Assembly (NCBI RefSeq): GCF_009766105.1
Contig: NZ_LMUH01000013.1
Location: forward strand, 679,602-743,601
Reading direction: 5' to 3'
Length of the DNA: 64,000 nt
From: Granulicella sp. S156
GTDB lineage: Bacteria > Acidobacteriota > Terriglobia > Terriglobales > Acidobacteriaceae
Every line of letters begins with the position of its first letter. Within the stretch, counting starts at the first letter, position 1. Shown here piece by piece: positions 1 to 64,000 of the stretch. Position numbers and translations under genes: made by a program. The notes beneath the pieces are model-generated. The model saw only the letters and a program-made list of their open reading frames with translations, did no database searches and was not told the DNA's origin.

Positions 1-2399
1 CTTCCATTTGGAGCAATACCGTTACCATCGGCGACCCGGACGGCTATGGCGTAACCTACCTCGACCGCGCCAAGACCTACGTGCAGGGCGGCGACACTGC
101 CATCAGCGGCCACATCCTACTTTCGGAGTTGGATCTCTCCAACTCCAACCACTTCTACTTCGCCTCAGGCGATCCCTACAAAGGCGGAACTCCTGTGCCC
201 TGGAACCAGGTCATGATGTTCAACTACGCCTTCCAGAACCTGGCCACAGCGCATGACATTCTCGGCGATAATCCCACGCTCTCCGCTCAGTACCACCAGC
301 TCGTGCAGGACAATCTCAACTGGTTCTTCGCCTCGGGCGTGACCTCATATACAGACAGCGCTGGCAATACTGCTTACAGTTGGGGCTACGCTATGCCTGC
401 TATCACCGACGAAGACAATGATCACGGTAGCCTGGACGTCAATGGATTCTACCGGGCATACATGACCGGCGAGTATGGCCTCACCCCTGCCATGCTGACC
501 CCCTTTGGCAATACGTTCGTCGATGTCATGACCCTTGGGCCAGGCGACTACTCCGGCATCATCAACGGTCAAACGGGCTCCGGCAACTCAGCTTCCACAG
601 ACTATATTCGGAGTGGCTGGCTGCTAACCGCGGACTTTCTCCCGAACGATTATGCAACGATGGTGGGGGCCGACTTCACCGCTGGGGGCACCACGACCAG
701 TGCGGATCGGTTCTCGAAATTCCTTTGGCTGAAGAACAAACGCTATCAGTCGTTCACCTTCAGCGCGACCAGCCCACAGGCCATCGCTCCCGGCTCGAAC
801 ACCACATCGACTGCCACTGTCACAGCGCAGGGCAGCTTCAGCGGCACCGTCAGCCTCAGCGTCAGCGGCCTGCCCACGGGCGCAACCGCCAGCTTCAGTT
901 CCACCACCATCACCAGCAGCGGAACCTCGACCCTTACCATCGCAACCACCAGTTCCACAGCCGCCGGAACCTATCCCCTTACCATCACGGCATACAGCAT
1001 GGGCACCGTGAGCCAAACATCTGCTGTTAACCTCGTCGTTGAGCCGCAGGCCTCTACCCCCGCTTTTTCTCCAGCTGGCGGGAGCTACACCGGCACTCAG
1101 TCAGTCATCCTCTCGACTACCACCAGCGGAGCCACGCTCCGCTACACCACAAACGGCACGACACCGTCCGAAACCAACGGCACCGTCTACAGCGCGCCCA
1201 TCTCTCTCTCCGCCAGCGCCACACTGCAAGCCATTGCCTACAAGAGCGGCTACACCGACAGTCCCATTGCCTCGGCCTCTTACACCATCACGGGCTCCGG
1301 CCTTCCCACCAACTGGACCGACGCCGACATCGGCGCGCCTGGCGTTGCCGGCAGTGCCAGCTATACGAGCGGCACCTTCACGGTCTCTGGTTCCGGCGCC
1401 GATATCTACGGCACCGCCGACCAATTCAACTACGTCTCGCAGCCGGTCACGGGCAACCTCACCATTACCGCCGAGGTTACCAGCCAAACCGATACAAACT
1501 CCTGGGCCAAGGCCGGAGTGATGATCCGCGAGTCGACCGCTTCGGGAGCGGCCTATGTTGGGGTTTACATCACGCCGGGAAAAGGAGCCAGCCTGCAGTA
1601 CCGTCCCTCTGACAATGCCACCGCCGTCAACGGACCTGAGACCACCGGCCTCACCGCTCCCTACTGGGTACAACTGGTGCGCAATGGCTCTACCTTCACC
1701 GCCTCTATCTCGCCGGACGGCGTAAACTGGACCGTCTTCGGCACCGAGACCGTCACCATGGCTGCCTCGGCCACCGCAGGCCTTGCAGTCTGCTCACACG
1801 ACAACACTCAGCTCTCGACCGCAGCCTTCACCAACGTCACCGTCAACGTGTTGCCCGCGCCCTGGACCGACCTCGACATTGGCGCTCCAGGTGCACTCGG
1901 CAGCGCCAGCTACAGCGGCACGGCCTTCACCGTTTCTGGCGCCGGAGCCGACATCTATGGCACCGCCGACCAGTTCCATTACGTCTACCAGCCCACCACC
2001 AGCACCTCGGTCACCATCACAGCGCGCGTCGATAGCCAGACCAACACCAACTCCTGGGCCAAGGCTGGTGTCATGATCCGCGAGACGACCGCCGCTGGCG
2101 CCACCTATGCCGGCATCTACGTCACGCCGGGCAAGGGCGTCAGCTTCCAGTACCGCACCGCGACCAGTGCCAGCGCCACCAATGGCCCGGAAACCACCGG
2201 TCTTGTCGCGCCCTACTGGGTGCAGTTAGTGCGCTCAGGCTCCATCTTCACCGCCTACACATCGCCGGACGGCAGCACCTGGACCGAACTCGGTTCAGCG
2301 ACGATCACCATGGCGACTGATGCAACACAAGGCCTCGCTGTCTGCTCGCACAACAATACCCAACTCAGCACCGCAACGATCGACAACGTAACCCCCTGA
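1..2399 (+). CDS. Secreted multidomain carbohydrate-related protein, 5' end outside the window
   Basis: The reading frame is open from base 3, so the true start lies upstream. The first ~240 codons are rich in aromatic and acidic residues and look like the end of an alpha-helical, glycosidase-like domain; I cannot assign a family. An Ig-like Ser/Thr-rich domain follows (about bases 745-1040), then a chitobiase/hexosaminidase C-terminal type domain (about 1050-1305, with the RYTTNGTTP and ATLQAIAYKSG signatures of that family). Two near-identical lectin-like domains of DUF1349 type end the protein (1312-1850 and 1858-2396). The low-complexity Ser/Thr linkers and absence of membrane segments suggest an extracellular or surface protein that binds and perhaps cleaves polysaccharide. 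A strong hairpin follows the stop directly. Enzymatic activity is not demonstrated by what is visible. Confidence 0.7.
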   Translation, partial: SIWSNTVTIGDPDGYGVTYLDRAKTYVQGGDTAISGHILLSELDLSNSNHFYFASGDPYKGGTPVPWNQVMMFNYAFQNLATAHDILGDNPTLSAQYHQLVQDNLNWFFASGVTSYTDSAGNTAYSWGYAMPAITDEDNDHGSLDVNGFYRAYMTGEYGLTPAMLTPFGNTFVDVMTLGPGDYSGIINGQTGSGNSASTDYIRSGWLLTADFLPNDYATMVGADFTAGGTTTSADRFSKFLWLKNKRYQSFTFSATSPQAIAPGSNTTSTATVTAQGSFSGTVSLSVSGLPTGATASFSSTTITSSGTSTLTIATTSSTAAGTYPLTITAYSMGTVSQTSAVNLVVEPQASTPAFSPAGGSYTGTQSVILSTTTSGATLRYTTNGTTPSETNGTVYSAPISLSASATLQAIAYKSGYTDSPIASASYTITGSGLPTNWTDADIGAPGVAGSASYTSGTFTVSGSGADIYGTADQFNYVSQPVTGNLTITAEVTSQTDTNSWAKAGVMIRESTASGAAYVGVYITPGKGASLQYRPSDNATAVNGPETTGLTAPYWVQLVRNGSTFTASISPDGVNWTVFGTETVTMAASATAGLAVCSHDNTQLSTAAFTNVTVNVLPAPWTDLDIGAPGALGSASYSGTAFTVSGAGADIYGTADQFHYVYQPTTSTSVTITARVDSQTNTNSWAKAGVMIRETTAAGATYAGIYVTPGKGVSFQYRTATSASATNGPETTGLVAPYWVQLVRSGSIFTAYTSPDGSTWTELGSATITMATDATQGLAVCSHNNTQLSTATIDNVTP
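1312..2396 (+). repeat. Tandem duplication of a ~180-codon DUF1349-like domain
   Basis: The two halves (about 1312-1850 and 1858-2396) encode the same domain in the same order. Both contain WTD.DIGAPG, GADIYGTADQF, TNSWAKAGVMIRE, YVTPGKG or YITPGKG, NGPETTGL, APYWVQLVR and GLAVCSH.NTQLSTA. The DNA is also clearly similar, so this is a recent in-frame duplication or a copy kept homogenised by recombination. Such domains are usually concanavalin-like carbohydrate-binding modules. Confidence 0.85.
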
Positions 2400-2412
2400 C
2401 CAGAACCTACTC

Positions 2413-2461
2413 AGGACAAAAGGCCCAGCCTTGCACACAGCGAGGCTGGGCCTTTTGTCCT
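2413..2461. terminator. Bidirectional hairpin terminator
   Basis: Two perfect 19-base arms (2413-2431 and 2443-2461) flank an 11-base loop. The outer stem is A/T rich and the inner stem is G+C rich. The hairpin begins 14 bases after the preceding stop codon. The 3' arm contains a TTTT run, and the symmetry would let it work in both directions. Confidence 0.8.
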
Positions 2462-2564
2462 CGCAGTAACCGGTCAGCTTTTGTCTACCCCTAATCGCGA
2501 ATGCTTTGGCGTTTGTGTCCCCGCAGATCATCCACAACGCTATTGAAACGCTGGTTTTTAGTGG

Positions 2565-2856
2565 CTAAAAGCTGAGTTTGATACCGCCCTGCATGACGCG
2601 AGGCGGTATCGCAACCGATGGTTGCGATCTGCCCAAAATTCGATTGTTGGGATGGGTCTGTGTACGGCAAGCCAAAGGAGGGATGATTGAACGCGTTGAA
2701 CATCTCCCAGCGAAACTGGAGTTGGGCAGTCTCATGTACTCGCCAGTTCTTGATCAGAGCAACATCTCCGCTATCGATGCCTGGACCAACGAGGATATTC
2801 TTACCCGAGTTCCCAAAGGTACCTGCTGGGTTGATAGCGTTCGCTGGCCCCCGAAC
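2565..2856 (-). pseudogene. Remnant of an Oar-type TonB-dependent receptor C-terminus
   Basis: Read on the minus strand from about 2856, the sequence encodes the last barrel strands of a TonB-dependent receptor of the acidobacterial Oar type. Visible marks are INPAGTFGNSGKN, LIKNW, QLQFRWEMFNAFNHPSFG and SNFGQIATIG. The frame then breaks near 2600, and the expected terminal strand RVMQGGIKLSF followed by a stop appears in another frame, ending at 2565. An in-frame TGA at 2857-2859 closes the readable part upstream, and no further receptor sequence was found before the XRE gene. An intact receptor of about 1100 residues sits at 46987-50337, so this is a decayed paralogue of which only the tail survives. 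Confidence 0.75.
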
Positions 2857-3045
2857 TCAAGAAGACCTGCGCGGCAATCTCCGACGCTGTCTCCGGCAGC
2901 ATTAGCGCTCGCTGAAGGCCATCACATACCAGAAAGTCGAGGGTAGACGAGAGATTCGGGACCGTCCAGACCCATCTTCGCCGAGATCGAAATCAAGCGT
3001 GGAGCATCGATTTCCTCCCGGACCAGTTGCAGAATGGCACACGAT

Positions 3046-3075
3046 TTGGTACAGAAAACTGGGGCCCTTTAATAT
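3046..3075 (+). promoter_or_regulatory. Possible sigma70-type promoter for the XRE regulator
   Basis: A TTGGTA hexamer at 3046-3051 lies 18 bases from a TAATAT hexamer at 3070-3075, about 90 bases before the XRE start codon. The match was judged by eye only. Confidence 0.3.
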
Positions 3076-3116
3076 TTGCGCTACACTAACACTCCACTGG
3101 TACAAAACATCTGGCA

Positions 3117-3141
3117 ATCCATTGAGTTGTAAGCAATGGAT
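3117..3141 (+). promoter_or_regulatory. Hairpin or operator just upstream of the XRE regulator RBS
   Basis: ATCCATTG (3117-3124) and CAATGGAT (3134-3141) form a perfect 8-base inverted repeat with a 9-base loop. It ends 20 bases before the start codon and just before the Shine-Dalgarno sequence. The position fits an autoregulatory operator for the protein encoded downstream, or a leader hairpin that controls its translation. Confidence 0.4.
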
Positions 3142-3161
3142 GCATCTCTCCGGAGGTCTTC

Positions 3162-3896
3162 ATGGTCGGGATAGGAACAAGGCTTCGAGCAATTCGTCGA
3201 CAATGGGGGCTTTCTCTGCGAGAGGTCGAAGAGCGCAGTGTTTGCCTTGCCCAGGAATGGGGCGACCAGTCTTATCAGATCTCTGCCAGCTGGTTAGCTC
3301 GCGTGGAGAGGGGGAAGCACGAGCTAACAATTCCTAAGCTCCTCTCCTTGGCCGCTATCCACAATCAGGCTCCAGAGGAGCTATTGCGTCAATGTCGGCC
3401 AGGCGAAAATGGCCCACCGCAGAATCACCAGCTTCCAGGGCCCAACACGACACTTCTTCTGGCGAATGGTCCGCTGGACGAGCAAGCACGCTATTTGTTG
3501 CCAGACAGTTTCACTACAGATCAACCACCCGAAGAGACCACGCTTCTGCCTCCTGAAAATGATCCATTACCGAGTCAGTATCGGCGTGCCATAATCGGGA
3601 GGCGTGATAGAACGCTCGACCCCATGATTCGTGCGGGGGCGATCCTGAAGATTGATACGCAAAAGAGAACGATAGCATCACGCAAGGAGTGGACGAATGA
3701 ATTCGACCGCCCAATCTATTTTCTCCTCACACATGCTGGTTACGTCTGTGGTTGGTGTGAGCTGGACAAAGACTCGATCTGGTTGACTTTGGTTACTCAC
3801 CCACTGTCTCACGCATCTAGCCAGCGCTGGCGCTATCGAAAAGAGGTTGAAGTGATTGGCCGTGTAGTGGCTGGTGCGATGCGATTTGTTGCGTAG
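3162..3896 (+). CDS. XRE-family transcriptional regulator with S24-like C-terminal domain
   Basis: This is a 244-residue DNA-binding regulator. Residues 1-85 form a Cro/CI-type helix-turn-helix: GTRLRAIRRQWGLSLREVEE is followed by SASWLARVERGKHELTIPKLLSLA. The C-terminal half (about 135-240) has the layout of the S24/LexA fold, including MIRAGAILKID, which matches the usual S-M-x-P-x-I-x-x-G-D box. The catalytic Ser is replaced by Pro-Met, so autocleavage is unlikely. The start is supported by CGGAGG eight bases upstream. An inverted repeat sits just before the RBS, which suggests autoregulation. It runs convergently with the membrane-protein genes that follow, so it is its own transcription unit. 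The target is unknown. Confidence 0.75.
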   Translation: MVGIGTRLRAIRRQWGLSLREVEERSVCLAQEWGDQSYQISASWLARVERGKHELTIPKLLSLAAIHNQAPEELLRQCRPGENGPPQNHQLPGPNTTLLLANGPLDEQARYLLPDSFTTDQPPEETTLLPPENDPLPSQYRRAIIGRRDRTLDPMIRAGAILKIDTQKRTIASRKEWTNEFDRPIYFLLTHAGYVCGWCELDKDSIWLTLVTHPLSHASSQRWRYRKEVEVIGRVVAGAMRFVA

Positions 3897-3938
3897 CCAG
3901 GGAGTCAAATCGCGATACAAGACGAGCGTTCGTTTGAG

Positions 3939-4499
3939 CTAGATCGTCCGCTGAAGGTCGATGAGCATGGGAAGATTGCCTCGTTCATAAAGCGCAAGAA
4001 TCTGACGGGTCATGAGATAGTACTTAGCAATTGCGGGCTGCGCATAATCAGCGAAAGAACTTTCGAGATTGCCCGTTTTCGCTGCTCCCTGAAGTCTTTC
4101 TACGTGCCATTGGACTTCTCTTGCGCTGAGTCTCAATTCTTCTGCAAGAACCAAGGCCTCTGGATACCATTGCTGGACGTAAAAAGCCAAATCTACCAGC
4201 ACTATGCTATTCCTTTCGAGCGCTTCGAGCCCCTCAAGCCCCCCGATGAGTGTCCATATTTGTGGCGACTCCAGTTCCGCGCAGGAATCGTCTGTTCTAC
4301 GTTTTCCTGATTCGTCAGCGTAATCCAGTGCTACCTGAGCTACGCCATCCCGATCCATCATGGTCAAGCGCCCAAGTATTTGCTGCCAGTCCCCAGTGGA
4401 GGTGCTGCGCGCTCGACGAGAGTAATAGGCCGTAGCCAAGCCCAAGATCAAGACGAAAATCAAAATAGCAGCCAAGAATAGAGCTGTGTGTATGCTCAT
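3939..4499 (-). CDS. Membrane-anchored hypothetical protein
   Basis: This 186-residue protein has one N-terminal membrane helix (about residues 6-25, TALFLAAILIFVLILGLATA), followed by a basic stretch and a soluble, largely helical, acidic domain. I do not recognise the family. The start is placed at 4499 because this ATG overlaps the stop of the upstream gene (ATGA, 4496-4499), the usual sign of translational coupling. A longer reading frame that begins inside the upstream gene was rejected. It probably works with the multipass protein encoded upstream. Confidence 0.6.
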   Translation of the reverse strand: MSIHTALFLAAILIFVLILGLATAYYSRRARSTSTGDWQQILGRLTMMDRDGVAQVALDYADESGKRRTDDSCAELESPQIWTLIGGLEGLEALERNSIVLVDLAFYVQQWYPEALVLAEELRLSAREVQWHVERLQGAAKTGNLESSFADYAQPAIAKYYLMTRQILALYERGNLPMLIDLQRTI

Positions 4500-5278
4500 T
4501 GACGGCTCCGTGAACGAAGGGTTTGAAGACTGTATTCCAGTTTTCCTTGTAAGGTTAGCAAGTCTCTGTGCATTTGTGCCGGCAGTTTGCGAGAGGAGGG
4601 TGCTTCGCGCCACAGCATGATAATCCAGTACAGGGTGCAGGCGAGATATACAGCAATTCGTGCATGGGATAGGTCATCGTAAGCTCGGGTATCTCGGCCC
4701 AGTCCGAAATAACTGTGCGCGGCTTCTACCAGTACGTCAATGACCGAATATATGCCGAGTCCTTGAGCAATGTTGGCGACATGGGTTTTCCAGGGCAAAC
4801 CTACCGTCACGGATAGCGCGATCATGCCGACAAAAAGTTCGCTCATCAAAGCTGCAGAAAAGAGGTTGCCTCTGATCATGACTGACTGCATCCACAACCG
4901 AGTGGGCGGGCTTGCAATCCAAGCCAAAGCCACCGCTACTGCAATGCTCAAACTACCCAAGCCTATAAAGCTGTGCCGCACATCCTTTGCCCAGACTCCC
5001 AGCGGACGAAATATGCACGAAGCCAGTTCATAGACGACGCAAAGCTGCAGGCCGACATCTAGTATCGCGAGATACCAATAGGTGTAGAAATAAGCTGCTT
5101 TCGTTCCAGAATGCGCGATGGCATAGAGAGCAATCGTTCTCAACACATTGGACGCTATGAACGCTGTGAAAAAAGGGAAAGCCTTCACACGATGCCGTAT
5201 GCATAGAACCCACAACAACGTTATATGTCCAGCAAAGCTGGCCGCCCAAAACAGGAGATTGAGGCCCGTAAGGTGCAT
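4496..5278 (-). CDS. Multipass integral membrane protein of unknown function
   Basis: This 260-residue protein has about seven hydrophobic segments, beginning with LLFWAASFAGHITLLWVL and ending with YLACTLYWIIMLW, and a short charged C-terminal tail that may form a helix. No catalytic motif is visible. It overlaps the next gene by ATGA, and it lies 50 bases after a small exported peptide gene on the same strand, so the three probably form one operon. A function cannot be assigned from sequence. Confidence 0.6.
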   Translation of the reverse strand: MHLTGLNLLFWAASFAGHITLLWVLCIRHRVKAFPFFTAFIASNVLRTIALYAIAHSGTKAAYFYTYWYLAILDVGLQLCVVYELASCIFRPLGVWAKDVRHSFIGLGSLSIAVAVALAWIASPPTRLWMQSVMIRGNLFSAALMSELFVGMIALSVTVGLPWKTHVANIAQGLGIYSVIDVLVEAAHSYFGLGRDTRAYDDLSHARIAVYLACTLYWIIMLWREAPSSRKLPAQMHRDLLTLQGKLEYSLQTLRSRSRQ

Positions 5279-5328
5279 TTGTGCTCTCCCACTTGGGCGG
5301 CAGTTTGCGACGATCCTGCAAACCTATT

Positions 5329-5526
5329 TTATGCCATATGGAGCAATATGAGGACCATCTGTACTACATCGGGTGATGTAGGTTCAGGATCTCCTCCAGT
5401 TACACCCGAAGAAGTCGGCGCGGTGGGAGTGCTTGCTGTTGTTGAGGCGTGGATAGTCGGTGTAGCCAACACTGCGAGAGTGAGGATGAGGATAGCAGCG
5501 ATATTGCGAGCAAGATTCTTGAACAT
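5329..5526 (-). CDS. Small exported peptide
   Basis: This 65-residue ORF starts at ATG 5526. AAGGAG lies seven bases before it, which is why this start is preferred over one eight codons upstream. Residues 1-27 (MFKNLARNIAAILIL and on to TIHA) form a clear signal peptide. The mature part is Thr/Pro/Ser/Gly-rich (TASTPTAPTSSGVTGG) and ends in a hydrophobic stretch, VVQMVLILLHMA. It is the first gene of a putative three-gene minus-strand operon with two membrane proteins. A perfect hairpin lies just upstream of the RBS in its leader. Function unknown; the small secreted and hydrophobic-tailed layout could fit a signalling or membrane-active peptide, but that is speculation. Confidence 0.5.
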   Translation of the reverse strand: MFKNLARNIAAILILTLAVLATPTIHASTTASTPTAPTSSGVTGGDPEPTSPDVVQMVLILLHMA

Positions 5527-5541
5527 ACAAAGTCTCCTTTG

Positions 5542-5561
5542 GCAGCGCAAATATGCGCTGC
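5542..5561 (-). promoter_or_regulatory. Leader hairpin before the small-peptide RBS
   Basis: GCAGCGCA (5542-5549) pairs perfectly with TGCGCTGC (5554-5561) around a four-base loop. On the minus strand it ends a few bases before the Shine-Dalgarno of the 65-residue peptide gene. It is G+C rich and stable and could affect translation or bind a regulator. Confidence 0.4.
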
Positions 5562-5907
5562 GCGGAGACTAGGGGGCATGATAGGAGATCCCGATGACTT
5601 TGTGTGTTTTGTGGCGTAAACGAAACGTAGATGTTCCATTAATTGCTCAACCTCTTCTTTCGTGGAATTTGATAAAACACTACATTTAATCGCATATGTT
5701 GCGAGAAATTTTCTCCGAAAGTTTCGGATACGCCACATTTTGATCCGTGTGATTGCCGTATACACAGGCAGGTTTGATTATGCTCCCATTCGTTTCAGGA
5801 AAGCTTTTCCGCCGTGACACACAACAGGTGGCCTGTGCTTCGGCTTTCCTGGTTCGTTTGGGCCCTGCATGATCTCCATTCAGTGATCGAAAGAGCGATG
5901 GCAAGCC
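5562..5907. other. Divergent intergenic region with no gene seen
   Basis: About 350 bases separate the divergent small-peptide gene and nucleoside hydrolase gene. It should hold both promoters. The sequence is noticeably A/T rich around 5640-5710. I saw no convincing ORF and no recognised operator. Confidence 0.5.
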
Positions 5908-6909
5908 ATGGACCTAAGCACAGCCAAAACGGCAGCGAAGGGGCATCAACGGGTCGTCTTCCTCCAGGATGCGGCGATCGATGAGTATATCTGCACCATG
6001 CTTCTGACGCTCATGCCTGGCATCGAGCTGGCAGGGGTCATTATCGTGAATGCCGACTGTCTCGCAGAGCCTGCCATGCAGGCAGCATCCAAGTTACAAC
6101 AGTTTCTTCGGAGAAAAGACGTCCCAGTAGCTCTGAGTCGTGCTCGTGGATGGAATGCATTCCCATGGGATTATCGGAGCGACTGCATTAGCTTCGGCGA
6201 GATTCCCAGCCTCAAAGAATTTAAACCGGAGGTTACGACACCCCCGCTAGATGGAGAAGAGCTCCTTGTAAAGCTTCTTAAGGCGGCGATATCCGATAAA
6301 GATCCGCTGACGCTGCTCATCACCGGCCCTTTGACGCCGTTACAGATGGTGTTGGAAAGGAATCCCGAATTGGCATACGGCATCGTCTCGATCGTGTGGG
6401 TGGGCGGCGCGATCGATGTCGATGGCAATCTGGATCCGAAGACATTGCCATCTGCAGTGGCCAATACGCACGCGGAGTGGAATGCCTTCTGGGACCCGTA
6501 TGCCGTGGACTACGCTCTGAAACATTTCCATGACATACGGGTCTTTCCACTAGATATCAGCAATACAGCCCCGGTAAAAAAGGAATTCCTAAACTCTCTT
6601 CAGGAATTAGGAAAGAAAAGCCGTTATGCGCAACTGGCATTTGAAGCCTATAGCTTGGTTACCAAGGAAGAGTTCTATCGGCTCTGGGACGTGACCGCAA
6701 CGTGTTGGTTGACGCGCCCCGATCTGTATACCGCGCCGCGGTCCCTGCCTCTCGAAGTTGTGACCTGGGGGTTTGAGCAGGGTTGGATTCGATCGCTTGC
6801 TGCTACTGAGAGTGATGCTCGGCGGCAACAAGTCTACTTTAGCTTCAGCGATCTTCCAGGTTTCTACGAATATATTCTGCAACTCCTGTCTGCTCCTTCT
6901 GATCAATGA
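5908..6909 (+). CDS. Nucleoside hydrolase-like protein with a variant active site
   Basis: This 333-residue protein has the inosine-uridine preferring nucleoside hydrolase fold and no signal peptide, so it should be cytoplasmic. Family landmarks are the N-terminal strand and loop (VVFLQDAAIDEY, normally I-L-D-T-D-P-G-I-D-D-A), the PGIELAGVIIVNAD strand, LLITGPLTPL, VSIVWVGGAID and AEWNAFWDPYA (normally AEFN-x3-DPEA). The C-terminal WDVTA corresponds to the usual H-D-P-L-A. Relative to the consensus, the first Asp is Leu, the last calcium-binding Asp is Glu and the C-terminal His is Trp, while the central D-x3-D and the late Asp remain. Substrate preference may therefore be shifted or activity lost. 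The gene heads a same-strand cluster with two exported redox proteins and a nucleosidase-like protein. Confidence 0.75.
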   Translation: MDLSTAKTAAKGHQRVVFLQDAAIDEYICTMLLTLMPGIELAGVIIVNADCLAEPAMQAASKLQQFLRRKDVPVALSRARGWNAFPWDYRSDCISFGEIPSLKEFKPEVTTPPLDGEELLVKLLKAAISDKDPLTLLITGPLTPLQMVLERNPELAYGIVSIVWVGGAIDVDGNLDPKTLPSAVANTHAEWNAFWDPYAVDYALKHFHDIRVFPLDISNTAPVKKEFLNSLQELGKKSRYAQLAFEAYSLVTKEEFYRLWDVTATCWLTRPDLYTAPRSLPLEVVTWGFEQGWIRSLAATESDARRQQVYFSFSDLPGFYEYILQLLSAPSDQ

Positions 6910-6995
6910 TGCTGTTTCGCTGCCGGGAGAGGCTCTCTCGGCGATTTGCTTTGTGTGCAAGACAACCGAGAGCAAAGAGAAGAGGAACTATCCCT

Positions 6996-8483
6996 ATGCG
7001 ATTCAAAATCTTGTTTCCTGCGACCGTAGCCTTGTTGCTGTCGATCATGATCCCTTCTAGCGGCATACAGGCACAACAATCCACGCCGCAAGACGCGGCC
7101 TACTTTGCCTTCCGCAATGCAGTGACCGACCCACCACCTGTACACACGACTCCGATCTTCAAGCTCAGCAAGAACTTTCCCGCAACGGTTCCTGACAAGT
7201 GCCTCGAATGCGCCTGGCTAAAGATCGACGTCAACTTTACTCCGAGCTTTGACAAACCTTCCTCTCCGAACTGGCACGGCCAGAACTGGGATAAATACAT
7301 GGATGCCGTTCTTCAATATGTGAAGGAAGGGCAAGACCCGAATCTGAGCAACGAGGTCGGCTATCGGGTTGAAGTCAACCACAAAACACGTTGGTTCAAT
7401 GTGCCCTGGATGTCCTACGATCCGACGGCAGGGAGGGAGTTCGTGCATGGAACAACGAATGAGCGCACCGCTCACCTCGCTGATCTCGTGAATAACTCTC
7501 CACATGCGAGCAATTTGTATGTTGGAGAAACTGATGCCTGCAAGAAGGATTGGCCGTATGGCTTTGAATCCTGGTCCGTAGGCTATTACAACGAGTATGG
7601 AGGGTATGCGATAGGCCGTAGCATTCCCACAACCGGCGTGCCTAAGGTCAGCACATATCTGGGAACAACGGTGCCAGCAGGGCTTCCATTCAAAGAAGGT
7701 ACGGTAGTCGTCAAGATTCTGACGACCAATGCGCCCGAAGAGTGTGTCCCTAGCCTGAAGGGCTCCCCACAGTGGCAGATCGATCGCCATAAGGTCACCG
7801 CAGACAAGGGTTACGAATGTGATCGTGAAGTGCAGATCTCACGCATTGTGCAGGTCGACGTCGCGGTCGTAGACTTCAGGTCTCCGACGCATTGGGTATA
7901 TGGCACCTTTGGGTTCGATGGTGCCAGCGCTGGCAATACCTTCTGGGATCACCTCGTGCCCGTAGGGCTGCAGTGGGGTTCTGACCCATGGAGTTTTCCT
8001 GCAGTTCCGAAGACAGCGAGTCTATCTATACAGCAAAGCGTTATTGATAAAGATAATCCGCTCTTCCAACATTTGGGCTGCGCTGGTCGACTGGCCGGTC
8101 CGGTCGATAATCCTCAGTCTTCCTGTACTTCGTGCCACTCCAGCGCTTATGCCGTTCCCAACGGCGCGCCATCGGAGATGGGTGTGAACGTGCCTCCCAG
8201 CTTCGGCTTTCCAGGTCTGTGTGAAAACTACTCGCTCGACAATGCTTCCTACTTTCAGAATCAGACCATTCCACAGAGCTTTCCCGGAGGCCGATTCCCA
8301 ACAGCAATCAGTATGGATACCTCCCTGCAACTGGCGGTGGCCTTCACGCAGTATGGGTACTTCAATACGGAGCATGCGCCGCAGGCCTGTACGGATCCGA
8401 ACCAGGTTTCGCCCACTCCAAATCCAACTGTGCTGAGAACAAATTTCCTGCGGACCAGCGCCGTGCACAAAGGAGCAAAATGA
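6996..8483 (+). CDS. Exported protein with a CxxCH haem c motif
   Basis: This is a 495-residue protein. The start at 6996 is chosen because AAGAGGAA lies eight bases upstream and the protein then begins with a clean signal peptide (MRFKILFPATVALLL..., cleavage after GIQA). An earlier ATG overlapping the previous stop would add 30 basic residues before the signal. One CTSCH motif near residue 377 should bind a covalent haem c. A CLECAW pair near residue 68 lacks the His. The rest is rich in Trp, Tyr and Pro and matches no family I know. Its stop overlaps the start of the multicopper oxidase gene (ATGA), so the two are probably translated together and may act as a periplasmic electron-transfer pair. 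Confidence 0.65.
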   Translation: MRFKILFPATVALLLSIMIPSSGIQAQQSTPQDAAYFAFRNAVTDPPPVHTTPIFKLSKNFPATVPDKCLECAWLKIDVNFTPSFDKPSSPNWHGQNWDKYMDAVLQYVKEGQDPNLSNEVGYRVEVNHKTRWFNVPWMSYDPTAGREFVHGTTNERTAHLADLVNNSPHASNLYVGETDACKKDWPYGFESWSVGYYNEYGGYAIGRSIPTTGVPKVSTYLGTTVPAGLPFKEGTVVVKILTTNAPEECVPSLKGSPQWQIDRHKVTADKGYECDREVQISRIVQVDVAVVDFRSPTHWVYGTFGFDGASAGNTFWDHLVPVGLQWGSDPWSFPAVPKTASLSIQQSVIDKDNPLFQHLGCAGRLAGPVDNPQSSCTSCHSSAYAVPNGAPSEMGVNVPPSFGFPGLCENYSLDNASYFQNQTIPQSFPGGRFPTAISMDTSLQLAVAFTQYGYFNTEHAPQACTDPNQVSPTPNPTVLRTNFLRTSAVHKGAK

Positions 8484-10243
8484 GCGATTTGACGCGTCGG
8501 TCTTTTCTTGTTTTGGCCGCAGGAGCTACAGTCGGCTCTACGGCATCAGCTTCTGTTGCTCCTCAGGCGGTTCCTCAGTCGCAACCTGTATGTGTCCAGC
8601 CAACTGCAACTGAGCTGTCGCTTGTGGAACAAGCGGACTTCAAGCCGGACTTAGTTCTGGACTGCGGCTTCCTTCTGAAGACCATGGATGGAGTGAAGGT
8701 AAAACTGCGCGCGTACAACGGGCAGATACCAGGTCCACCCATCGACACTGTGGCGGGTCGTACCCTTCGGATTCGCATGAAGAACTCACTTCCTGCATCG
8801 GACTCCACCGGTTGGGGCGGAAACATGGATGTCCCGCACATGTTTGGCAATGTCAATCTTCACCTGCACGGTTTGGACGTCCCTCCGCACATCTTTGAAC
8901 CACTGGGCACAAGTAATCCGCTGGCGCCAATGATCTCTATCCCTCCAGGTGGAGAAAAGGATTACCCCTTTGTTATTCCTGACGACCAGCCCCCAGGGCT
9001 GAATTGGTATCATCCGCACTCTCATGGATCGACAGCGGTACAGGCTGTATCGGGTATGGCTGGAGCTCTGATCATCCGCGGGGCCATCGATGAAGTTCCC
9101 GAAATCAAAGCGGCCAAAGACTACATCATGGTGGTGTCGGATATCGGGCTCTTTGAAACGAATGAACCCCACGCAGATTACACCGACAGCTTTGAGCCAG
9201 CGCAGAATGCAATCTGGCAGACCTACTCCAAGGGTGCAGGTGAAGTCACGATCGATGGCCATCCTAAGAGACCACCCCTCCATTGTGGCTTTACCACGGG
9301 CGATTACCATCTGCGTTATTACTGTTTGAATGGGGAGCCTTTCTTCAAGGAAACCCATAATCCCGTACCGCCTGAAAATGGCGATCAGCCTGCGCCGATT
9401 GCTAGGCAGCTAACCCCCTATGTCTATAAGATGCGCCCCGGTGAGGTGGCGCGTTTCCGCCTCCTGAACGCATGCTCAGATCTCATGATGCCCGTCATGG
9501 TGGAAGGTCAGGACATGTGGCTGATCGCCATGGACGGCAATAACTTCGCCTCGCCACAATTGCGGAACGCCTCGCGCTTTGGAGCGCAGGTCCTGCTCGG
9601 GCCAGCGAATCGTGCAGAGTTCCTTATTAAGGCAAGTTCCAAGCCCGGTACATATCGAATCCTGCAACTGAAACAAAGCGAACAGTTCCTGGCCGCACCG
9701 GAGAAGACCATCGCCATCATTGAGGTAGAAGGAGAGCCTCTGGATATGGAAGTTCCGCGTCATCTCCCCAAGAACACACGTGACGCGCCTATTATGAGCG
9801 AGGATATCAAGCGGAAACGTTTCTTCGTCTTCTCCAGCGCATATCCGGGAATACAGAATCCGGTGGTCGGCCTCGATTTCGAGATCAATAATCAAATTTA
9901 CGACGAGCTTGCTGTGCCCACTGTCGTCGCTGTGGATGAGTGCGAAGAATGGCACATCATGGTTCCCAACTCCCAGGAGGGAGGTACAGAAGGACACCCC
10001 TTCCATATCCATGTGAACAGCTTCGAGGTGAAATCGATTGGTGGCGTGGAACAGATGCCTGGGTTGATCCAGGACACCATATGGATTCCACAGAATACAG
10101 AAGCTGTTATATGGATGCGCTTCAAAGAGTGGAGCGGAAAGTCAGTATTCCATTGCCATATTCTGCCGCACGAAGACACCGGCATGATGCAGAACTTCCT
10201 GATCCTGGATAAGCGACCAAACTATCACCATTCCATGGGGTAA
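8480..10243 (+). CDS. Tat-exported multicopper oxidase (laccase-like)
   Basis: This is a 587-residue oxidase that would couple one-electron oxidation of a substrate to reduction of O2 to water in the periplasm. The N-terminus carries a twin-arginine signal (TRRSFLVLAAGA). All four copper-ligand blocks are present: HLHG (128-131), HPHSHG (178-183), HPFHIH (about residue 505) and HCHILPHEDTGMM (about 557), which supplies the Cys, His and axial Met of the type 1 site. No Met-rich segment of the CueO type is visible, so copper detoxification is not specifically indicated. AGGAG lies four bases before the start, and the ATG overlaps the stop of the haem protein gene. The substrate is unknown; the haem protein encoded upstream is a plausible partner. 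Confidence 0.9.
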   Translation: MSDLTRRSFLVLAAGATVGSTASASVAPQAVPQSQPVCVQPTATELSLVEQADFKPDLVLDCGFLLKTMDGVKVKLRAYNGQIPGPPIDTVAGRTLRIRMKNSLPASDSTGWGGNMDVPHMFGNVNLHLHGLDVPPHIFEPLGTSNPLAPMISIPPGGEKDYPFVIPDDQPPGLNWYHPHSHGSTAVQAVSGMAGALIIRGAIDEVPEIKAAKDYIMVVSDIGLFETNEPHADYTDSFEPAQNAIWQTYSKGAGEVTIDGHPKRPPLHCGFTTGDYHLRYYCLNGEPFFKETHNPVPPENGDQPAPIARQLTPYVYKMRPGEVARFRLLNACSDLMMPVMVEGQDMWLIAMDGNNFASPQLRNASRFGAQVLLGPANRAEFLIKASSKPGTYRILQLKQSEQFLAAPEKTIAIIEVEGEPLDMEVPRHLPKNTRDAPIMSEDIKRKRFFVFSSAYPGIQNPVVGLDFEINNQIYDELAVPTVVAVDECEEWHIMVPNSQEGGTEGHPFHIHVNSFEVKSIGGVEQMPGLIQDTIWIPQNTEAVIWMRFKEWSGKSVFHCHILPHEDTGMMQNFLILDKRPNYHHSMG

Positions 10244-10347
10244 TTGCCTGGAAAGCAACAGCATAGTAAGCCTGACCTCGGCTGGGCGTCGTTATGCACA
10301 GCGTGTTTTTCTTGTCGCAATTCGATCCTTGAACAGGAGCTTAACCT

Positions 10348-11235
10348 ATGAAGCGTGTCGTTGTTGTTGTGAACAAGAAATGGGAGATCGCACCAATCCT
10401 GGCGGTTCTACGCGCCCCCTTTGCGCCTGGCTCTCACGCCTCGTCCAAACCACCAGCCTGGGAAACACCGCCCATCCTCCCAGAGCCATGGCCGGATCCC
10501 ACGGGAAACTATGATCTCGAGTTTCGCAACACGCTGCAGGTCGGTGGATGTCGCGTCGAACTCTGGTGTTTGGCGGACTTTGCCGATACATCTATTAGTG
10601 CTCAGAAGGTTGGGTATATCCCTCTTGTTCTGCAAGGCTCTGTGCCTGATCTTGTGATTGCGGTAGGTACAGCAGCAAGCGTAACTCCGTCCCAACAAGG
10701 GTCTGTGATCGTCGGAACACGTGCCTTTATCTTCGATTCAGGTCAGAATCAGGAACCGCTGCCCTCTAATTGGCCGGCTACACTCGTTGGTAAATTGATC
10801 GAATCATCTTTTCACTCTTCCTTTGAAAGACTTATTCGTGAATTGCCCGCAAAATGGTGGGCCGACGTGCAGTCCCGTATGCTTCTTCCTATCCACGGAG
10901 AAAGCGCGCCTGCAGTGCACCTGGATGCCGAGTTCACCGCAGTCGGAGACGTTAATGTTGATAATCCGGCCGAGTACAACAAGTTCGATCGTCTAGCCAT
11001 CGCTGCGTGCCGTGCTGCTGACCCAGGAGTAAATATAGGAAGCATTGAGACGACAAGTGCACTTATCCGGGCAATGACAGATCCCGTGCCCTACTTGTTC
11101 CTATCCGGGATAGTTAACGATCTCGGCGAATTTTCTCGAGACGTGCTACCAAATGAATATGCTCAGAATTTCGCGGGTAGTCATAATGCCGGTGTCGTTC
11201 TTGCTTGGTTGTTAGCGTACCTGACCGTCTGCTAG
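10348..11235 (+). CDS. Nucleoside phosphorylase/nucleosidase superfamily-like protein
   Basis: This 295-residue protein follows the layout of the purine phosphorylase/MTA-SAH nucleosidase fold. It opens with a hydrophobic strand then KKWEIAPILAVL, and PDLVIAVGTAAS corresponds to the family strand ending in a Gly-rich turn. GSVIVGTRAFIFDSG follows, GSIETTSAL stands where the family has its M-E-x-x-A, and SGIVNDLGE stands where the catalytic I-S-D lies. Glu and Asp at the key places are kept, although the surrounding motif is divergent. There is no signal peptide. An AGGAG lies nine bases upstream. With the nucleoside hydrolase-like gene at the head of the cluster, it gives two predicted nucleoside N-glycosidic-bond enzymes around two exported redox proteins. 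Substrate unknown. Confidence 0.55.
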   Translation: MKRVVVVVNKKWEIAPILAVLRAPFAPGSHASSKPPAWETPPILPEPWPDPTGNYDLEFRNTLQVGGCRVELWCLADFADTSISAQKVGYIPLVLQGSVPDLVIAVGTAASVTPSQQGSVIVGTRAFIFDSGQNQEPLPSNWPATLVGKLIESSFHSSFERLIRELPAKWWADVQSRMLLPIHGESAPAVHLDAEFTAVGDVNVDNPAEYNKFDRLAIAACRAADPGVNIGSIETTSALIRAMTDPVPYLFLSGIVNDLGEFSRDVLPNEYAQNFAGSHNAGVVLAWLLAYLTVC

Positions 11236-11762
11236 AAACGGGCACAACAAAACGGTGACAATCTCTTTACGATGGAATGACAATCTCTCTTTGAAGGTGA
11301 GCTAGTCTCATCATCTGATAGTCCTTCACGCACGGTGCTAGCGGACAGTTCTCGTCGTTTGCGAAGGCGATTCAAAGAAGAGGTGACGTCGCATTGCCGC
11401 TGCCCTTCGCTCCCTGTTTATTTTGGAAAACATCGTGGCATTGGTGTCGCAGTGCCACCCAGTGCTGCCGAACCTTGAATTTCAAGGCCGCCACGCCTAC
11501 CTGCGGCGATAGAGGCTCTCGACCGCGATCTTTCACGCCCTCTGGCGGCATTTAGGAGATCACGTTCTGTACCAATTCCGCCGCACCAGGGCACCATGAG
11601 CAACAAGCGTCGCACTTTTGACAAGGCGATGATCATATCGAGACCTTCTGGTGACACATGCACGAAAGCGACGGGATACTCTTCGCAGAGAACTGACGAA
11701 CCGGCTCTCTTGCCAGAAATCACGAACGGCAGCAAAGCCTTTCGAGAAACTATCCCAAATTG
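11236..11762. other. Long intergenic region with uncertain small ORFs
   Basis: No convincing gene. A 55-codon plus-strand ORF (11596-11763) ends in a TGATG overlap with the GTP cyclohydrolase II start but has no clear RBS and an unremarkable, basic product. A 105-codon minus-strand ORF (11418-11735) also looks weak. The start of the region carries a direct repeat. The length suggests a regulatory leader or a decayed gene. Confidence 0.4.
11256..11288 (+). repeat. Direct repeat with 22-base period
   Basis: TGACAATCTCT occurs at 11256-11266 and again at 11278-11288, exactly 22 bases apart. The spacing is close to two turns of the DNA helix, as for a tandem operator. It lies just after the nucleosidase-like gene and far (about 475 bases) from the next start. 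Confidence 0.4.
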
Positions 11763-12455
11763 ATGAAATTAAAACAAATCGCTGATGTACATTTTCCAAC
11801 GCAATGGGCGAACTTCCGCCTGTTGGCCTTTGAAGGCATACAGGCCGATTATGAAACGACTGGAAAGCCTAAAGAGACTGCACTGGCGTTAGTTTTGGGC
11901 GATATCTACAGCTCTCCTCCAGTAGTTCGCATTCATTCTCAGTGCACGACTGGGGATGTTTTCCACTCTCTACGGTGTGACTGTCATGACCAACTTCACC
12001 TGGCCTTGCGCATGATCGCGGATGAAGGTACAGGAATTCTGCTCTATGAGCATCAGGAAGGCCGAGGTATTGGCCTCATGGAGAAGCTGCGCGCCTATGA
12101 ACTTCAAGAGCAAGGATTCGACACAATCGAAGCCAACCTTCTTTTGGGACACCTAGTCGATTTGCGCGATTACGCACTTGCTACAGAGATTCTTCGGCTT
12201 CTAAAGATTCGTTCGCTTCGATTGATGACCAATAACCCTGAGAAGATCGATGCTGTGCTCACGGCGGGAATTGAAATTGTCGAGCGCCTGAGCGCTAATG
12301 TTCCAGGCAGCCCTCACTCCGACCGGTACCTTGCCACTAAGCGCGAGAAGCTTGGTCATTTCCTCAATCCTGCAGCCATCTCATCCGATACCAGTCATCG
12401 CGGGCAATCAACTCATAGCGCAGCTGTTATTAAAAATGCTCGCGACAGCGTTTAG
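11763..12455 (+). CDS. ribA: GTP cyclohydrolase II, stand-alone
   Basis: This enzyme opens the imidazole ring of GTP and releases formate and pyrophosphate, giving the diaminopyrimidine precursor of riboflavin and of some azapteridine metabolites. The 230-residue protein shows the family blocks: SQCTTGDVFHSLRCDCHDQL with the three zinc Cys (C-x10-C-x-C), YEHQEGRGIGLMEKLRAY, DTIEANLLLG and LMTNNPEKI. ATG 11763 is preferred to the TTG just before it. There is no fused RibB domain and no other riboflavin gene nearby, and a radical SAM enzyme and a methyltransferase follow. That context hints at a dedicated GTP-derived product rather than bulk riboflavin synthesis. The last 25 residues are a Ser/His-rich tail beyond the normal end. 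Confidence 0.9.
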   Translation: MKLKQIADVHFPTQWANFRLLAFEGIQADYETTGKPKETALALVLGDIYSSPPVVRIHSQCTTGDVFHSLRCDCHDQLHLALRMIADEGTGILLYEHQEGRGIGLMEKLRAYELQEQGFDTIEANLLLGHLVDLRDYALATEILRLLKIRSLRLMTNNPEKIDAVLTAGIEIVERLSANVPGSPHSDRYLATKREKLGHFLNPAAISSDTSHRGQSTHSAAVIKNARDSV

Positions 12456-12658
12456 GTCGGGATGTAATACGCAAAATTATCCGGATTCCGTACGGGAAAG
12501 GGATGACATTGAGCTGACAATTTTGAGACAACTGCCTGCACTGGATGGGACTACGCTACATCTCGTAAAGGGAATCTGCCAGCTGCGCTAATGTGCCTGG
12601 CACATACGCTGGAGGCCATCGGCTGAACCTGTCAGCGAGCAAATACCCGAGGTGAACT

Positions 12659-14152
12659 TTGGCACATGTCCTACTGACGCATTCGTATCATCTTCCATAT
12701 GACGCGAAGCAGCTGCGCAAGATGCAGCCGTACACTCCGATTGGCACGCTTTATGCGGCAACTGCACTGCGGGAGAATAATATCTCTGTCGCAGTATTCG
12801 ACTCGATGCTTGAGGATCCATCGGCAACATTCTCTGCGATATTAGAAAGCCACCAGCCGAAGATTGTGGCTGTCTATGAGGACGACTTCAACTTTCTTTC
12901 GAAGATGTGTCTCACACGCATGAGAGAGGTGGCGTGGGAGATCGCGAAAGCCGCGCATGCTATCGGCGCTATCGTCATCGTTCATGGTTCCGATTCGACC
13001 GATAACCCTACCTTGTTTCTGGAGAAGGGCTTCGACTATGTGCTTTGCGGAGAGGCAGAGAAGACTCTTGTACAGCTCTGTACTTCTATATTGCATGCCG
13101 AAGCAATCCCGGAGATAGAGGGTATGGTGAGGTTCGACGAAACGGGCCACCTTGTCCAGAGTGCACAGCGGTTATCGAAAAATCCAGCATGGTCGGAGCT
13201 TTCTCTGCCTTCGCGCGATTTAATCGATCTGGAGCCGTATCGCGCGGCATGGATGAAAACACATGGCTATTTTTCAACGAATATGGTGTCTAGTCGTGGA
13301 TGCCCTTACCGCTGCAACTGGTGTGCGAAACCAATCTCCGGCAATAAATTTCATTTGCGACCCGCCGGAACTGTTGCCGAAGAGATGAAACGGCTGAAGT
13401 TCGATGTAGGAGTCCAGCATATCTGGTTCAGTGACGATGTCTTTGCATTGAACCAGCACTGGATGAAACAGTTTGCTGAGGAAGTCACGAAAAGAGATGC
13501 GGCTGTTCCTTTCAAAATACAGTCTCGTGCCGACTTGATGAGTGAGCAGACCGTCCAATCCCTGAAGGCCGCGGGTTGTGCTGAAGTATGGATGGGTGTT
13601 GAATCCGGATCGCAAGCCGTGCTCAACGCGATGGACAAGGGTCTAAGTCTTTCTTCCGTTATTGTTGCCCGTCGTCGCCTGAAAGAAGCTGGCATTCGTG
13701 CCTGCTTCTTTTTGCAGTTTGGCTACCCAGGTGAAACCTGGGTAGAGCTACAGGAGACGATTGCCTTTGTCCGGCAGATGCGCCCCAACGACATCGGAAT
13801 TTCATTCTCGTATCCGCTGCCGGGTACCGTGTTCTATGAACGCGTAAAGACACAGCTCGGGCAAAAGCGCAACTGGACCGACAGTGATGATCTTTGCATC
13901 ATGTTCAGAGCAGCCTATAACACCGATTTCTATCGTGCCGTGCGCGACGCTCTGCATGCTGAGGTCGATTTCTGGCAAGACTCAAAGGCACAGAGCAGAA
14001 CAAAGGCGCAGATCGACGCACTGTGGCGCAAGGTGAACGAACTGGAGCCGATGAGCCGCGATGAAGAAGCCTTGCCTCTCGATAGTCTTTCCACTTTTAC
14101 CTCGTCTGAGATCGTGTCTGTTGAGCAATTGGTGCAGCTCAGAGGGGTATAG
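12659..14152 (+). CDS. B12-binding-type radical SAM protein
   Basis: This is a 497-residue protein of the BchE/P-methylase-like radical SAM group. Residues 1-150 form a cobalamin-binding-like Rossmann domain (YTPIGTLYAATALRE, VLCGEAEKTL) without the DxHxxG base-off motif. The radical SAM core begins with SRGCPYRCNWC, giving the CxxxCxxC [4Fe-4S] ligands near residues 215-222. It continues with FSDDVFALN, KIQSRADLM, WMGVESGSQAVLNAMDKG and FGYPGET. Translation starts at TTG 12659 with GAGG eight bases upstream. The family performs methylations and ring rearrangements on unreactive carbons. It leads a same-strand set with a methyltransferase and a glycosyltransferase, about 200 bases after GTP cyclohydrolase II. 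The substrate cannot be told from sequence. Confidence 0.85.
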   Translation: MAHVLLTHSYHLPYDAKQLRKMQPYTPIGTLYAATALRENNISVAVFDSMLEDPSATFSAILESHQPKIVAVYEDDFNFLSKMCLTRMREVAWEIAKAAHAIGAIVIVHGSDSTDNPTLFLEKGFDYVLCGEAEKTLVQLCTSILHAEAIPEIEGMVRFDETGHLVQSAQRLSKNPAWSELSLPSRDLIDLEPYRAAWMKTHGYFSTNMVSSRGCPYRCNWCAKPISGNKFHLRPAGTVAEEMKRLKFDVGVQHIWFSDDVFALNQHWMKQFAEEVTKRDAAVPFKIQSRADLMSEQTVQSLKAAGCAEVWMGVESGSQAVLNAMDKGLSLSSVIVARRRLKEAGIRACFFLQFGYPGETWVELQETIAFVRQMRPNDIGISFSYPLPGTVFYERVKTQLGQKRNWTDSDDLCIMFRAAYNTDFYRAVRDALHAEVDFWQDSKAQSRTKAQIDALWRKVNELEPMSRDEEALPLDSLSTFTSSEIVSVEQLVQLRGV

Positions 14153-14196
14153 ATGCCGAACTATCACATCTTGCTATATACGAAGAGGGGGTAGCG

Positions 14197-15153
14197 ATGA
14201 GTGCATTGCAAAATGACATTGCTGACGATACTACTATCCACTTAAGCGTCCGTATGCAGTGCCCGTCCTGCAGGGCCGACTTGAGTGGCATGAACTGTAT
14301 GTCGTGCGGTTTCCGACTTCAGATCAGCCGCGGAATCGTGCACGCTCTACCTGCAGAGCGTGTTGCGTATTACGCGCGCTTCATGGAGGACTATGAGCGC
14401 ATAAGGGCTGCAGAGGGCCGAGGAAGCGGAAGTGAAGAGTTTTATCTGGGCCTCCCTTATGAGGACATTACCGGTAGAAATAGTAAGCAATGGGATATCA
14501 GGGCGCGCAGTTATGACTATTTGATGCGGCACGTGCTGCAACGAATTCCTCAGGAAAATGGGGGAAGAATTCTGGATCTTGGAGCAGGGAACTGTTGGAT
14601 GAGCTTTCGTCTGGCGCTCGCAGGGTACCATCCGTTTGCAGTAGATCTGCTCTCTAATGATCGCGATGGGCTTGGGGCCGCTGCGCATTATCAGAGACGC
14701 TTGCCTGAGCCCTTCTTGAGATTCCAGGCTGAGGCTGCACGTCTGCCGTTTCAGGACGAGCAGTTTGATGCTGTAGTATTCAACGCCTCTTTTCATTACT
14801 CCGAAGATTACGAAGTTACTCTGCGTGAGGCATTCCGGTGCGTCAAAAGCGGAGGCTTAGTGATTATCAGCGACACGCCATGGTACTCCCGCGAGGAAAG
14901 TGGCAGACAAATGGTTTCCGAGCGCCGTGCCGCCTTTGCTCACCATTATGGAACCGCTTCGGACTCCATTAAGAGTCTTGAGTATCTTACAAACAGTCGG
15001 CTGCGCCTCCTTGAAGAGCAACTGTCAATCCAGTGGGCGATACATTCTCCTAGATATGGTATCCAGTGGGCGATGCGTCCTCTTGTGGCGAAGTTACGCC
15101 GGAAGAGAGAACCTTCCCGGTTCCGCATTTATGTAGCCCGGAAGAATGTATGA
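14197..15153 (+). CDS. SAM-dependent methyltransferase with N-terminal zinc ribbon
   Basis: This is a 318-residue class I methyltransferase. Residues 22-45 carry a C-x2-C-x8-C-x2-C ribbon (CPSCRADL...CMSCG). The SAM-binding domain starts near residue 120 with RILDLGAGNCWMSF, and continues with the PFAVDLLSND acidic loop, AARLPFQDEQFDAVVFNASFHY and the post-motif SGGLVIISDTPWY. The basic C-terminal region (KLRRKREPSRFR) could contact a membrane or nucleic acid. GGGGG lies six bases before the ATG, and the stop overlaps the next ORF by ATGA. Zinc ribbons occur in rRNA methyltransferases of the RlmA type, but the radical SAM and GT87-like neighbours make a small-molecule or lipid substrate more likely here. 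Confidence 0.8.
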   Translation: MSALQNDIADDTTIHLSVRMQCPSCRADLSGMNCMSCGFRLQISRGIVHALPAERVAYYARFMEDYERIRAAEGRGSGSEEFYLGLPYEDITGRNSKQWDIRARSYDYLMRHVLQRIPQENGGRILDLGAGNCWMSFRLALAGYHPFAVDLLSNDRDGLGAAAHYQRRLPEPFLRFQAEAARLPFQDEQFDAVVFNASFHYSEDYEVTLREAFRCVKSGGLVIISDTPWYSREESGRQMVSERRAAFAHHYGTASDSIKSLEYLTNSRLRLLEEQLSIQWAIHSPRYGIQWAMRPLVAKLRRKREPSRFRIYVARKNV

Positions 15154-15335
15154 CCGACCGTTTTGAAGAGAATCAGCGAAACCAGATCGTAGTTCATGTG
15201 GGCCGTTGCACTAGAGGACTGCAGGAGAGCCTGCGCGCCTCAATACAGATCACCAATGGCCGCATAACACTTATTCAGCACAACCTATCGCTATTGCCTA
15301 TTGCATCACCGAGGCTGCTGCGGGGCGGATTTTGA
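15150..15335 (+). CDS. Small coupled ORF, 61 residues, unknown
   Basis: The ATG overlaps the methyltransferase stop (ATGA, 15150-15153) and the stop overlaps the next start (TTGA, 15332-15335), so it fills the space between two genes exactly. A GGAAGA sequence sits a few bases upstream. The product is polar and basic at first (FEENQRNQIVVHVGRCTRGL) and ends LLRGGF. No domain is recognised. The double overlap favours a real gene; the short length and lack of known relatives leave it uncertain. Confidence 0.4.
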   Translation: MTDRFEENQRNQIVVHVGRCTRGLQESLRASIQITNGRITLIQHNLSLLPIASPRLLRGGF

Positions 15336-17479
15336 GCATCCTAAGCCAAGACAAGACCATTTCGCAGGACCATCGTATGATCAGGTGGGCCGAACGCTGT
15401 GCCCTGCTACTGCTTGTTCTTTATGTATGTTTCCATACGATGCCACGCGCGTGGCACAGCCTAATTACAGATTTTCCCAACTACTATATGTCAGCGCGGC
15501 TGGCGCATGAGAACTATGATACCTCTCGGATGTATGAATGGGATTGGTTGCAGCGTGAGAAGGACCATCGTGCCGTCGATGTTCGCGTCATTGGGTTGGT
15601 GCCCATTACACCATTTTCGACATTGATTATGTGGCCGCTCACCAAGCTTGCGCCACTTGCCGCTAAACACATCTGGATAATCGCGAATCTCGCGTTGCTA
15701 TTTCCCCTCTGCTGGCTATTGCGTTCGATGACTGGGTTGACCTATCGGCGAATTGCGCTGGTCTTCGCCTTGAGCGTTCCGTTTTATCGCAATCTTGAAT
15801 ACGGTCAGTTCTATGTCTTTCTGTTGCTTTTGATCGTGATGGCTTGCTGGGCTTATTTGCGGAAGTATTATGTATGGGCCGGTGCTTTGGTTGCGATTGC
15901 CGCAGCTTGCAAGGTTTTTCCCGTTCTATTCTTTGTGTTTTTCCTTCAACGCAGATCTTGGCGCGCCTTGATCTCAGGAGTGATTACGGGGCTGGCAGCC
16001 GCTGTACTATCCGTAGCGGTTTTCGGATGGAATGTGCATCGCACGTACCTGCATGAGATCTTGCCGTGGACACTTCACGGCGAAGTCATGCCGCCATATG
16101 TGACGACGGCCTCCTTTTCCAGTGTGTTGCATTCACTGTTTCTCTCTGAGCCGCAGTGGAACCCGCATCCGTGGCACTACTCTCCGTTGTGCTACGCTCT
16201 ATTGCTGCCCGCATTGCAAACGTTGATGCTAGCGCCTGCAGTCCTGCTCATCCGCAGGGAAGACAGCACTCGTGGCCGCATAATGCTGGAGTGGTCAGCT
16301 CTGTTGACTGCATCACTCGCCATCTCCACTGTTCCGGCGTCGTACAATTTTGTGCTAATGGCTTTACCAATGTGTGTATTGGCAGCGGAATTGTTGCGGC
16401 GCAGGTCGTACACCTGGCTGGCGGCCCTGCTGGTTATCTACCTTGGCATCGGGTTTCCGATGCCAATCCCGCATCGGGAGATGGGGCTTGGGATTCTGTT
16501 GTATGTGCCGCGACTCCCATTGATGCTTGCGGCGTTGGTAGGAACCTATGGGCTGCTATGGCATGACCGTTCGGACCGAGCCCTTTCGCGTGATTGGACT
16601 CGCTATGCTTGGGCTGCTGTCATGGCTGTATCCGTACTCTCCACTATGTTTTCTACATTTCATAGAGAGCGCGCTGTACGGCAGGAATATGCCTACCGGT
16701 TGCCGCTACAGACTCAGGGGTTTCTCAATGCAAATGCGCAGCGCGCAGGTACTGGAGTTCATTATGTTGCATTTATGTTTAGTGGATACCATCTGGTGAC
16801 GGAGGATCAGAATGCGGTATGGAGCGATCCTTCTTCTGATTCTCTATACGATGATCTTTCATTCACAAGTAGCTCCGGGAGTATTCGACCTGAAAGAATT
16901 CTGGTAGAGCGTGCCTTGAAGCTGCGTTCGCGGATCGTCGATGTGCGGGAGCCCATGCGCATTGTTGTTGACGACGCGCGGGATCCGATGCTCTCTGCCG
17001 ACGGTCAAGATCTTGCCTTTATGCGTGACGATCATGGGCAGGGGAAGCTGATGGAGCGGAGAGCCTTTGAGTCCGATACCGCGAGCCAGTCCGTCCTCAC
17101 ACCATCTTCGCTGAATGTCTATGAAGCTTCGTTTCTCTCGGAAAAAGAGTATGCATTTTCGGCTGCCGTGTATGGACGTCCACCTCAGATCTATCTAAAT
17201 GACGCAACGCACACGAACGCTCTGCTTGGACTTGGAGAGTCGCGCTATCCGGCGCTCTCGCCCGACGGACGATGGATGGCCTATAGCCGTTTCGATCATG
17301 GGGTGTGGAACCTGTGGCTCCGCGACCAGAGGACCGGTGCGACGCAACACATAGTCGATGAGCCGTGCAATCAGATTCAACCCGCATGGGAGACTGACTC
17401 AAAGACGCTGCTTTATAGCACCGATTGCGGACGGAGCCTTTGGTTCACGGCCATTTCACGCCGGAGAGTAGTTTTCTGA
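15332..17479 (+). CDS. GT87-like membrane glycosyltransferase fused to a C-terminal beta-propeller
   Basis: This 715-residue protein has about ten membrane helices in residues 15-430, with the polytopic GT87 (DUF2029) layout: a first periplasmic loop after helix 1, then SVPFYRNLEYGQFYVFLLLL and WAGALVAIAAACKVFPVLFF. These enzymes transfer mannose or similar sugars from polyprenyl phosphates to lipids or glycans outside the inner membrane. Residues 535-710 form a soluble domain with TolB/PD40 blades (DPMLSADGQDLAFMRD, YPALSPDGRWMAYSRF, IQPAWETDSKTLLYS). That fusion is unusual. A TTG start overlaps the upstream stop; an ATG 45 bases downstream is possible. It closes the radical SAM/methyltransferase set. 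Confidence 0.75.
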   Translation: MSILSQDKTISQDHRMIRWAERCALLLLVLYVCFHTMPRAWHSLITDFPNYYMSARLAHENYDTSRMYEWDWLQREKDHRAVDVRVIGLVPITPFSTLIMWPLTKLAPLAAKHIWIIANLALLFPLCWLLRSMTGLTYRRIALVFALSVPFYRNLEYGQFYVFLLLLIVMACWAYLRKYYVWAGALVAIAAACKVFPVLFFVFFLQRRSWRALISGVITGLAAAVLSVAVFGWNVHRTYLHEILPWTLHGEVMPPYVTTASFSSVLHSLFLSEPQWNPHPWHYSPLCYALLLPALQTLMLAPAVLLIRREDSTRGRIMLEWSALLTASLAISTVPASYNFVLMALPMCVLAAELLRRRSYTWLAALLVIYLGIGFPMPIPHREMGLGILLYVPRLPLMLAALVGTYGLLWHDRSDRALSRDWTRYAWAAVMAVSVLSTMFSTFHRERAVRQEYAYRLPLQTQGFLNANAQRAGTGVHYVAFMFSGYHLVTEDQNAVWSDPSSDSLYDDLSFTSSSGSIRPERILVERALKLRSRIVDVREPMRIVVDDARDPMLSADGQDLAFMRDDHGQGKLMERRAFESDTASQSVLTPSSLNVYEASFLSEKEYAFSAAVYGRPPQIYLNDATHTNALLGLGESRYPALSPDGRWMAYSRFDHGVWNLWLRDQRTGATQHIVDEPCNQIQPAWETDSKTLLYSTDCGRSLWFTAISRRRVVF

Positions 17480-17550
17480 AGGGCGGGTTACGGAGGGAAC
17501 AGGTTTCATTGAGATCTTTACCTGCAATCCGTCGTAATCTTGCAACTAGC

Positions 17551-17958
17551 TCACACGCCTCCCGTCAGAAGGCCAGTCTCATCGATTTCGCGATATTGCA
17601 GTTCATCGGTGGGAATAGTAGAGAGTCCTTGTAATACACCTTCGTGTTTTTGTACGAAGCTCTCCGACCTAACAGTCATGAACGGGTGCCTGCTATCCCA
17701 CAAGATGCAGATGATGTAGGCAATACCCCGATTCTCTATGGAGAGAGCCACACTGCGGAGACCACCGCTCAGGAAAAGTCTGTAAGCTCCGAACGAAACG
17801 GCCTCGATATACGTGCGCAACCAGTTTCGCCTGTAGATGTGGGATATACCTCTGGCAATGGTCATCACTGGGAAGCCCATCGCCTTTGATATGTCAAGAA
17901 ATGTCGAGTACTGAGTCGGAGAGAATGCAGAGGCGTCTATTGGAACAGGAGACGCCAT
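17551..17958 (-). CDS. Hypothetical protein, 135 residues
   Basis: This ORF reads convergently towards the glycosyltransferase gene. AAAGGA lies about five bases before the ATG at 17958. The product starts MASPVPIDASAFSP, has a mixed composition with plausible amphipathic segments (SIENRGIAYIICILWDSRH) and no signal peptide, Cys motif or known domain. It occupies most of an otherwise empty 700-base region. It could be a real orphan gene or a fragment. Confidence 0.4.
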   Translation of the reverse strand: MASPVPIDASAFSPTQYSTFLDISKAMGFPVMTIARGISHIYRRNWLRTYIEAVSFGAYRLFLSGGLRSVALSIENRGIAYIICILWDSRHPFMTVRSESFVQKHEGVLQGLSTIPTDELQYREIDETGLLTGGV

Positions 17959-18196
17959 GCCATTCCTTTTTGTTTGCCTTTATCAAAGCGGAACCAATCA
18001 GACACTGCAGAAGAGCACAAATCAGGAATCAGAGATTGAAGACCATGACACACCATGTGATCTGCAGTGGATCTCACCAGCGAATCTCCTGAACCGGAAC
18101 TTCGTGTCACTCTCAAATGATTGATAAAGCAATTGTTAAGTCTGAGGTATCAGATATGGCTTTTCACTCTAATCGGCAGTTCGTAGGAGCTAAGAA

Positions 18197-19174
18197 TTGA
18201 AAAGTTCGCATAAATACATTCTACGAGCTGTCATCACAGGCGTCATAATGCTTGTGATCGCATTTGTGGCCATATTGATATGGGGCAGAGGGGTACCGAG
18301 CAAAGATCAGAAGCTGGAAATGAGTGCTGGGCATGTTGTCGCTACTTCGAGCGCTCCGCAGGTGATTCGCCTATGGCCCGGTAAAGCCCCGGGCTCCGAA
18401 AATTGGACACAGCAGGAAGTGGAGGTGGACACGAAAGACGAAAAGCTTGTGCGTAATGTAGTGGACCCGGAGCTGACGGCATACTTTCCGGCCACAGATA
18501 AGGCCAACGGAACGTCGGTAATTATTTGTCCAGGCGGTGGTTTCCACATGCTATCCATGGGCAGTGAAGGTATTGAGGTTGCTCACTATCTCAACTCTCT
18601 GGGAATCACGGCCTTTGTTTTGAAATATCGTGTAACCAGAACAAACACAGACTACCCTCTAGTGTTGTTGCATCGGCTCAAGACGTCAGTCGATATGCAG
18701 CCCATAATCGATGAGATGTCGCCCTTGATGATAGCGGATGGGCAGCAAGCCATACGCCTTGTTCGTAACAATGCCACGAAGTGGGGACTGATGCCGGACC
18801 ACATTGGAATAATAGGCTTTTCAGCCGGAGGGTATCTCGCGCTAAGTGTGGCTGTACATCACACGACAGATAGTAAACCAAACTTCATCGCGGCAATTTA
18901 TCCATTAGCACCTGCAGTATTGAACCCACAAAATGAGAAGGCCCCAATGTTTGTTCTTTGTGCGGATGATGACCCGCTAGTTCCTCCGATACAAAATAGC
19001 GTCCGAATCTACGATATCTGGCACACCGCGAAGATTCCAGTGGAGTTGCATATCCTGGCCGAAGGGGGTCACGGTTTTGGGATGACAAAGCACCATATGC
19101 CGACAGATAACTGGTATGAACTGTATCGGAGTTGGCTAATAGGTCAAGGGTATCTATCTGCCACGAATCAGTAA
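18197..19174 (+). CDS. Membrane-anchored alpha/beta hydrolase (acetyl-esterase-like)
   Basis: This is a 325-residue exported serine hydrolase. One N-terminal helix (AVITGVIMLVIAFVAILIWG, residues 12-31) is a signal anchor. The catalytic domain has the oxyanion segment ICPGGGFHML, the nucleophile elbow GFSAGG near residue 209, the acid in CADDDPLV near 257 and the His in EGGHGFG near 291. WPGKAPGSE near the start of the domain is typical of the acetyl-xylan-esterase-like branch, which removes acyl groups from plant polysaccharides. TTG is the start, with AGGAG nine bases upstream. It sits before an aldose epimerase gene, which fits sugar or glycan breakdown. The precise substrate is not determined. 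Confidence 0.8.
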   Translation: MKSSHKYILRAVITGVIMLVIAFVAILIWGRGVPSKDQKLEMSAGHVVATSSAPQVIRLWPGKAPGSENWTQQEVEVDTKDEKLVRNVVDPELTAYFPATDKANGTSVIICPGGGFHMLSMGSEGIEVAHYLNSLGITAFVLKYRVTRTNTDYPLVLLHRLKTSVDMQPIIDEMSPLMIADGQQAIRLVRNNATKWGLMPDHIGIIGFSAGGYLALSVAVHHTTDSKPNFIAAIYPLAPAVLNPQNEKAPMFVLCADDDPLVPPIQNSVRIYDIWHTAKIPVELHILAEGGHGFGMTKHHMPTDNWYELYRSWLIGQGYLSATNQ

Positions 19175-19283
19175 GCTACTACTATCCTGCACAAATAGTT
19201 ATTCACACGCGATAAGATTTGATCTGAGTCAGCCTGACAACCGATATTAAGCCATTCAAAGAGAGCTCTGACAAGAGAGGGTA

Positions 19284-20252
19284 ATGAGACAATCGACGCC
19301 GTATATATTGCAGAACTCCGAGATTGCTGTCACCGTTATGCCGGAAGAAGGGGGACGAGTGGCCTCATTAGTGAGTCGACACTCCGGACTCGAGTTTCTA
19401 ACTCAGTCGCAAACGAATCGCGAGTTCACATCTCTGGATCTGAACGCACCCTTCCAAAATGGGTCTTGCGCAGGCATAGAGGAATGTCTCCCTACGATTG
19501 GGCCTTGTGGAGCAGAGACGGACGGAGGCGTCGCTCCTGACCATGGAGACTTCTGGCGACTCGCTTGGGATGTGGAGGGTACTCCTGATAGTGAACATCT
19601 ATGCATCCATGCGACAGGAGTCAGCCGGCCATTGCGGTTCTGGAAAGAATTTTCGATTGAGGGTAGTGCGCTTCATGTGAAGTATCGCGTTGAGAATCTT
19701 CACTCGTTACCGACCTCATTCCTCTATGCTTGCCATCCGTTATTCGCCGTTTGCGAGGGGGATCACGTGGTATTGCCAGAGGAGGTGCAACAACTCAAGC
19801 TGAGCTATTCCCGGCGGAATCGCCTTGGCACTCCTGGTGCCAAGATCCAGTGGCCCCGGCCATCTGGCGACTCTGGAATCGATCTTCGTTTTGCCGGTTC
19901 CAGCTCTGACGGAATAGCAGAGATGCTCTACACGGATCGACTTCTGCGGGGTCGCTGTGGCTTGTACCGTGCCTCAGCAGGACAGGGAATCATCGTATCC
20001 TTCGATACCGCACAGCTACCCTATCTAGGTCTGTGGCTTTGCTATGGAGGATGGCCTGATCCTGGTGTGGAACCTCTCCAATATGCAGTTGCATTAGAGC
20101 CTACGCTGGCGCCTTGTGGGACACTCCTGGAGGCGCAACGAGCAAATCTAGCCTACGTGCTCGGTCCCGGCAAGAGCTTGCGGTGGAGCATAACCTTTCA
20201 GATTACTGTGCCTGGTATCAGGCCAGGGGACTTCTCTCTCTGGGATTGTTGA
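19284..20252 (+). CDS. Aldose 1-epimerase family protein
   Basis: This 322-residue protein has the galactose-mutarotase fold. Landmarks are MPEEGGRVASLVSRHSGLEF at the N-terminus, NGSCAGIEECLPTIG, the CHPLFAV segment and GLWLCYGGW near the C-terminus. No signal peptide is seen, so it is likely cytoplasmic. This family interconverts alpha and beta anomers of hexoses; members with divergent motifs such as this one act on other sugars. GAGAGGG lies just before the start. It follows the esterase gene at 109 bases on the same strand and runs convergently with the TPR regulator gene. Confidence 0.7.
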   Translation: MRQSTPYILQNSEIAVTVMPEEGGRVASLVSRHSGLEFLTQSQTNREFTSLDLNAPFQNGSCAGIEECLPTIGPCGAETDGGVAPDHGDFWRLAWDVEGTPDSEHLCIHATGVSRPLRFWKEFSIEGSALHVKYRVENLHSLPTSFLYACHPLFAVCEGDHVVLPEEVQQLKLSYSRRNRLGTPGAKIQWPRPSGDSGIDLRFAGSSSDGIAEMLYTDRLLRGRCGLYRASAGQGIIVSFDTAQLPYLGLWLCYGGWPDPGVEPLQYAVALEPTLAPCGTLLEAQRANLAYVLGPGKSLRWSITFQITVPGIRPGDFSLWDC

Positions 20253-20432
20253 GTCAACACATTCGTGCCAAAGTGAGTAAATCTGGGCATTCGTTGCCAA
20301 TTCATGTTGGACCGTCAAATCGCTGGTTGTCATGAGAGTTTAGACCTTCAATGGAAATCAGCCCAAAGATCTCGTGTCTCGGAGCTTGAGGTTAGAAATT
20401 CACGAGTGCCTTCTATAGCGTTGGCGCGACCT

Positions 20433-22796
20433 CTATGAGGCGATCCCAATATCTTGTTTGGCTTTCAAAATAACCGGACTGTCCTGGTCTGCCGAGGTGC
20501 TTTCCTGAAGAAAATGTTGAAAGGCCGCAAAAGCGTTTTGTGGGTCGTTCAATCTCTGGTAAGCGAGCCCGAGATGAAAATATGCCAAAGGATAATGTGG
20601 GTTGATTTTGAGAATACGTTGATATTCGGCGATAGCATCAGTAATCCTATCGAGTTCCAGGTATGCATTTGCCAGGCAATCTTCGTGCAAATCAATACCT
20701 GATGAAGGAGGTAAATGTTGCAGGGCAGCTTTGAAGTGATTGATAGCTTCCTGGGTATCGCCGGTCTTCAGTTCAAAGTAGCCTCGATAAAAGAATTTCA
20801 TGCGGATGTCGTGTTGTGAGCCGCGCTCGGAGTTGGGAATGTTGGCAGTAAGTCTTTGTTCGAGAACTCTTGCCTGTTCCCCTTGATGCGCAGCCAATGC
20901 AAGAACCAACGAATTCCAAACAGCCTTGTGGTTGTAGCGAAGCTCCTCGGAACTGGCTATCTGTGCCTCTCGTAATTTGTCCATAGCTATATAGACATTG
21001 GCCAGGTCTCCATACCCTAGGGCTTTGGCATCACTGTATTTGGTGACCTGGACGTAACGCTGGTATTCGTTCAGCGCATCTCGATATCTGCCTTGTTGAT
21101 AATAAGCATCTCCGAGGTGAACGATGGAGGGCTCAAATTCAGGGTCTAATCTCAACGCCTCGCTATACTCTGAGACAGCTGCCTCATACTGACCGGTTTG
21201 CTGGTAGGACATACCTAGACTGTCGTGACCATTCGGATTTTGTGGCGCTAACATCACATATTGTTTGTAGACATCGATGGCATCCAGGGGACGCTCCATC
21301 GAAAGCAGAATAAGGCCATAGGCGTTATAGAGGTCTTTGGCATTTGGCTGACGCTCAATGGCACCTCTCAGTAAAACAGCGGCCTCGTCTACCCTCTCTT
21401 GTCCACGAAGCAACCGACTGAGTTGGCAGTAGGCTTCGGTTTCATTCGGATATTGGCCTGTAATTCGCTGCAGAGTGTTGATGGCTGTGTTGTAGTTAGA
21501 GTTGGCAATAGCTAGCCACGCTTCGATGTAGAGCTTGTTGATTGCAGGCAATGATGCGGAGAGATGCAGTGCCCGTTCAAGGTAAGGACGGCCATTGTCG
21601 GTCTGAAAATCCTGTACCGCATAGGCATATCCAATTCGCGCATAAGCCATGGCAAAACGAGGATCAAGTTGAATCGCCTTCTTGAGCATTTCGATAGCTT
21701 GCACGTTCTGAAATTGCTCTGCCTTTTCCACGCCGAGTGAATAATAGCGGTATGCCTCGACATTGCTCGTCATCACCTCGCCGAGGGCGGGTGCATCGTC
21801 GATGACAACCCCGAAATGGCGAGCGATATCGGTGGACAGCAGGCTCGCTCCTGCGACGATCTCACGAGGATCTATGAGAGAGGTGCTATCGGTGGCGAGC
21901 AGATGTCCATCAGAGCCATCACGAGTCTCGATTCTTATCTCGATCTGCTGACCTGAGCCGGCAACGGTTCCCATGACGAAACCTTTCGCATGAACCGATC
22001 TGGCGAGTTCGAGCGCCTTATCCATCTGAAGTGCGTGTGAAGAGGTTCCTCCGGAAAGCCCATGTATCTCTTCACGGCTTAAGACATTCCATTTGCCTGT
22101 GTGAGACAAATCGGTGAGAATCATGTCCGAAAGTCCTTCACGCAACCAGTCGAGGTCTGGTCGGCCCGTTCCATTCGCAAGCGAAAACACCGCAAGAGTA
22201 GGAAGTCCTGAAGTGGGCGGGGTAGCGACATGCAACTGTCCTATCGTATAAGTCATATCGCCACATAAGAAGAGAAGCAGTATGGAAAAAAGTCCCATGA
22301 GCACAAGTCGCAATCTCACATTCGGCACGACCGTATCGGCACGGTGCGAGAGATAGGTCTCTTGCAGGAGAGAAGCTCCATCTTGCTCTATGGAGACCGT
22401 TTCTGGCCGCGGGCCAGGTTGGGGTTCGTGCGATGGCTGCTCTAGAGCAGGAGGTTGCGGAGTCTCACGAGCGATTTCTACTTCCGCAATGAAGCGATAG
22501 CCTATTTTGGGAAAGGTCTTGATGAAGCGAGGATTACGAGGGTCATCCTTGAGCGCTCTTCGGATCTCGGTGATACATTGCGCAAGGGCGTTATCGGTGA
22601 CGGATGTATCTGTCCAGATGGCCGAAGTCAAGTCATCTTTTGACAGCAGGACTCCAGGATGTTCAAGGAAGACGATGAGCAGCTGCAGGCTCTGATATCG
22701 TAGGGTGAATTCTCTGCCCCCGCAAGTTAGGCAACCATGGGCGACGTCGAGTTTCCACTCTCCGAAGCTATAGCCAGCAACTGGTCTCGCGGCCAC
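20433..22796 (-). CDS. CadC-like winged-helix regulator with TPR domain
   Basis: This is a 787-residue membrane-spanning transcription factor. Residues 8-105 form an OmpR/CadC-type winged helix (LRYQSLQLLIVFLEHPGVLL, ALAQCITEIRRALKDD, FIKTFPKIGYRF). A Pro-rich linker leads to one membrane helix (163-185). Residues 200-345 look like a TolB-N/FlgO-like nucleotide- or ligand-handling domain (TLAVFSLANGTGRPDLDWLREGLSDMIL). From 370 onward there are about ten TPRs (for example MAYARIGYAY, DSLGMSYQQTGQYEAAVSEYSEAL). GTG 22796 has GGAGG seven bases upstream. It is divergent from the GH38 mannosidase gene and could control it. The architecture is very common in Acidobacteriota. Confidence 0.85.
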   Translation of the reverse strand: MAARPVAGYSFGEWKLDVAHGCLTCGGREFTLRYQSLQLLIVFLEHPGVLLSKDDLTSAIWTDTSVTDNALAQCITEIRRALKDDPRNPRFIKTFPKIGYRFIAEVEIARETPQPPALEQPSHEPQPGPRPETVSIEQDGASLLQETYLSHRADTVVPNVRLRLVLMGLFSILLLFLCGDMTYTIGQLHVATPPTSGLPTLAVFSLANGTGRPDLDWLREGLSDMILTDLSHTGKWNVLSREEIHGLSGGTSSHALQMDKALELARSVHAKGFVMGTVAGSGQQIEIRIETRDGSDGHLLATDSTSLIDPREIVAGASLLSTDIARHFGVVIDDAPALGEVMTSNVEAYRYYSLGVEKAEQFQNVQAIEMLKKAIQLDPRFAMAYARIGYAYAVQDFQTDNGRPYLERALHLSASLPAINKLYIEAWLAIANSNYNTAINTLQRITGQYPNETEAYCQLSRLLRGQERVDEAAVLLRGAIERQPNAKDLYNAYGLILLSMERPLDAIDVYKQYVMLAPQNPNGHDSLGMSYQQTGQYEAAVSEYSEALRLDPEFEPSIVHLGDAYYQQGRYRDALNEYQRYVQVTKYSDAKALGYGDLANVYIAMDKLREAQIASSEELRYNHKAVWNSLVLALAAHQGEQARVLEQRLTANIPNSERGSQHDIRMKFFYRGYFELKTGDTQEAINHFKAALQHLPPSSGIDLHEDCLANAYLELDRITDAIAEYQRILKINPHYPLAYFHLGLAYQRLNDPQNAFAAFQHFLQESTSADQDSPVILKAKQDIGIAS

Positions 22797-23020
22797 TTTT
22801 ATACCTCCGCCTACTTGCCCTTATGTGCCGTCAGGGTATCAGAAGCTCAGAACAAAGTGAAAGACTATCGTTCCCATTGCCTTCGTAAGGCGTTATATTG
22901 ATGATAATAAAGTGGATATGGTTTCAGTGAAAATTCATATTCTTTTCAGGAGTGAATCACGACTTCTGTCCCGTACGCGACTACCCTGTAGTCAAAAGCA
23001 CCGCTGATTTGAGGATTGTA

Positions 23021-26000
23021 ATGCGAAAACTCTGTGCCACTCTGATTGCAACATCGTTGTTCCTTCCGCTTATACCTGGTTCGACTCAGGCCCAAACCAC
23101 GGATAAGCCTGACCGCGACAAGCAGACAGCCGGTACGGAGAAACCTGATCTCAGCAAGCAACCAACCCTCTATGTGGTCGGATATGCGCACCTCGACACG
23201 GAGTGGCGATGGGAGTACCCCCAGGTCATTGACGAATACCTCCGTAAGACGATGGAGGGTAATTTCAGCCTGTTCGAGAAGTATCCGCACTACATCTTCA
23301 ACTTCAGCGGAGCCAACCGCTACCGGCTGATGAAGGAGTATTTTCCCGCCGATTTCGCTCAGCTGAAGCACTATGTAGATGAAGGACGATGGTTCCCAGC
23401 TGGCTCGTCCATGGAAGAGGGTGATGTGAACGCCCCCAGTGCCGAGGCAATCTTTCGGCAGATCCTATACGGCAATGAATGGTTCCGCAACGAATTTGGC
23501 AAATCCAGCGCAGAATATATGCTGCCGGACTGCTTCGGGTTTCCTGCTTCGCTGCCAACCATCCTTGCGCACGCCGGTGTAAAAGGCTTTTCGACCCAGA
23601 AACTCACCTGGGGTTCTTCTGCCAATGCGGGAGGATGGCGTTCCTCTGAGAAAACGCCCGAAGGTACACCGTTTAATGTGGGTATCTGGGTTGGACCGGA
23701 CGGTGAAAGTGTCCTCGCTGGCCTAAATCCTGGTTCTTATAGCGGAGGGATCTATACCGATCTCAGCAAACCGCTGCCGCCGGAGCCCGCAAATCCTGCG
23801 TTCGCGGATCTGCAGCAGAAGATTGAGCAGGTGCAACACAAGTTAGAACAGGCAGAACAGAGTAAGCAGCCATTCGTCCAAAAGGATGTTCAGGAGTTCA
23901 TTAGCCTACGGAGCGAGCAGGCGGCGCTTGTCAGGGGACAAAACGACCGGGAACATCAACGCTATCAAGGTGACTGGGCAGCGCGTGTCGAGCAGAACGG
24001 CAAAGCAACGGGACTGTTCACGGATTACCACTACTATGGCACCGGAGACATCGGTGGCGCGCCGGATGAAGACTCCGTTAAGAGACTTGAGGCCATGGTG
24101 ACTCAGGGAAGCGCAAGCCTGCCACCACAAGATCAATTCTTCTCCGGGGATACGCATCCTGATTGGCCTTCCGTCAAAGTTGGAGACGGTCCCGTTCATG
24201 TGATCTCCGCAACAGCCGACCAGATGTTTCTCAATATCACGCCCACAGAAGCCGCAGCTCTTCCGCGCTACACAGGCGAAATGGAGCTCACAAATCACTC
24301 CGCGGGCTCACTGACATCACAGGCCTACCAGAAGCGCTGGATCAGAAAAGAAGAGTTGTTGGCCGATGCTGCAGAAAAGTCGTCGATTGCCGCTCAGTGG
24401 CTGGGCGCAAGAACGTATCCGATGCAGCGACTCAATGATGCCTGGACGCTGGCTATGGGCGCACATTTCCATGACCTTGCCGCCGGTACCGCTACGCCCA
24501 AGGCCTATGAGTTCGCCTGGAACGACGATGTCATCGCAATGAATCAGTTCTCTGATGTACTCAGCAGTGCAGTCGAAGGCGTCTCATCGACCCTGAATAC
24601 TGAGACTGAAGGCGTACCGCTGGTCGTCTTCAATCCGCTAAATATCGCGCGTGAGGATATCGTCGAAGCGAAGGTCAACTTCCCGAACGGTATACCCGCA
24701 GCCGTTCATGTGATTGCTCCCGATGGAAAGGAAGTTCCGGCACAAATCTCGAATGGAAAGATTCTCTTCCTTGCCCATGTTCCCTCCGTGGGTTACGCGG
24801 TCTATGATGTTCGGCCGGGTACTGGGACCGTTGAGGAGCCATCACGTCTGCATGTATCGAACAGTGAACTGGAGAATGAGCACTACCGCGTTCAATTGAA
24901 TGAAGCTGGGGATGTCGCCAGTATCTTCGATAAAACGATTGGGAAAGAACTGCTCTCCTCCCCTGCTCGCCTCGCCATCTCCTATGACAATCCAGCGCAG
25001 TGGCCGGCCTGGAATATGGATTGGGAGCAGGAACAAGCGGCCCCGAAGTCTTACGTTGCAGGCCCGGCTAAGGTTCGTATCGTTGAAGACGGTCCGGCCC
25101 GTGTGGCCATAGAAGTCTCTCGAACAACTGCAGGCTCACGCTTCATTCAGACCATTCGGCTCTCAGCTGGTGAAGCGGGCAAGCGTGTCGAGTTTGGAAA
25201 CGTCATCGACTGGAACACCAGGGAGTCAAATCTTAAGGCTGTCTTCCCGCTCGCCGCATCGAATCTGAATGCCACCTACAACTGGGATGTTGGCACCATC
25301 GAGCGGCCGACCGCGCAACCCAGCAAATTCGAAGTTCCGTCGCATCAGTGGATCGATCTCACGGACATGAACGGCGAATTCGGCGCAACCATCCTGACCG
25401 ACAGTAAGAATGGATCGGACAAACCAGATGATCACACCATTCGCCTGACACTTCTCAGAACACCTGGCACAGCAGGCGGCTATCACGATGAAGCGACGCA
25501 GGATATTGGCCATCATGAGTTTTTGTACGGCTTCGCAGGTCACGCCTCGGATTGGCGCGGCGCGCAGACGGACTGGCAGGGGCAGCAACTAAACGCCCCA
25601 CTCGTCGCTTTCGAAGCTTCGAAACACGATGGAGCTCAGGGCCGTGTCTTCTCTCTCTTGAAAGTAAGCAATCCACGGATACGAGTTCTGGCAGTCAAGA
25701 AAGCGGAAAAGAGCGACGAAGTCATTGTGCGGCTAGTGGAACTCGATGGAAAACCCGAATCCGACGTCCAACTCTCTTTTGCCGCGCCGATCGCAGAGGC
25801 GCGCGAAATAAATGCTCAGGAACAGCCGGTAGGGGCAGCGACCCTCAGTGGAGGGGCGCTAGTGACTTCGTTCAGCGCCTACCAGCCACGCACATTTGCG
25901 TTGCGGCTTACGTCCCCTTCAGCTACGGCAACTGGCGTACAGTCGGTCCCGGTAGAAATGCACTATGACTTGGCCACCGCAAGTGACGATGGCGGCCATT

Positions 26001-27448
26001 CTGAAAAGGGATTTGACGGAAAAGGGAATGCATTACCGGCGGAGATGCTGCCTTCACAGCTTGCATTCAATGACGTCGTATTCCATCTGGCTGCCGCCAA
26101 AACCGGAGAACCGAATGCGATTGAAGGAAAAGGTCAGACGATCAGCTTGCCGGCCGGCCACTTCAATCGCGTCTATTTGCTAGCTGCATCAGCCAATGGT
26201 GACAGGAAAGCAACCTTTGAAGCAGGCGGCAAAAAAATCGATCTGACGATTCAGGACTGGGGTGGATATATCGGCCAATGGGACAATCGTCAGTGGAGTT
26301 CCAAGGACACCTCCCATGATAATTACGGAGAGATGACAGGGTTGACGCCAGGCTATATCAAGCGTGCCAATCTCGCCTGGTATAGCAGCCATCATCACAA
26401 TGCAGCCGGCGTAAACGCGCCCTATGCATACTCCTATCTCTTCGGTTATGCTATCGACCTGCCGCCCGGAGCGACGAATATTAAGCTCCCGAACGATCCT
26501 ACGATTCGAATCCTTGCGATCTCGGTCGCCGAGGAGAATCCTGTCGTTGTGCCGGCACAACCGCTCTACGATGAGCTTCCTTCACCCAATGCCGGTCCCG
26601 GCGAGTTCTCGCTTTCGACATCTTCGTCCAATCTATCGATCCCGCAGGGTAGGACTGCAGAGTCCACGATCGTCGTAGTGCCGATGGGTAGTTTCAACGG
26701 CAACGTTAATCTGACGGCATCGGGTCTTCCAAAGGGAGTTGCAGCCGCATTCACTCCAGTCAATAACACTGGATCACACACCCTGATATTGAGCGCAGAG
26801 AGGTCGGCGTCACCGGCAACCACGACGTTCACCATCAACGGTAATTCGGGCAGCCTTTCGCACGCGATTACGGCCACTGTATCGATCACGCCTGTTGCGA
26901 CCGGCACATCGCCAGTCGATCTGTCTTCGGCTTATAACGTCACCGGTATCTATAAAGATGGCGCGAAGTTCGCGCCGGACGCCGGTCTTGACAGAGGCGG
27001 ATACGCACTTTCAGGACAAGTGCTCAAGACTGAGCAGATAGGGGAAGGTGTTGTCTTCAAGCTGGGTCAGCCCAATACGCCCAATGGGGTTACAAGCAAG
27101 ACCATTACGCTGACGGCCGGTAACTTCAACAGTTTGAAGATTCTTGCTGCAGCCGTCGAAGGCAATCAGGAGATGCAGACCTTCACTGTAAACTATGCCG
27201 ATGGCACATCCTCTTCGTTTACTAGAAGCCTCAGTGACTGGGCGAAATCCGGCGCTTTAGAAGGTGAATCTATGGCTGTGGAAATGCCTTATCGGCTCGC
27301 ATCCGATGGCTCAAAAGATGCAGATGGTTTCTACTTGCATGCCTACACCTTCACCCTTGATAGTAAGAAACAGGTGCGCAGTATCAGTCTGCCGAGCAAT
27401 CCCAATGTCATCGTATTTGCTATGACGCTGGTGCCGACGGGCGCATAA
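23021..27448 (+). CDS. Secreted GH38 alpha-mannosidase with repeated C-terminal modules
   Basis: This is a 1475-residue exported enzyme that should hydrolyse alpha-mannosides with a zinc-assisted retaining mechanism. Start 23021 is chosen for the GAGG six bases upstream and because it begins directly with a signal peptide (MRKLCATLIATSLFLPLIPG, cleavage after TQA). The catalytic part has the zinc motif HLD (57-59) in AHLDTEWRW, the nucleophile Asp170 in LPDCFGFP, the helical domain with GAHFHDLAAGT near 483, and the C-terminal beta-sandwiches to about 960. It then carries a galactose-binding-like module (about 970-1170), an Ig-like domain (about 1190-1290) and a second copy of the module (about 1300-1470). 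The Ig domain resembles that of the first gene in the window. A coiled region (EQVQHKLEQAEQ) is inserted near residue 275. A strong hairpin follows the stop. Confidence 0.9.
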   Translation: MRKLCATLIATSLFLPLIPGSTQAQTTDKPDRDKQTAGTEKPDLSKQPTLYVVGYAHLDTEWRWEYPQVIDEYLRKTMEGNFSLFEKYPHYIFNFSGANRYRLMKEYFPADFAQLKHYVDEGRWFPAGSSMEEGDVNAPSAEAIFRQILYGNEWFRNEFGKSSAEYMLPDCFGFPASLPTILAHAGVKGFSTQKLTWGSSANAGGWRSSEKTPEGTPFNVGIWVGPDGESVLAGLNPGSYSGGIYTDLSKPLPPEPANPAFADLQQKIEQVQHKLEQAEQSKQPFVQKDVQEFISLRSEQAALVRGQNDREHQRYQGDWAARVEQNGKATGLFTDYHYYGTGDIGGAPDEDSVKRLEAMVTQGSASLPPQDQFFSGDTHPDWPSVKVGDGPVHVISATADQMFLNITPTEAAALPRYTGEMELTNHSAGSLTSQAYQKRWIRKEELLADAAEKSSIAAQWLGARTYPMQRLNDAWTLAMGAHFHDLAAGTATPKAYEFAWNDDVIAMNQFSDVLSSAVEGVSSTLNTETEGVPLVVFNPLNIAREDIVEAKVNFPNGIPAAVHVIAPDGKEVPAQISNGKILFLAHVPSVGYAVYDVRPGTGTVEEPSRLHVSNSELENEHYRVQLNEAGDVASIFDKTIGKELLSSPARLAISYDNPAQWPAWNMDWEQEQAAPKSYVAGPAKVRIVEDGPARVAIEVSRTTAGSRFIQTIRLSAGEAGKRVEFGNVIDWNTRESNLKAVFPLAASNLNATYNWDVGTIERPTAQPSKFEVPSHQWIDLTDMNGEFGATILTDSKNGSDKPDDHTIRLTLLRTPGTAGGYHDEATQDIGHHEFLYGFAGHASDWRGAQTDWQGQQLNAPLVAFEASKHDGAQGRVFSLLKVSNPRIRVLAVKKAEKSDEVIVRLVELDGKPESDVQLSFAAPIAEAREINAQEQPVGAATLSGGALVTSFSAYQPRTFALRLTSPSATATGVQSVPVEMHYDLATASDDGGHSEKGFDGKGNALPAEMLPSQLAFNDVVFHLAAAKTGEPNAIEGKGQTISLPAGHFNRVYLLAASANGDRKATFEAGGKKIDLTIQDWGGYIGQWDNRQWSSKDTSHDNYGEMTGLTPGYIKRANLAWYSSHHHNAAGVNAPYAYSYLFGYAIDLPPGATNIKLPNDPTIRILAISVAEENPVVVPAQPLYDELPSPNAGPGEFSLSTSSSNLSIPQGRTAESTIVVVPMGSFNGNVNLTASGLPKGVAAAFTPVNNTGSHTLILSAERSASPATTTFTINGNSGSLSHAITATVSITPVATGTSPVDLSSAYNVTGIYKDGAKFAPDAGLDRGGYALSGQVLKTEQIGEGVVFKLGQPNTPNGVTSKTITLTAGNFNSLKILAAAVEGNQEMQTFTVNYADGTSSSFTRSLSDWAKSGALEGESMAVEMPYRLASDGSKDADGFYLHAYTFTLDSKKQVRSISLPSNPNVIVFAMTLVPTGA

Positions 27449-27504
27449 GCCAACGATCGACTCCTCAGAGAGTGAGTCTTCATTTCAGCTTTGACTCAAA
27501 CATT

Positions 27505-27538
27505 CGTCGGGCGACTTCATTATTGAAGTCGCCCGACG
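27505..27538. terminator. Hairpin terminator after the GH38 gene
   Basis: Two perfect 15-base arms (27505-27519 and 27524-27538) surround a four-base loop. It starts 56 bases after the mannosidase stop. No T-run follows, so it would rely on stem stability. Confidence 0.7.
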
Positions 27539-28072
27539 TGTTAATGGCAGCGCGATATTGATTGTAAACAAGCTCACAGCGTCGTTTTTGCGAATGCTGG
27601 CAAGACGACGCATGGATGGATATTGTCACTGGAAGTGCCCTCGCTACCTTTCAGCTATATCAGTTCGCCAGGGCCGCTCGGAACGTGTTCGCTTAACGAT
27701 CTCGGGTTCAGTGCCATCCCCCCGGTATCGCTGAATTTGGAATCTATAACGATCCCGCTCTGTAATGACTGTTGTGTCAAGGTGAGCAAGTTGTGGCGAA
27801 GCTCCTCTTGCTTCTGCGCCAATTGTTCCCGACCCATTGCCGCCGAACGCTCTACTTACGGTTGTAGCCCTTGTTTTGGACACTCTGCTCTCCACATGCG
27901 GCTCATCGCACGATAGGCGGATCATGTGTGTCTGCAATGCGGTCACAGGCCTGCTTACAAACCGATGACATTTAGATGACAGGGTACTGACACTCCCTCC
28001 TGTGTGAGTTGTTAGCGTGGGGTTGCTGGACAAGTTCGTCCCGACGTGACCATACACAGGAGAGCGCAGCTC
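27539..28072. other. Intergenic region without a supported gene
   Basis: About 530 bases. A 60-codon minus-strand frame at 27655-27837 (MGREQLAQKQEELRHNLL...) is protein-like and may be a fragment of a lost gene, but it has no RBS and stops appear just upstream. A longer overlapping frame is low in quality. The promoter for the cupredoxin gene should lie in the last part. Confidence 0.35.
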
Positions 28073-28438
28073 ATGAAACTCAAGATCCTAACATCGTCCT
28101 TTGTACTCGCGGTACTCACCGCTATCTTTTTTTTCGCGCATCTTTCCAACGCGCAGGAGCCCCCGCAGCGTATCGAGATCGTCGCTAAGCGTTTCGACTT
28201 TACTCCCGGCGAGATCACCCTCAAGAAGGGTGTGCCGGTTGTCATCGTGTTCACGAGTAAAGACGTTTCCCATGGCGTTAAGTTCAAGGAGCTCAACCTC
28301 GTGATCGCGTCCGGAAAGGGCGAGACGAAGGAGATCACCTATACGCCAACGCAGGTAGGCACATTCGTCGGGCAGTGCTCTGTGTTCTGCGGATCAGGAC
28401 ATGGTGGCATGAAAATGACACTGCATGTGACGGAGTAA
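28073..28438 (+). CDS. Periplasmic CuA-type cupredoxin (cytochrome oxidase subunit II-like)
   Basis: This 121-residue protein has a signal peptide (MKLKILTSSFVLAVLTAIFFFAHL, cleavage after SNA) and a single cupredoxin domain. The copper ligands are His in SHGVKF and the C-terminal C-x3-C-x3-H-x2-M run CSVFCGSGHGGM. Two Cys, two His and a Met are the set that binds the binuclear CuA centre of cytochrome c oxidase subunit II and N2O reductase, but here the domain is free, with no membrane helices or oxidase genes. It should carry electrons. Start 28073 has GGAG about ten bases upstream. A lipoprotein cytochrome c gene follows after two bases, so the two probably act together. Confidence 0.85.
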   Translation: MKLKILTSSFVLAVLTAIFFFAHLSNAQEPPQRIEIVAKRFDFTPGEITLKKGVPVVIVFTSKDVSHGVKFKELNLVIASGKGETKEITYTPTQVGTFVGQCSVFCGSGHGGMKMTLHVTE

Positions 28439-28440
28439 TC

Positions 28441-28926
28441 ATGCGCCGCCTTCGCTCTGTCGTTTTGTCAGGTGCGGCTCTTCTCGGCGTTATGTCTCTG
28501 GCCGGCGGCTGTAAGGTAAGTCCGCCGTCACGACTCGAAAAGAGCATCGTCCTTGCTGCCAAGCACCACGTCACCGTGCGCAACAAGTCCGAGAAAAATC
28601 CCATTCAGTACAGCGCCGACACTCTTGCCTCAGGCAAGGAAGCCTTCGGACACTACTGTGTGGCGTGCCATGGGATGGATGGGCAGAACACCGGTATTCC
28701 ATTCGCGGATAGGATGTCACCGCCCCTTCCACCTCTGACCGCACCGGAGGTGCAGAGCTACACCGATGGGCAGTTGAAGTGGATCATCGACAACGGTATC
28801 TCGCCTTCCGGTATGCCTGCCTCTAAAGGTACGCTCAGCGACGACGAGATCTGGTCGATCGTTATTTTTCTTCGTCATCTGCCTCCCGCTGGAAGCCAGG
28901 GCGAGCCCGAGATGTATAGCCACTAA
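28441..28926 (+). CDS. Lipoprotein cytochrome c
   Basis: This 161-residue protein starts with a lipoprotein signal whose lipobox is LAGGC (Cys at about residue 24). It is followed by a class I cytochrome c domain with CVACH near residue 78 and an axial Met probably in PSGMPASKG. It is a membrane-tethered one-electron carrier. The GGAG of its RBS overlaps the end of the CuA-cupredoxin gene. The pair resembles the soluble electron-transfer modules that feed or drain a copper enzyme, but no partner reductase or oxidase is encoded next to it. Confidence 0.85.
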   Translation: MRRLRSVVLSGAALLGVMSLAGGCKVSPPSRLEKSIVLAAKHHVTVRNKSEKNPIQYSADTLASGKEAFGHYCVACHGMDGQNTGIPFADRMSPPLPPLTAPEVQSYTDGQLKWIIDNGISPSGMPASKGTLSDDEIWSIVIFLRHLPPAGSQGEPEMYSH

Positions 28927-28959
28927 AAACAGAATCGCAACGCGGTAAGGGAGATTGCT

Positions 28960-30270
28960 ATGAGATGGAGTGCAAAGGGAGAGAGGAGAGTCGTTGAAGC
29001 GGTCATCGCAGCCTTTAACAGCTCTACCGACTCCACCAACCGCTTGCATCAGCTCCTTTCCGCGGTGAGCTATGGCGATTGGGAGCGCTCGTATCACTGG
29101 CTCGACGCTAGCGGCATGGTGCTCTACTTCCTTGCCCGACTTGAAGAGTTGAATCTTCAGGATGCCTTACCTCTTGGAACGCTTCGCCGTTTTCAGCAGA
29201 ATATGGCTGACAATCGCTCCCGTACCGCTAGCATGTTCACGGAGTTTGTTGCACTCAACCGCGCTTTCAATCAGGCGGGTATTCTGTTTTGTAACGTCAA
29301 AGGCTTTACGCTTTCACCTAACTCCTGCCCCGATTCCGCGCTGCGCTGCCAACTCGACTTTGATTTTCTGGTAGACGGCAGTCAATTGGAGCTCTGCAGT
29401 CAGATACTCGCTCAGACCGGATATGGGTTGATGGGGTCAACCAACACGGTGTGGGAGTTCAAGGCTGGAGCTTCAGAACCAGCCCGTATCGAAGACCACT
29501 ACAAGGCAAAGCCGCAGAGGTCTGTCGAGATACACTTCGCCGCTTCGGATGCACATAGACCCACACGCGATCCGAAGCTCGATCGACTGAGTTGGCGCAG
29601 GTGGGAAGGGCACAGCTTCCCAACTCTTGCTCCAGCAGATCAGTTTGTCGGTCAAGCGCTTCATCTCTTCGGGCATCTCTGCGGTTCGTCGACGCGTATT
29701 GCATGGCTCCTTGAGTACAGGCGAAACGTCTTATCGCACTATGCGGATCAGGCCTTTTGGGAATCTGTGCGTGAGTGTGCGGGAAACGACCGACAGACGG
29801 AGATTGCCATCGGTCTTTCGACGTTGCTGGCTTTCCAGCTATTCGGAGGCCAGGCCCCGTCACAACTCAACCACTGGACGTTGGAACGGCTGCCGGCGGA
29901 AGTGAAGTTATGGGCGGAGTGTTACGGGCGCAGGTCGCTTCTTGCGGGTTTTCCGGGTACGAAGTTTTATCTGCTATTGCGCGATGCGCTGAAGGGGGAT
30001 GACGCTTCCTGGCAAAAAGAAAGACGGAGCAGTCTGCTGCCAATGCATCGCGCTCCGCGAATCGTCCATACGAGTCCGGACGACAGCTTGAAGAAGCGGA
30101 TACGCGCGGAACTTTACCAGCTGCGCTTCGTTCTCTTTCGGCTACGTTTTCATGTTGTTGAAGGGCTTCGATATGTGATCGAGGTCATTCGCTGGAAACG
30201 TCGGCTCGCTGCACTACGTAACGTTGCGCCACATTCCATGACCGACAATCCATACCCCACTCAAAGTTGA
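28960..30270 (+). CDS. Nucleotidyltransferase family protein (NTP_transf_5 type)
   Basis: This 436-residue protein has the DNA-polymerase-beta-like nucleotidyltransferase fold found in polysaccharide and exosortase-type clusters. The recognisable stretch is FCNVKGFTLSPN, then CQLDFDFLVDGSQ (the D-x-D catalytic pair), and HYKAKPQRSVEIHF. The C-terminal half (about 220-436) is helical and basic. GGGAG lies six bases before the ATG. It leads a cluster of exopolysaccharide genes and ends five bases before the SLBB export gene. In other bacteria this family occurs with HprK-like kinases, and one is found at the far end of this cluster. The reaction is unknown. Confidence 0.65.
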   Translation: MRWSAKGERRVVEAVIAAFNSSTDSTNRLHQLLSAVSYGDWERSYHWLDASGMVLYFLARLEELNLQDALPLGTLRRFQQNMADNRSRTASMFTEFVALNRAFNQAGILFCNVKGFTLSPNSCPDSALRCQLDFDFLVDGSQLELCSQILAQTGYGLMGSTNTVWEFKAGASEPARIEDHYKAKPQRSVEIHFAASDAHRPTRDPKLDRLSWRRWEGHSFPTLAPADQFVGQALHLFGHLCGSSTRIAWLLEYRRNVLSHYADQAFWESVRECAGNDRQTEIAIGLSTLLAFQLFGGQAPSQLNHWTLERLPAEVKLWAECYGRRSLLAGFPGTKFYLLLRDALKGDDASWQKERRSSLLPMHRAPRIVHTSPDDSLKKRIRAELYQLRFVLFRLRFHVVEGLRYVIEVIRWKRRLAALRNVAPHSMTDNPYPTQS

Positions 30271-30274
30271 CTCT

Positions 30275-33253
30275 ATGATGAAGCACGCGACAATTCGATG
30301 GATACAACGCGGTGGCCGCGTGATGCTGGGCCTGATCGTATTTGCAGCGCTGCTCGGTCAGTTGCACGCGCAGCAGCAGCCTTCCACGCCAACCGGCGCT
30401 GCGCCTACGGATAATAGTACAAAGGACTCTTCAACGAGTTCCTCCACAGATTCCTCGGATGCCACCGGCTCCAGTCTGGGTTCCAGTGGCAGTCTCAGCT
30501 CTAGTTCCAGCGCCAGTCTCAGCTCTCGCAACTCATTGACGGCCGCCGAGATCGATGACATTCTCCAGCAGAAGCCGGAGCTTGTCCCTGAACTGAAGTC
30601 GCTCATCGCCGATCAGTTATCGCAGCAGGGTACTAGCGTTCAGGCCGACTCGATCACGGATGAGATGCTCTACCGCCAGATAGCTTCAAGCGCCGATCTG
30701 CGCACGAACATTACGCAGTGGCTTCGCTCGCGCGGCTATATATCCGATGCTGATCTGCATCACTCTCTTGCTGATTCTGACGACGATCAACGCCTCAGCT
30801 CCAATACAACGTTCGACTCACTGGCAAGACTTCCGGGCGCGGGGTTGGAGAGCGGGGCGTTTCCGACGAATACTACTGCAGATGATCTCCGCTCTCGTAG
30901 TGGAACTCCCAGGCAGTCGATCGCGCAGCGAACAAGTCCAACGGATAAGCAACGCAATATCACTGATGAGCCCCAGGTTCTGCGTGTGCCTGCGCCGTAC
31001 AACCTGCTCGCTATGCGTGATCTCTACACGCAGATTCCACAGGACGAGACAAAACTCAAACGCTTTGGTGCCGAGATGTTTCTTAATCGCGGTGATTCGT
31101 CATCGCTGCGTGCGAGCGGCGGTCAAGCCAGCATCCCGATAGATCTTCCTGTAGGACCCGATTATGTGCTCGGCACGGGGGATGGACTCACGATCAATCT
31201 CTGGGGGGGCATCTCGCAAAGCCTCACAAAGGTTATTGATCGTGAAGGTAAGATCGCGCTGCCAGAAGCTGGATCGCTGGTTGTGGCAGGGCTGACGCTA
31301 CAGCACGCACAGTCAGTGATTCAGGATGCCCTGAAGAATCAGTTTCGCGACGCTCGCATCGATGTCACGATTGCCCGTCTGCGCACAGTGAGAATCTATG
31401 TCGTTGGTGATGTTCAACGTCCTGGAGCTTATGATCTTAGCTCGCTCTCCACACCTCTCAATGCTCTCTATGCAGCTGGCGGTCCGACGGCGGTTGGTTC
31501 GCTGCGCATCGTGCGCCACTATCGCGGCGGCCAGCTGGTTCGAGACGTCGATCTCTATGACTTCCTGCTTCACGGAGTGAGGATGGACGAAGAGCGCTTG
31601 CAGGCTGGCGATACGCTGCTGATTCCTCCCGTCGGTCCACAGGTAGCTATCTATGGCATGGTGAAACGCCCTGCGATCTATGAAATGAAAAGTGGTACAT
31701 CGGGCGACTCTACACTTGCGGAGATGTTGGATGATGCCGGCGGAGTTACCGTTACAGCGGCTCTCGACCATATTACCGTCGAACGCATCCAGCCTAACCA
31801 GCAACGCGAAACGATAACGCTGGATTTACCGGCCACAAACGTACCAACCACATCGCAGACCGAACGTCAGGGTATAGCTGCCTTTCACGTCAAGGATGGC
31901 GACCGTATTCACGTCGGAGCCATTCTGCCGTATAGCGAGCATGCGATCTATGTCGAAGGCCATGTTGTTCGCCCTGGCAAGTATCCCTATCGAGACGGCA
32001 TGAAACTGGCCGACGTGATCCGCAGCTATCAGGATCTGTTGCCAGAGCCTGCTGTTAAGGGTGACATCATCCGTCTGGTTCCCCCTGACCTTCATGCGGA
32101 GACCATCGAATTCAATGTGGCAGAAGCGCTCATCGGAAACGTAGATCTGCCGCTGCAGCCTTTCGATACGATCCGCATCTTTGGCCGCTATGAGGTTGAT
32201 TCACCTCAGGTGACGATTCGCGGGGAGGTGATGAAACCCGGTGAATATGCGCTCTCTGAAGGCATGACTGCAGCCCAGCTGGTGAGGATGGCAGGTGGTT
32301 TTAAGCGTGATGCTCTGCTCGATGTTGCTGATCTTACGAGCTACACCATACAGAATGGACAGAAGATCGTCAGTCAGCGTGCGCCAGTTGGGATCGGGGC
32401 CGCCGTGCAGGGAAATGACCATGCTGCTGATGTCACGCTCAAGCCGGGTGACATTCTGACCATTCATCAAATTTCGGGGTGGAACGACATTGGTTCATCT
32501 GTCGTGATCGATGGTGAAGTGACCTACCCCGGAAGCTACGGCCTGCAAGAGGGTGAGCGGTTGAGTTCTGTGCTGCGCCGTGCGGGCGGTTTGCGAGGAA
32601 CAGCATACGCGGACGGCGCTGTGCTCATACGCACTCAGGTAAAAGAACTCGAGGAGAAGAGCAAGGAAGAGCTCATCCGTCAGATTGAGTCTCAGTCAGT
32701 ATCGGCACGTGTTCCGACCAGCCTCAATGTTCAGAACCAGGCAGCGATACTGCAGGCTGCAGAAGCGCAACAAGCAGAGATTCTAAAGCAGTTGCGAAGC
32801 CAGCCTGCGGTTGGCCGAATGGTCATTCACATTAGCGCAGATATCGATAGCTGGGCAAATACCCCAGCCGATATTGAGATGCGTCGCGGCGATGTGTTGA
32901 CTGTGCCGAAACGGCCAGGCTTCGTTCTTGTTACAGGACAGGTTTACAACACTTCCGCCATCACGTTCGTTCCAGGCAAAGAAGCTAGTTGGTATCTCAG
33001 GAATGTAGGTGGTACCAACAATGTTGCCAGCCGCGGTGAGATATTCATTGTCCGGGCGAATGGTTTGGTCATCGGCAAGCACTCGGGCGGATGGTACTCC
33101 AGCAAGGTTCTTTCGACGCGCCTCAATCCTGGGGATGTCATCGTTGTCCCGCAAAAGGTTATCGGTAGCTCGGTCTTCTGGCAGAACCTGCTCACGGTCG
33201 CCCAGCTTAGCTCTTCGATCGCCATTACTGCCGCGGTGGCGGGATTATTCTGA
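30275..33253 (+). CDS. SLBB-domain polysaccharide export outer-membrane protein (Wza-like)
   Basis: This is a 992-residue exported protein. The signal peptide ends near QLHAQ and is followed by a Ser-rich linker (about residues 45-90). The polysaccharide export domain starts at VGPDYVLGTGDGLTINLWG (about residue 290) and ends in LPEAGSLVVAGLTL. A series of SLBB repeats follows, each with the pattern V.GDV.RPGAY (for example IYVVGDVQRPGAYDL, VVIDGEVTYPGSYGL, VEGHVVRPGKYPY). A late hydrophobic segment (SSIAITAAVAGLF) forms the C-terminus. The length is about twice that of Wza, as in other multi-SLBB exporters. Its job is to form the outer-membrane channel for the exopolysaccharide. No clear RBS precedes the start; two ATG codons in a row are available. 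Confidence 0.9.
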   Translation: MMKHATIRWIQRGGRVMLGLIVFAALLGQLHAQQQPSTPTGAAPTDNSTKDSSTSSSTDSSDATGSSLGSSGSLSSSSSASLSSRNSLTAAEIDDILQQKPELVPELKSLIADQLSQQGTSVQADSITDEMLYRQIASSADLRTNITQWLRSRGYISDADLHHSLADSDDDQRLSSNTTFDSLARLPGAGLESGAFPTNTTADDLRSRSGTPRQSIAQRTSPTDKQRNITDEPQVLRVPAPYNLLAMRDLYTQIPQDETKLKRFGAEMFLNRGDSSSLRASGGQASIPIDLPVGPDYVLGTGDGLTINLWGGISQSLTKVIDREGKIALPEAGSLVVAGLTLQHAQSVIQDALKNQFRDARIDVTIARLRTVRIYVVGDVQRPGAYDLSSLSTPLNALYAAGGPTAVGSLRIVRHYRGGQLVRDVDLYDFLLHGVRMDEERLQAGDTLLIPPVGPQVAIYGMVKRPAIYEMKSGTSGDSTLAEMLDDAGGVTVTAALDHITVERIQPNQQRETITLDLPATNVPTTSQTERQGIAAFHVKDGDRIHVGAILPYSEHAIYVEGHVVRPGKYPYRDGMKLADVIRSYQDLLPEPAVKGDIIRLVPPDLHAETIEFNVAEALIGNVDLPLQPFDTIRIFGRYEVDSPQVTIRGEVMKPGEYALSEGMTAAQLVRMAGGFKRDALLDVADLTSYTIQNGQKIVSQRAPVGIGAAVQGNDHAADVTLKPGDILTIHQISGWNDIGSSVVIDGEVTYPGSYGLQEGERLSSVLRRAGGLRGTAYADGAVLIRTQVKELEEKSKEELIRQIESQSVSARVPTSLNVQNQAAILQAAEAQQAEILKQLRSQPAVGRMVIHISADIDSWANTPADIEMRRGDVLTVPKRPGFVLVTGQVYNTSAITFVPGKEASWYLRNVGGTNNVASRGEIFIVRANGLVIGKHSGGWYSSKVLSTRLNPGDVIVVPQKVIGSSVFWQNLLTVAQLSSSIAITAAVAGLF

Positions 33254-34533
33254 TGCGCACAGTTGAGAACAATTCGACAGTAGCGGCCACGGCCAATTGG
33301 GTCGCGAATGCTTCGCTGCTATGGACTCGTCGACGCACGCTCTTTCGCGTGGGAGTAATTTCGCTTGTGTTGAGTGGAATCATTGCCTTCACTATTCCGA
33401 AAGAGTATCAATCTACGGCCCGTCTTATGCCGCCGGACCAGGGTAGTTCGGGTGCGGCAATGTTCGCCGCACTTGCAGGCCGTTCTTTGGGAGGCCTGGG
33501 TAGCCTCGGTAGTCTCGCCGGTTTACTCGGTGGCAAAACCTCCAGTGCGCTCTTCATTGACATGCTGCACAGCCGTGTCATCAACGATCGTCTCATCGAT
33601 CGTTTCAACTTGCAGCATGTGTATCACAAGCGCTATCGCATCGATACGGTGAAGTACCTTGTACGCCATACGAAACTGGATGAGGACAAGAAGAGCGGCG
33701 TCGTGAGCCTTACCTTCAGCGATAGCGATCCGCAGCGTGCTCGTACGATTGCCGCAGCCTACATCGAGGAGTTGAATAACGTCCTTACGCACTCGAATGT
33801 ATCGTCGGCACACCAGGAGCGGGTGTTTATTGAGAAGCGGCTCGTTACGGTGCAGAACGAACTCCAGAATGCGCAGAAGGCGCTGAGCGAATTTTCCAGC
33901 GTCAACACCACGCTCGACATCAAGGAGCAGACACATGCCATGGTCGATGCCGCAGCCAAGCTGCAGGCTGAGATGATCGTCGGCCAGTCCGAACTGGCTT
34001 CTTTGAAGCAGATCTATGGGGATGACAATGTGCGCGTACGGGCCGCACAGGCACGCATCGCTGACTTGCACGGTGAGCTTACGAAGATGAGTGGCAGCAG
34101 TGCTGAACCTTCCGCGGAGAGCGAAAAGAGCGGAGCCGGCAATTCAAGCCTGTATCCGTCGTTGCGTCAGATTCCGCGTTTGGCTGTTCCGTATGCCAAT
34201 CTCTATCGCGAGGTCCGTATCCAGGAGACCGTATATGAGCTTCTCTCTCAGCAATACGAGATGTCGAGGATAGAAGAAGCGAAAGACACACCGGTCGTCA
34301 GTGTGCTCGACCAACCGCAGGTTGCAGAGAAGAAGTCGTTTCCGCCCAGGCTGTTGATGATGCTTCTTCTTACGGTGTTTTTCGTTGGCGTTACCGCGGT
34401 CGTCCTTCTCCTGCGCAATACCTGGGAGAAAGTAGATGCCGGTGACCCACGTAAAGTGCTCGCACAGCAGATAGCAGCCAGCCTTCATGCCCACACTAAG
34501 GGTCTCTTCTCCTCGCGGAGGAACTCTCAGTGA
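33253..34533 (+). CDS. Chain-length determinant protein (Wzz/GumC family)
   Basis: This is a 426-residue inner-membrane polysaccharide co-polymerase. It has two membrane helices, near residues 34-52 (VGVISLVLSGIIAF) and 360-385 (LLMMLLLTVFFVGVTAVVLLL). The large periplasmic region between them has a Wzz core, a Gly/Leu-rich insertion (SLGGLGSLGSLAGLLGG) and a coiled coil (about 205-290). Its start overlaps the previous stop by one base (TGATG). There is no fused tyrosine kinase, so it depends on other proteins for chain-length control by phosphorylation, if any. Confidence 0.85.
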   Translation: MRTVENNSTVAATANWVANASLLWTRRRTLFRVGVISLVLSGIIAFTIPKEYQSTARLMPPDQGSSGAAMFAALAGRSLGGLGSLGSLAGLLGGKTSSALFIDMLHSRVINDRLIDRFNLQHVYHKRYRIDTVKYLVRHTKLDEDKKSGVVSLTFSDSDPQRARTIAAAYIEELNNVLTHSNVSSAHQERVFIEKRLVTVQNELQNAQKALSEFSSVNTTLDIKEQTHAMVDAAAKLQAEMIVGQSELASLKQIYGDDNVRVRAAQARIADLHGELTKMSGSSAEPSAESEKSGAGNSSLYPSLRQIPRLAVPYANLYREVRIQETVYELLSQQYEMSRIEEAKDTPVVSVLDQPQVAEKKSFPPRLLMMLLLTVFFVGVTAVVLLLRNTWEKVDAGDPRKVLAQQIAASLHAHTKGLFSSRRNSQ

Positions 34534-35855
34534 AAGCTCATCTTTCCAACGCCGCCTATGGTGTGCTGGACTACGCTGCCTATCCTGTCGCGATGTTGGT
34601 TGCTGCGCCGGCACTGCTGCGCCATATGGGTATCGCTCAGTACGGTGTGTGGGTCGTATGCACAGCAGCGGTGAGCACGGGAGGCATTATCGCCTCAGGC
34701 TTTGGCGACGCGAATATTCAGTATGTCGCCACCATGAACAGCCGCGGCAACAGGGAAGCGACGCTCGGCGCGGTGCGAAGCATGCTGGGCATCAATCTTC
34801 TGCTTGGCTGTGTCTTCACGCTGATCTCGTTGGCGTTGGTGCCATTTATCTCTCGGCATGTCACCTCGGTCAGCAGCGACCTGTATTACGCATGCCTCTG
34901 GTCGCTCCGTATTGCGAGTGTGTTGATGTTGGTGCGCGCGATCGAGAGTGTGTGCATTAGCACGCAGCGTGCGTTTGAACGCTATGGCGAGGCCGTGCGC
35001 ATCAGCATTTTCGTGCGCGTAATTACGATCGTGGTTGCAGTTGGCCTTACACGCTATGGTCATGACGTCATCAGCATCATGGCACTCACCTTTGTCCTGA
35101 TGTCGCTGGGGACGCTGGTTCAACTTGTTCGATTGAAGCGGCAGCTTGGAGCCTCATCACTATCGCCAGCATTCGATCGCGAGGCTACCTCTGCGCTCTT
35201 TGGCTTTGGGACCTTTAGTTGGTTGCAGGCCGTTTCAAGCGTGATATTCAGCCAGGCCGACCGTCTGATCCTGGGTGTTTCGTTGGGAGCGGCCGCAGTT
35301 ACTTCCTACGCGCTCTGCGTACAGTTGGCGCAGCCGATCTATGGCATTGCCGCCGCCGGGCTGCACTTCCTGTTCCCCTATCTCTCTGCGCGGCAAGCCA
35401 TTGCTAAGCCAGGCACACTGAGAAAAAATATTCTGACAGCATTTGTCATCAACCTTTTGTTTGTCGTCGTCAGCGCGGCTGCCATTCTTTTCTTCGGCCG
35501 AACATTGCTCAATGCGTGGGTGGGTCCCGCCGTTGCCGAAGCCTCCTCGTCGGTGCTGGCTCCCATTGTCTGGAGCTTTGCCCTGCTGGGGCTCAATGTA
35601 ACCGGCTATTACTCGTTGCTTGCACTGGGGCACGTGCGTGTGGTTACCTGGCTCAATCTGTTCGGCGGAACTGCCATGCTGGTGCTGATGGGCTGGCTTC
35701 TTCCTCGCACGGGCGTCCGTGGTGTCGCGATCGCACGCCTGGTCTATGGGCTGACCACTCTACTTCTGTATCTCCCTCTGGTCCGCATTCTTACGAGCGC
35801 ATCTAGTGTCTCTCTTCCCGCAACGGGTTCTTACCCGGTCTGTGAGGATGCATGA
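34530..35855 (+). CDS. Polysaccharide flippase (Wzx/MATE-like)
   Basis: This 441-residue protein has about twelve membrane helices and no signal peptide. The N-terminus (AAYGVLDYAAYPVAMLVAAP, then GIAQYGVW) and the SQADRLILGVSLGAAAV segment are typical of Wzx/O-antigen flippases, which move lipid-linked repeat units to the outer face of the inner membrane. The GTG start overlaps the Wzz stop by GTGA, with GGAGG eight bases upstream. It is directly coupled to the small ORF that follows. Confidence 0.8.
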   Translation: MKAHLSNAAYGVLDYAAYPVAMLVAAPALLRHMGIAQYGVWVVCTAAVSTGGIIASGFGDANIQYVATMNSRGNREATLGAVRSMLGINLLLGCVFTLISLALVPFISRHVTSVSSDLYYACLWSLRIASVLMLVRAIESVCISTQRAFERYGEAVRISIFVRVITIVVAVGLTRYGHDVISIMALTFVLMSLGTLVQLVRLKRQLGASSLSPAFDREATSALFGFGTFSWLQAVSSVIFSQADRLILGVSLGAAAVTSYALCVQLAQPIYGIAAAGLHFLFPYLSARQAIAKPGTLRKNILTAFVINLLFVVVSAAAILFFGRTLLNAWVGPAVAEASSSVLAPIVWSFALLGLNVTGYYSLLALGHVRVVTWLNLFGGTAMLVLMGWLLPRTGVRGVAIARLVYGLTTLLLYLPLVRILTSASSVSLPATGSYPVCEDA

Positions 35856-35998
35856 ATATAGGAATCGCAACGACAGATATGTCGCTGGCCAGAGAGCAAC
35901 AGGCGATGTTGCTTGCGAGCGAGACGCACAACCTCCAGGCTTCACCGAATGAGGTTGTGCGCCAGGCACGTCATCCCATAGGGAGTGCATCTCTATGA
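35852..35998 (+). CDS. Small doubly coupled ORF, 48 residues, in the exopolysaccharide operon
   Basis: The ATG overlaps the flippase stop (ATGA, 35852-35855) and the TGA overlaps the glycosyltransferase start (ATGA, 35995-35998). A GAGG lies four bases before its ATG, so it has its own ribosome-binding site. The product is soluble and mildly charged (MNIGIATTDMSLAREQQAML, then NEVVRQARHPIG). No domain or membrane segment is visible. The perfect fit between two genes and the RBS argue that it is translated. Confidence 0.55.
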   Translation: MNIGIATTDMSLAREQQAMLLASETHNLQASPNEVVRQARHPIGSASL

Positions 35999-37179
35999 AG
36001 ATTCTGATGGCCGCTGTCGCTGCGTCCGAGCATATGTCAGGAGTCTCGCGCCATGCTGCGAACGCGGTTCGGTGTCTGCTCACGCGTTCCGAAATTTCAG
36101 CAGTTCATCTCGTGGTTGGACCGTGGCAGTATGAAGCCTTTCAGGATGCGTTTGCACGTGCCGACTCAAGGTTGAAGATCCACCAAGCCGAAGTTCGCTG
36201 CAGTGTGTTGAGCCGCAATCTCTGGTACTACAACGAATTGCCAGGTCTTGCCGCGAAATTTGAAGCGGACATCGTCCACCTTGCCTTTCCTTCGCCATTG
36301 AAGCAAAAGGCCTTCCGGTGTCCAACGGTTGTAACCCTGCATGATTACTATCCCTACGATATTCCATCGAACTTTGGATTTCCGAAGATGCTGTTCAACC
36401 GTATGGTATTGAAGCAGTGTCTGCGCGCGGTCGACTCAATTGCGTGTGTTTCGGAGAGCACCTTGCGGCGTCTTGAGATATACGAACCGCAAATTGCACG
36501 GCAGAAGGCCGTAACGATCTACAACTGCGTCGACCCTGGCCCGGCGATGGCGATCGGGAGTCCAGTCCCCAACTGGAACGGCGAATCATTTCTCCTTTGC
36601 GTGGCTCAACATCGTCGCAATAAGAACATCATCCTCGCGATGCAGGTATTTCAACACCTGTATAGACACGGTGATATAGGTTCGGACACTCGCCTGGTCA
36701 TTGTTGGTATCGAAGGCCCGGAGACGGCTAAGATTCAGCGTTTCATCAAGGCAAACGATCTTGCGGATCGAGTTGTTCTGTTGCAGGGAATCGGCAATGC
36801 TGAACTCGAGTGGTGCTATGGACACTGTGAACTATTACTCGCGTCTTCGAGCATTGAGGGCTTTGGACTTCCGGTTGTGGAAGCCATGTTTCATCACTGC
36901 CAGGTCGTCTGTTCCGATATACCTGCTTTTCGCGAAGTAGGTGGTTCGTATTGCCACTATGCCTCTTTGAGTCCCTACCCGGAAGATTCGTTTGTGGCAG
37001 CGGCTCGCAATGCACTCAAACACCTCAAAGTCCGTGCTGGCTCGACGGAACGTTTTTCCGGTTCACGAATTGCCGAAGCGTATCTCCAGCTTTATACCCA
37101 CCTGTTGCATAACAGTTCTGCCATAGGGAATCGCAGCCATCGCAAGCTGATTCCATCCTTAGAAAGAGGCCGGTCGTGA
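35995..37179 (+). CDS. GT4-family glycosyltransferase
   Basis: This is a 394-residue GT-B glycosyltransferase acting on the cytoplasmic face. The N-terminal Rossmann half includes PTVVTLHDYYPYD and the SIACVSEST motif. The C-terminal nucleotide-sugar half has LLCVAQHRRNKN and the E-x7-E signature of GT4 in SSSIEGFGLPVVEAM, followed by VVCSDIPAFREV. GGGAG lies nine bases before the ATG, inside the preceding small ORF. It probably builds the repeat unit of the exported polysaccharide; the sugar donor cannot be read from sequence. Confidence 0.85.
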   Translation: MKILMAAVAASEHMSGVSRHAANAVRCLLTRSEISAVHLVVGPWQYEAFQDAFARADSRLKIHQAEVRCSVLSRNLWYYNELPGLAAKFEADIVHLAFPSPLKQKAFRCPTVVTLHDYYPYDIPSNFGFPKMLFNRMVLKQCLRAVDSIACVSESTLRRLEIYEPQIARQKAVTIYNCVDPGPAMAIGSPVPNWNGESFLLCVAQHRRNKNIILAMQVFQHLYRHGDIGSDTRLVIVGIEGPETAKIQRFIKANDLADRVVLLQGIGNAELEWCYGHCELLLASSSIEGFGLPVVEAMFHHCQVVCSDIPAFREVGGSYCHYASLSPYPEDSFVAAARNALKHLKVRAGSTERFSGSRIAEAYLQLYTHLLHNSSAIGNRSHRKLIPSLERGRS

Positions 37180-38018
37180 TCGCTATACCAGAATATAAAG
37201 ACAGAGCGAATGTTCTAGGCATTGGCATCGATGCGGTGAACATGCAGCAGGCTCTCGCGAAGATCGCACAGGAGCTGGAGCAGCGACGCAAGGGCTACAT
37301 ATGTCTCGCTGGCGTACACGGTGTAATGGAGGCGCAGCGCAACCCCGAAGTTGCCAGGGTACTCGCCGGTGCTGCGTTAGTAGCGCCTGACGGCATGCCT
37401 ACGGTATGGGTTGGGCATTACCAGGGCCACTCGCAGATGGAGCGCGTTACGGGGCCTGATCTAATGCTCGAAGTCATGAGGCGCGAGGAATTTCGTGGCT
37501 ACACGCACTTTTTCTGCGGCGGTAAAGAGGGTATTGCTGGCGAGCTTCGCGATCAGGTCCTCGCTCAGTTTCCGTTCGTAAAGATAGCCGGTACGTATAT
37601 GCCCCCTTTTGGCCCAATGTCTCCTGAACAGGAGGAAGAGTTTATAGAGCAGATCGGCCGTTTGAAGCCGGACATCATCTGGGTGGGTATCAGCACGCCG
37701 AAGCAAGAGCTGTTCATGGAGCGGTATCTTCCGTTGCTCGACACCACACTGATGTTCGGTGTTGGTGCGGCATTCGACTTTCACACTGGCCGTATTGCCG
37801 ATTGCGCTGAGTGGATCAAACGTTGCGGGTTTCAATGGCTTCATCGTCTTCTGCAAGACCCGAAGCATCTTTGGAAACGCTATTTGCGGAATAATCCATC
37901 CTTCCTATTTTCAATTGCATTGCAATTGACAGGGTTGAAATCGTACCCGCCGCAGATTCATGCAAAACCGCACGACGTTCCGCAGCCTGTCTGGGCCAAG
38001 TCACGGTCAATCCGTTGA
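37176..38018 (+). CDS. WecG/TagA/CpsF-family glycosyltransferase (GT26)
   Basis: This 280-residue membrane-associated glycosyltransferase usually adds the second sugar to a polyprenyl-linked primer (N-acetylmannosamine or similar). Marks are GIGIDAVNMQQAL, LVAPDGMPTVW, ERVTGPDLMLEVM, DIIWVGISTPKQELFM and GVGAAFDFHTG, ending in the amphipathic WKRYLRNNPSFLF membrane-contact region. The start is GTG overlapping the previous stop (GTGA), with AGAGG six bases upstream. No initiating phosphoglycosyltransferase (PglC/WbaP) gene is present in the operon, so the lipid primer must come from elsewhere in the genome. Confidence 0.85.
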   Translation: MIAIPEYKDRANVLGIGIDAVNMQQALAKIAQELEQRRKGYICLAGVHGVMEAQRNPEVARVLAGAALVAPDGMPTVWVGHYQGHSQMERVTGPDLMLEVMRREEFRGYTHFFCGGKEGIAGELRDQVLAQFPFVKIAGTYMPPFGPMSPEQEEEFIEQIGRLKPDIIWVGISTPKQELFMERYLPLLDTTLMFGVGAAFDFHTGRIADCAEWIKRCGFQWLHRLLQDPKHLWKRYLRNNPSFLFSIALQLTGLKSYPPQIHAKPHDVPQPVWAKSRSIR

Positions 38019-38130
38019 TAGAGCTGTCCTGCATCCCACGGGATGCGCTGGGAAAGTAAATCTCGTTCGTGGAAATTATGATGATTCGCGGCAGCTTCGA
38101 CGTGCAGCCAGACGGTGGAAAGGCAAATTT

Positions 38131-39147
38131 TTGACAACCGAACTTCTTCAACAAGTAACTCCGGAGATGGCTATCACCTCCAAGCCAGTCACGGCAGAGG
38201 AGGCACTCCTTTGTAATATGGAATTGCCGCTCCGTGGTGTCTTCTATCCTCTTGGCTTCGCCGTCGAGATCATCACCAACGAGCAAGCTGTTCTGGACGT
38301 CGCCAATGATAGCTGGGGATCTCTTCGTCCGCGGCAGATCAATTCCATGGTGCAGCTCCGCGTCAGTGTCAGTGCGGGAGGTGGTTCCGAGTGTCCACCC
38401 ACGCCCGTTACTCGGGCAAATCGTTACTTGTTTTCGATTGTCGCGGACGCAGACAATCAGGCTATCCTCGATCTCAAAGCAGGCTTTGCCTCCATCTGGT
38501 TGAATCAGGCGACGGTATGCCACAGTTTGTATCTTCGCTATTACTTTCTTGAAGGCGCTGCGTACACGCTTCTCTCCACGTCCGCCGCCACAGCTCTGCA
38601 TGCGGCCTGCGTCAGCCGGCATGGACGAGGCATTCTCTTGTGTGGCGACTCCGGAGCTGGCAAGTCTTCGCTGTCCTATGCCTGCGCGCGCGCCGGATGG
38701 ACCTATACTTCTGACGACGCCAGCTATCTTCTTCACAACACGGACCACCCTCGGGTCGTCGGTAACTCGCATCAGATCCGTTTTCGACCGACGGCTAAGA
38801 CACTCTTTCCGGAACTGGAAGGCCGTGCACTCACTCCACGAGCAGAGGGAAAACCTTCCATTGAAGTTCCTACCTCCGAATTTCCTGGGCTCATTACAGC
38901 AAGCGAGGTAAGAATCGACTTTATCGTCTACCTCAATCGAGGGCCGTCAGAGGTGGGAGAACTGATACGGCTGCCCGACGGTGTCGCGATAGAACGTATT
39001 CGAGAAGACTTCTATCCCATCGACGAGATTCGTGCGGTCCATGACAAGGCGGTGCAGATGCTATCCGGCGTTCTTGCCTACGAGCTGCGGTACCGCGACT
39101 TCGATCAAGCGATCGGACAACTCGACCGCCTGGCACGCAATCTATGA
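38131..39147 (+). CDS. HprK-like serine kinase domain protein
   Basis: This protein has the Walker A of HPr-kinase-type P-loop proteins, CGDSGAGKSSLSYACARAGW (about residue 171), and the Asp-Asp of the kinase core in TSDDASYLL. The N-terminal half is a beta-rich region without a known name. I start it at TTG 38131, with GGAAAGG seven bases upstream, giving 338 residues. A longer version from ATG 37960 would overlap the previous gene by 59 bases, lacks an RBS and adds a basic, low-quality stretch. HprK-related kinases of this sort often accompany the nucleotidyltransferase family found at the head of this cluster. Its target is unknown; no HPr or PqqD-like gene is nearby. Confidence 0.65.
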   Translation: MTTELLQQVTPEMAITSKPVTAEEALLCNMELPLRGVFYPLGFAVEIITNEQAVLDVANDSWGSLRPRQINSMVQLRVSVSAGGGSECPPTPVTRANRYLFSIVADADNQAILDLKAGFASIWLNQATVCHSLYLRYYFLEGAAYTLLSTSAATALHAACVSRHGRGILLCGDSGAGKSSLSYACARAGWTYTSDDASYLLHNTDHPRVVGNSHQIRFRPTAKTLFPELEGRALTPRAEGKPSIEVPTSEFPGLITASEVRIDFIVYLNRGPSEVGELIRLPDGVAIERIREDFYPIDEIRAVHDKAVQMLSGVLAYELRYRDFDQAIGQLDRLARNL

Positions 39148-39380
39148 ATTGGTTACAGATTTCCCGCCGATGAGCGCAACGGCGCTTCGTCCTATACCTT
39201 TTCATCAGTTCAGGGTCTCAGCTTGTAGCCTCTTTTGCAGTGGGAACCGAAATCGTTCATTTCGGCTATTCCGCCGTATTGTGTAGCATTGCCTGTCTCG
39301 CTGTGGTGGCAGCTTTATTGTTCTGGAGCCTGTCGTATTTGCCTGAAACGGCCGCCTTGCCGACTCCGGCATTAAGTTGA
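39144..39380 (+). pseudogene. Broken small membrane protein (MFS C-terminus-like) with an in-frame TGA
   Basis: The ATG at 39144 overlaps the HprK-like stop (ATGA). Nine codons later there is an in-frame TGA (39171-39173), and the same frame then stays open for 68 codons to the TGA at 39378. The second part encodes a membrane segment (FGYSAVLCSIACLAVVAALL) and a SYLPETA end, as in the last helix of major-facilitator permeases. The readable frame on both sides of the stop suggests a recent nonsense mutation, an internal deletion in a larger transporter gene, or, less likely, stop-codon readthrough. No RBS is obvious, as expected for coupled translation. Confidence 0.5.
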
Positions 39381-39575
39381 TGCACCTGAGTGCCAGGCCC
39401 TTGCCACACTAGTTGATACGGGGTGTGAGGTGCTCAAATATGGTTTAAGGTTCAAATGTCACTTCTTTGTCATTTTGCACGATCCGGACGAAAAAAAGCC
39501 CTCGCATGGTGAACACTAGGAGAAGAAGTTGTCACGCGCGCGCCCTGTGAAAGGGGGCGACCATAGGGGAAATAT

Positions 39576-40259
39576 ATGAGCTTGATTCTTGTCATCGAGG
39601 ACGATCCGCGTATCCAGCGAGCGCTCCGAAGACAATTCACTGCGGAAGGGTATGAGGTCCATATCGAAGGCGAAGGGCCTGCCGGTCTTGCCGCATGCAA
39701 GAGCATGAAGCCTGCGACGGTTGTGCTCGATCTGATGTTGCCGGGTCTCTCGGGCCGCGAGGTCTGCAAGGGGATCAAGGCCTGGTCGGCGGAGACTCCT
39801 GTCATTGTCCTGAGTGCGATCAGTGAGGTTGCCGACAAGGTACTCCTGCTGGAAACCGGGGCTGATGATTACGTGACCAAGCCCTTCAGTCCGCGAGAAC
39901 TGCTCGCCCGCGTGCAGGCTGCGATGCGGCGTACCCGGAAGACAGTTCAGGAAGTGCCGCTCAACTTCGGCAATGTCGCGGTCGACTTCCTTAAGATGGA
40001 GGTCCACAAAGCGGGCACGTTGGTTCCGCTCACCGCGCATGAGTTCAAGCTATTGCGCTTCTTTCTCGACAACCCCGGACGTGCTATTGCCCGTGAAGAG
40101 CTGCTGAGTGGGGTATGGGGCCTGAACTTTCATCTCACAACACGTACAGTGGACAACCAGATACTGAAGCTGCGTCAGAAGCTTGAGTCAGACCCTGCAA
40201 ATCCGATCCACTTTCGTACCGTGCATGGGTTTGGCTATAAATTTGTGCTACAGGCATAA
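39576..40259 (+). CDS. OmpR-family response regulator
   Basis: This 227-residue protein has a receiver domain (residues 1-115) with the acidic pocket IEDD, phospho-acceptor Asp in VVLDLMLPG (about 52), Thr/Ser in VIVLSAISE and Lys in DDYVTKPFSPREL. An OmpR/PhoB winged helix follows (about 130-227: PLTAHEFKLLRFFLDNPGR, TVDNQILKLRQKLE, FRTVHGFGYKF). The histidine kinase partner is encoded 135 bases downstream; a perfect palindrome lies in between. The pair stands between the exopolysaccharide operon and a porin gene, so it may sense envelope conditions and control either of them. Confidence 0.9.
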   Translation: MSLILVIEDDPRIQRALRRQFTAEGYEVHIEGEGPAGLAACKSMKPATVVLDLMLPGLSGREVCKGIKAWSAETPVIVLSAISEVADKVLLLETGADDYVTKPFSPRELLARVQAAMRRTRKTVQEVPLNFGNVAVDFLKMEVHKAGTLVPLTAHEFKLLRFFLDNPGRAIAREELLSGVWGLNFHLTTRTVDNQILKLRQKLESDPANPIHFRTVHGFGYKFVLQA

Positions 40260-40322
40260 AGCATTTCTTCTGTTGCTGTAAGCCGAAGCGAAGGTGTTGA
40301 GGCTGCTTTTCCTTAAGAAAAT

Positions 40323-40336
40323 TGTCCTCGAGGACA
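40323..40336. promoter_or_regulatory. 14-base perfect palindrome between regulator and kinase genes
   Basis: TGTCCTCGAGGACA reads the same on both strands. A longer imperfect inverted repeat (40261-40272 with 40354-40365, 11 of 12 matching) brackets it. The site is a candidate operator for the response regulator or a hairpin that limits read-through into the kinase gene. Confidence 0.4.
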
Positions 40337-40394
40337 TATCTGGAGCACAGTGACAGGAGAAATGCTCTAAGGTATCCGAAGAGCTAGTGAAACG

Positions 40395-42236
40395 ATGAAA
40401 CAGTGGCGCATGCGTACGACCTTGATGGTGTCGCTCCTGGCGGTCTCCCTCGGGCTTACGGCGACGTGTCTGCTTATCATCCGGGTCAGCGTAGAGCAGG
40501 AGATCCGTAAGGGTCTGAGTTCTGATCTCGACCACTCGCTCAGCACGTTTCGCAATACGGCTAGCCAGCGCAATGAGATGCTCGCGCGCGAAGCGGCGCT
40601 GCTCGCTGACCTGCCCTACCTCAAGTCGACGATGTCGACCCAGGACGCGCGCACCATCCAGGCCGGCAGTGGCGAGTTCTGGACCACCAGCGGCAGCGAT
40701 TTCTTCGCGCTCGCGTCACCGGCAGGCAAGCTGTTTACGCACCTGAACCGCGGCTCCGCTCTCAGCGACCCGCCGGTCGAACGCGGCGTGCAGGCCTGCA
40801 TGGCCAATCCCGAAGAGCCCTGCATGGTCGCGTTTGGGCAGAGCCTTTACGAGCTCTCCATTCAGCCGGTTTACTTCGGGCCGCCGACGAATGGCTCGCA
40901 GCTTGGCTATGTCATCATCGGCTACGCCATCGACCAGAAGGTAGCGCGTCAGGTGAGTGAGGTCGCTTCCGCCGACGTCGCCTTCCTCGTCGATGGCGAT
41001 GTTGTAGCGACTACGTTGCCTGCCAATCGGCTGCCCGATCTGCGGCAGCGCAGCCAGGGTCTCGACGATGCAAGCGCTGCGCCGCAGAAGATTCAACTGG
41101 AACGCGAGGCTTATATGGCTGCGGCGTCGGCGCTTCCGGCAGTTGGAAACACGCATGCCCGGCTGGTTGTGCTCAAGTCCTACGACCGCGCCAGCATGTA
41201 TCTTCGCCGCGTTAACCAATGGATACTGACCTTAGGATTGTCCGCATTGCTGATCGGGGTACTGCTGGCAGTCGCCATCTCACGTACGGTAACCCGCCCG
41301 CTGGAGACGCTCGTAGCCGGCGCTCGCGCACTTGGGCAAGGTGATTTTAATTACCGCCTCAGTACGGAGGGTGCCGTCGAGGTGCGCGAACTGGGGCTTG
41401 CCTTCGACCGCATGCGCGGCGAACTGAAGCGCACGCAACGCGAATTGATAGAGTCCGACCGCCTTGCCACGATCGGCAGAATGGCCAGCTCGGTCTCGCA
41501 CGATCTCCGCCATCATCTCTCTGCGATCTATGCGAACGCCGAGTTCATGAGCCTCGACGGCACAGGCAACGAGGAGCGTCTCGAACTGCTCCTTGAGGTG
41601 AAGGAGGCGGTGCTGGGAATGACCGACCTCATCGAATCGCTACTGCTCTTCGGCAGAACCGAACAGGTGCTTCACCTGCAGTACGAGTCGATCGCTCTCC
41701 TGGTGGAGCGCACTATCCACACAGTGCGTCAGCATCCTGAATGCCGCCTCGTCCAGATACATATTACTGAGCTTCAACCTGTCGACGCGTGGGTAGATAG
41801 TGTAAAACTTGGTCGTGCACTCTACAATCTTCTGTTGAACGCCTGTCAGGCGACCAAGACAGGAACCGTCCCTCCAATTGTCACCGTAACGCTTTCCGAA
41901 GATGCGGAGAAGATACGAATTGCAATCTGCGACACCGGTCGTGGTGTGCCCGTGGCCATCCGTAGCACGCTCTTTCAACCTTTCGTAAGCTCCGGCAAAG
42001 TGAATGGTACAGGTTTGGGGCTTACGGTAGCGCAACACGTCACGCAAGAGCATGGCGGCGAAGTCAGGCTGGAGAAATCGGAGTCGGGACAGACGATATT
42101 CAGTGTTCTTCTCTTCAAGAAGGCCCTACAGGCCCTGGGACAAAGTCAGACGGAATCTCATCAGGGAACCCACGCCGAAGATGACGCGAGTGCCGCAGCA
42201 AAAGACGGATATGAGATTGAACAGGAGCGTCTATGA
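40395..42236 (+). CDS. Membrane sensor histidine kinase
   Basis: This is a 613-residue sensor. A first membrane helix near residues 8-28 is followed by a periplasmic sensing domain (about 30-270, with ELSIQPVYFGPP and YVIIGYAIDQ, as in CACHE-type sensors). The second membrane helix (about 275-295) leads to a HAMP domain (PLETLVAGARALGQGDFNYRL). The dimerisation helix holds the phospho-acceptor His at about residue 368 in SVSHDLRHHLSAIYAN. The ATP-binding domain has the N box ALYNLLLNACQAT, CDTGRGVP and GTGLGLTVAQHV. The C-terminal 35 residues are an acidic, Ala/Glu-rich tail. It is coupled to the porin gene by an ATGA overlap. Confidence 0.9.
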   Translation: MKQWRMRTTLMVSLLAVSLGLTATCLLIIRVSVEQEIRKGLSSDLDHSLSTFRNTASQRNEMLAREAALLADLPYLKSTMSTQDARTIQAGSGEFWTTSGSDFFALASPAGKLFTHLNRGSALSDPPVERGVQACMANPEEPCMVAFGQSLYELSIQPVYFGPPTNGSQLGYVIIGYAIDQKVARQVSEVASADVAFLVDGDVVATTLPANRLPDLRQRSQGLDDASAAPQKIQLEREAYMAAASALPAVGNTHARLVVLKSYDRASMYLRRVNQWILTLGLSALLIGVLLAVAISRTVTRPLETLVAGARALGQGDFNYRLSTEGAVEVRELGLAFDRMRGELKRTQRELIESDRLATIGRMASSVSHDLRHHLSAIYANAEFMSLDGTGNEERLELLLEVKEAVLGMTDLIESLLLFGRTEQVLHLQYESIALLVERTIHTVRQHPECRLVQIHITELQPVDAWVDSVKLGRALYNLLLNACQATKTGTVPPIVTVTLSEDAEKIRIAICDTGRGVPVAIRSTLFQPFVSSGKVNGTGLGLTVAQHVTQEHGGEVRLEKSESGQTIFSVLLFKKALQALGQSQTESHQGTHAEDDASAAAKDGYEIEQERL

Positions 42237-43873
42237 TCCGAGCGACGGACCACTTCCATACTCCAAAGTGTCGTGTTCCATGCGGTGTTGCTCATCTGCT
42301 CTTTGCCGGGTTGCTGCTGCTAGCTCTCAACGGCTGGCGGCTTTTTGCTCAGAATGTAACGCCTCCCGCGCCTTCCAGCAGCGTTCCAGCTGCAGGCGAC
42401 ACCCAGCATCTAGCTGACATTGAGAAGCGCCTCAACGAGGTGACCGATGCGCTCACGCAAACGCAGCAGACGTTGCAGCAATCGTTGCTCGAGATCCAGC
42501 GGCTGCGCACGCAACTCGATGCACTGCGCGCAGAGCAAGCGAAGTTGAAGGGTGATGCACAAGGGGGCATAGAGAAGACTCCAGAAGATGTCGTTGCGGC
42601 AGGGAAGACACCTCCTTCTACCAACAGCGAAGGTTCGGCGCACAGCGATCTTGAAGCCCTCCGCGAACAGCAAGCGATATTGCAGGCTGAGGTAAAACAA
42701 CTTGATCAAACCAAGGTAGAGACTGCTTCCAAGTACCGTTTACGTGTCACAGGTCTTGCACTCTTCAACGCCTTCTCGAATGACGGGGCTGTCGATAATG
42801 TTGAGATGCCGACTCTTGCGATGCCACGCTTTCCCGGCGCCTCGCACGGAAGTGCCGGTGCCTCGCTTCACCAGACGATCCTTGGCATAGAGGCGACAGG
42901 ACCCGAGATTTACGGGGCGCGCAGTTCGGCTGCTGTCAGTATCGATTTTGCTGGAGGATCATCCTCCAATAGCTACGGTTACAACGCAACCGGTGGTACG
43001 GTGCGCCTGCGCTATGCGCAACTGGGTCTCGATTGGAATAAAACGACGTTGCAGCTTGGCTATACCGAGCCGTTTATATCTCCTCTGTCTCCTACGTCTT
43101 ATGCAACAGTCGCTATGCCTGCTCTCTCGGGCTCGGGCAATCTCTGGTCGTGGTCTCCACAAGTCCGCGTCGCGCAGCAGGTGCCACTCTCTGGTCACCG
43201 CGGCCTCGTACTGGAGACGGGTCTTATTTCCCCGCAATCGCCCAACTACACGGCTACACAGCTTGATAGCCCGGTTGAAGCGTCCCGCCGTCCCGGTGTC
43301 GAAGCCCGAGTCTCCTACCGATCGAACCTCGGCGCAAGCGATAGGCCTTTTGTGATTGGGGTCGGAACGTACACGGCCAGCCAGGTATACAACAGCGCCA
43401 CGCACATTCACTCTTGGGCCGTTACGGGTGATTGGCAGATTCCAATCTACAGATGGTTCGATCTAAGCGGTGAGGTTTACCGTGGTCAGGCTCTTGGCGG
43501 TCTTGGTGGTGGAGGCTACAAGGATGTGCTGAGTGGTACCGACGCAATCAGCGGCCTGCCGAGAAGCGAGGGCGTGGATACAGCCGGTGGCTGGAGTCAG
43601 TTGAAGGTTCATCTCCGTCCAACGTTGGAAGTCAATGCTGCCTTCGGTCTCGATGACACATTCAGCAGTAACTTCGACAACCTGATTCTGCCGAGCACAG
43701 CCACCTCCGTATCGATGGGCGCGCGCAATAGTTCCGTTATCGGCAATATCGTCTTTCGGCCATTGAACTCTTTGATCTTTTCGCCGGAGTATCGCCGGAT
43801 TCAAAGCTGGCGTTATACCGGACCGGCGAGTGTTGCCAACATCTTCACCCTCAGCGCGGGGTACCAATTTTGA
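42233..43873 (+). CDS. Outer-membrane porin with N-terminal coiled coil (DcaP-like)
   Basis: This 546-residue protein has a signal peptide that follows a basic leader and ends near RLFAQN. A long coiled coil (about 60-115, IEKRLNEVTDALTQTQQTL) comes next, then a Ser/Thr linker and a beta-barrel of roughly 370 residues that ends with the aromatic TLSAGYQF, as outer-membrane proteins do. The coiled coil probably trimerises the barrel or crosses the periplasm. It is similar in layout to the DcaP porin family for anionic solutes. AGGAG lies five bases before the ATG, and the start overlaps the histidine kinase stop (ATGA), so the sensor and the porin are translated together. Confidence 0.75.
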   Translation: MIRATDHFHTPKCRVPCGVAHLLFAGLLLLALNGWRLFAQNVTPPAPSSSVPAAGDTQHLADIEKRLNEVTDALTQTQQTLQQSLLEIQRLRTQLDALRAEQAKLKGDAQGGIEKTPEDVVAAGKTPPSTNSEGSAHSDLEALREQQAILQAEVKQLDQTKVETASKYRLRVTGLALFNAFSNDGAVDNVEMPTLAMPRFPGASHGSAGASLHQTILGIEATGPEIYGARSSAAVSIDFAGGSSSNSYGYNATGGTVRLRYAQLGLDWNKTTLQLGYTEPFISPLSPTSYATVAMPALSGSGNLWSWSPQVRVAQQVPLSGHRGLVLETGLISPQSPNYTATQLDSPVEASRRPGVEARVSYRSNLGASDRPFVIGVGTYTASQVYNSATHIHSWAVTGDWQIPIYRWFDLSGEVYRGQALGGLGGGGYKDVLSGTDAISGLPRSEGVDTAGGWSQLKVHLRPTLEVNAAFGLDDTFSSNFDNLILPSTATSVSMGARNSSVIGNIVFRPLNSLIFSPEYRRIQSWRYTGPASVANIFTLSAGYQF

Positions 43874-43929
43874 ACTCTTCTGGAAGGGACTTGCGAGGAA
43901 ACCGCACGAGTACATGCTTCAGGAGAACC

Positions 43930-44655
43930 ATGAAGAAAGACTTCTATGTCCGCTGCCTGAACATCGTCACCCTTTGTGGGGTGGTGGCAGCTTCATGTGG
44001 AGTTGCTCAAACAGTCGATGTCGTCGCGCACGTCGAAGTGACGCATCAGCATAGGCACGAACGTCCTATGCACGCTTCGTCGGCCGACGTCGTCGTATGG
44101 CTCACACCTTTGCAGAAGATGCAGCCTCTTCCTGAGGTGCATAAACAGGTATACACGCTTGCTCAAAAGAATAAACAGTTCAGCCCGCACATCCTGGTAG
44201 TTCCCACTGGAAGCAACGTCGACTTTCCTAACCTCGACCCGTTCTTTCATAACGTATTTTCGCTGTTCGATGGCAAGCGATTTGATCTTGGGCTCTATGA
44301 GGCACATACACGTCGAGTTGTGCAGTTTGACCGTGAAGGCGTCTCTTACATCTTCTGCAATATCCACCCCGAGATGGGAGCTGTCGTTGTCTCGCTCAGC
44401 ACGCCCTATTATGGGGTTTCGACACCGGATGGCGTCGTTGTCCTTCACGATGTTCCTCCGGGTAGCTACCGGCTGAACGTTTGGGCAGAAAACGTTGGAC
44501 GTGATCTCCTGAATACACTGAGCCGTACGGTCGAGATTACCGAGCGCAACAATCAGCTCGGAACCCTTGAACTGCAGACTAGTGGTGACATCATGAACCA
44601 TCATGAGAATAAATTCGGCGAGAGCTATGCTCCCTTTTCTAAAGATCCTTATTAA
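43930..44655 (+). CDS. Plastocyanin-like cupredoxin (methylamine-utilisation-protein type)
   Basis: This 241-residue exported protein starts at 43930, where AGGAG is five bases upstream; an earlier ATG overlapping the porin stop lacks this support. The signal peptide ends near VAQT. The type 1 copper ligands are His in FFHNVFSL and the C-x2-H-x2-M run FCNIHPEMG. The C-terminal half (about 155-215, GVVVLHDVPPGSYRLNVW) is a carboxypeptidase-regulatory-like beta-sandwich. The protein is probably a periplasmic electron carrier or copper binder. It ends the regulator-kinase-porin-cupredoxin set, so copper or redox state is a plausible signal for the sensor. Confidence 0.75.
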   Translation: MKKDFYVRCLNIVTLCGVVAASCGVAQTVDVVAHVEVTHQHRHERPMHASSADVVVWLTPLQKMQPLPEVHKQVYTLAQKNKQFSPHILVVPTGSNVDFPNLDPFFHNVFSLFDGKRFDLGLYEAHTRRVVQFDREGVSYIFCNIHPEMGAVVVSLSTPYYGVSTPDGVVVLHDVPPGSYRLNVWAENVGRDLLNTLSRTVEITERNNQLGTLELQTSGDIMNHHENKFGESYAPFSKDPY

Positions 44656-44766
44656 ACAAGTTTCAAACCTGCAAACAGCATTGGTGATTGCTCCGGAAGT
44701 AGAGTGCGTACGCATTGCGCTGGATGATGCTGCCAGCATGCCTGCATAAATACTGTAGAGCAGTGA

Positions 44767-44780
44767 ATGAAGCGCTTCAT
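44767..44780. promoter_or_regulatory. 14-base perfect palindrome between convergent genes
   Basis: ATGAAGCGCTTCAT is a perfect palindrome about 110 bases after the cupredoxin stop and 85 bases before the end of the YVTN gene. It may be a short transcription stop for either gene or a protein-binding site. Confidence 0.3.
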
Positions 44781-44864
44781 CGCAGTCCATGTCTAGTCAC
44801 GATACGCCGAGAATCTTTTGCATTGAGGTCTTGCATATTCACGATGCTTACTGGCAACCGATAG

Positions 44865-45995
44865 CTATTTCTGCGTTGCGGTACCCGATACATCGATGGC
44901 GGTAACCGGTGGCTCATCGTAATTCGCGGCATATATGTGCCCGGCAACTGAATCGATCGCAAGAGCATACGGATTCTTGCCTGCATCATATGCACCGATC
45001 ACCGTATTTTTTGAGCCATCGATCACCGTAACAGTATTGCTGTGAACGTTCGCAACATAAACGCGATTATGCAGAGAGTCGATTGCAACTGCCTGTGGGT
45101 GTTTGCCTACATGGAGCGTGGCAACTACCTTCCTTTTTGCGATGTCAATCGCGCTGACGGTTTCATCTCCGTAATTCACGGCATAGATCGTCCGTGTGAT
45201 TGGATTGACCGCAACGGCACACGGAATGGCGCCAACAGAAATGGTATTCACTTCATGGGTCTTTTCATTGAGCGCCACAATATCAGCGGTTCCGGTATGG
45301 GCCAAATAAAGGGTGTTTGAAGGTTCGTCGAAGGCTATACCCCACAGGTGAGGTCCAACCGCAACTTTGATCATTGTGCCAGTTGCTCCATCGATAATCC
45401 GAATGTTGGGATCCTCGTAAGTCGTAAGAAAGATCGTGTTGCTTCGCGGGTCGATGGCTATCCCATCCGCGCTGCCGACCTTTAGCGCCTGCGCCGTATT
45501 CGTAGCACCGTCGATCACGGTAACCGCATTGCTATAGGTGTAGGTCACATAAATCTTGTTGGTGGTCTCATTTACTGCAAGAACATAAGGATGGGACCCT
45601 CCTTTAATCGTCGCAATCACGGCATCTTGTTCGCCATCGATCACACTGGTCGAATTGCTGTCGGTATTGACCACATAGATTCGGTTTGTAGACCTATTAA
45701 TGGCGAGCGATATGGGTCCGCTGCCGACCTTCACCGTCCGAGTCGCTCCGCTCCGCTCATCCACGACCGAAACTGTTCCCGAATCCTCATTTACGGCATA
45801 AACCTTGTGGGTGGAGGAATTGACCGCAACAGCAAGGCTGGTGATCAACCTGCCATGGGGGGCATCGCTCTGCGCATGTGCACCACAAGCCATACCGGCA
45901 AAAACTATGGCTGTGAGCGTGCTGCGGGCAGCTGATACGCAAAGGGAACGGGAAATCGAAAAAAACGGGCGGCAACTGCGAACCTGAAGATTCAT
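44865..45995 (-). CDS. Exported YVTN/YncE-type beta-propeller protein
   Basis: This 376-residue protein has a signal peptide (cleavage near AHAQS) and about seven 40-residue YVTN repeats. Each has the form N.IYVVN..SNSVSVIDG... (for example NRIYVVNTDSNSTSVIDG, NRVYVANVHSNTVTVIDG). Such propellers are non-enzymatic, secreted or surface scaffolds, often accompanying transport or extracellular-polymer genes. Start 45995 (ATG) is chosen over a TTG three codons earlier, since the GAGG upstream is too close to that TTG, although it is about 12 bases from the ATG. The gene is convergent with the cupredoxin gene and divergent from a ThuA gene. Confidence 0.8.
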   Translation of the reverse strand: MNLQVRSCRPFFSISRSLCVSAARSTLTAIVFAGMACGAHAQSDAPHGRLITSLAVAVNSSTHKVYAVNEDSGTVSVVDERSGATRTVKVGSGPISLAINRSTNRIYVVNTDSNSTSVIDGEQDAVIATIKGGSHPYVLAVNETTNKIYVTYTYSNAVTVIDGATNTAQALKVGSADGIAIDPRSNTIFLTTYEDPNIRIIDGATGTMIKVAVGPHLWGIAFDEPSNTLYLAHTGTADIVALNEKTHEVNTISVGAIPCAVAVNPITRTIYAVNYGDETVSAIDIAKRKVVATLHVGKHPQAVAIDSLHNRVYVANVHSNTVTVIDGSKNTVIGAYDAGKNPYALAIDSVAGHIYAANYDEPPVTAIDVSGTATQK

Positions 45996-46093
45996 GTTGT
46001 GCAACGACCTCGGTATGCACTATGTTAGCAAGCATTAGAAAGTCCGGTGCCGAGCTATAGAAAAATATTCTCTTCGGCAAGAAAGATCCATCG

Positions 46094-46855
46094 ATGATTC
46101 GGTTCGTGCGCTCTCTCTGCTTCCTCGCAGCATTTGTTTTTGCTGCATCAGCCGCCTTCGGCCAGGACAAACCCTTTCATGTCCTTGCCTTTTACACCAT
46201 GCATGGGGAGCAGGACCATGTGGACTTCGCGGTGCAGGCCATTCCATTTTTCAAGGAAATGGCCGATCGAGACCATTTCGACTTTAAGGCAACTTCTAAC
46301 TGGGACGATATGAATTCCAGCGTCCTGAAGCAATATCAGGTTGTGCTGTGGTTGGATGATGCGCCCTCCACTGCCATGCAGCGAGTTGCCTTCCAAGACT
46401 ATATGGAGCATGGAGGAGCGTGGCTGGGCTTTCACATTGCAGGGTATATGGATAGCCGTGAAACCTGGCCCTGGTACGCCGATTTTCTCGGTACTGTCTT
46501 CTATGGCAATAGCTGGCCTCCGCTGCCCGCCCGCCTAAAAATAGATGATCCAACGCATCCAGCCATGAAAGGACTTCCGCCAACCCTCATGTCACCCGCC
46601 AATGAGTGGTACAGTTGGAGTCCAGATCTGCGCAAGAACCCTGACATCAAGGTGCTGATGACGCTTGACCCTTCTAATTACCCGATAGGCTTTAAAGACA
46701 CGCTGTCCGGTGGGGATATTCCCGTTACATGGACCAACACAAAGTACAAAATGATCTATACCAACATGGGTCACGGCAACAAGATCCTCACCAGCCCCGA
46801 TCAGAACCGATTTTTCGAAAATGCTCTGCTATGGCTTGGCGGCCGTAACAAGTAG
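46094..46855 (+). CDS. Secreted ThuA-domain protein
   Basis: This 253-residue protein has a signal peptide (MIRFVRSLCFLAAFVFA..., cleavage after AFG or later) and one ThuA-like domain of the class I glutamine-amidotransferase fold. Marks are DKPFHVLAFYTMHG, VVLWLDDAPS, EHGGAWLGFHIAGYM and NMGHGNKILTSPDQNRFFENALLWLGG. No catalytic Cys-His-Glu triad is evident. ThuA-family proteins are repeatedly encoded beside sugar-degradation genes in Acidobacteriota and Bacteroidota, and the substrate is unknown. A second paralogue with the same domain is encoded at 53199-53999. A perfect hairpin follows the stop. Confidence 0.8.
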   Translation: MIRFVRSLCFLAAFVFAASAAFGQDKPFHVLAFYTMHGEQDHVDFAVQAIPFFKEMADRDHFDFKATSNWDDMNSSVLKQYQVVLWLDDAPSTAMQRVAFQDYMEHGGAWLGFHIAGYMDSRETWPWYADFLGTVFYGNSWPPLPARLKIDDPTHPAMKGLPPTLMSPANEWYSWSPDLRKNPDIKVLMTLDPSNYPIGFKDTLSGGDIPVTWTNTKYKMIYTNMGHGNKILTSPDQNRFFENALLWLGGRNK

Positions 46856-46917
46856 CTGTCTCCCCGGCCTGACAAGATAGATCCGCATATTGCGGGAAGG
46901 CATCTCCTGAAAAAAGA

Positions 46918-46955
46918 GCCTGAAAGATGACAACAAATGTTGTCATCTTTCAGGC
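46918..46955. terminator. Bidirectional hairpin terminator
   Basis: Two perfect 18-base arms (46918-46935 and 46938-46955) are separated by only two bases. It lies between the convergent ThuA and TonB-receptor genes and would serve both. Confidence 0.8.
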
Positions 46956-46986
46956 AAAGGAGGCACTTCAAAACGTTGAGGATGCT

Positions 46987-49900
46987 TTAGAAGGAGACTC
47001 GTGCGCCGAGTTGCAAAACGCGTCCCTGCACCGTCGTAGAGCCGATCGTCCCTGCACCAGTCGGCCTTCCGGGATTGTCGATTAGATCGACAGGATCGTC
47101 GAAGTTGGTATCCGGCTGTCCAAAGCTCGGGTGATTGAGGACGTTATTGGCGTCGATGCGCACTTGCATCTGCACCCTTTTAGTAAAAGTAAAAGTCTTA
47201 CCCATCGAAGCGTTCATCTCCGTAAGGTCGGGGCCGTAGATTGTATTTCTGCCGAGAGTGCCGAAGGTAGCCGGGGCTGGTGCTACAAAGGCTGCGGGGT
47301 TGAACCAGCCATTGATACTGCGATTTGCAACACGCGGGTTGCCGACTAGATTGGGACGCCATGATCCTGCCTGAGCATAGGACAGGTTGGTTTCGCCATA
47401 GGTGACTGTAAACGGGTTTCCGGTATGGGCGACACCAATGATTGAGAGTTGCCATCCGCCGACCACTGCATCGACCGCAGCGTTCTTGTTTAGAAACTGC
47501 TGGTTTCTGCCGAAGGGAAGCTGATACACCACACTCGACTTGAACGAATTGCGGATATCAAAATTGGATGGGCCATAGTTTGCATGGGGGTCATATCCGT
47601 TCTGATAGTTTTGCGTACCGCCATGACCACCCCATCCAGCGGAGTCCTGGTCGTTTAGGAAGTGCGACCAGGTATAGTTGGCGCTGAAGCTCCATCCTGA
47701 TGCGAGCCGCCTTTCCGCCGCGACCTGGAGAGAGTTGTAATTCGATATAGCGTTGTATGTATCGCCGCCAATACCTTCAAACTGTGGATAAGGGCGTCCT
47801 GAGGGGACATCGTTCGCGCTGAGCTTTGACTCCGGGATCTGATTGATGTCGTGTGGGAACGAAAGGTTGGTTCCATGACTTCCAACGTACGAAACGTTCA
47901 GCACTATCTGCTGCGGAAGCTGATGCTGTATGCCGAAGGAGTACTGGTATGACTTGGCCACGGGGGTGTGATACGGGTTGTAGCTAACACCTTGACCGTT
48001 GTATGCAGAGGAAGACGTGGAAGCCTTCAAGTAGGGGAGGTTCGAGCCCGTTCCTGACAGGCTTACAACGGGCGTCAGGCCATTTGTCTGGTCGCTTGCG
48101 GAGCCGTAGCTGTTCGAACCGAACCCTACACCTGATCCATAGGTATCTGAGCTCCAGTTGTAAGAATAAATGCCGAAGCCGCCGCGAACAACAGTAGTGG
48201 TATTAGGAGAGTACGAGAACCCGATCCTGGGCAGAACAATATCGTAGACATTCTTCTGTAGCTGGGTTCGGCCATTGTCACCGACAAACCACATAGCTCC
48301 AAGGGTTCCAGTCGCGGTATTCTCCAACGTTGGGTCAAATGTACCCTCGTATCCATGCACCTCGCTCCAGCCGCTCTGTATCTGGTAGCGCAGGCCAAGA
48401 TTCAATGTCAGGTTCGTGCGGATCTTGTAATCATCTTGGATAAACAGTTGAGGGCTAAATTGACGGGCACCAGAGACGGGTTGGTTGTTCGCACTCCAAC
48501 TCTGCACTTCGCCCAGCAGAAAGTCAGCATAGCCGAAGCCGCTGCCGGCGGTAGAAGGTGTGGCCTGCGTATAGACACCATTGAAGTTGAACTCGCCCGC
48601 CTGCACATTTCCATACGGCACACTGTTGTTCTGGTACCTTAGCACTTCGCCGCCAAAGTGGATGATATGCTTGCCTCGAATCATTGTCAGCACATCGGAA
48701 GGATCAAAGCTGTTGCCTACACCGATATAGTTGCCGCTGTTATAAAGTCCGTCGCAGCAGCTTCCGACTCCACCGCTGATAGAGATGTCCGGCAGGATGT
48801 TCGCCTTTGCATACAGCAACCCTACTTTTTGAGGAATGCCCAGGCCGAGACTGGAGGGTGAGAAGTAGTTGCCCTGGCGATTGAATCCGAAGCGGAACTC
48901 GTTCACAAGACTGGGGTTGATCGTCCACGTGTCCGACAAAAGCAATACATGATCGGCTACATCGTCGAACTGGCAGTTGATTGGGCAAGGTAACTCGTTC
49001 TGGTAGAGCGCCTTATTATCGCGAGAGGTGGCGGCGAAGGTGATCCGGTTCTTGCTGGTGATGTCATAGTCCAGGCGACCGTAAAACGTGAGATATGGGT
49101 TCTGCACCGGCGTCACTTGAAAGTAGTTGTTCGCTAGCCCGGGTTGATTCGGCGAAGGATAGTAGGCCTGCAGGCCATTGGCTACCGGATCAATCGTCGG
49201 AATCTTATTGCCGGGGAAGGCGCGTCGGCAGGGCTGCCCGTTAACCGTTGTCAGTGTCGATTGGTCGAAGATCTGGTTCGTTAAGATCACTGTGCCATCG
49301 CACGGATTGATCTGCTGATTATTATTCGCGTCGAGTGCCGGGCCTCCAAGTACCTGAGAGAAGTCTCCTCCGCGTTCGGCCAGCGTAGGCACCGTTACAA
49401 ATTCCGGAGTAGACGTGTTTGAGATCGTCTTCTCGGTGTTGAAGTAGAAGAACATCTTATTCTTGAGGATTGGCCCGCCGATTGAGCCACCGAAAACATG
49501 CACGTGCAGAGGCGGAATCTGGGTGTTGGGAGCGTCAAAGTAGCTCCGTGCATCCAGCTCATTGTTCTGAAGATACTCGTAGCCAGATCCGTGAAACGTG
49601 TTCGTGCCGCTTTTGGTGATTTGATTGAACACCGCTCCACCGATGCCGTATTGGGCCGAAAATGTCGATGTCTCGATATTCACTTCCGCCACTGTTTCGA
49701 AGGTGTTGGTGTCGGTGTTAGCGCTTTGTGGGAGGGTTACAGAGGCGCCGTCCGCAAGAAAATTCGAGGAGTATGGAAGGGTTCCGTTGATGGATACGCC
49801 GATTCCTGGATTTGACGGATCGTCTCCCCCAGATTGCGTCCCCGCTGATCCAGGCAGCAGATTGGTGAAATTCTCCCAGCTCTGGCCTACCTGGGGTAGC

Positions 49901-50337
49901 TCTCGCATTGTTTTAGCGTCGAATGTCGTTCCCTGGTCGCTGGTCTCGGTCTTCAGGAGTGAGGCGTCGCCGGTGACAACCACCTTCTCTTGGATGGACC
50001 CCACGCGAAGCTGGCCGTTTACAGTGATGGTGTTTACCGTAAGCGTAATGGGCCCGCGCTCCAGCTCGGCAAATCCTTGCCTTGAGAACTCGATGTGATA
50101 GTGTCCGGGAGGAGTTGAAACGGTGTCGTAAAGGCCGTCTTTGTTGGTCACAAACTGGGTAATCTCACCCGTGTCGATATTTGTTACCAGAACCGTTGCT
50201 CCAACAATCACCGCGTTCGAGGTATCGGTGACGGTGCCGCGAATCTCACCGGTCGCTGTGCTCTGCGCACCCGCAACCGTGCCTGCACATACCAGAAGGC
50301 AAAGTGCAATCAAACAACCGCATAATTTCCCGAACAT
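46987..50337 (-). CDS. Oar-type TonB-dependent outer-membrane receptor
   Basis: This 1116-residue receptor has the usual acidobacterial order. A signal peptide (FGKLCGCLIALCLLVCAG, cleavage after VAGAQ) is followed by a carboxypeptidase-regulatory-like domain (ATGEIRGTVTDTSNAVIVGATV, about 30-115). Next come a plug domain (RELPQVGQSWENFTNLLPGS, then EVNIETSTFSAQYG) and a long beta-barrel ending QLGARVSF. The start is set at 50337 because AGGAG lies nine bases upstream; a longer frame adds 26 residues before the signal. It should import a large substrate, probably an oligosaccharide, using TonB energy. It is divergent from the GH116 gene, so the two are likely co-regulated. No SusD-like lipoprotein is present. 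Confidence 0.9.
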   Translation of the reverse strand: MFGKLCGCLIALCLLVCAGTVAGAQSTATGEIRGTVTDTSNAVIVGATVLVTNIDTGEITQFVTNKDGLYDTVSTPPGHYHIEFSRQGFAELERGPITLTVNTITVNGQLRVGSIQEKVVVTGDASLLKTETSDQGTTFDAKTMRELPQVGQSWENFTNLLPGSAGTQSGGDDPSNPGIGVSINGTLPYSSNFLADGASVTLPQSANTDTNTFETVAEVNIETSTFSAQYGIGGAVFNQITKSGTNTFHGSGYEYLQNNELDARSYFDAPNTQIPPLHVHVFGGSIGGPILKNKMFFYFNTEKTISNTSTPEFVTVPTLAERGGDFSQVLGGPALDANNNQQINPCDGTVILTNQIFDQSTLTTVNGQPCRRAFPGNKIPTIDPVANGLQAYYPSPNQPGLANNYFQVTPVQNPYLTFYGRLDYDITSKNRITFAATSRDNKALYQNELPCPINCQFDDVADHVLLLSDTWTINPSLVNEFRFGFNRQGNYFSPSSLGLGIPQKVGLLYAKANILPDISISGGVGSCCDGLYNSGNYIGVGNSFDPSDVLTMIRGKHIIHFGGEVLRYQNNSVPYGNVQAGEFNFNGVYTQATPSTAGSGFGYADFLLGEVQSWSANNQPVSGARQFSPQLFIQDDYKIRTNLTLNLGLRYQIQSGWSEVHGYEGTFDPTLENTATGTLGAMWFVGDNGRTQLQKNVYDIVLPRIGFSYSPNTTTVVRGGFGIYSYNWSSDTYGSGVGFGSNSYGSASDQTNGLTPVVSLSGTGSNLPYLKASTSSSAYNGQGVSYNPYHTPVAKSYQYSFGIQHQLPQQIVLNVSYVGSHGTNLSFPHDINQIPESKLSANDVPSGRPYPQFEGIGGDTYNAISNYNSLQVAAERRLASGWSFSANYTWSHFLNDQDSAGWGGHGGTQNYQNGYDPHANYGPSNFDIRNSFKSSVVYQLPFGRNQQFLNKNAAVDAVVGGWQLSIIGVAHTGNPFTVTYGETNLSYAQAGSWRPNLVGNPRVANRSINGWFNPAAFVAPAPATFGTLGRNTIYGPDLTEMNASMGKTFTFTKRVQMQVRIDANNVLNHPSFGQPDTNFDDPVDLIDNPGRPTGAGTIGSTTVQGRVLQLGARVSF

Positions 50338-50739
50338 ATGTAGCCTCTCCTGAATAAAGTCCATCTCTTGCCTCATCCTTTCGTCTCTTCCCGGTGAAGC
50401 TCTTATCGCCAGCATCCTGTCTCAACGATGCACCCGGCAATTTCTGAGCAATGCTCTGTACTGAGGCCGCGCAATTCTCGAAAATGCCTCCAAAGCCTTA
50501 AAAATCCGGCTGGCGCAAAAGAAAGCGTGACATCCTTCGTAACGGTTAGTTAGTATCTACTCTCAAAGCGATGGGTTGGCAAGTTCTTTTTTCTCCGAGG
50601 CCCAAGGGATGCCGTTTTACGGCAAAGCCCAACAACCTCCTCGCTGCAACCGTACGGTACAGACTTGGCGAATTTCCCGTTTCTGATACGCCTGCCCGAA
50701 TCTGGACCCGTACAAAACCTGAGAACTATTGGGAGCACC
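50338..50739. other. Divergent regulatory region between receptor and GH116 genes
   Basis: About 400 bases hold the leaders of both genes. I saw no ORF of quality. A TAACGGTTAGTTAG-like segment near 50540 is the most distinctive part, but I could not match it to a known operator. An upstream TTG at 50665 could begin the GH116 protein with an extra 25 residues. Confidence 0.4.
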
Positions 50740-53163
50740 GTGAAGCGAACATTGATCCGTGGTCTGGCATTCCGTATCCTGGCGTTTACGCTCTGTCTTT
50801 CAACAGCTTCTATTGCCTGGAGCCAGGACGGCATTCCAAAGGCTGCCTGGAAACGCCCGCTGGGACTCCCCCTGGAAAATCCTGGAGTGACGCGCTCCGC
50901 CGGCGATATCGATGACGGATACTGGCAGGGTGTTCCCGTCGGTGGCTTTGGCGCCGGGACGTTCTCCCGCAGCTATCGTGGCGATTTCGCTCGCTGGCAT
51001 GTCAAAGCTGGAGTCCATAAATATGAGCCTGTGTATGCCAATCAGTTCGCCATGTTCCAGCAGTCCGAGGGCGATGCTCACGGCACAGCCCAGGCACTCA
51101 TGAACGGCCATCCCTCTGATGGCGAGTTGTCCAGTTGGCAATGGGACTATCCGGTCGGAGCGGGCGACTACTATGGGCTCTTCCCGAAGTCATGGTTCGA
51201 CTACAAGTGGGACAAGTTCCCCGCCCACGTCACACTGGAGCAGTTTTCGCCGGTTCTTCCCAATAACTATCGTGAATCCAGTTACCCCGTCGCCGTGTAC
51301 CGTTGGCATGCAGAGAATCCCACCAATAAGACGGTCGTCGTTTCGGTGCTTCTTTCCTGGACGAATATGTCAGGTTGGTTCCGTACCTTTACACGCGATT
51401 TTAAGGGCGCGCCCAATCAAGGTAACCACAACGACTACGTGAGCGAAAAGATCGGGGATGCGGGAACGATGAAAGGCATCGTCTTCGATAGAAACCGTGT
51501 AAGCGATTCACCAAACGAATGGGACGGGCAGTTCGCTATTGCGGCGATGGAGTCGCCAGGCGTGGAAGTCACCTACCAGACCACGTATCAGGCGTCAGGG
51601 GACGGCAAAGCAGTTTGGTCGGCGTTCTCGAAAGACGGCAGGTTAGCCAATGACGGGAAATCGTGGGTCAGCGATAAGGAAAAGCTGGCAGGCGCAATCG
51701 CTCTGCGCTTCACGCTGCGTCCTGGTGAGAAAAAGGTCGTTCCCATGGTCGTCGCATGGGACTTCCCGGTAATCCAGTTTGGAGAAGGGAGAAAGTGGGA
51801 CCGCCGTTATACGGATTTTTACGGAACATCTGGCCAGAATGCCTGGAAGATAGCCCGTGACGGTCTGCTCCATGCCGGTGAGTGGAGCGATCAGATCGAC
51901 AAGTGGCAGGCCCCCTATATCTCCGATGAAAGCAAGCCGCTGTGGTATCGCGGCATGCTTTTCAACGAACTTTATGCGCTCACTGACGGAGGAACGTTTT
52001 GGGGGCGCCAGATAGGCTCTGACGCGAAGACCAAGCCCAGTTTCGCACTGCTCGAATGCTTTGATTACGCCTACTATGGCACGCTCGACGTTCGTTTTTA
52101 TGCATCTCTTCCGCTATTGAAGTTCTGGCCGGACATCGATAAACAGGTATTGCGAGAATTTTCCGATACCGTCCCCAAAGAATGGCCGGAACAAGGGCTT
52201 TGGGTATGGAAGTCCCAGCAGGACGGCGTACCCATTACGCACAAGCGCAAGAAGATCGGCGCGGTACCTCACGATCTGGGTGTGCCGGAAGGTGATCCCT
52301 TCATCGCCGTCAATGAACCGGGCTGGCAGGATACCAACGACTGGAAAGACCTCAACTCCAAATTCGTACTGATGGTCTATCGAGACTACGTTCTTACTGG
52401 TCGTACTGACACCGCATTCCTCCGCGAAACCTGGCCTGCGGTCAAAGACGCGATCGAATATCTTCGCCAGTTCGATCATGGCGGTGGTGTTCCCGAAAAC
52501 AGCGGTTATCCCGATCAAACCTATGATGACTGGGTGGTTCGTGGGGTGAGCGCCTATTCAGGTGGCCTGTGGCTCGCTGCCCTGCGCGCTGGAGAAGAGT
52601 CGGCGCGCGCTCTCGGCGATACAAAAACAGCGGCGGAGTATCACGCCCTCTTTCTAAAGGGGCAGAAGACCTATGTGTCCCAGCTATGGAATGGCGAATA
52701 CTTCCGCTACGACACTAGCAGCGAATCCAAAGATGACATCCAGGCCGATCAACTTGCCGGGCAATGGTATGCCAACCTCACCGGTCTTGGTGACATCGTG
52801 CCGCATGAGATGCAGCTCTCGGCGGCGAAGAAAATCTTCGACTTCAACGTGATGAAGTTTGGTCATGGCGAGATGGGAGCGGCCAATGGTATGGCGGCAG
52901 ATGGCTCCATTCTCACAAATGCAGAGGCCAAAGAGGTCTGGGTGGGAACGACTCTTGGGTATGCCGGCTTGCTAATGAGCGAAGGGATGAAAGATGAGGC
53001 CTGGAAGACTACTGAGGGGCTTTATCACGTGATCTACGAAAGCAAAGGCTACTGGTTTCGGACGCCCGAAGCATGGGACATCACCGGAAACTTCCGGGCC
53101 GGAATGTACATGCGCCCAACGGCGATCTGGGCTCTGGAAATGACTCCAGCAAGAGAAAAATAG
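50740..53163 (+). CDS. Secreted GH116-family glycosidase
   Basis: This 807-residue exported enzyme belongs to the family that includes bacterial beta-glucosidases/xylosidases and the eukaryotic GBA2. The GTG start at 50740 has GGGAG four bases upstream and gives a clean signal peptide (MKRTLIRGLAFRILAFTLCL..., cleavage after IAWS). An N-terminal beta-sandwich (about 45-340, GVPVGGFGAGTFSRSYRGDF) is followed by an alpha/alpha toroid. The nucleophile Glu is near residue 439 in LLECFDYAYYGTLDV, and the acid/base Asp is near 591 in GYPDQTYDDW. Both are intact, so it should be an active retaining enzyme. A ThuA gene follows after 35 bases, and the divergent TonB receptor suggests a shared substrate. 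Confidence 0.85.
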   Translation: MKRTLIRGLAFRILAFTLCLSTASIAWSQDGIPKAAWKRPLGLPLENPGVTRSAGDIDDGYWQGVPVGGFGAGTFSRSYRGDFARWHVKAGVHKYEPVYANQFAMFQQSEGDAHGTAQALMNGHPSDGELSSWQWDYPVGAGDYYGLFPKSWFDYKWDKFPAHVTLEQFSPVLPNNYRESSYPVAVYRWHAENPTNKTVVVSVLLSWTNMSGWFRTFTRDFKGAPNQGNHNDYVSEKIGDAGTMKGIVFDRNRVSDSPNEWDGQFAIAAMESPGVEVTYQTTYQASGDGKAVWSAFSKDGRLANDGKSWVSDKEKLAGAIALRFTLRPGEKKVVPMVVAWDFPVIQFGEGRKWDRRYTDFYGTSGQNAWKIARDGLLHAGEWSDQIDKWQAPYISDESKPLWYRGMLFNELYALTDGGTFWGRQIGSDAKTKPSFALLECFDYAYYGTLDVRFYASLPLLKFWPDIDKQVLREFSDTVPKEWPEQGLWVWKSQQDGVPITHKRKKIGAVPHDLGVPEGDPFIAVNEPGWQDTNDWKDLNSKFVLMVYRDYVLTGRTDTAFLRETWPAVKDAIEYLRQFDHGGGVPENSGYPDQTYDDWVVRGVSAYSGGLWLAALRAGEESARALGDTKTAAEYHALFLKGQKTYVSQLWNGEYFRYDTSSESKDDIQADQLAGQWYANLTGLGDIVPHEMQLSAAKKIFDFNVMKFGHGEMGAANGMAADGSILTNAEAKEVWVGTTLGYAGLLMSEGMKDEAWKTTEGLYHVIYESKGYWFRTPEAWDITGNFRAGMYMRPTAIWALEMTPAREK

Positions 53164-53198
53164 ACGCTTCAGTCACCCCGAATCGAGGTTGAACGTAC

Positions 53199-53999
53199 AT
53201 GCAGCAAAAATTGCGTACCCTTTCACTACGAAATCCAGCAATGTGGCTGTTCATACTCCTGCTTGTCTGTGTGACTACCGTCAGAGCGGCGGTCCCGGAG
53301 CAGGGAACTTCAAAGTTCCGGGTTATTGCGCTCGCCGAATCGGGTGGACTTCACCAACCATTCGTCGATGCGGCGAAAGTCTGGCTCAACAAGCTGGCAT
53401 CTGAGAATAACTTCACTGTCGATTACATCGAAAATACCGATAAGATCGACGACGCATTTCTATCCAAATATCAGCTGTTTATCCAGCTCAACTACCCTCC
53501 ATACAATTGGACGCCTACGGCTCAGGCTGCCTTTGTAAAGTACATCGAAGAAGGCAGGGGAGGGTGGATTGGATTCCACCACGCCACGCTGCTCGGCGAA
53601 TTTGACGGCTTCCAAATGTGGCCCTGGTTCTCCAACTTCATGGGGGGCATTCGCTTCACGGGATATATTTCGACCTTTGCCGATGGAACGGTGACTGTTG
53701 AAGACAACTCTCACCCATCCATGAAAGGCGTTAAAACCCCGTTTCTTATCAGCCAGGAGGAATGGTACACATGGGACAAATCTCCTCGCCCTAATGTTCA
53801 TGTGCTGGCCAGCGTAGACGAAAACACCTATGCGCCCAACACGAAGACCAAGATGGGGGATCACCCTGTTATCTGGACAAACGAACACTATAAGGCTAGA
53901 AATATCTATATTTTTATGGGGCACCACCCGGATCTGTTTCAGAATCCGGCTTTCACGACAATCTTCAAAAACTCCATTTTCTGGGCAGCTCAGCGATAG
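53199..53999 (+). CDS. Secreted ThuA-domain protein, second copy
   Basis: This 266-residue protein has a signal peptide (MWLFILLLVCVTTVRAA region) and one ThuA-like domain. Marks are FRVIALAESGG, YQLFIQLNYPPYNW, EEGRGGWIGFHHATLL, WFSNFMGG, HPVIWTNEHYKARNIYIFMGHHPDLF and FKNSIFWA. It is clearly homologous to the protein encoded at 46094-46855, but only moderately similar, so it is an old duplication. The gene is 35 bases after the GH116 gene on the same strand and probably shares its transcript. A hairpin lies between it and the convergent GH20 gene. Confidence 0.8.
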   Translation: MQQKLRTLSLRNPAMWLFILLLVCVTTVRAAVPEQGTSKFRVIALAESGGLHQPFVDAAKVWLNKLASENNFTVDYIENTDKIDDAFLSKYQLFIQLNYPPYNWTPTAQAAFVKYIEEGRGGWIGFHHATLLGEFDGFQMWPWFSNFMGGIRFTGYISTFADGTVTVEDNSHPSMKGVKTPFLISQEEWYTWDKSPRPNVHVLASVDENTYAPNTKTKMGDHPVIWTNEHYKARNIYIFMGHHPDLFQNPAFTTIFKNSIFWAAQR

Positions 54000-54009
54000 T
54001 ACTTTCGTT

Positions 54010-54040
54010 GGTAGCAGCGCGACTCTCGATGGCTGCTACC
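54010..54040. terminator. Hairpin between convergent ThuA and GH20 genes
   Basis: GGTAGCAGC (54010-54018) and GCTGCTACC (54032-54040) form a perfect nine-base stem with a 13-base loop. The second arm contains the stop codon of the GH20 gene. The position fits a shared terminator. Confidence 0.55.
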
Positions 54041-56075
54041 GAGCGCCAGGTTCGGCTTCGACAAGTACGCGAACGGCGGGGGCGACCACAAGGAATAACT
54101 CTGCGTGCGGTGCGGTGCTTCCTTCCACCCTTGCAAGCTGTCCTTTGCGTTGTTCCAGCGTGACAGGATGCCTCAATTCAATAGAATCGAGTGCCGCCAG
54201 GCCCAGAGTTCCCAGCACCGAAAGGCTCTGGGACAGTGGAACGAGCCGCTGACGCAATATGGAGACAGACAGATAAGGCTCCAATAGTGCGTCGTTATCA
54301 CGCCATTGGATAAACCACTTCCGCAACTCCGGTCGCGCAGACGGATCGTAAACTGCACGCTGTGCTAGTGCATTGATCCGTCTCGCCGAATCACTCTCCG
54401 GTGAGACCGCATCCACCAAGTGATTCAGCGGGGCCTCGCCATCATATCCCTGCGTCTTTTCGCGATCATATTCCTTGACCGGTTCGACAGCCATAGCCAG
54501 TGTTTCCAATAATTGGGGCGGCATATCATCGCCTTCTATGCGACCCAGCATTCTGCGGCTACTGGCTTGGTGTTCCAGTCCGAGCCACTCCAGATTGCGA
54601 TTGAGCACAGCCACGCGGCGATACATGGAGGTAACATCGGTCACCGACGCTGGAGACCATAGCCGTTCAGCAATGGCCCCGAGCCGTGGCCACAGCCGAT
54701 TATCCAGGTTCTCCGGTGTAACGTATTCCGCCCATTGTGCGGCTTCTCCGCCAATGATGTTCGACTTCTCTTCTGAGGAGAGGGCTGCACTTTTGCCTGA
54801 TAGTGGATCAACGGCATAGTGCTGGGATGCAGGGTACATCAGATCGAGATAGTAGCCCGCCGACAGTACTGTCCTATAACCCATCCTCGCAGCATCCGCC
54901 AGCGACCCTGCGCCGCGCCAGGATTGAATGAGCGAATCCTTTGGTAGACCTCCATCCAGAATCTCGTCCCATCCTTCCATCTCCTTACCGTGTCTGCGGA
55001 CGATCTCCTGCACGCGTTTTGTAAAGTACGTCTGCAGGGCATGATTGTCTTTGATGTTGTGTGCGCGCATCCATGTCTGGATAGATGTGTCGTTGTCCCA
55101 ATACTTGCCATCTACCTCATCGCCGCCGATATGAAAATACCGGTCGGGGAAAAGGCTCTCCATTTCACCAAAGACAGTGTCGAGCAGCTCGTAGGTCGCT
55201 TCCTGCGTGGGGTCAAAGGGTGGGCGCACGGTGTCATACTCTGATCGAACCAGTCCCTGGGGCGCAGGACCAGAGGCCAGGAGAGGATAGGCGACCAGCC
55301 AGCTCACTGCGTGACCGGGGACATCAAACTCTGGAACCACACGTACGCCGCGGTCGCGCGCATACGCGATCAGATCGCGCACCTGGTCTTGGGTATAGAA
55401 AAGTCCATCGGAGGCTAGGCCAGTCAATTTAGGGCTGCTTTTGCTCTCTACACGAAATCCTTCATCGTCGGAAAGGTGCAGATGCAAAACGTTCAGCTTG
55501 ACCGCAGCCATTCCGTCGATGTTTCGCTCAATGGCTCCGAGCGGCATGAAATGCCGTGATACGTCGATCATCAAGCCACGCCAGGCGAAGCGAGGGGTGT
55601 CGTCAATCTGAAGGACAGGGAGAACCCAGCCCTGTGGTTTCGGTTCAACCAACTGCTGCACGGTTTCCAGGCCATGCATAATCCCCAGAGGATTTGCAGC
55701 CGTTAATTCAATACCTCTCTGGCTGATGACCAGATGATAACTTTCGTCCTCTTCCAGAGCCTGAACACGAAGTCCTGGACCAGCACAGCGGATAACAAAG
55801 TGCGGTCCAGCGGGAACTCCAGAAAAGTGGTGATCGAAAGGAACTCCGGTACGTAGAGAGAGGTTTTGCAGAAACCGCGTCAGTGCGTGGTTAACCCGCT
55901 CGTCTCCGCCAGTAAGTTCGATTTGCGGTGTATGCCCCAGAACAAGAAATCCCTCTTGCTGCGTCACATGCGAAGGCCAGGGCATAAGGTTCAGTTCTGC
56001 CGCCCTGCCAGGCAATACGGCACTCAGAAAGAGGGCTGCCACCATTAATCTTTTTATTTCACTGTATAGACTCAA
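54036..56075 (-). CDS. Exported GH20 beta-N-acetylhexosaminidase
   Basis: This 679-residue enzyme removes terminal GlcNAc or GalNAc from glycans by substrate-assisted catalysis. A signal peptide (KRLMVAALFLSAVLPG, cleavage after RAAE or so) is followed by a GH20b domain (about 30-155) and a TIM barrel with the catalytic pair Asp319-Glu320 in HIGGDEVDG. The barrel also has FAWRGLMIDVSRHF, LHLHLSDDEGFR and the GGEAAQWAEYV and RLWPRLGAIAERLW blocks near its end. A C-terminal helical region runs to 679. The start at TTG 56075 has AGGA about nine bases upstream; an ATG ten codons later is possible. It is the last gene of a minus-strand set with a thioredoxin-like and a sugar-isomerase-like gene. 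Confidence 0.9.
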   Translation of the reverse strand: MSLYSEIKRLMVAALFLSAVLPGRAAELNLMPWPSHVTQQEGFLVLGHTPQIELTGGDERVNHALTRFLQNLSLRTGVPFDHHFSGVPAGPHFVIRCAGPGLRVQALEEDESYHLVISQRGIELTAANPLGIMHGLETVQQLVEPKPQGWVLPVLQIDDTPRFAWRGLMIDVSRHFMPLGAIERNIDGMAAVKLNVLHLHLSDDEGFRVESKSSPKLTGLASDGLFYTQDQVRDLIAYARDRGVRVVPEFDVPGHAVSWLVAYPLLASGPAPQGLVRSEYDTVRPPFDPTQEATYELLDTVFGEMESLFPDRYFHIGGDEVDGKYWDNDTSIQTWMRAHNIKDNHALQTYFTKRVQEIVRRHGKEMEGWDEILDGGLPKDSLIQSWRGAGSLADAARMGYRTVLSAGYYLDLMYPASQHYAVDPLSGKSAALSSEEKSNIIGGEAAQWAEYVTPENLDNRLWPRLGAIAERLWSPASVTDVTSMYRRVAVLNRNLEWLGLEHQASSRRMLGRIEGDDMPPQLLETLAMAVEPVKEYDREKTQGYDGEAPLNHLVDAVSPESDSARRINALAQRAVYDPSARPELRKWFIQWRDNDALLEPYLSVSILRQRLVPLSQSLSVLGTLGLAALDSIELRHPVTLEQRKGQLARVEGSTAPHAELFLVVAPAVRVLVEAEPGAR

Positions 56076-56192
56076 GGCTCTATTCCTAAGGAAGTGGTTT
56101 GACGACTACGGAAAACAGGCCAGCTCACGTACTGAGCTGGCCCGCTTATTGCTGAACCCACAATATAGATGATTGGGATCATCGATGTTTCT

Positions 56193-57329
56193 CTACGGAT
56201 TCGTCCAGTACTGATTGAATCCAATATAGTCGGAAGGCATTGCTGCCAGGAGTTTCCGGCGCAGCTCCAGTATGTCGACCGAGCCGAGCGTACTATAGAG
56301 AACTTTGCCATTTGGGCCAAGTAGCACCGTGTAGGGCACGGCAGACTGCCACTTCGGGTCGAACGCTGCTTGCAGCGCAGCTGTATCGTCAGAGCCAAAC
56401 AACAGGTTGCGGCTTGTGGCATGTTTCTTCTGAAGTAGCCGCAGGACGCTGGCCTTCTCATCCGGCATATTCGCAGATACGGTCACCAGATTGAAGCCGC
56501 GGTCGCTGTACATGCGGAACGTATCCTGCAAATCCGAGAACTCTGCTACACAGGAGCCGCACCAGGTGGCCCAAAAGCTCACCAGCGTGAAATTGTCACC
56601 CGCATTGGCGCGTAGCTTCTTCAGGCCCTGCGCGTCCACTAGGTCCACACTGACAGGTTGCGCTTCCAGCTTTTGGTCGTATGACTCACGGAGCGATTCT
56701 TTCTCCTGCCACTTCGTCGAGCATCCGAAGACCCCTGTGTGGGTTACTGGGACTGGCTTATTAGAGAGCAACGCTTCAATCGCATTGCGTGCATCCTGCG
56801 TCTTCACCATCTCGATGCGATAGCTGTTATCCATACGGCCTTCATAGCGAAGGTGGCGATCTTTATCGAAGATGAACACATGTGGTGTAGCCTGCGGACC
56901 GTATGCACGGGTCACAGCCTGGGTTGCGCCATCGTACAGGTAAGGGTAGCGGAGATGCTTGTACTGCACGCGGGCTTTCATCTCATTGAGCGTGTCGCCG
57001 GCATCGGAAGAATCGAGTTCCTCGATGGTGGTCGCCTTCGGATCGTTGCCCTGGATCGCAACGACTGCCACGCCGCGCTTCCCGTAATCTTCATAGAGTT
57101 GTTCGATGCGGTGCTCATACATCTGGGCAATCGGGCAGTGGTCGCAAGTAAAGACCACGACAAGAACAGGGCTACTCGCATAGTCGCTCAGTTGGTGGTT
57201 TTTCCCGTCTACCCCCGGGAGAGCAAAATTCGGGGCGGGCGAACCCAGAGCAAGGATGGGATGTGGCGTTTCTCCCCGCAGGGCTAGCGACATCAGTGAG
57301 ATCAGGGCAAACGTAAACAGCTTCTGCAT
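56193..57329 (-). CDS. Exported protein with two thioredoxin-like domains (peroxiredoxin-like plus TlpA-like)
   Basis: This 378-residue protein has a signal peptide (MQKLFTFALISLMSLALRGE). The first domain (about 30-180) is of AhpC/TSA type, with PAPNFALPGVDGKNHQL and a redox pair Cys-Asp-His-Cys in FTCDHCPIAQ. The second (about 225-375) is of TlpA/ResA type with SFWATWCGSCVAEF. The start at 57329 is supported by GGGAG seven bases upstream. It is likely a periplasmic disulfide reductase or oxidant-handling protein. The GH20 and isomerase genes on each side suggest it protects or folds the secreted sugar enzymes, but that is inference. The fusion of two different thioredoxin classes in one chain is uncommon. 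Confidence 0.75.
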   Translation of the reverse strand: MQKLFTFALISLMSLALRGETPHPILALGSPAPNFALPGVDGKNHQLSDYASSPVLVVVFTCDHCPIAQMYEHRIEQLYEDYGKRGVAVVAIQGNDPKATTIEELDSSDAGDTLNEMKARVQYKHLRYPYLYDGATQAVTRAYGPQATPHVFIFDKDRHLRYEGRMDNSYRIEMVKTQDARNAIEALLSNKPVPVTHTGVFGCSTKWQEKESLRESYDQKLEAQPVSVDLVDAQGLKKLRANAGDNFTLVSFWATWCGSCVAEFSDLQDTFRMYSDRGFNLVTVSANMPDEKASVLRLLQKKHATSRNLLFGSDDTAALQAAFDPKWQSAVPYTVLLGPNGKVLYSTLGSVDILELRRKLLAAMPSDYIGFNQYWTNP

Positions 57330-57366
57330 CGTATTTCTCCCTGCAGCGGCCCACGATGAACCGCGG

Positions 57367-58170
57367 TTACGCGAGTTTTCTCGCAAAGGTAATTTCCTGC
57401 ACCATATCCCGATCGACGTCACCCTCTTTTTCGTACTCGACGGCAAGCAAACCGCGGAAATTTTGGCGGTGCAGTTCCTGCATGACTTCTGGAATTCTTG
57501 AGGCCCCGGTGCCTAACAGCACATTCACCTCGCCGCCTCTTGCTCTGACATCTTTCAAATGCACCATCCGCAGGCGAGGTGCGAGCTTGCGAATGGCATC
57601 GGCCGGGTCATAGCCACAGGATGCGAAATGGCCGGTATCCGCTGTCGCTCCCATGGTGGGAGACAACGTCGAAAGGGCATTCAGCACATCCTCCGGGCTC
57701 TCGTATGCGAACTTAACATTTGGGAAGAAATGGTTGTGAATGCCGAAAGTCAGCCCTTCCTGTGTCAGGCGCTGATCGATTCGGTTCAGAATGCTTCCAG
57801 TCGCATCGCCGGTGATATTGCTGCAACCCAGCAGCTTCGCGAAGCGAACCGCATTTTCAATATCCTGGTTATCTTTAAGAGTGGCGGAATAATAGGACAC
57901 ACAACGGATACCGGCACGGTCCAGCTTTTCTCGTGTCGTGCGGAACAACTGATCTTGCGGATGATTCATCAGCATGAACTCGCCGCGCGACATCTCTATC
58001 TCGCGAATGTGCAGCGCGTTCAGTTGGATAATCATGTCGTCGACAGAAAGACCGTGATAGCTATACGTGCCTACCCCAATGTTTAGCCTGCTGAGAGCAA
58101 AAAGTGGAGCGGCGATGCTGACCAGGCCGCTAACCGCGGCAAACTTCACAAAACTCCTGCGCGTCGTCAT
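57367..58170 (-). CDS. Tat-exported sugar-phosphate isomerase/epimerase-like TIM-barrel protein
   Basis: This 267-residue protein starts with a twin-arginine signal (TTRRSFVKFAAVSGLVSIAA) and continues with a xylose-isomerase-like TIM barrel: NIGVGTYSYHGLSVDDMI, GIHNHFFPN, GATADTGHFAS, RMVHLKDV and AVEYEKEG. The His, Glu and Asp positions expected to bind a metal appear to be present. An SD-like AGGTGA precedes the ATG. Periplasmic members of this group are common in Acidobacteriota near glycan genes, but their reactions are mostly untested. It heads the minus-strand set that ends in the GH20 gene. Confidence 0.75.
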   Translation of the reverse strand: MTTRRSFVKFAAVSGLVSIAAPLFALSRLNIGVGTYSYHGLSVDDMIIQLNALHIREIEMSRGEFMLMNHPQDQLFRTTREKLDRAGIRCVSYYSATLKDNQDIENAVRFAKLLGCSNITGDATGSILNRIDQRLTQEGLTFGIHNHFFPNVKFAYESPEDVLNALSTLSPTMGATADTGHFASCGYDPADAIRKLAPRLRMVHLKDVRARGGEVNVLLGTGASRIPEVMQELHRQNFRGLLAVEYEKEGDVDRDMVQEITFARKLA

Positions 58171-58344
58171 GAAGGGGTCACCTTTTGCCTATTCCTTTAC
58201 GGCTAGCAGTTTATAACGTTCTCTAACAAAGTCGCCATGCCAGCAAGTTGACCACATAACAAAACAGGCTGTCAAAAATAGCGGAAAGAGATAATTCCCT
58301 GGCACCTGCTATCTATGATCAGTCTCTTTGATTTAGGCCTGAAT

Positions 58345-59547
58345 TCAGATGGCGGGCTGTGGGAGCAGAACTCCGGGGATTGCATCCAAGGCTAAAGAGA
58401 TCGCACCCCACAGTACGGCGCGATTGCCCGGGGCGCTGGCGCCGACCTTAGTGACGGCGAACTCGTCGCCCTCCAGCTGTTTCCGCACTAAATCGATCAA
58501 TGCAGGGTGGCTGCCAATTTCTCCGCCCAGGAGAATCAAGCCAGGGTTCAGAATAAGCGACAGATTCACGATAATGTCCGCCACAATCTCTGCACGCTGA
58601 CGGACGATCTTTTCCGCGCGGACATCCCCAGCCTGGGCCAAATTTAGGATACCCATCGCGTCTATCTCTCTGCCGGTCCTGGAAGTCTTCCCGCTCTCCT
58701 CTTGCCAGCTCTTCAGGATTCCCGAACTTGTCAGTACCATCTCCAATTCACCGAACTCGTGGATGGTTGGCTGTCTACGCGAGATGGAAGGCAGGCGGAG
58801 ATAGGCGATTTCACCGGCAGACCATTGCGAGCCGTGATGAATCCTGCCTCCCAGGAAGATGCCCGCGCCTACATTTGTGCCGATTTTCATGAAAACGAAG
58901 TTTTTCTCGGACTGCGCGGCTCCGCAATAATGCTCACCCAGGGCGGCCAGATTCATATCGTTTTCCACGATGACCAGGCAGTTGGCTATCTTACTGAGCA
59001 TGGCGCGCAAAGGCACGGAGCGCCAGCCTTCCAGCGTGCTGATCGACAGGACGCTGCCCTCTTCGACATTCGTAATCGCAGGCACACCAACGACCATCGC
59101 CAGCAGCTGTGCCCGGGTCTTTTTTTGTTTTCGGAGAAGAATTTTCAGCTCTTCTCCGATATAGCCACAGATGGCATCAGGAGTGGTCTTCCGCTTTGCC
59201 AGAGAGAGTTTTTGGGTTTCGAGTTCGCTGCCATTCAGGTCAGTGAGGAGAAGCAAAATGCTCTCTGCGGAGATTTCCACGGCAAGCAGGCAGCCCCGCT
59301 CCGCTCTGAAGCGGATCATGTCAGGGGGGCGTCCTCCATTGGATTCTCCCTCTCCCAGTGGCTCGACAAGACCCTCCGACAGAAGGTCTTTGACTACATT
59401 GGTGACAGTCGGAGCGCTTAGATTGGAGGCACGGACAAGGTCCGCCCTCGAGCACGAACCGCATTCGCGCAGCAGCTTTAGAATGCCATGCGCATTCGCA
59501 TGGCGCAGGACGGAAGGTCTACCAATTGGAATCGACTTTTTCTTCAC
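58345..59547 (-). CDS. ROK-family transcriptional repressor
   Basis: This 400-residue regulator has an N-terminal winged helix (about 15-75, HGILKLLRECGSCSRADLV, LSAPTVTNVVKDLLSEGLVEPLGEG) and a ROK domain. The domain keeps VENDMNLAALGE, FMKIGTNVGAGI, SAGEIAYL and the LLGGEIGSHPAL end. The phosphate loop of real kinases (D-x-G-x-T) is degraded to EISAESI, so it should bind a sugar without phosphorylating it. The usual Cys-rich zinc site (C-x-C-G-x2-G-C) is absent. It starts with GTG and is divergent from the SIS/MFS/ROK-kinase genes, which it probably represses until its inducer appears. Its core is strikingly similar to the ROK kinase encoded downstream. Confidence 0.85.
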   Translation of the reverse strand: MKKKSIPIGRPSVLRHANAHGILKLLRECGSCSRADLVRASNLSAPTVTNVVKDLLSEGLVEPLGEGESNGGRPPDMIRFRAERGCLLAVEISAESILLLLTDLNGSELETQKLSLAKRKTTPDAICGYIGEELKILLRKQKKTRAQLLAMVVGVPAITNVEEGSVLSISTLEGWRSVPLRAMLSKIANCLVIVENDMNLAALGEHYCGAAQSEKNFVFMKIGTNVGAGIFLGGRIHHGSQWSAGEIAYLRLPSISRRQPTIHEFGELEMVLTSSGILKSWQEESGKTSRTGREIDAMGILNLAQAGDVRAEKIVRQRAEIVADIIVNLSLILNPGLILLGGEIGSHPALIDLVRKQLEGDEFAVTKVGASAPGNRAVLWGAISLALDAIPGVLLPQPAI

Positions 59548-59909
59548 TTAGTTCCGGGGAGAATAAAGTTCTCAGGGTTACTATATGCCAGTCATGACGC
59601 ACAGTCATCCGGAATTTGTGTAGCTGATCCCTTCTTCCACAAACTTTCCTTGTGCAAAGAAGCTCTTGCTTTATGCTTCCTTACAAAGGATACTAAATAA
59701 CCATTAGGAAGTATATGGATCCGACATCCGGAATGGAGCGATTTTGTGGCTCTGCTTCATCTCATCTGGATCGGTCTCCCATGTATCGTCAGCATTTTGT
59801 AAGGCCACTCAAGGCGGTTCGTGACATCAGTCTTGGATCATGCAAGCTATTCTTATGCATCCCTGAAGAATAGAAGCTATCTGTGGTGATTTTTGGATTG
59901 AGGAATGGA
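59548..59909. promoter_or_regulatory. Divergent control region of the sugar cluster, with an inverted repeat
   Basis: These 360 bases separate the ROK repressor from the sugar genes. An imperfect inverted repeat (59672-59683 with 59704-59715, 10 of 12 bases matching, reading TATGCTTCCTTA and TTAGGAAGTATA) is centred in an A/T-rich stretch. A TTGTGC hexamer (59650-59655) lies 16 bases before the TATGCT (59672-59677) of its left arm, as a promoter overlapping an operator would. The repressor is the natural candidate to bind here. The sites were found by eye. Confidence 0.4.
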
Positions 59910-61013
59910 ATGGGAGAAGTGAATCAACAAGGACCACGCTGGATCGCAGGCATTGAGCCCTCTAAGGAACTACTTGCGGCCAATGGCACACAGATACTCG
60001 AGATCGAGTGCCGGGATCAGCCTCATCGGCTTCACGACCTGATCCAGGCTTATCGTGGCGATTCCGCACTTCGCACCGAGTTGAGGAAGTTCCGCGATTT
60101 GGCAGCGAAGAAGGGGCCAATTCTCTTTATAGGTATGGGCGCTTCCTTCTGTTCTTCAATCAGCGGATCAGTTCTCCTTGAGACACATGGAAGATCTTCG
60201 TTTTCAGTAGACGCAGGGGAGTGGCTGCACTATGCGCGACCGACATGGGATGATGCGGCATTGTCCGTGCTTCTCACCACATCCGGTGAGAGTGCAGAGT
60301 TGGTAGAGCTCTTCAAGCTTGGCGGCGAAAGAGCACTCGGCCTAATCTGCAATAACCCCGCAAGTACCTGCTGGAAGTTGGCTCAAAATAGACTCCCAAT
60401 TCTGGCCGGTCCAGAGTACGGCAACGCGACGAAGACCTACACCAATGCCACGGCGGCTTCCATTATTCTTGCTTCCGAAATTCTTGGCCGTTCCTGGGAG
60501 GAAGAGGCCGAGCGTGCGGCCGAGATCTTTGCAGCAAATCTCGATCCCGTCTTCGCGCTCCGCAGTGAACTGGAAGCGTTCTGCAGGGGCGCAGCCAATA
60601 TAGAGATTGTGGGCCGAGGCGCGGCCTACGGTGGCGCCATCATGAGCGCACTCTGTATTCGCGAGATGAGCGGTCACAGGGCTGCAGCACATACCGGCGC
60701 GGGATTTCGGCATGGTCCCAACCTGGATGTGGACGCATCCCACGTAGCGATCATCTTTGCTCTGGGGCGAGTTGCAGAACTCGGGGTCAAACTCGCAAAG
60801 GAGTGCAATCGTCGCGGCGGTAAGGTTGTCCTTGTCGCTACAGAAGACCATGAGGCGACGGACAAGTTGTTTCCGGTCCGGATTGATCCGGTGCCTGAGC
60901 CATGGGAAGGCATTACCTCACTTCTGGTACCGCAAGCGCTCACTCTGGGCATGGTGGAAAGAACAGGATGTCGGCTGCCACCTCGGTTTCAATACGGTGT
61001 GATGGAACAGTAA
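59910..61013 (+). CDS. SIS-domain sugar isomerase (glucosamine-6-phosphate deaminase/AgaS-like)
   Basis: This 367-residue cytoplasmic protein has two SIS domains, the fold of the isomerase half of GlmS and of NagB-II/AgaS deaminases. The first holds LFIGMGASFCSSISG and LLTTSGESAELVEL; the second holds VGRGAAYGGAIMSALCIREMSGHRAAAHTGAGFRHGPN, of which the late AHTGAGFRHGP is characteristic of the sugar-phosphate site. I start at ATG 59910, where AGGA is five bases upstream, rather than at GTG 59883. Together with the GH20, sugar porter and ROK kinase it would convert amino-sugar phosphate to fructose-6-phosphate, though other ketose/aldose phosphates are possible. It heads a three-gene operon. 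Confidence 0.75.
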   Translation: MGEVNQQGPRWIAGIEPSKELLAANGTQILEIECRDQPHRLHDLIQAYRGDSALRTELRKFRDLAAKKGPILFIGMGASFCSSISGSVLLETHGRSSFSVDAGEWLHYARPTWDDAALSVLLTTSGESAELVELFKLGGERALGLICNNPASTCWKLAQNRLPILAGPEYGNATKTYTNATAASIILASEILGRSWEEEAERAAEIFAANLDPVFALRSELEAFCRGAANIEIVGRGAAYGGAIMSALCIREMSGHRAAAHTGAGFRHGPNLDVDASHVAIIFALGRVAELGVKLAKECNRRGGKVVLVATEDHEATDKLFPVRIDPVPEPWEGITSLLVPQALTLGMVERTGCRLPPRFQYGVMEQ

Positions 61014-61044
61014 TACAAGTATCTTTGCTAACGAAGAGGAAACC

Positions 61045-62421
61045 TTGTCCGATATAGGAATCGCTGTACAAACACAGATCCGTCGAAGTTTTATCTGGAA
61101 AGTGTCCTTTATCGCCGGACTGGGAGGCATCCTCTACGGTTTTGACATGGGCATTATCGCCGCTGCATTGATCTTTGTGCGCGAATCCTTCTCGCTCTCC
61201 ACGCGCATGGAAGAGGTCGTGGTAAGCGTCGTACTTGTCGGCGCGATGTCCGGTGCAATCGCGGGAGGCAGTATTGCTGACCGCATCGGCAGACGTGCCA
61301 CGCTGCTCTGGGGCGGCGGCATCTTCCTTGTTGCTTCACTCCTCGCTCCCGCATCGCCCAATGCAGCCACGCTGATCGTGGCCCGCGCGTTTCTGGGCGT
61401 TGCCATCGGCTTTACCTCCGTTACTGCACCCGTCTATATCTCCGAGTTGGCACCGCCACAATCGCGTGGAACGCTCATTGGGCTATATCAATTCGCGCTC
61501 ACAGTAGGGATCGCGTTGGCCGACCTGGTGGGTTATTGGTTGGCCGGACAACATGCGTGGCGACTGATGTTTGGCCTTGGAGCCGTGCCGGCGGTACTGT
61601 TCGTTGTGCTGCTCCTCACTCTTCCAGAGAGCCCTCGGTGGCTTTTTGCGCAGAATCGGGTTGCTGAGGCACAGTCTGTGCTGAGTGCCTTTACGGATGA
61701 AGCTGGTGCCCGATTGTTGGTCGAAGATATTCGCTCCGCTTTGCAACTTAAGGTAGAAAAACGCTGGAGCGCGCTTTGGAGTCCCGCGGTTCGCTACTAT
61801 CTCTTGATCGCGGTTGGTTTCACCGTTCTGCAGCAGGTCACCGGTATCAACACCATCATCTATTACGGGCCGCAGATATTTGCTCTCGCCGGTATTACAT
61901 CGAACAGGAGCGCAATCTTCGCCACTCTGTTGGTTGCTGTAACCAATGTGCTGGCCACGATCATTGCTCTGGTATTGGTCGACCGGGTGGGGCGCAAGCC
62001 ACTGCTCTACGCGGGTGTCAGCGGCATGACCGTCTCGCTCTTTTTACTCGCCTATTCGTTTCACAATCCGGCGGCGTTCGGGGCATTGCCCGGTGTCATT
62101 GCGACCATCTGCCTGATGGTCTACATCACCTGCTTCGCGTTCAGCATGGGACCTATTGCCTGGATTCTTGTCTCCGAGGTCTTTCCTCTGCAGTTGCGCG
62201 GTCGTGGTGTTGCAGCAGCATCGCTCGGCTCCGGAGCCGCTAATTTTGTAGTCTCGATTACATTTTTATCTCTCATCAAAACCGCGGGCAATACATTCAC
62301 TTTCGTTATCTACGGAGTGTTCTGTATAGTTACGCTGCTTTTTGTACGCTTCATCGTCCCGGAAACAAAGGGGCGCGAGCTGGAGAGCATCAGTTCCGGA
62401 CACAATGCAATTGCGTCATAA
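61045..62421 (+). CDS. MFS sugar porter
   Basis: This 458-residue transporter has twelve membrane helices and the sugar-porter signatures: GGILYGFDMGIIAAAL in helix 1, D-R-I-G-R-R between helices 2 and 3, PESPRWLFA after helix 6, QQVTGINTIIYYGPQIF in helix 7, DRVGRKPLL between helices 8 and 9 and VPETKGRELE at the end. It should import a monosaccharide by proton symport. It starts with TTG, with GAGG six bases upstream, and lies 31 bases after the SIS gene. The kinase gene begins at the next base after its stop. Confidence 0.9.
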   Translation: MSDIGIAVQTQIRRSFIWKVSFIAGLGGILYGFDMGIIAAALIFVRESFSLSTRMEEVVVSVVLVGAMSGAIAGGSIADRIGRRATLLWGGGIFLVASLLAPASPNAATLIVARAFLGVAIGFTSVTAPVYISELAPPQSRGTLIGLYQFALTVGIALADLVGYWLAGQHAWRLMFGLGAVPAVLFVVLLLTLPESPRWLFAQNRVAEAQSVLSAFTDEAGARLLVEDIRSALQLKVEKRWSALWSPAVRYYLLIAVGFTVLQQVTGINTIIYYGPQIFALAGITSNRSAIFATLLVAVTNVLATIIALVLVDRVGRKPLLYAGVSGMTVSLFLLAYSFHNPAAFGALPGVIATICLMVYITCFAFSMGPIAWILVSEVFPLQLRGRGVAAASLGSGAANFVVSITFLSLIKTAGNTFTFVIYGVFCIVTLLFVRFIVPETKGRELESISSGHNAIAS

Positions 62422-63516
62422 ATGAACCACGCAAGAGAAACCTTGATCATGCAAAACCGTTTACAAGAGGCCACTTCAGGAATGACGCCACGACAGATCC
62501 ACAGCACCATCTCCGTAAAGCAGAACTCTACAGCAACGGAGGATACCGGCTACGTCGTCGGCGTAGACCTCGGAGCAACCAATCTGCGCCTGGCGCTGGC
62601 CGACACGTCTGGCGTCGTCATAGCGAAGTGGGGTTGCTCGACTGTCGGCGTCCGCGATGCAGATGAGGTCATCATGCTCGTTAAGAACGGTGTGGAATCG
62701 CTTCTAGAACAGGTTTCTGCGCCCCGCCACGCATTGAAGGCAGTTGCCGCCGGTGCGCCCGGTATTACTGATGTCGACGCAGGGATCGTGATCGCAACCT
62801 CATATCTCATGGGATGGCGAGACGTTCCTCTGCGCGCCCTGCTTGAAGACGCATTCAATGCGCCGGCTGCTGTGGACAACGACGTAAACCTTGCTGCCCT
62901 CGGAGAAAGCTGGACTGGAGCCGCAAAAGGAGCACGAGATTTCGTGTTTCTTGCGATTGGAACTGGCATCGGCGCAAGCGTCATAGTGAACGGCAGTTCC
63001 TATCGTGGAAGAGATTGGGCTGCTGGCGAAATTGGTTACATGCTTGTGCCTGGCACACCGACCATTCCTGGGAATCACGGTGAACCCGGAGCCCTCGAGA
63101 GCGTCATTGGCGGAGAAGGCATCAAGACACAATGGCAGAAACTCTGGAGTGCTAAAGGTACTGCATTGCCGAAAGATCTGACTGCAACTCAAATCTTCGA
63201 CCATGCGCTTGCGGGAGACGCGCTCGCACAGACCATCCTCGAGCAAACCGCTCGTATGCTGTCGTATGCGATCTACAACATGGCTCTGGTGCTGAACTGC
63301 CCTCTCTTTGTCCTGGGCGGAGGTGTAGGTATGCACCCGGCACTCTGCAGCGAGACGCAAAAAATGTTGGGGCAGTTGAATATGCGAAGCGAGCCGCAAC
63401 TGATGCGCAGTGCCTTGGGAACGGACGCTCAACTGATGGGGGCCCTTCGACTCGCACTAGATACTGTAAATTCTCGCCCGGGGCTTTTTGCAAGCGAAGG
63501 ATCCAGTCGAGAATAG
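62422..63516 (+). CDS. ROK-family sugar kinase
   Basis: This 364-residue protein is a probable glucokinase or N-acetylglucosamine kinase. It has the phosphate loop VVGVDLGATNLRLAL, the catalytic Asp in VDNDVNLAALGE, the FLAIGTGIGASVIV loop, AAGEIGYM and the adenosine-binding VLGGGVGMHPAL. Like the ROK repressor in the same locus, it lacks the Cys-rich zinc motif of typical ROK kinases. Its first 40 residues are a polar, unconserved extension; an internal ATG at 62449 or 62482 could be the true start. It phosphorylates the sugar delivered by the porter encoded upstream. Confidence 0.8.
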   Translation: MNHARETLIMQNRLQEATSGMTPRQIHSTISVKQNSTATEDTGYVVGVDLGATNLRLALADTSGVVIAKWGCSTVGVRDADEVIMLVKNGVESLLEQVSAPRHALKAVAAGAPGITDVDAGIVIATSYLMGWRDVPLRALLEDAFNAPAAVDNDVNLAALGESWTGAAKGARDFVFLAIGTGIGASVIVNGSSYRGRDWAAGEIGYMLVPGTPTIPGNHGEPGALESVIGGEGIKTQWQKLWSAKGTALPKDLTATQIFDHALAGDALAQTILEQTARMLSYAIYNMALVLNCPLFVLGGGVGMHPALCSETQKMLGQLNMRSEPQLMRSALGTDAQLMGALRLALDTVNSRPGLFASEGSSRE

Positions 63517-63564
63517 CTCTCGCCCCACTCTAAATCGCATCGAGGTAGTTACATCTTTCATAGT

Positions 63565-63610
63565 TAGTACAGGTTTGCTCGGCATCATCATGTCGAGCAA
63601 ACTTGTACTA
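63565..63610. terminator. Bidirectional hairpin terminator between convergent genes
   Basis: Two 17-base arms (63565-63581 and 63594-63610), with one mismatch, surround a 12-base loop. The right arm holds the stop codon of the minus-strand gene. It ends both the kinase operon and the glycosidase-like gene. Confidence 0.7.
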
Positions 63611-64000
63611 CTTGCTCGCGAGCTTGCCTCGAATGACGATGATAGAAGCCGGTGGCAGCTCGTATTTTGTCGCTTTACCCGTCTCCAGCTCACGCGTCGC
63701 GATGGGACCATCTGGATCCGCGTGATCGCCTGTCTTAATGTTTGCTGGTGTGTCCGCGGCTAATGGTAGATGGGCATTGAAATCGCGCTGAACGGTATTC
63801 CAGTGATATTGCCCACTGCCAAAAACGGCTTCATGAACCCGTCCTGTGAAGTAGCTTTCGCTCTTGCTTTGCAGGTTTTGAAACACGAGATTTAGGCTGT
63901 GGCTTGTGTGTTGGTCTTTATTGATCAGCATGACGGACCATTCCCCATCGGGCCGTTCTACCGCATAAGCCGTCACAATTTGGTGTCCGGCGCCATCGTC
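63608..64000 (-). CDS. C-terminal part of a secreted glycosidase-like protein, 5' end outside the window
   Basis: The frame is open to the end of the window, so 131 codons of a longer protein are seen. The fragment is a beta-sandwich of the type that caps GH-A clan glycosidases (GH30/39/79-like): VTAYAVERPDGEWSVMLINK, then FTGRVHEAVFGSGQYHW, GPIATRELETGK and the closing YELPPASIIVIRGKLA. No catalytic residue lies in this part. It probably belongs to the same glycan-utilisation region. Family assignment is tentative. Confidence 0.6.
   Translation of the reverse strand, partial: DDGAGHQIVTAYAVERPDGEWSVMLINKDQHTSHSLNLVFQNLQSKSESYFTGRVHEAVFGSGQYHWNTVQRDFNAHLPLAADTPANIKTGDHADPDGPIATRELETGKATKYELPPASIIVIRGKLASK

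Follow-up and report, generated by a model that had tools for sequence, protein, structure and literature searches.

The three genes at the core of this locus, which encode a variant nucleoside hydrolase (NH), an exported haem protein (CYT) and a multicopper oxidase (MCO), may form a two-compartment oxidative module for one class of purine-like nucleosides or bases, a reading to which we give a probability of roughly 0.4. An earlier, sequence-only reading had proposed that these genes and a fourth one downstream belong to a functional set not described before. For the core this seems reasonable, as NH-CYT-MCO is conserved among other flanking genes and the MCO subfamily lies at a CYT gene in all 4 of the 396 genomes that have it. 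A literature search for nucleoside hydrolase and multicopper oxidase together with cytochrome c or xanthine dehydrogenase found no description, and the titles and abstract openings returned for cytochrome P460 with multicopper oxidase described no such pair. What this rare, recurring cluster suggests is an oxygen-using route, hitherto undescribed, for compounds that resemble nucleosides.

Locus Organization and Gene Starts

The features of the cluster are given in Table 1 for the window, i.e., the whole 64-kb stretch of DNA that was analysed. ATGA coupling had been claimed at both the NH/CYT and the CYT/MCO junction. The second stands, since the ATGA at 8480 overlaps the CYT stop, but the first depends on a CYT start at 6906, which is unlikely. 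This earlier start would place 30 extra residues ahead of the CYT leader, the start at 6996 is preceded by AGAGGAAC, which resembles a ribosome-binding site, and the longest possible CYT reading frame falls short of the NH stop in all three orthologous loci. CYT probably begins at 6996, so that ATGA coupling would be limited to the CYT/MCO junction; MCO is the sole gene overlapping its upstream gene, with a gap of 104 bp between MCO and gene 4. A stem-loop of 10 pairs at 6921–6943 in the NH-CYT gap was considered and set aside, both as a conserved element (its sequence is absent from the three orthologous gaps) and as a terminator (the scan gave 8 sites vs. 6.3 expected). The promoter scan gave 2 sites vs. 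5.8 expected, with none 5' of NH. PADLOC matched none of the four window genes, nor the phosphorylase-like gene of a related locus (L003, below), and viral contigs searched with CYT and gene 4 gave no match.

Table 1. Features of the NH-CYT-MCO locus (positions in the window).
Feature	Positions	Strand	Description	Basis
NH	5908..6909	+	Variant nucleoside hydrolase, 333 aa	PF01156 profile, PDB relatives, orthologues
CYT	6996..8483	+	Exported CxxCH protein, 495 aa; putative large, divergent cytochrome P460/c'-beta superfamily member	Sequence comparison
CYT K240 codon	7713..7715	+	Aligns with P460 haem-cross-link lysine	17/17 homologues
CYT D288 codon	7857..7859	+	Aligns with P460 distal carboxylate (NeP460 Glu96 / McP460 Asp102)	16/17 homologues
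CYT haem-c motif	8124..8138	+	CxxCH (CTSCH, residues 377–381)	17/17 homologues
MCO	8480..10243	+	Tat-type three-domain multicopper oxidase, 587 aa	Cu-oxidase domains, ligand motifs
Gene 4	10348..11235	+	295-aa protein, phosphorylase-like by eye only	No family match

Gene 4 had been read as nucleoside-phosphorylase-like, which no tool supports; the resemblance is confined to short motifs seen by eye. Searches against Pfam (including PF01048) and NCBIfam gave no match at E ≤ 10, and the sole PDB match (E of 0.99) is a potassium channel. The gene found in the corresponding slot of L003 does belong to the phosphorylase superfamily (PF01048, 28.7 bits, cut-off 25.1), but BLASTP found no similarity between it and gene 4, and 30 of 100 shuffled sequences scored equally high in that comparison. 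The AlphaFold model of gene 4, made from a single sequence, is too poor for use (pLDDT 36.4). Present in 1 of 396 genomes, gene 4 is not conserved and is a lineage-specific, accessory add-on.

NH and MCO

The assignment of NH as a variant nucleoside hydrolase is borne out by PF01156 (E of 9.9e-33; 114.5 bits, above the cut-off of 34.2) and by an altered motif, DAAIDE, with Leu or Val standing where the first Asp of DXDXXXDD belongs, the latter being the nucleoside hydrolase consensus given in PMC10526354. All six variant NH sequences carry [LV]-x-DAAIDE, and the DXDXXXDD calcium/ribose motif is absent from them. The closest PDB relatives are 2c40 and the IAG nucleoside hydrolases, and identity to the three orthologues is 60–61%. 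NH retains E190/N192 and W260-D261, and no leader is seen. Trp260 (group II, purine) is present, and the region of its paired Trp83 reads WDYR vs. TEWR in the T. brucei enzyme. Five of 396 Acidobacteriota genomes contain NH; the match in G348 is weak.

The description of MCO as a Tat multicopper oxidase is likewise confirmed: all three Cu-oxidase domains match, each above its cut-off, a twin-arginine leader (MSDLTRRSFLV) is recognizable by eye, and the four copper-ligand motifs are found (HxH at 128, 178, 509 and 558), with the type-1 site HCHILPHEDTGM containing its Cys and His. The closest PDB relatives are laccases (9cpm, E of 8e-35; 2xu9 from Thermus thermophilus, 1.2e-33), and the CueO and aminophenol oxidase models of NCBIfam match weakly, with no equivalog cut-off reached. 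The MCO subfamily was found in 4 of 396 Acidobacteriota genomes (E ≤ 1e-80, MCO-only query), in all four at a CYT gene. In Salipiger another MCO (29.5% identity) adjoins a small c-type cytochrome gene.

CYT as a Putative Cytochrome P460 Relative

Profile comparison suggests that CYT, whose N-terminus resembles a leader by eye, is related to cytochrome P460/c'-beta, though large and divergent, which would be a new identification. Aligned with hhalign, 17 CYTs and ten P460s give an E of 2e-5 and a probability of 77%, with a score of 42.2 that none of 100 shuffles reaches (maximum 29.2). Only these full sets reach significance: restricted to the nine closest CYTs, the comparison gives an E of 1.1e-3 (probability 21%), and a first one of ten CYTs with two P460s gave an E of 0.035 (probability 1.5). 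PF16694 matches 10 of the 17 CYT homologues at E ≤ 1, the best at 4.7e-5; the highest score in the family, 24.2 bits, is below the gathering score of 27 bits. The window CYT itself has no Pfam match at E ≤ 10, a PDB profile search with its alignment (A1) returned nothing relevant, and a PDB search with the Variovorax homologue gave no match. The AlphaFold model (pLDDT 30.5, 4-row alignment) is too poor to show a P460-type beta-sheet fold. The alignment of K240 is anchored on the cross-link lysine of McP460, listed as Lys78 in Table 2 of PMC11928373. Within the superfamily the cross-linking lysine sets P460 apart from c'-beta, and the distal carboxylate marks the P460s active on hydroxylamine; CYT has an aligned residue for each. 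Because CYT appears to be a P460-superfamily relative with catalytic-type residues, the comparison suggests that it is more than an electron carrier.

Recurrence in Other Genomes

NH-CYT-MCO is found in the same order in the window, in T. albidus (L002/L027), in G297 (L021) and in MAG L003, at about 60–66% identity. The latter three belong to one genus, related to that of the window, and share several flanking genes with one another; their flanks differ from those of the window. A conserved neighbourhood, which the sequence-only reading had proposed to look for, is found for NH-CYT-MCO but does not extend to gene 4. Free variation of neighbours, which would have spoken against a functional set, is not seen for the three-gene set, but distant CYTs do have other partners, among them a GMC oxidoreductase with a ferritin-like protein, an amidohydrolase and an adenylate cyclase. 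CYT occurs in 8 of 396 genomes across the phylum and, among 61 close relatives, in the window's own genome only; most genome searches scored only the best few candidates per genome, so that such counts are lower bounds. Neighbourhoods were annotated by greedy ORF calling, several neighbours (a cyclase in L024, SARP-like ones in L008/L009) being named by eye, and two contigs end within the region of interest (L023 just past CYT, L004 inside MCO). In MAG L004, CYT-MCO is preceded by genes for an Rrf2 regulator and a globin, a pairing associated with the response to NO.

A second recurring partner is a rare, fused molybdenum hydroxylase (Mo-hydroxylase). In G315 and G463 its gene lies between CYT and MCO (with XdhC upstream in G463), and no NH was seen within the stretches read there or in L004. 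A Methylobacterium plasmid carries CYT and the fused Mo-hydroxylase, with no annotated MCO in the stretch. In another lineage (G310 and G467), the same DAAIDE-type NH lies divergent from a gene pair of NH2 and Mo-hydroxylase. Members of the Mo-hydroxylase subfamily were found in 2 of 295 genomes (E ≤ 1e-200), each time within one of these clusters, and the window genome contains partial matches only (best 28% identity). The links among CYT-MCO, NH and Mo-hydroxylase thus form a triangle, which supports one shared theme. The Mo-hydroxylase of G315 shares 67% identity with that of Methylobacterium, so that CYT and Mo-hydroxylase may have crossed between phyla together, instead of having been paired on two occasions.

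Proposed Function and Alternatives

In the module that we propose, NH would split a purine-like nucleoside inside the cell by hydrolysis of its N-glycosidic bond. Outside the inner membrane, CYT would act as a P460-superfamily haem enzyme, with haem c on C377/C380/H381, a possible K240-haem cross-link and D288 as proton acceptor; it would oxidise a small N-containing substrate and pass electrons to MCO, which would reduce O2 to water as its O2-dependent electron sink. In relatives the fused Mo-hydroxylase may take over or share the NH step and oxidise the heterocycle. In this way a single class of purine-like nucleosides or bases, probably modified ones, would be catabolised or detoxified. We infer the electron flow, the compartment order and the substrate class. 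The suggested split, with nucleosides handled in the cytoplasm and electrons in the periplasm, fits the leaders, which are seen on CYT and MCO and absent from NH and Mo-hydroxylase; such a module therefore needs a transport step. A purine-derived substrate, also suggested earlier, is favoured indirectly by NH, putatively purine-type by its Trp260, and by the linked Mo-hydroxylase of the xanthine dehydrogenase/aldehyde oxidase type, but the active-site residues of the latter are not xanthine-type.

A less probable alternative is that CYT and MCO form a free-standing periplasmic oxidase pair whose chemistry concerns NO, hydroxylamine or metals/phenols, with CYT as a P460-like protein or plain haem c donor; NH and Mo-hydroxylase would then be attached through shared regulation (starvation, nitrogen scavenging) and belong to no common pathway. 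The L004 arrangement, the different enzyme beside CYT-MCO in G315 and G463, the several unrelated enzymes that partner distant CYTs and the Salipiger gene pair all agree with this. Shared stress regulation alone seems insufficient, however, because NH and Mo-hydroxylase are each rare and are linked mutually as well as to CYT-MCO. It is unlikely that MCO is a laccase- or CueO-type phenol or metal oxidase with CYT as accessory electron acceptor, and NH and gene 4 an independent salvage pathway: the best PDB relatives and the weak NCBIfam matches lean this way, but no equivalog cut-off is reached, ten window neighbour proteins scanned include no metal-handling family, MCO is closely partnered with CYT, and NH is a variant rather than an ordinary salvage enzyme.

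A chance or hitch-hiking assembly is already disfavoured and seems improbable; while the patchy distribution of CYT and gene 4 would fit it, the order is kept at about 62% identity amid other flanking genes, and the rare Mo-hydroxylase links recur in two Acidobacteriota families and on the Methylobacterium plasmid. Least probable of all is a biosynthetic role, in which oxidation of the base freed from a nucleoside would yield a secreted redox mediator or signal. The idea that a nucleoside is the precursor of a secreted redox compound found no support; RibA, B12 radical SAM and methyltransferase genes do neighbour the cluster in the window, but they have no BLAST match (E ≤ 1e-5) in nine relative loci of 9.6–18 kb each.

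The two-compartment module also has a bolder form, which we think improbable, where CYT is a genuine P460 from an organism that oxidises neither ammonia nor methane, its turnover is sustained by a dedicated, O2-using MCO, and the cluster is an unrecognised aerobic pathway for purine nucleosides in N-hydroxylated or N-oxidised form. Here NH would free the base, Mo-hydroxylase (where present) would oxidise it, and CYT-MCO would act on the hydroxylamine-type nitrogen by oxidation, perhaps with release of NO or N2O. The characterised cytochromes P460 that the review PMC11928373 names are those of ammonia and methane oxidisers. If the assignment is true, a large P460-type protein in Acidobacteriota that has both catalytic residues and its own MCO would extend P460 chemistry beyond these organisms, with MCO as the natural sink for its electrons, and would tie it to nucleoside or N-heterocycle metabolism.

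Comparison with Known Systems

NH shares with the purine-specific IAG nucleoside hydrolases and 2c40 the PF01156 profile, EWN, W260-D261 and Asp21/Asp25 and differs from them in that [LV]-x-DAAIDE replaces DXDXXXDD. The linked Mo-hydroxylase resembles fused xanthine dehydrogenase/aldehyde oxidase in that a single chain carries complete 2Fe-2S, FAD and Mo domains. The positions taken as those of bovine Glu802 and Arg880, however, hold other residues in the three sequences compared; the reference entry is presumably a Glu802 mutant, and its alignment does not include the stretch around Arg880. Because these positions differ, we doubt xanthine dehydrogenase as the substrate-defining identity.

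Like the three-domain multicopper oxidases (Thermus laccase 2xu9, CueO), MCO has four ligand motifs, a type-1 Met and a Tat-type leader; unlike them, it forms its own subfamily tied to CYT, outside the NCBIfam equivalogs. CYT departs further from P460/c'-beta (PF16694; M. capsulatus P460, 6hiu): it is about 410–520 aa long vs. about 160 aa, with an N-terminal half that has no recognised counterpart and insertions of about 20–25 and 50 residues, falls below the Pfam cut-off and is partnered with an MCO. What the two have in common is the GTxxxK lysine, the Q-x-[DE] distal carboxylate, a Trp in the next strand and CxxCH downstream, in identical order.

Gene Layout of the Cluster

The exported CxxCH protein (CYT) and the Tat multicopper oxidase (MCO) encoded in the window appear to form a functional pair, to which we assign a probability of about 0.8. 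Both belong to a row of four same-strand ORFs standing where the sequence-only reading had placed them, with the variant nucleoside hydrolase (NH) ahead and gene 4 behind. We take 6996, rather than 6906, to be the probable start of CYT because its leader then falls at the N-terminus, an RBS-like AGAGGAAC stands 5' of 6996, and the longest CYT ORF falls short of the NH stop in three orthologous loci. The ATGA coupling that had been proposed thus holds for the CYT/MCO overlap at 8480 and probably fails for NH/CYT. MCO and gene 4 are separated by 104 bp, and the next gene, for a RibA-type protein, starts 524 bp past gene 4; neither this gene nor the two that follow it had a BLAST match in the nine relative loci compared.

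Features of the window (genome G000, with relatives in the Acidobacteriota) and of loci elsewhere
Feature	Location	Observation
NH	5908-6909	PF01156 passed, 9.9e-33
CYT	start probably 6996	
MCO	8480-10243	All three Cu-oxidase domains matched
Gene 4	10348-11235	295 aa
Downstream genes	11760-15153	Consecutive RibA-type GTP cyclohydrolase II (TTG start), B12-binding radical SAM protein, methyltransferase
P460-family domain, window genome	C26:50148-50516 (L054)	K and E residues kept; another CxxCH ahead of domain; third weak P460 match adjoins
P460-family domain, window genome	C23:249795-250184 (L055)	
Upstream of CYT-MCO, MAG	L004:8723-9631	Genes for an Rrf2-family regulator and a bacterial globin
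Distant CYT, Rhizobium plasmid	L007:595-10511	By TIR-domain genes, GMC oxidoreductase, Ferritin-like PF12902 protein
Distant CYT	L011:5491-9886	Adjoins adenylate/guanylate-cyclase gene (annotated)
Distant CYT	L024:2570-9370	Adjoins adenylate/guanylate-cyclase gene (judged by eye)
Broken gene-4-like remnant, Bradyrhizobium quebecense plasmid	L010:6001-7434	Adjoins S8/S53 peptidase; CHAT, patatin, phospholipase D-like genes upstream
Related MCO (29.5%), Salipiger plasmid	L057:4833-9354	In row with small c-type cytochrome, phytochelatin synthase-like, dehydrogenase small subunit, GMC oxidoreductase

Conserved Arrangements and Rarity

Scanning genome contigs with CYT as query yielded three loci, and with whole-genome searches the following arrangements emerged. 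The expectation of a conserved neighborhood was borne out for three of the four genes, as NH-CYT-MCO stands in the window, T. albidus (G336), G297 and the MAG locus L003 (G454). The last three represent one genus (3 of its 19 genomes) and have several flanking genes in common, while those of the window are different. In L003 the ATG (8352) of an extra phosphorylase-superfamily gene (PF01048, 1.1e-6) overlaps the MCO stop; gene 4, which had been called nucleoside-phosphorylase-like, has no detectable similarity to it and, like CYT, matched no Pfam or NCBIfam family, so that label is not sustained.

A fused molybdenum hydroxylase (Mo-hydroxylase), with every xanthine dehydrogenase/aldehyde oxidase domain on one chain, enters other arrangements. 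The order CYT - Mo-hydroxylase - MCO occurs in G315 and G463 (2 of the 7 genomes of their family), with MCOs about 55% identical to that of the window and, in G463, XdhC 5' of the cluster; a Methylobacterium indicum plasmid carries CYT - Mo-hydroxylase. At G310 and G467, NH adjoins a second NH followed by Mo-hydroxylase, with no CYT at these loci, and the sole MCO match in G310 is short (36 residues) and in a different kind of protein. In MAG L004, CYT-MCO occurs without NH, and the contig ends within MCO. Seven of the nine closest CYTs (at least 43% identity to the window's, itself counted) have MCO next to them or at a distance of one gene, namely the window, L002, L003, L021, L004, L022 and L048; L005 has no MCO annotated within the stretch read, and at L023 a contig end prevents judgment.

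These genes are rare. In samples of Acidobacteriota, with the best few candidates scored per genome, CYT is present in at least 8 of 396 (E<=1e-10), the NH subfamily in at least 5 of 396 (1e-20; one, G348, weak), the MCO subfamily in at least 4 of 396 (1e-80; all four matches at a CYT), gene 4 in at least 1 of 396 (1e-5) and the fused Mo-hydroxylase in at least 2 of 295 (1e-200; one with CYT-MCO, the other with NH). Among 61 close relatives CYT is confined to the window genome. Of the 21 records matched by the Mo-hydroxylase query in a plasmid collection, one is close (66.5%), the CYT-bearing one, the remaining 20 matching at 29-32%. Genes as rare as NH, CYT, MCO and Mo-hydroxylase would not be expected to show by chance all three links observed, those of NH with CYT-MCO, of CYT-MCO with Mo-hydroxylase and of NH with Mo-hydroxylase; same-genus members do not count as independent cases.

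Probable Relationship of CYT to Cytochrome P460

Profile comparisons make it quite probable that CYT is related to cytochrome P460. One distant homologue is annotated "cytochrome P460 family protein," and PF16694, the sole family with matches in more than 2 of 17 CYT homologues, is matched by 10 of them at E<=1 (best 4.7e-5, under the curated cut-off). Against an alignment of ten plain P460s, nine of them plasmid-borne and one encoded in the window genome, hhalign gave the CYT alignment an E of 2e-5, probability 77% and score 42.2, versus 18.2 for the reversed alignment and a maximum of 29.2 in 100 column shuffles. The eight distant CYTs alone gave 1.8e-5 and the nine close ones 1.1e-3 (probability 21%); when two P460s had served as the reference, the match fell short of significance. 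CYT K240 and D288 align on Lys78 and Asp102 of M. capsulatus P460, the haem cross-link and distal carboxylate in the numbering of PMC11928373 (Table 2), with which the 24-residue spacing in structure 6hiu is consistent. K240, Q286, D293, W300 and CxxCH are conserved in 17/17 homologues and D288 in 16/17. The local alignment ends ahead of CxxCH, which comes further on in both families. Against the relationship stand the window CYT, which alone has no Pfam match, and an unsuccessful fold prediction.

Proposed Pathway and Its Alternative

In the proposed scheme a small periplasmic substrate would be oxidized by CYT, whose electrons MCO would pass to O2, while NH or Mo-hydroxylase would handle a purine-like nucleoside or base in the cytoplasm. 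The nearest relatives of NH are 2c40 and the purine-specific IAG hydrolases, and NH carries W260-D261, a Trp at this place being the group II feature according to PMC10526354. The calcium/ribose motif DXDXXXDD reads [LV]-x-DAAIDE in six variant NH sequences and is canonical in the second NH of G310. Where the bovine enzyme has Glu802, the Mo-hydroxylases of G315 and Methylobacterium have Thr and that of G310 has Gln; Arg880 is apparently replaced too, and xanthine is therefore not a likely substrate.

That all these proteins serve one pathway for a purine-like compound is a tentative reading, held at somewhat below even odds. Its main rival has CYT-MCO as an oxidase pair that stands by itself and acts on NO/hydroxylamine or phenol, and is favored by the distant CYTs, whose company with other oxidoreductases suggests that CYT is a reusable oxidation module; the single-pathway reading has beside it the links of CYT-MCO to NH and to Mo-hydroxylase.

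Comparison with Known Systems

The literature searched, as represented in its listings, gave no description of this gene combination or of a large P460-MCO couple. Gene 4 apart, the families of the cluster are either known or have known relatives, and novelty would lie in their combination and in the large P460-MCO couple.
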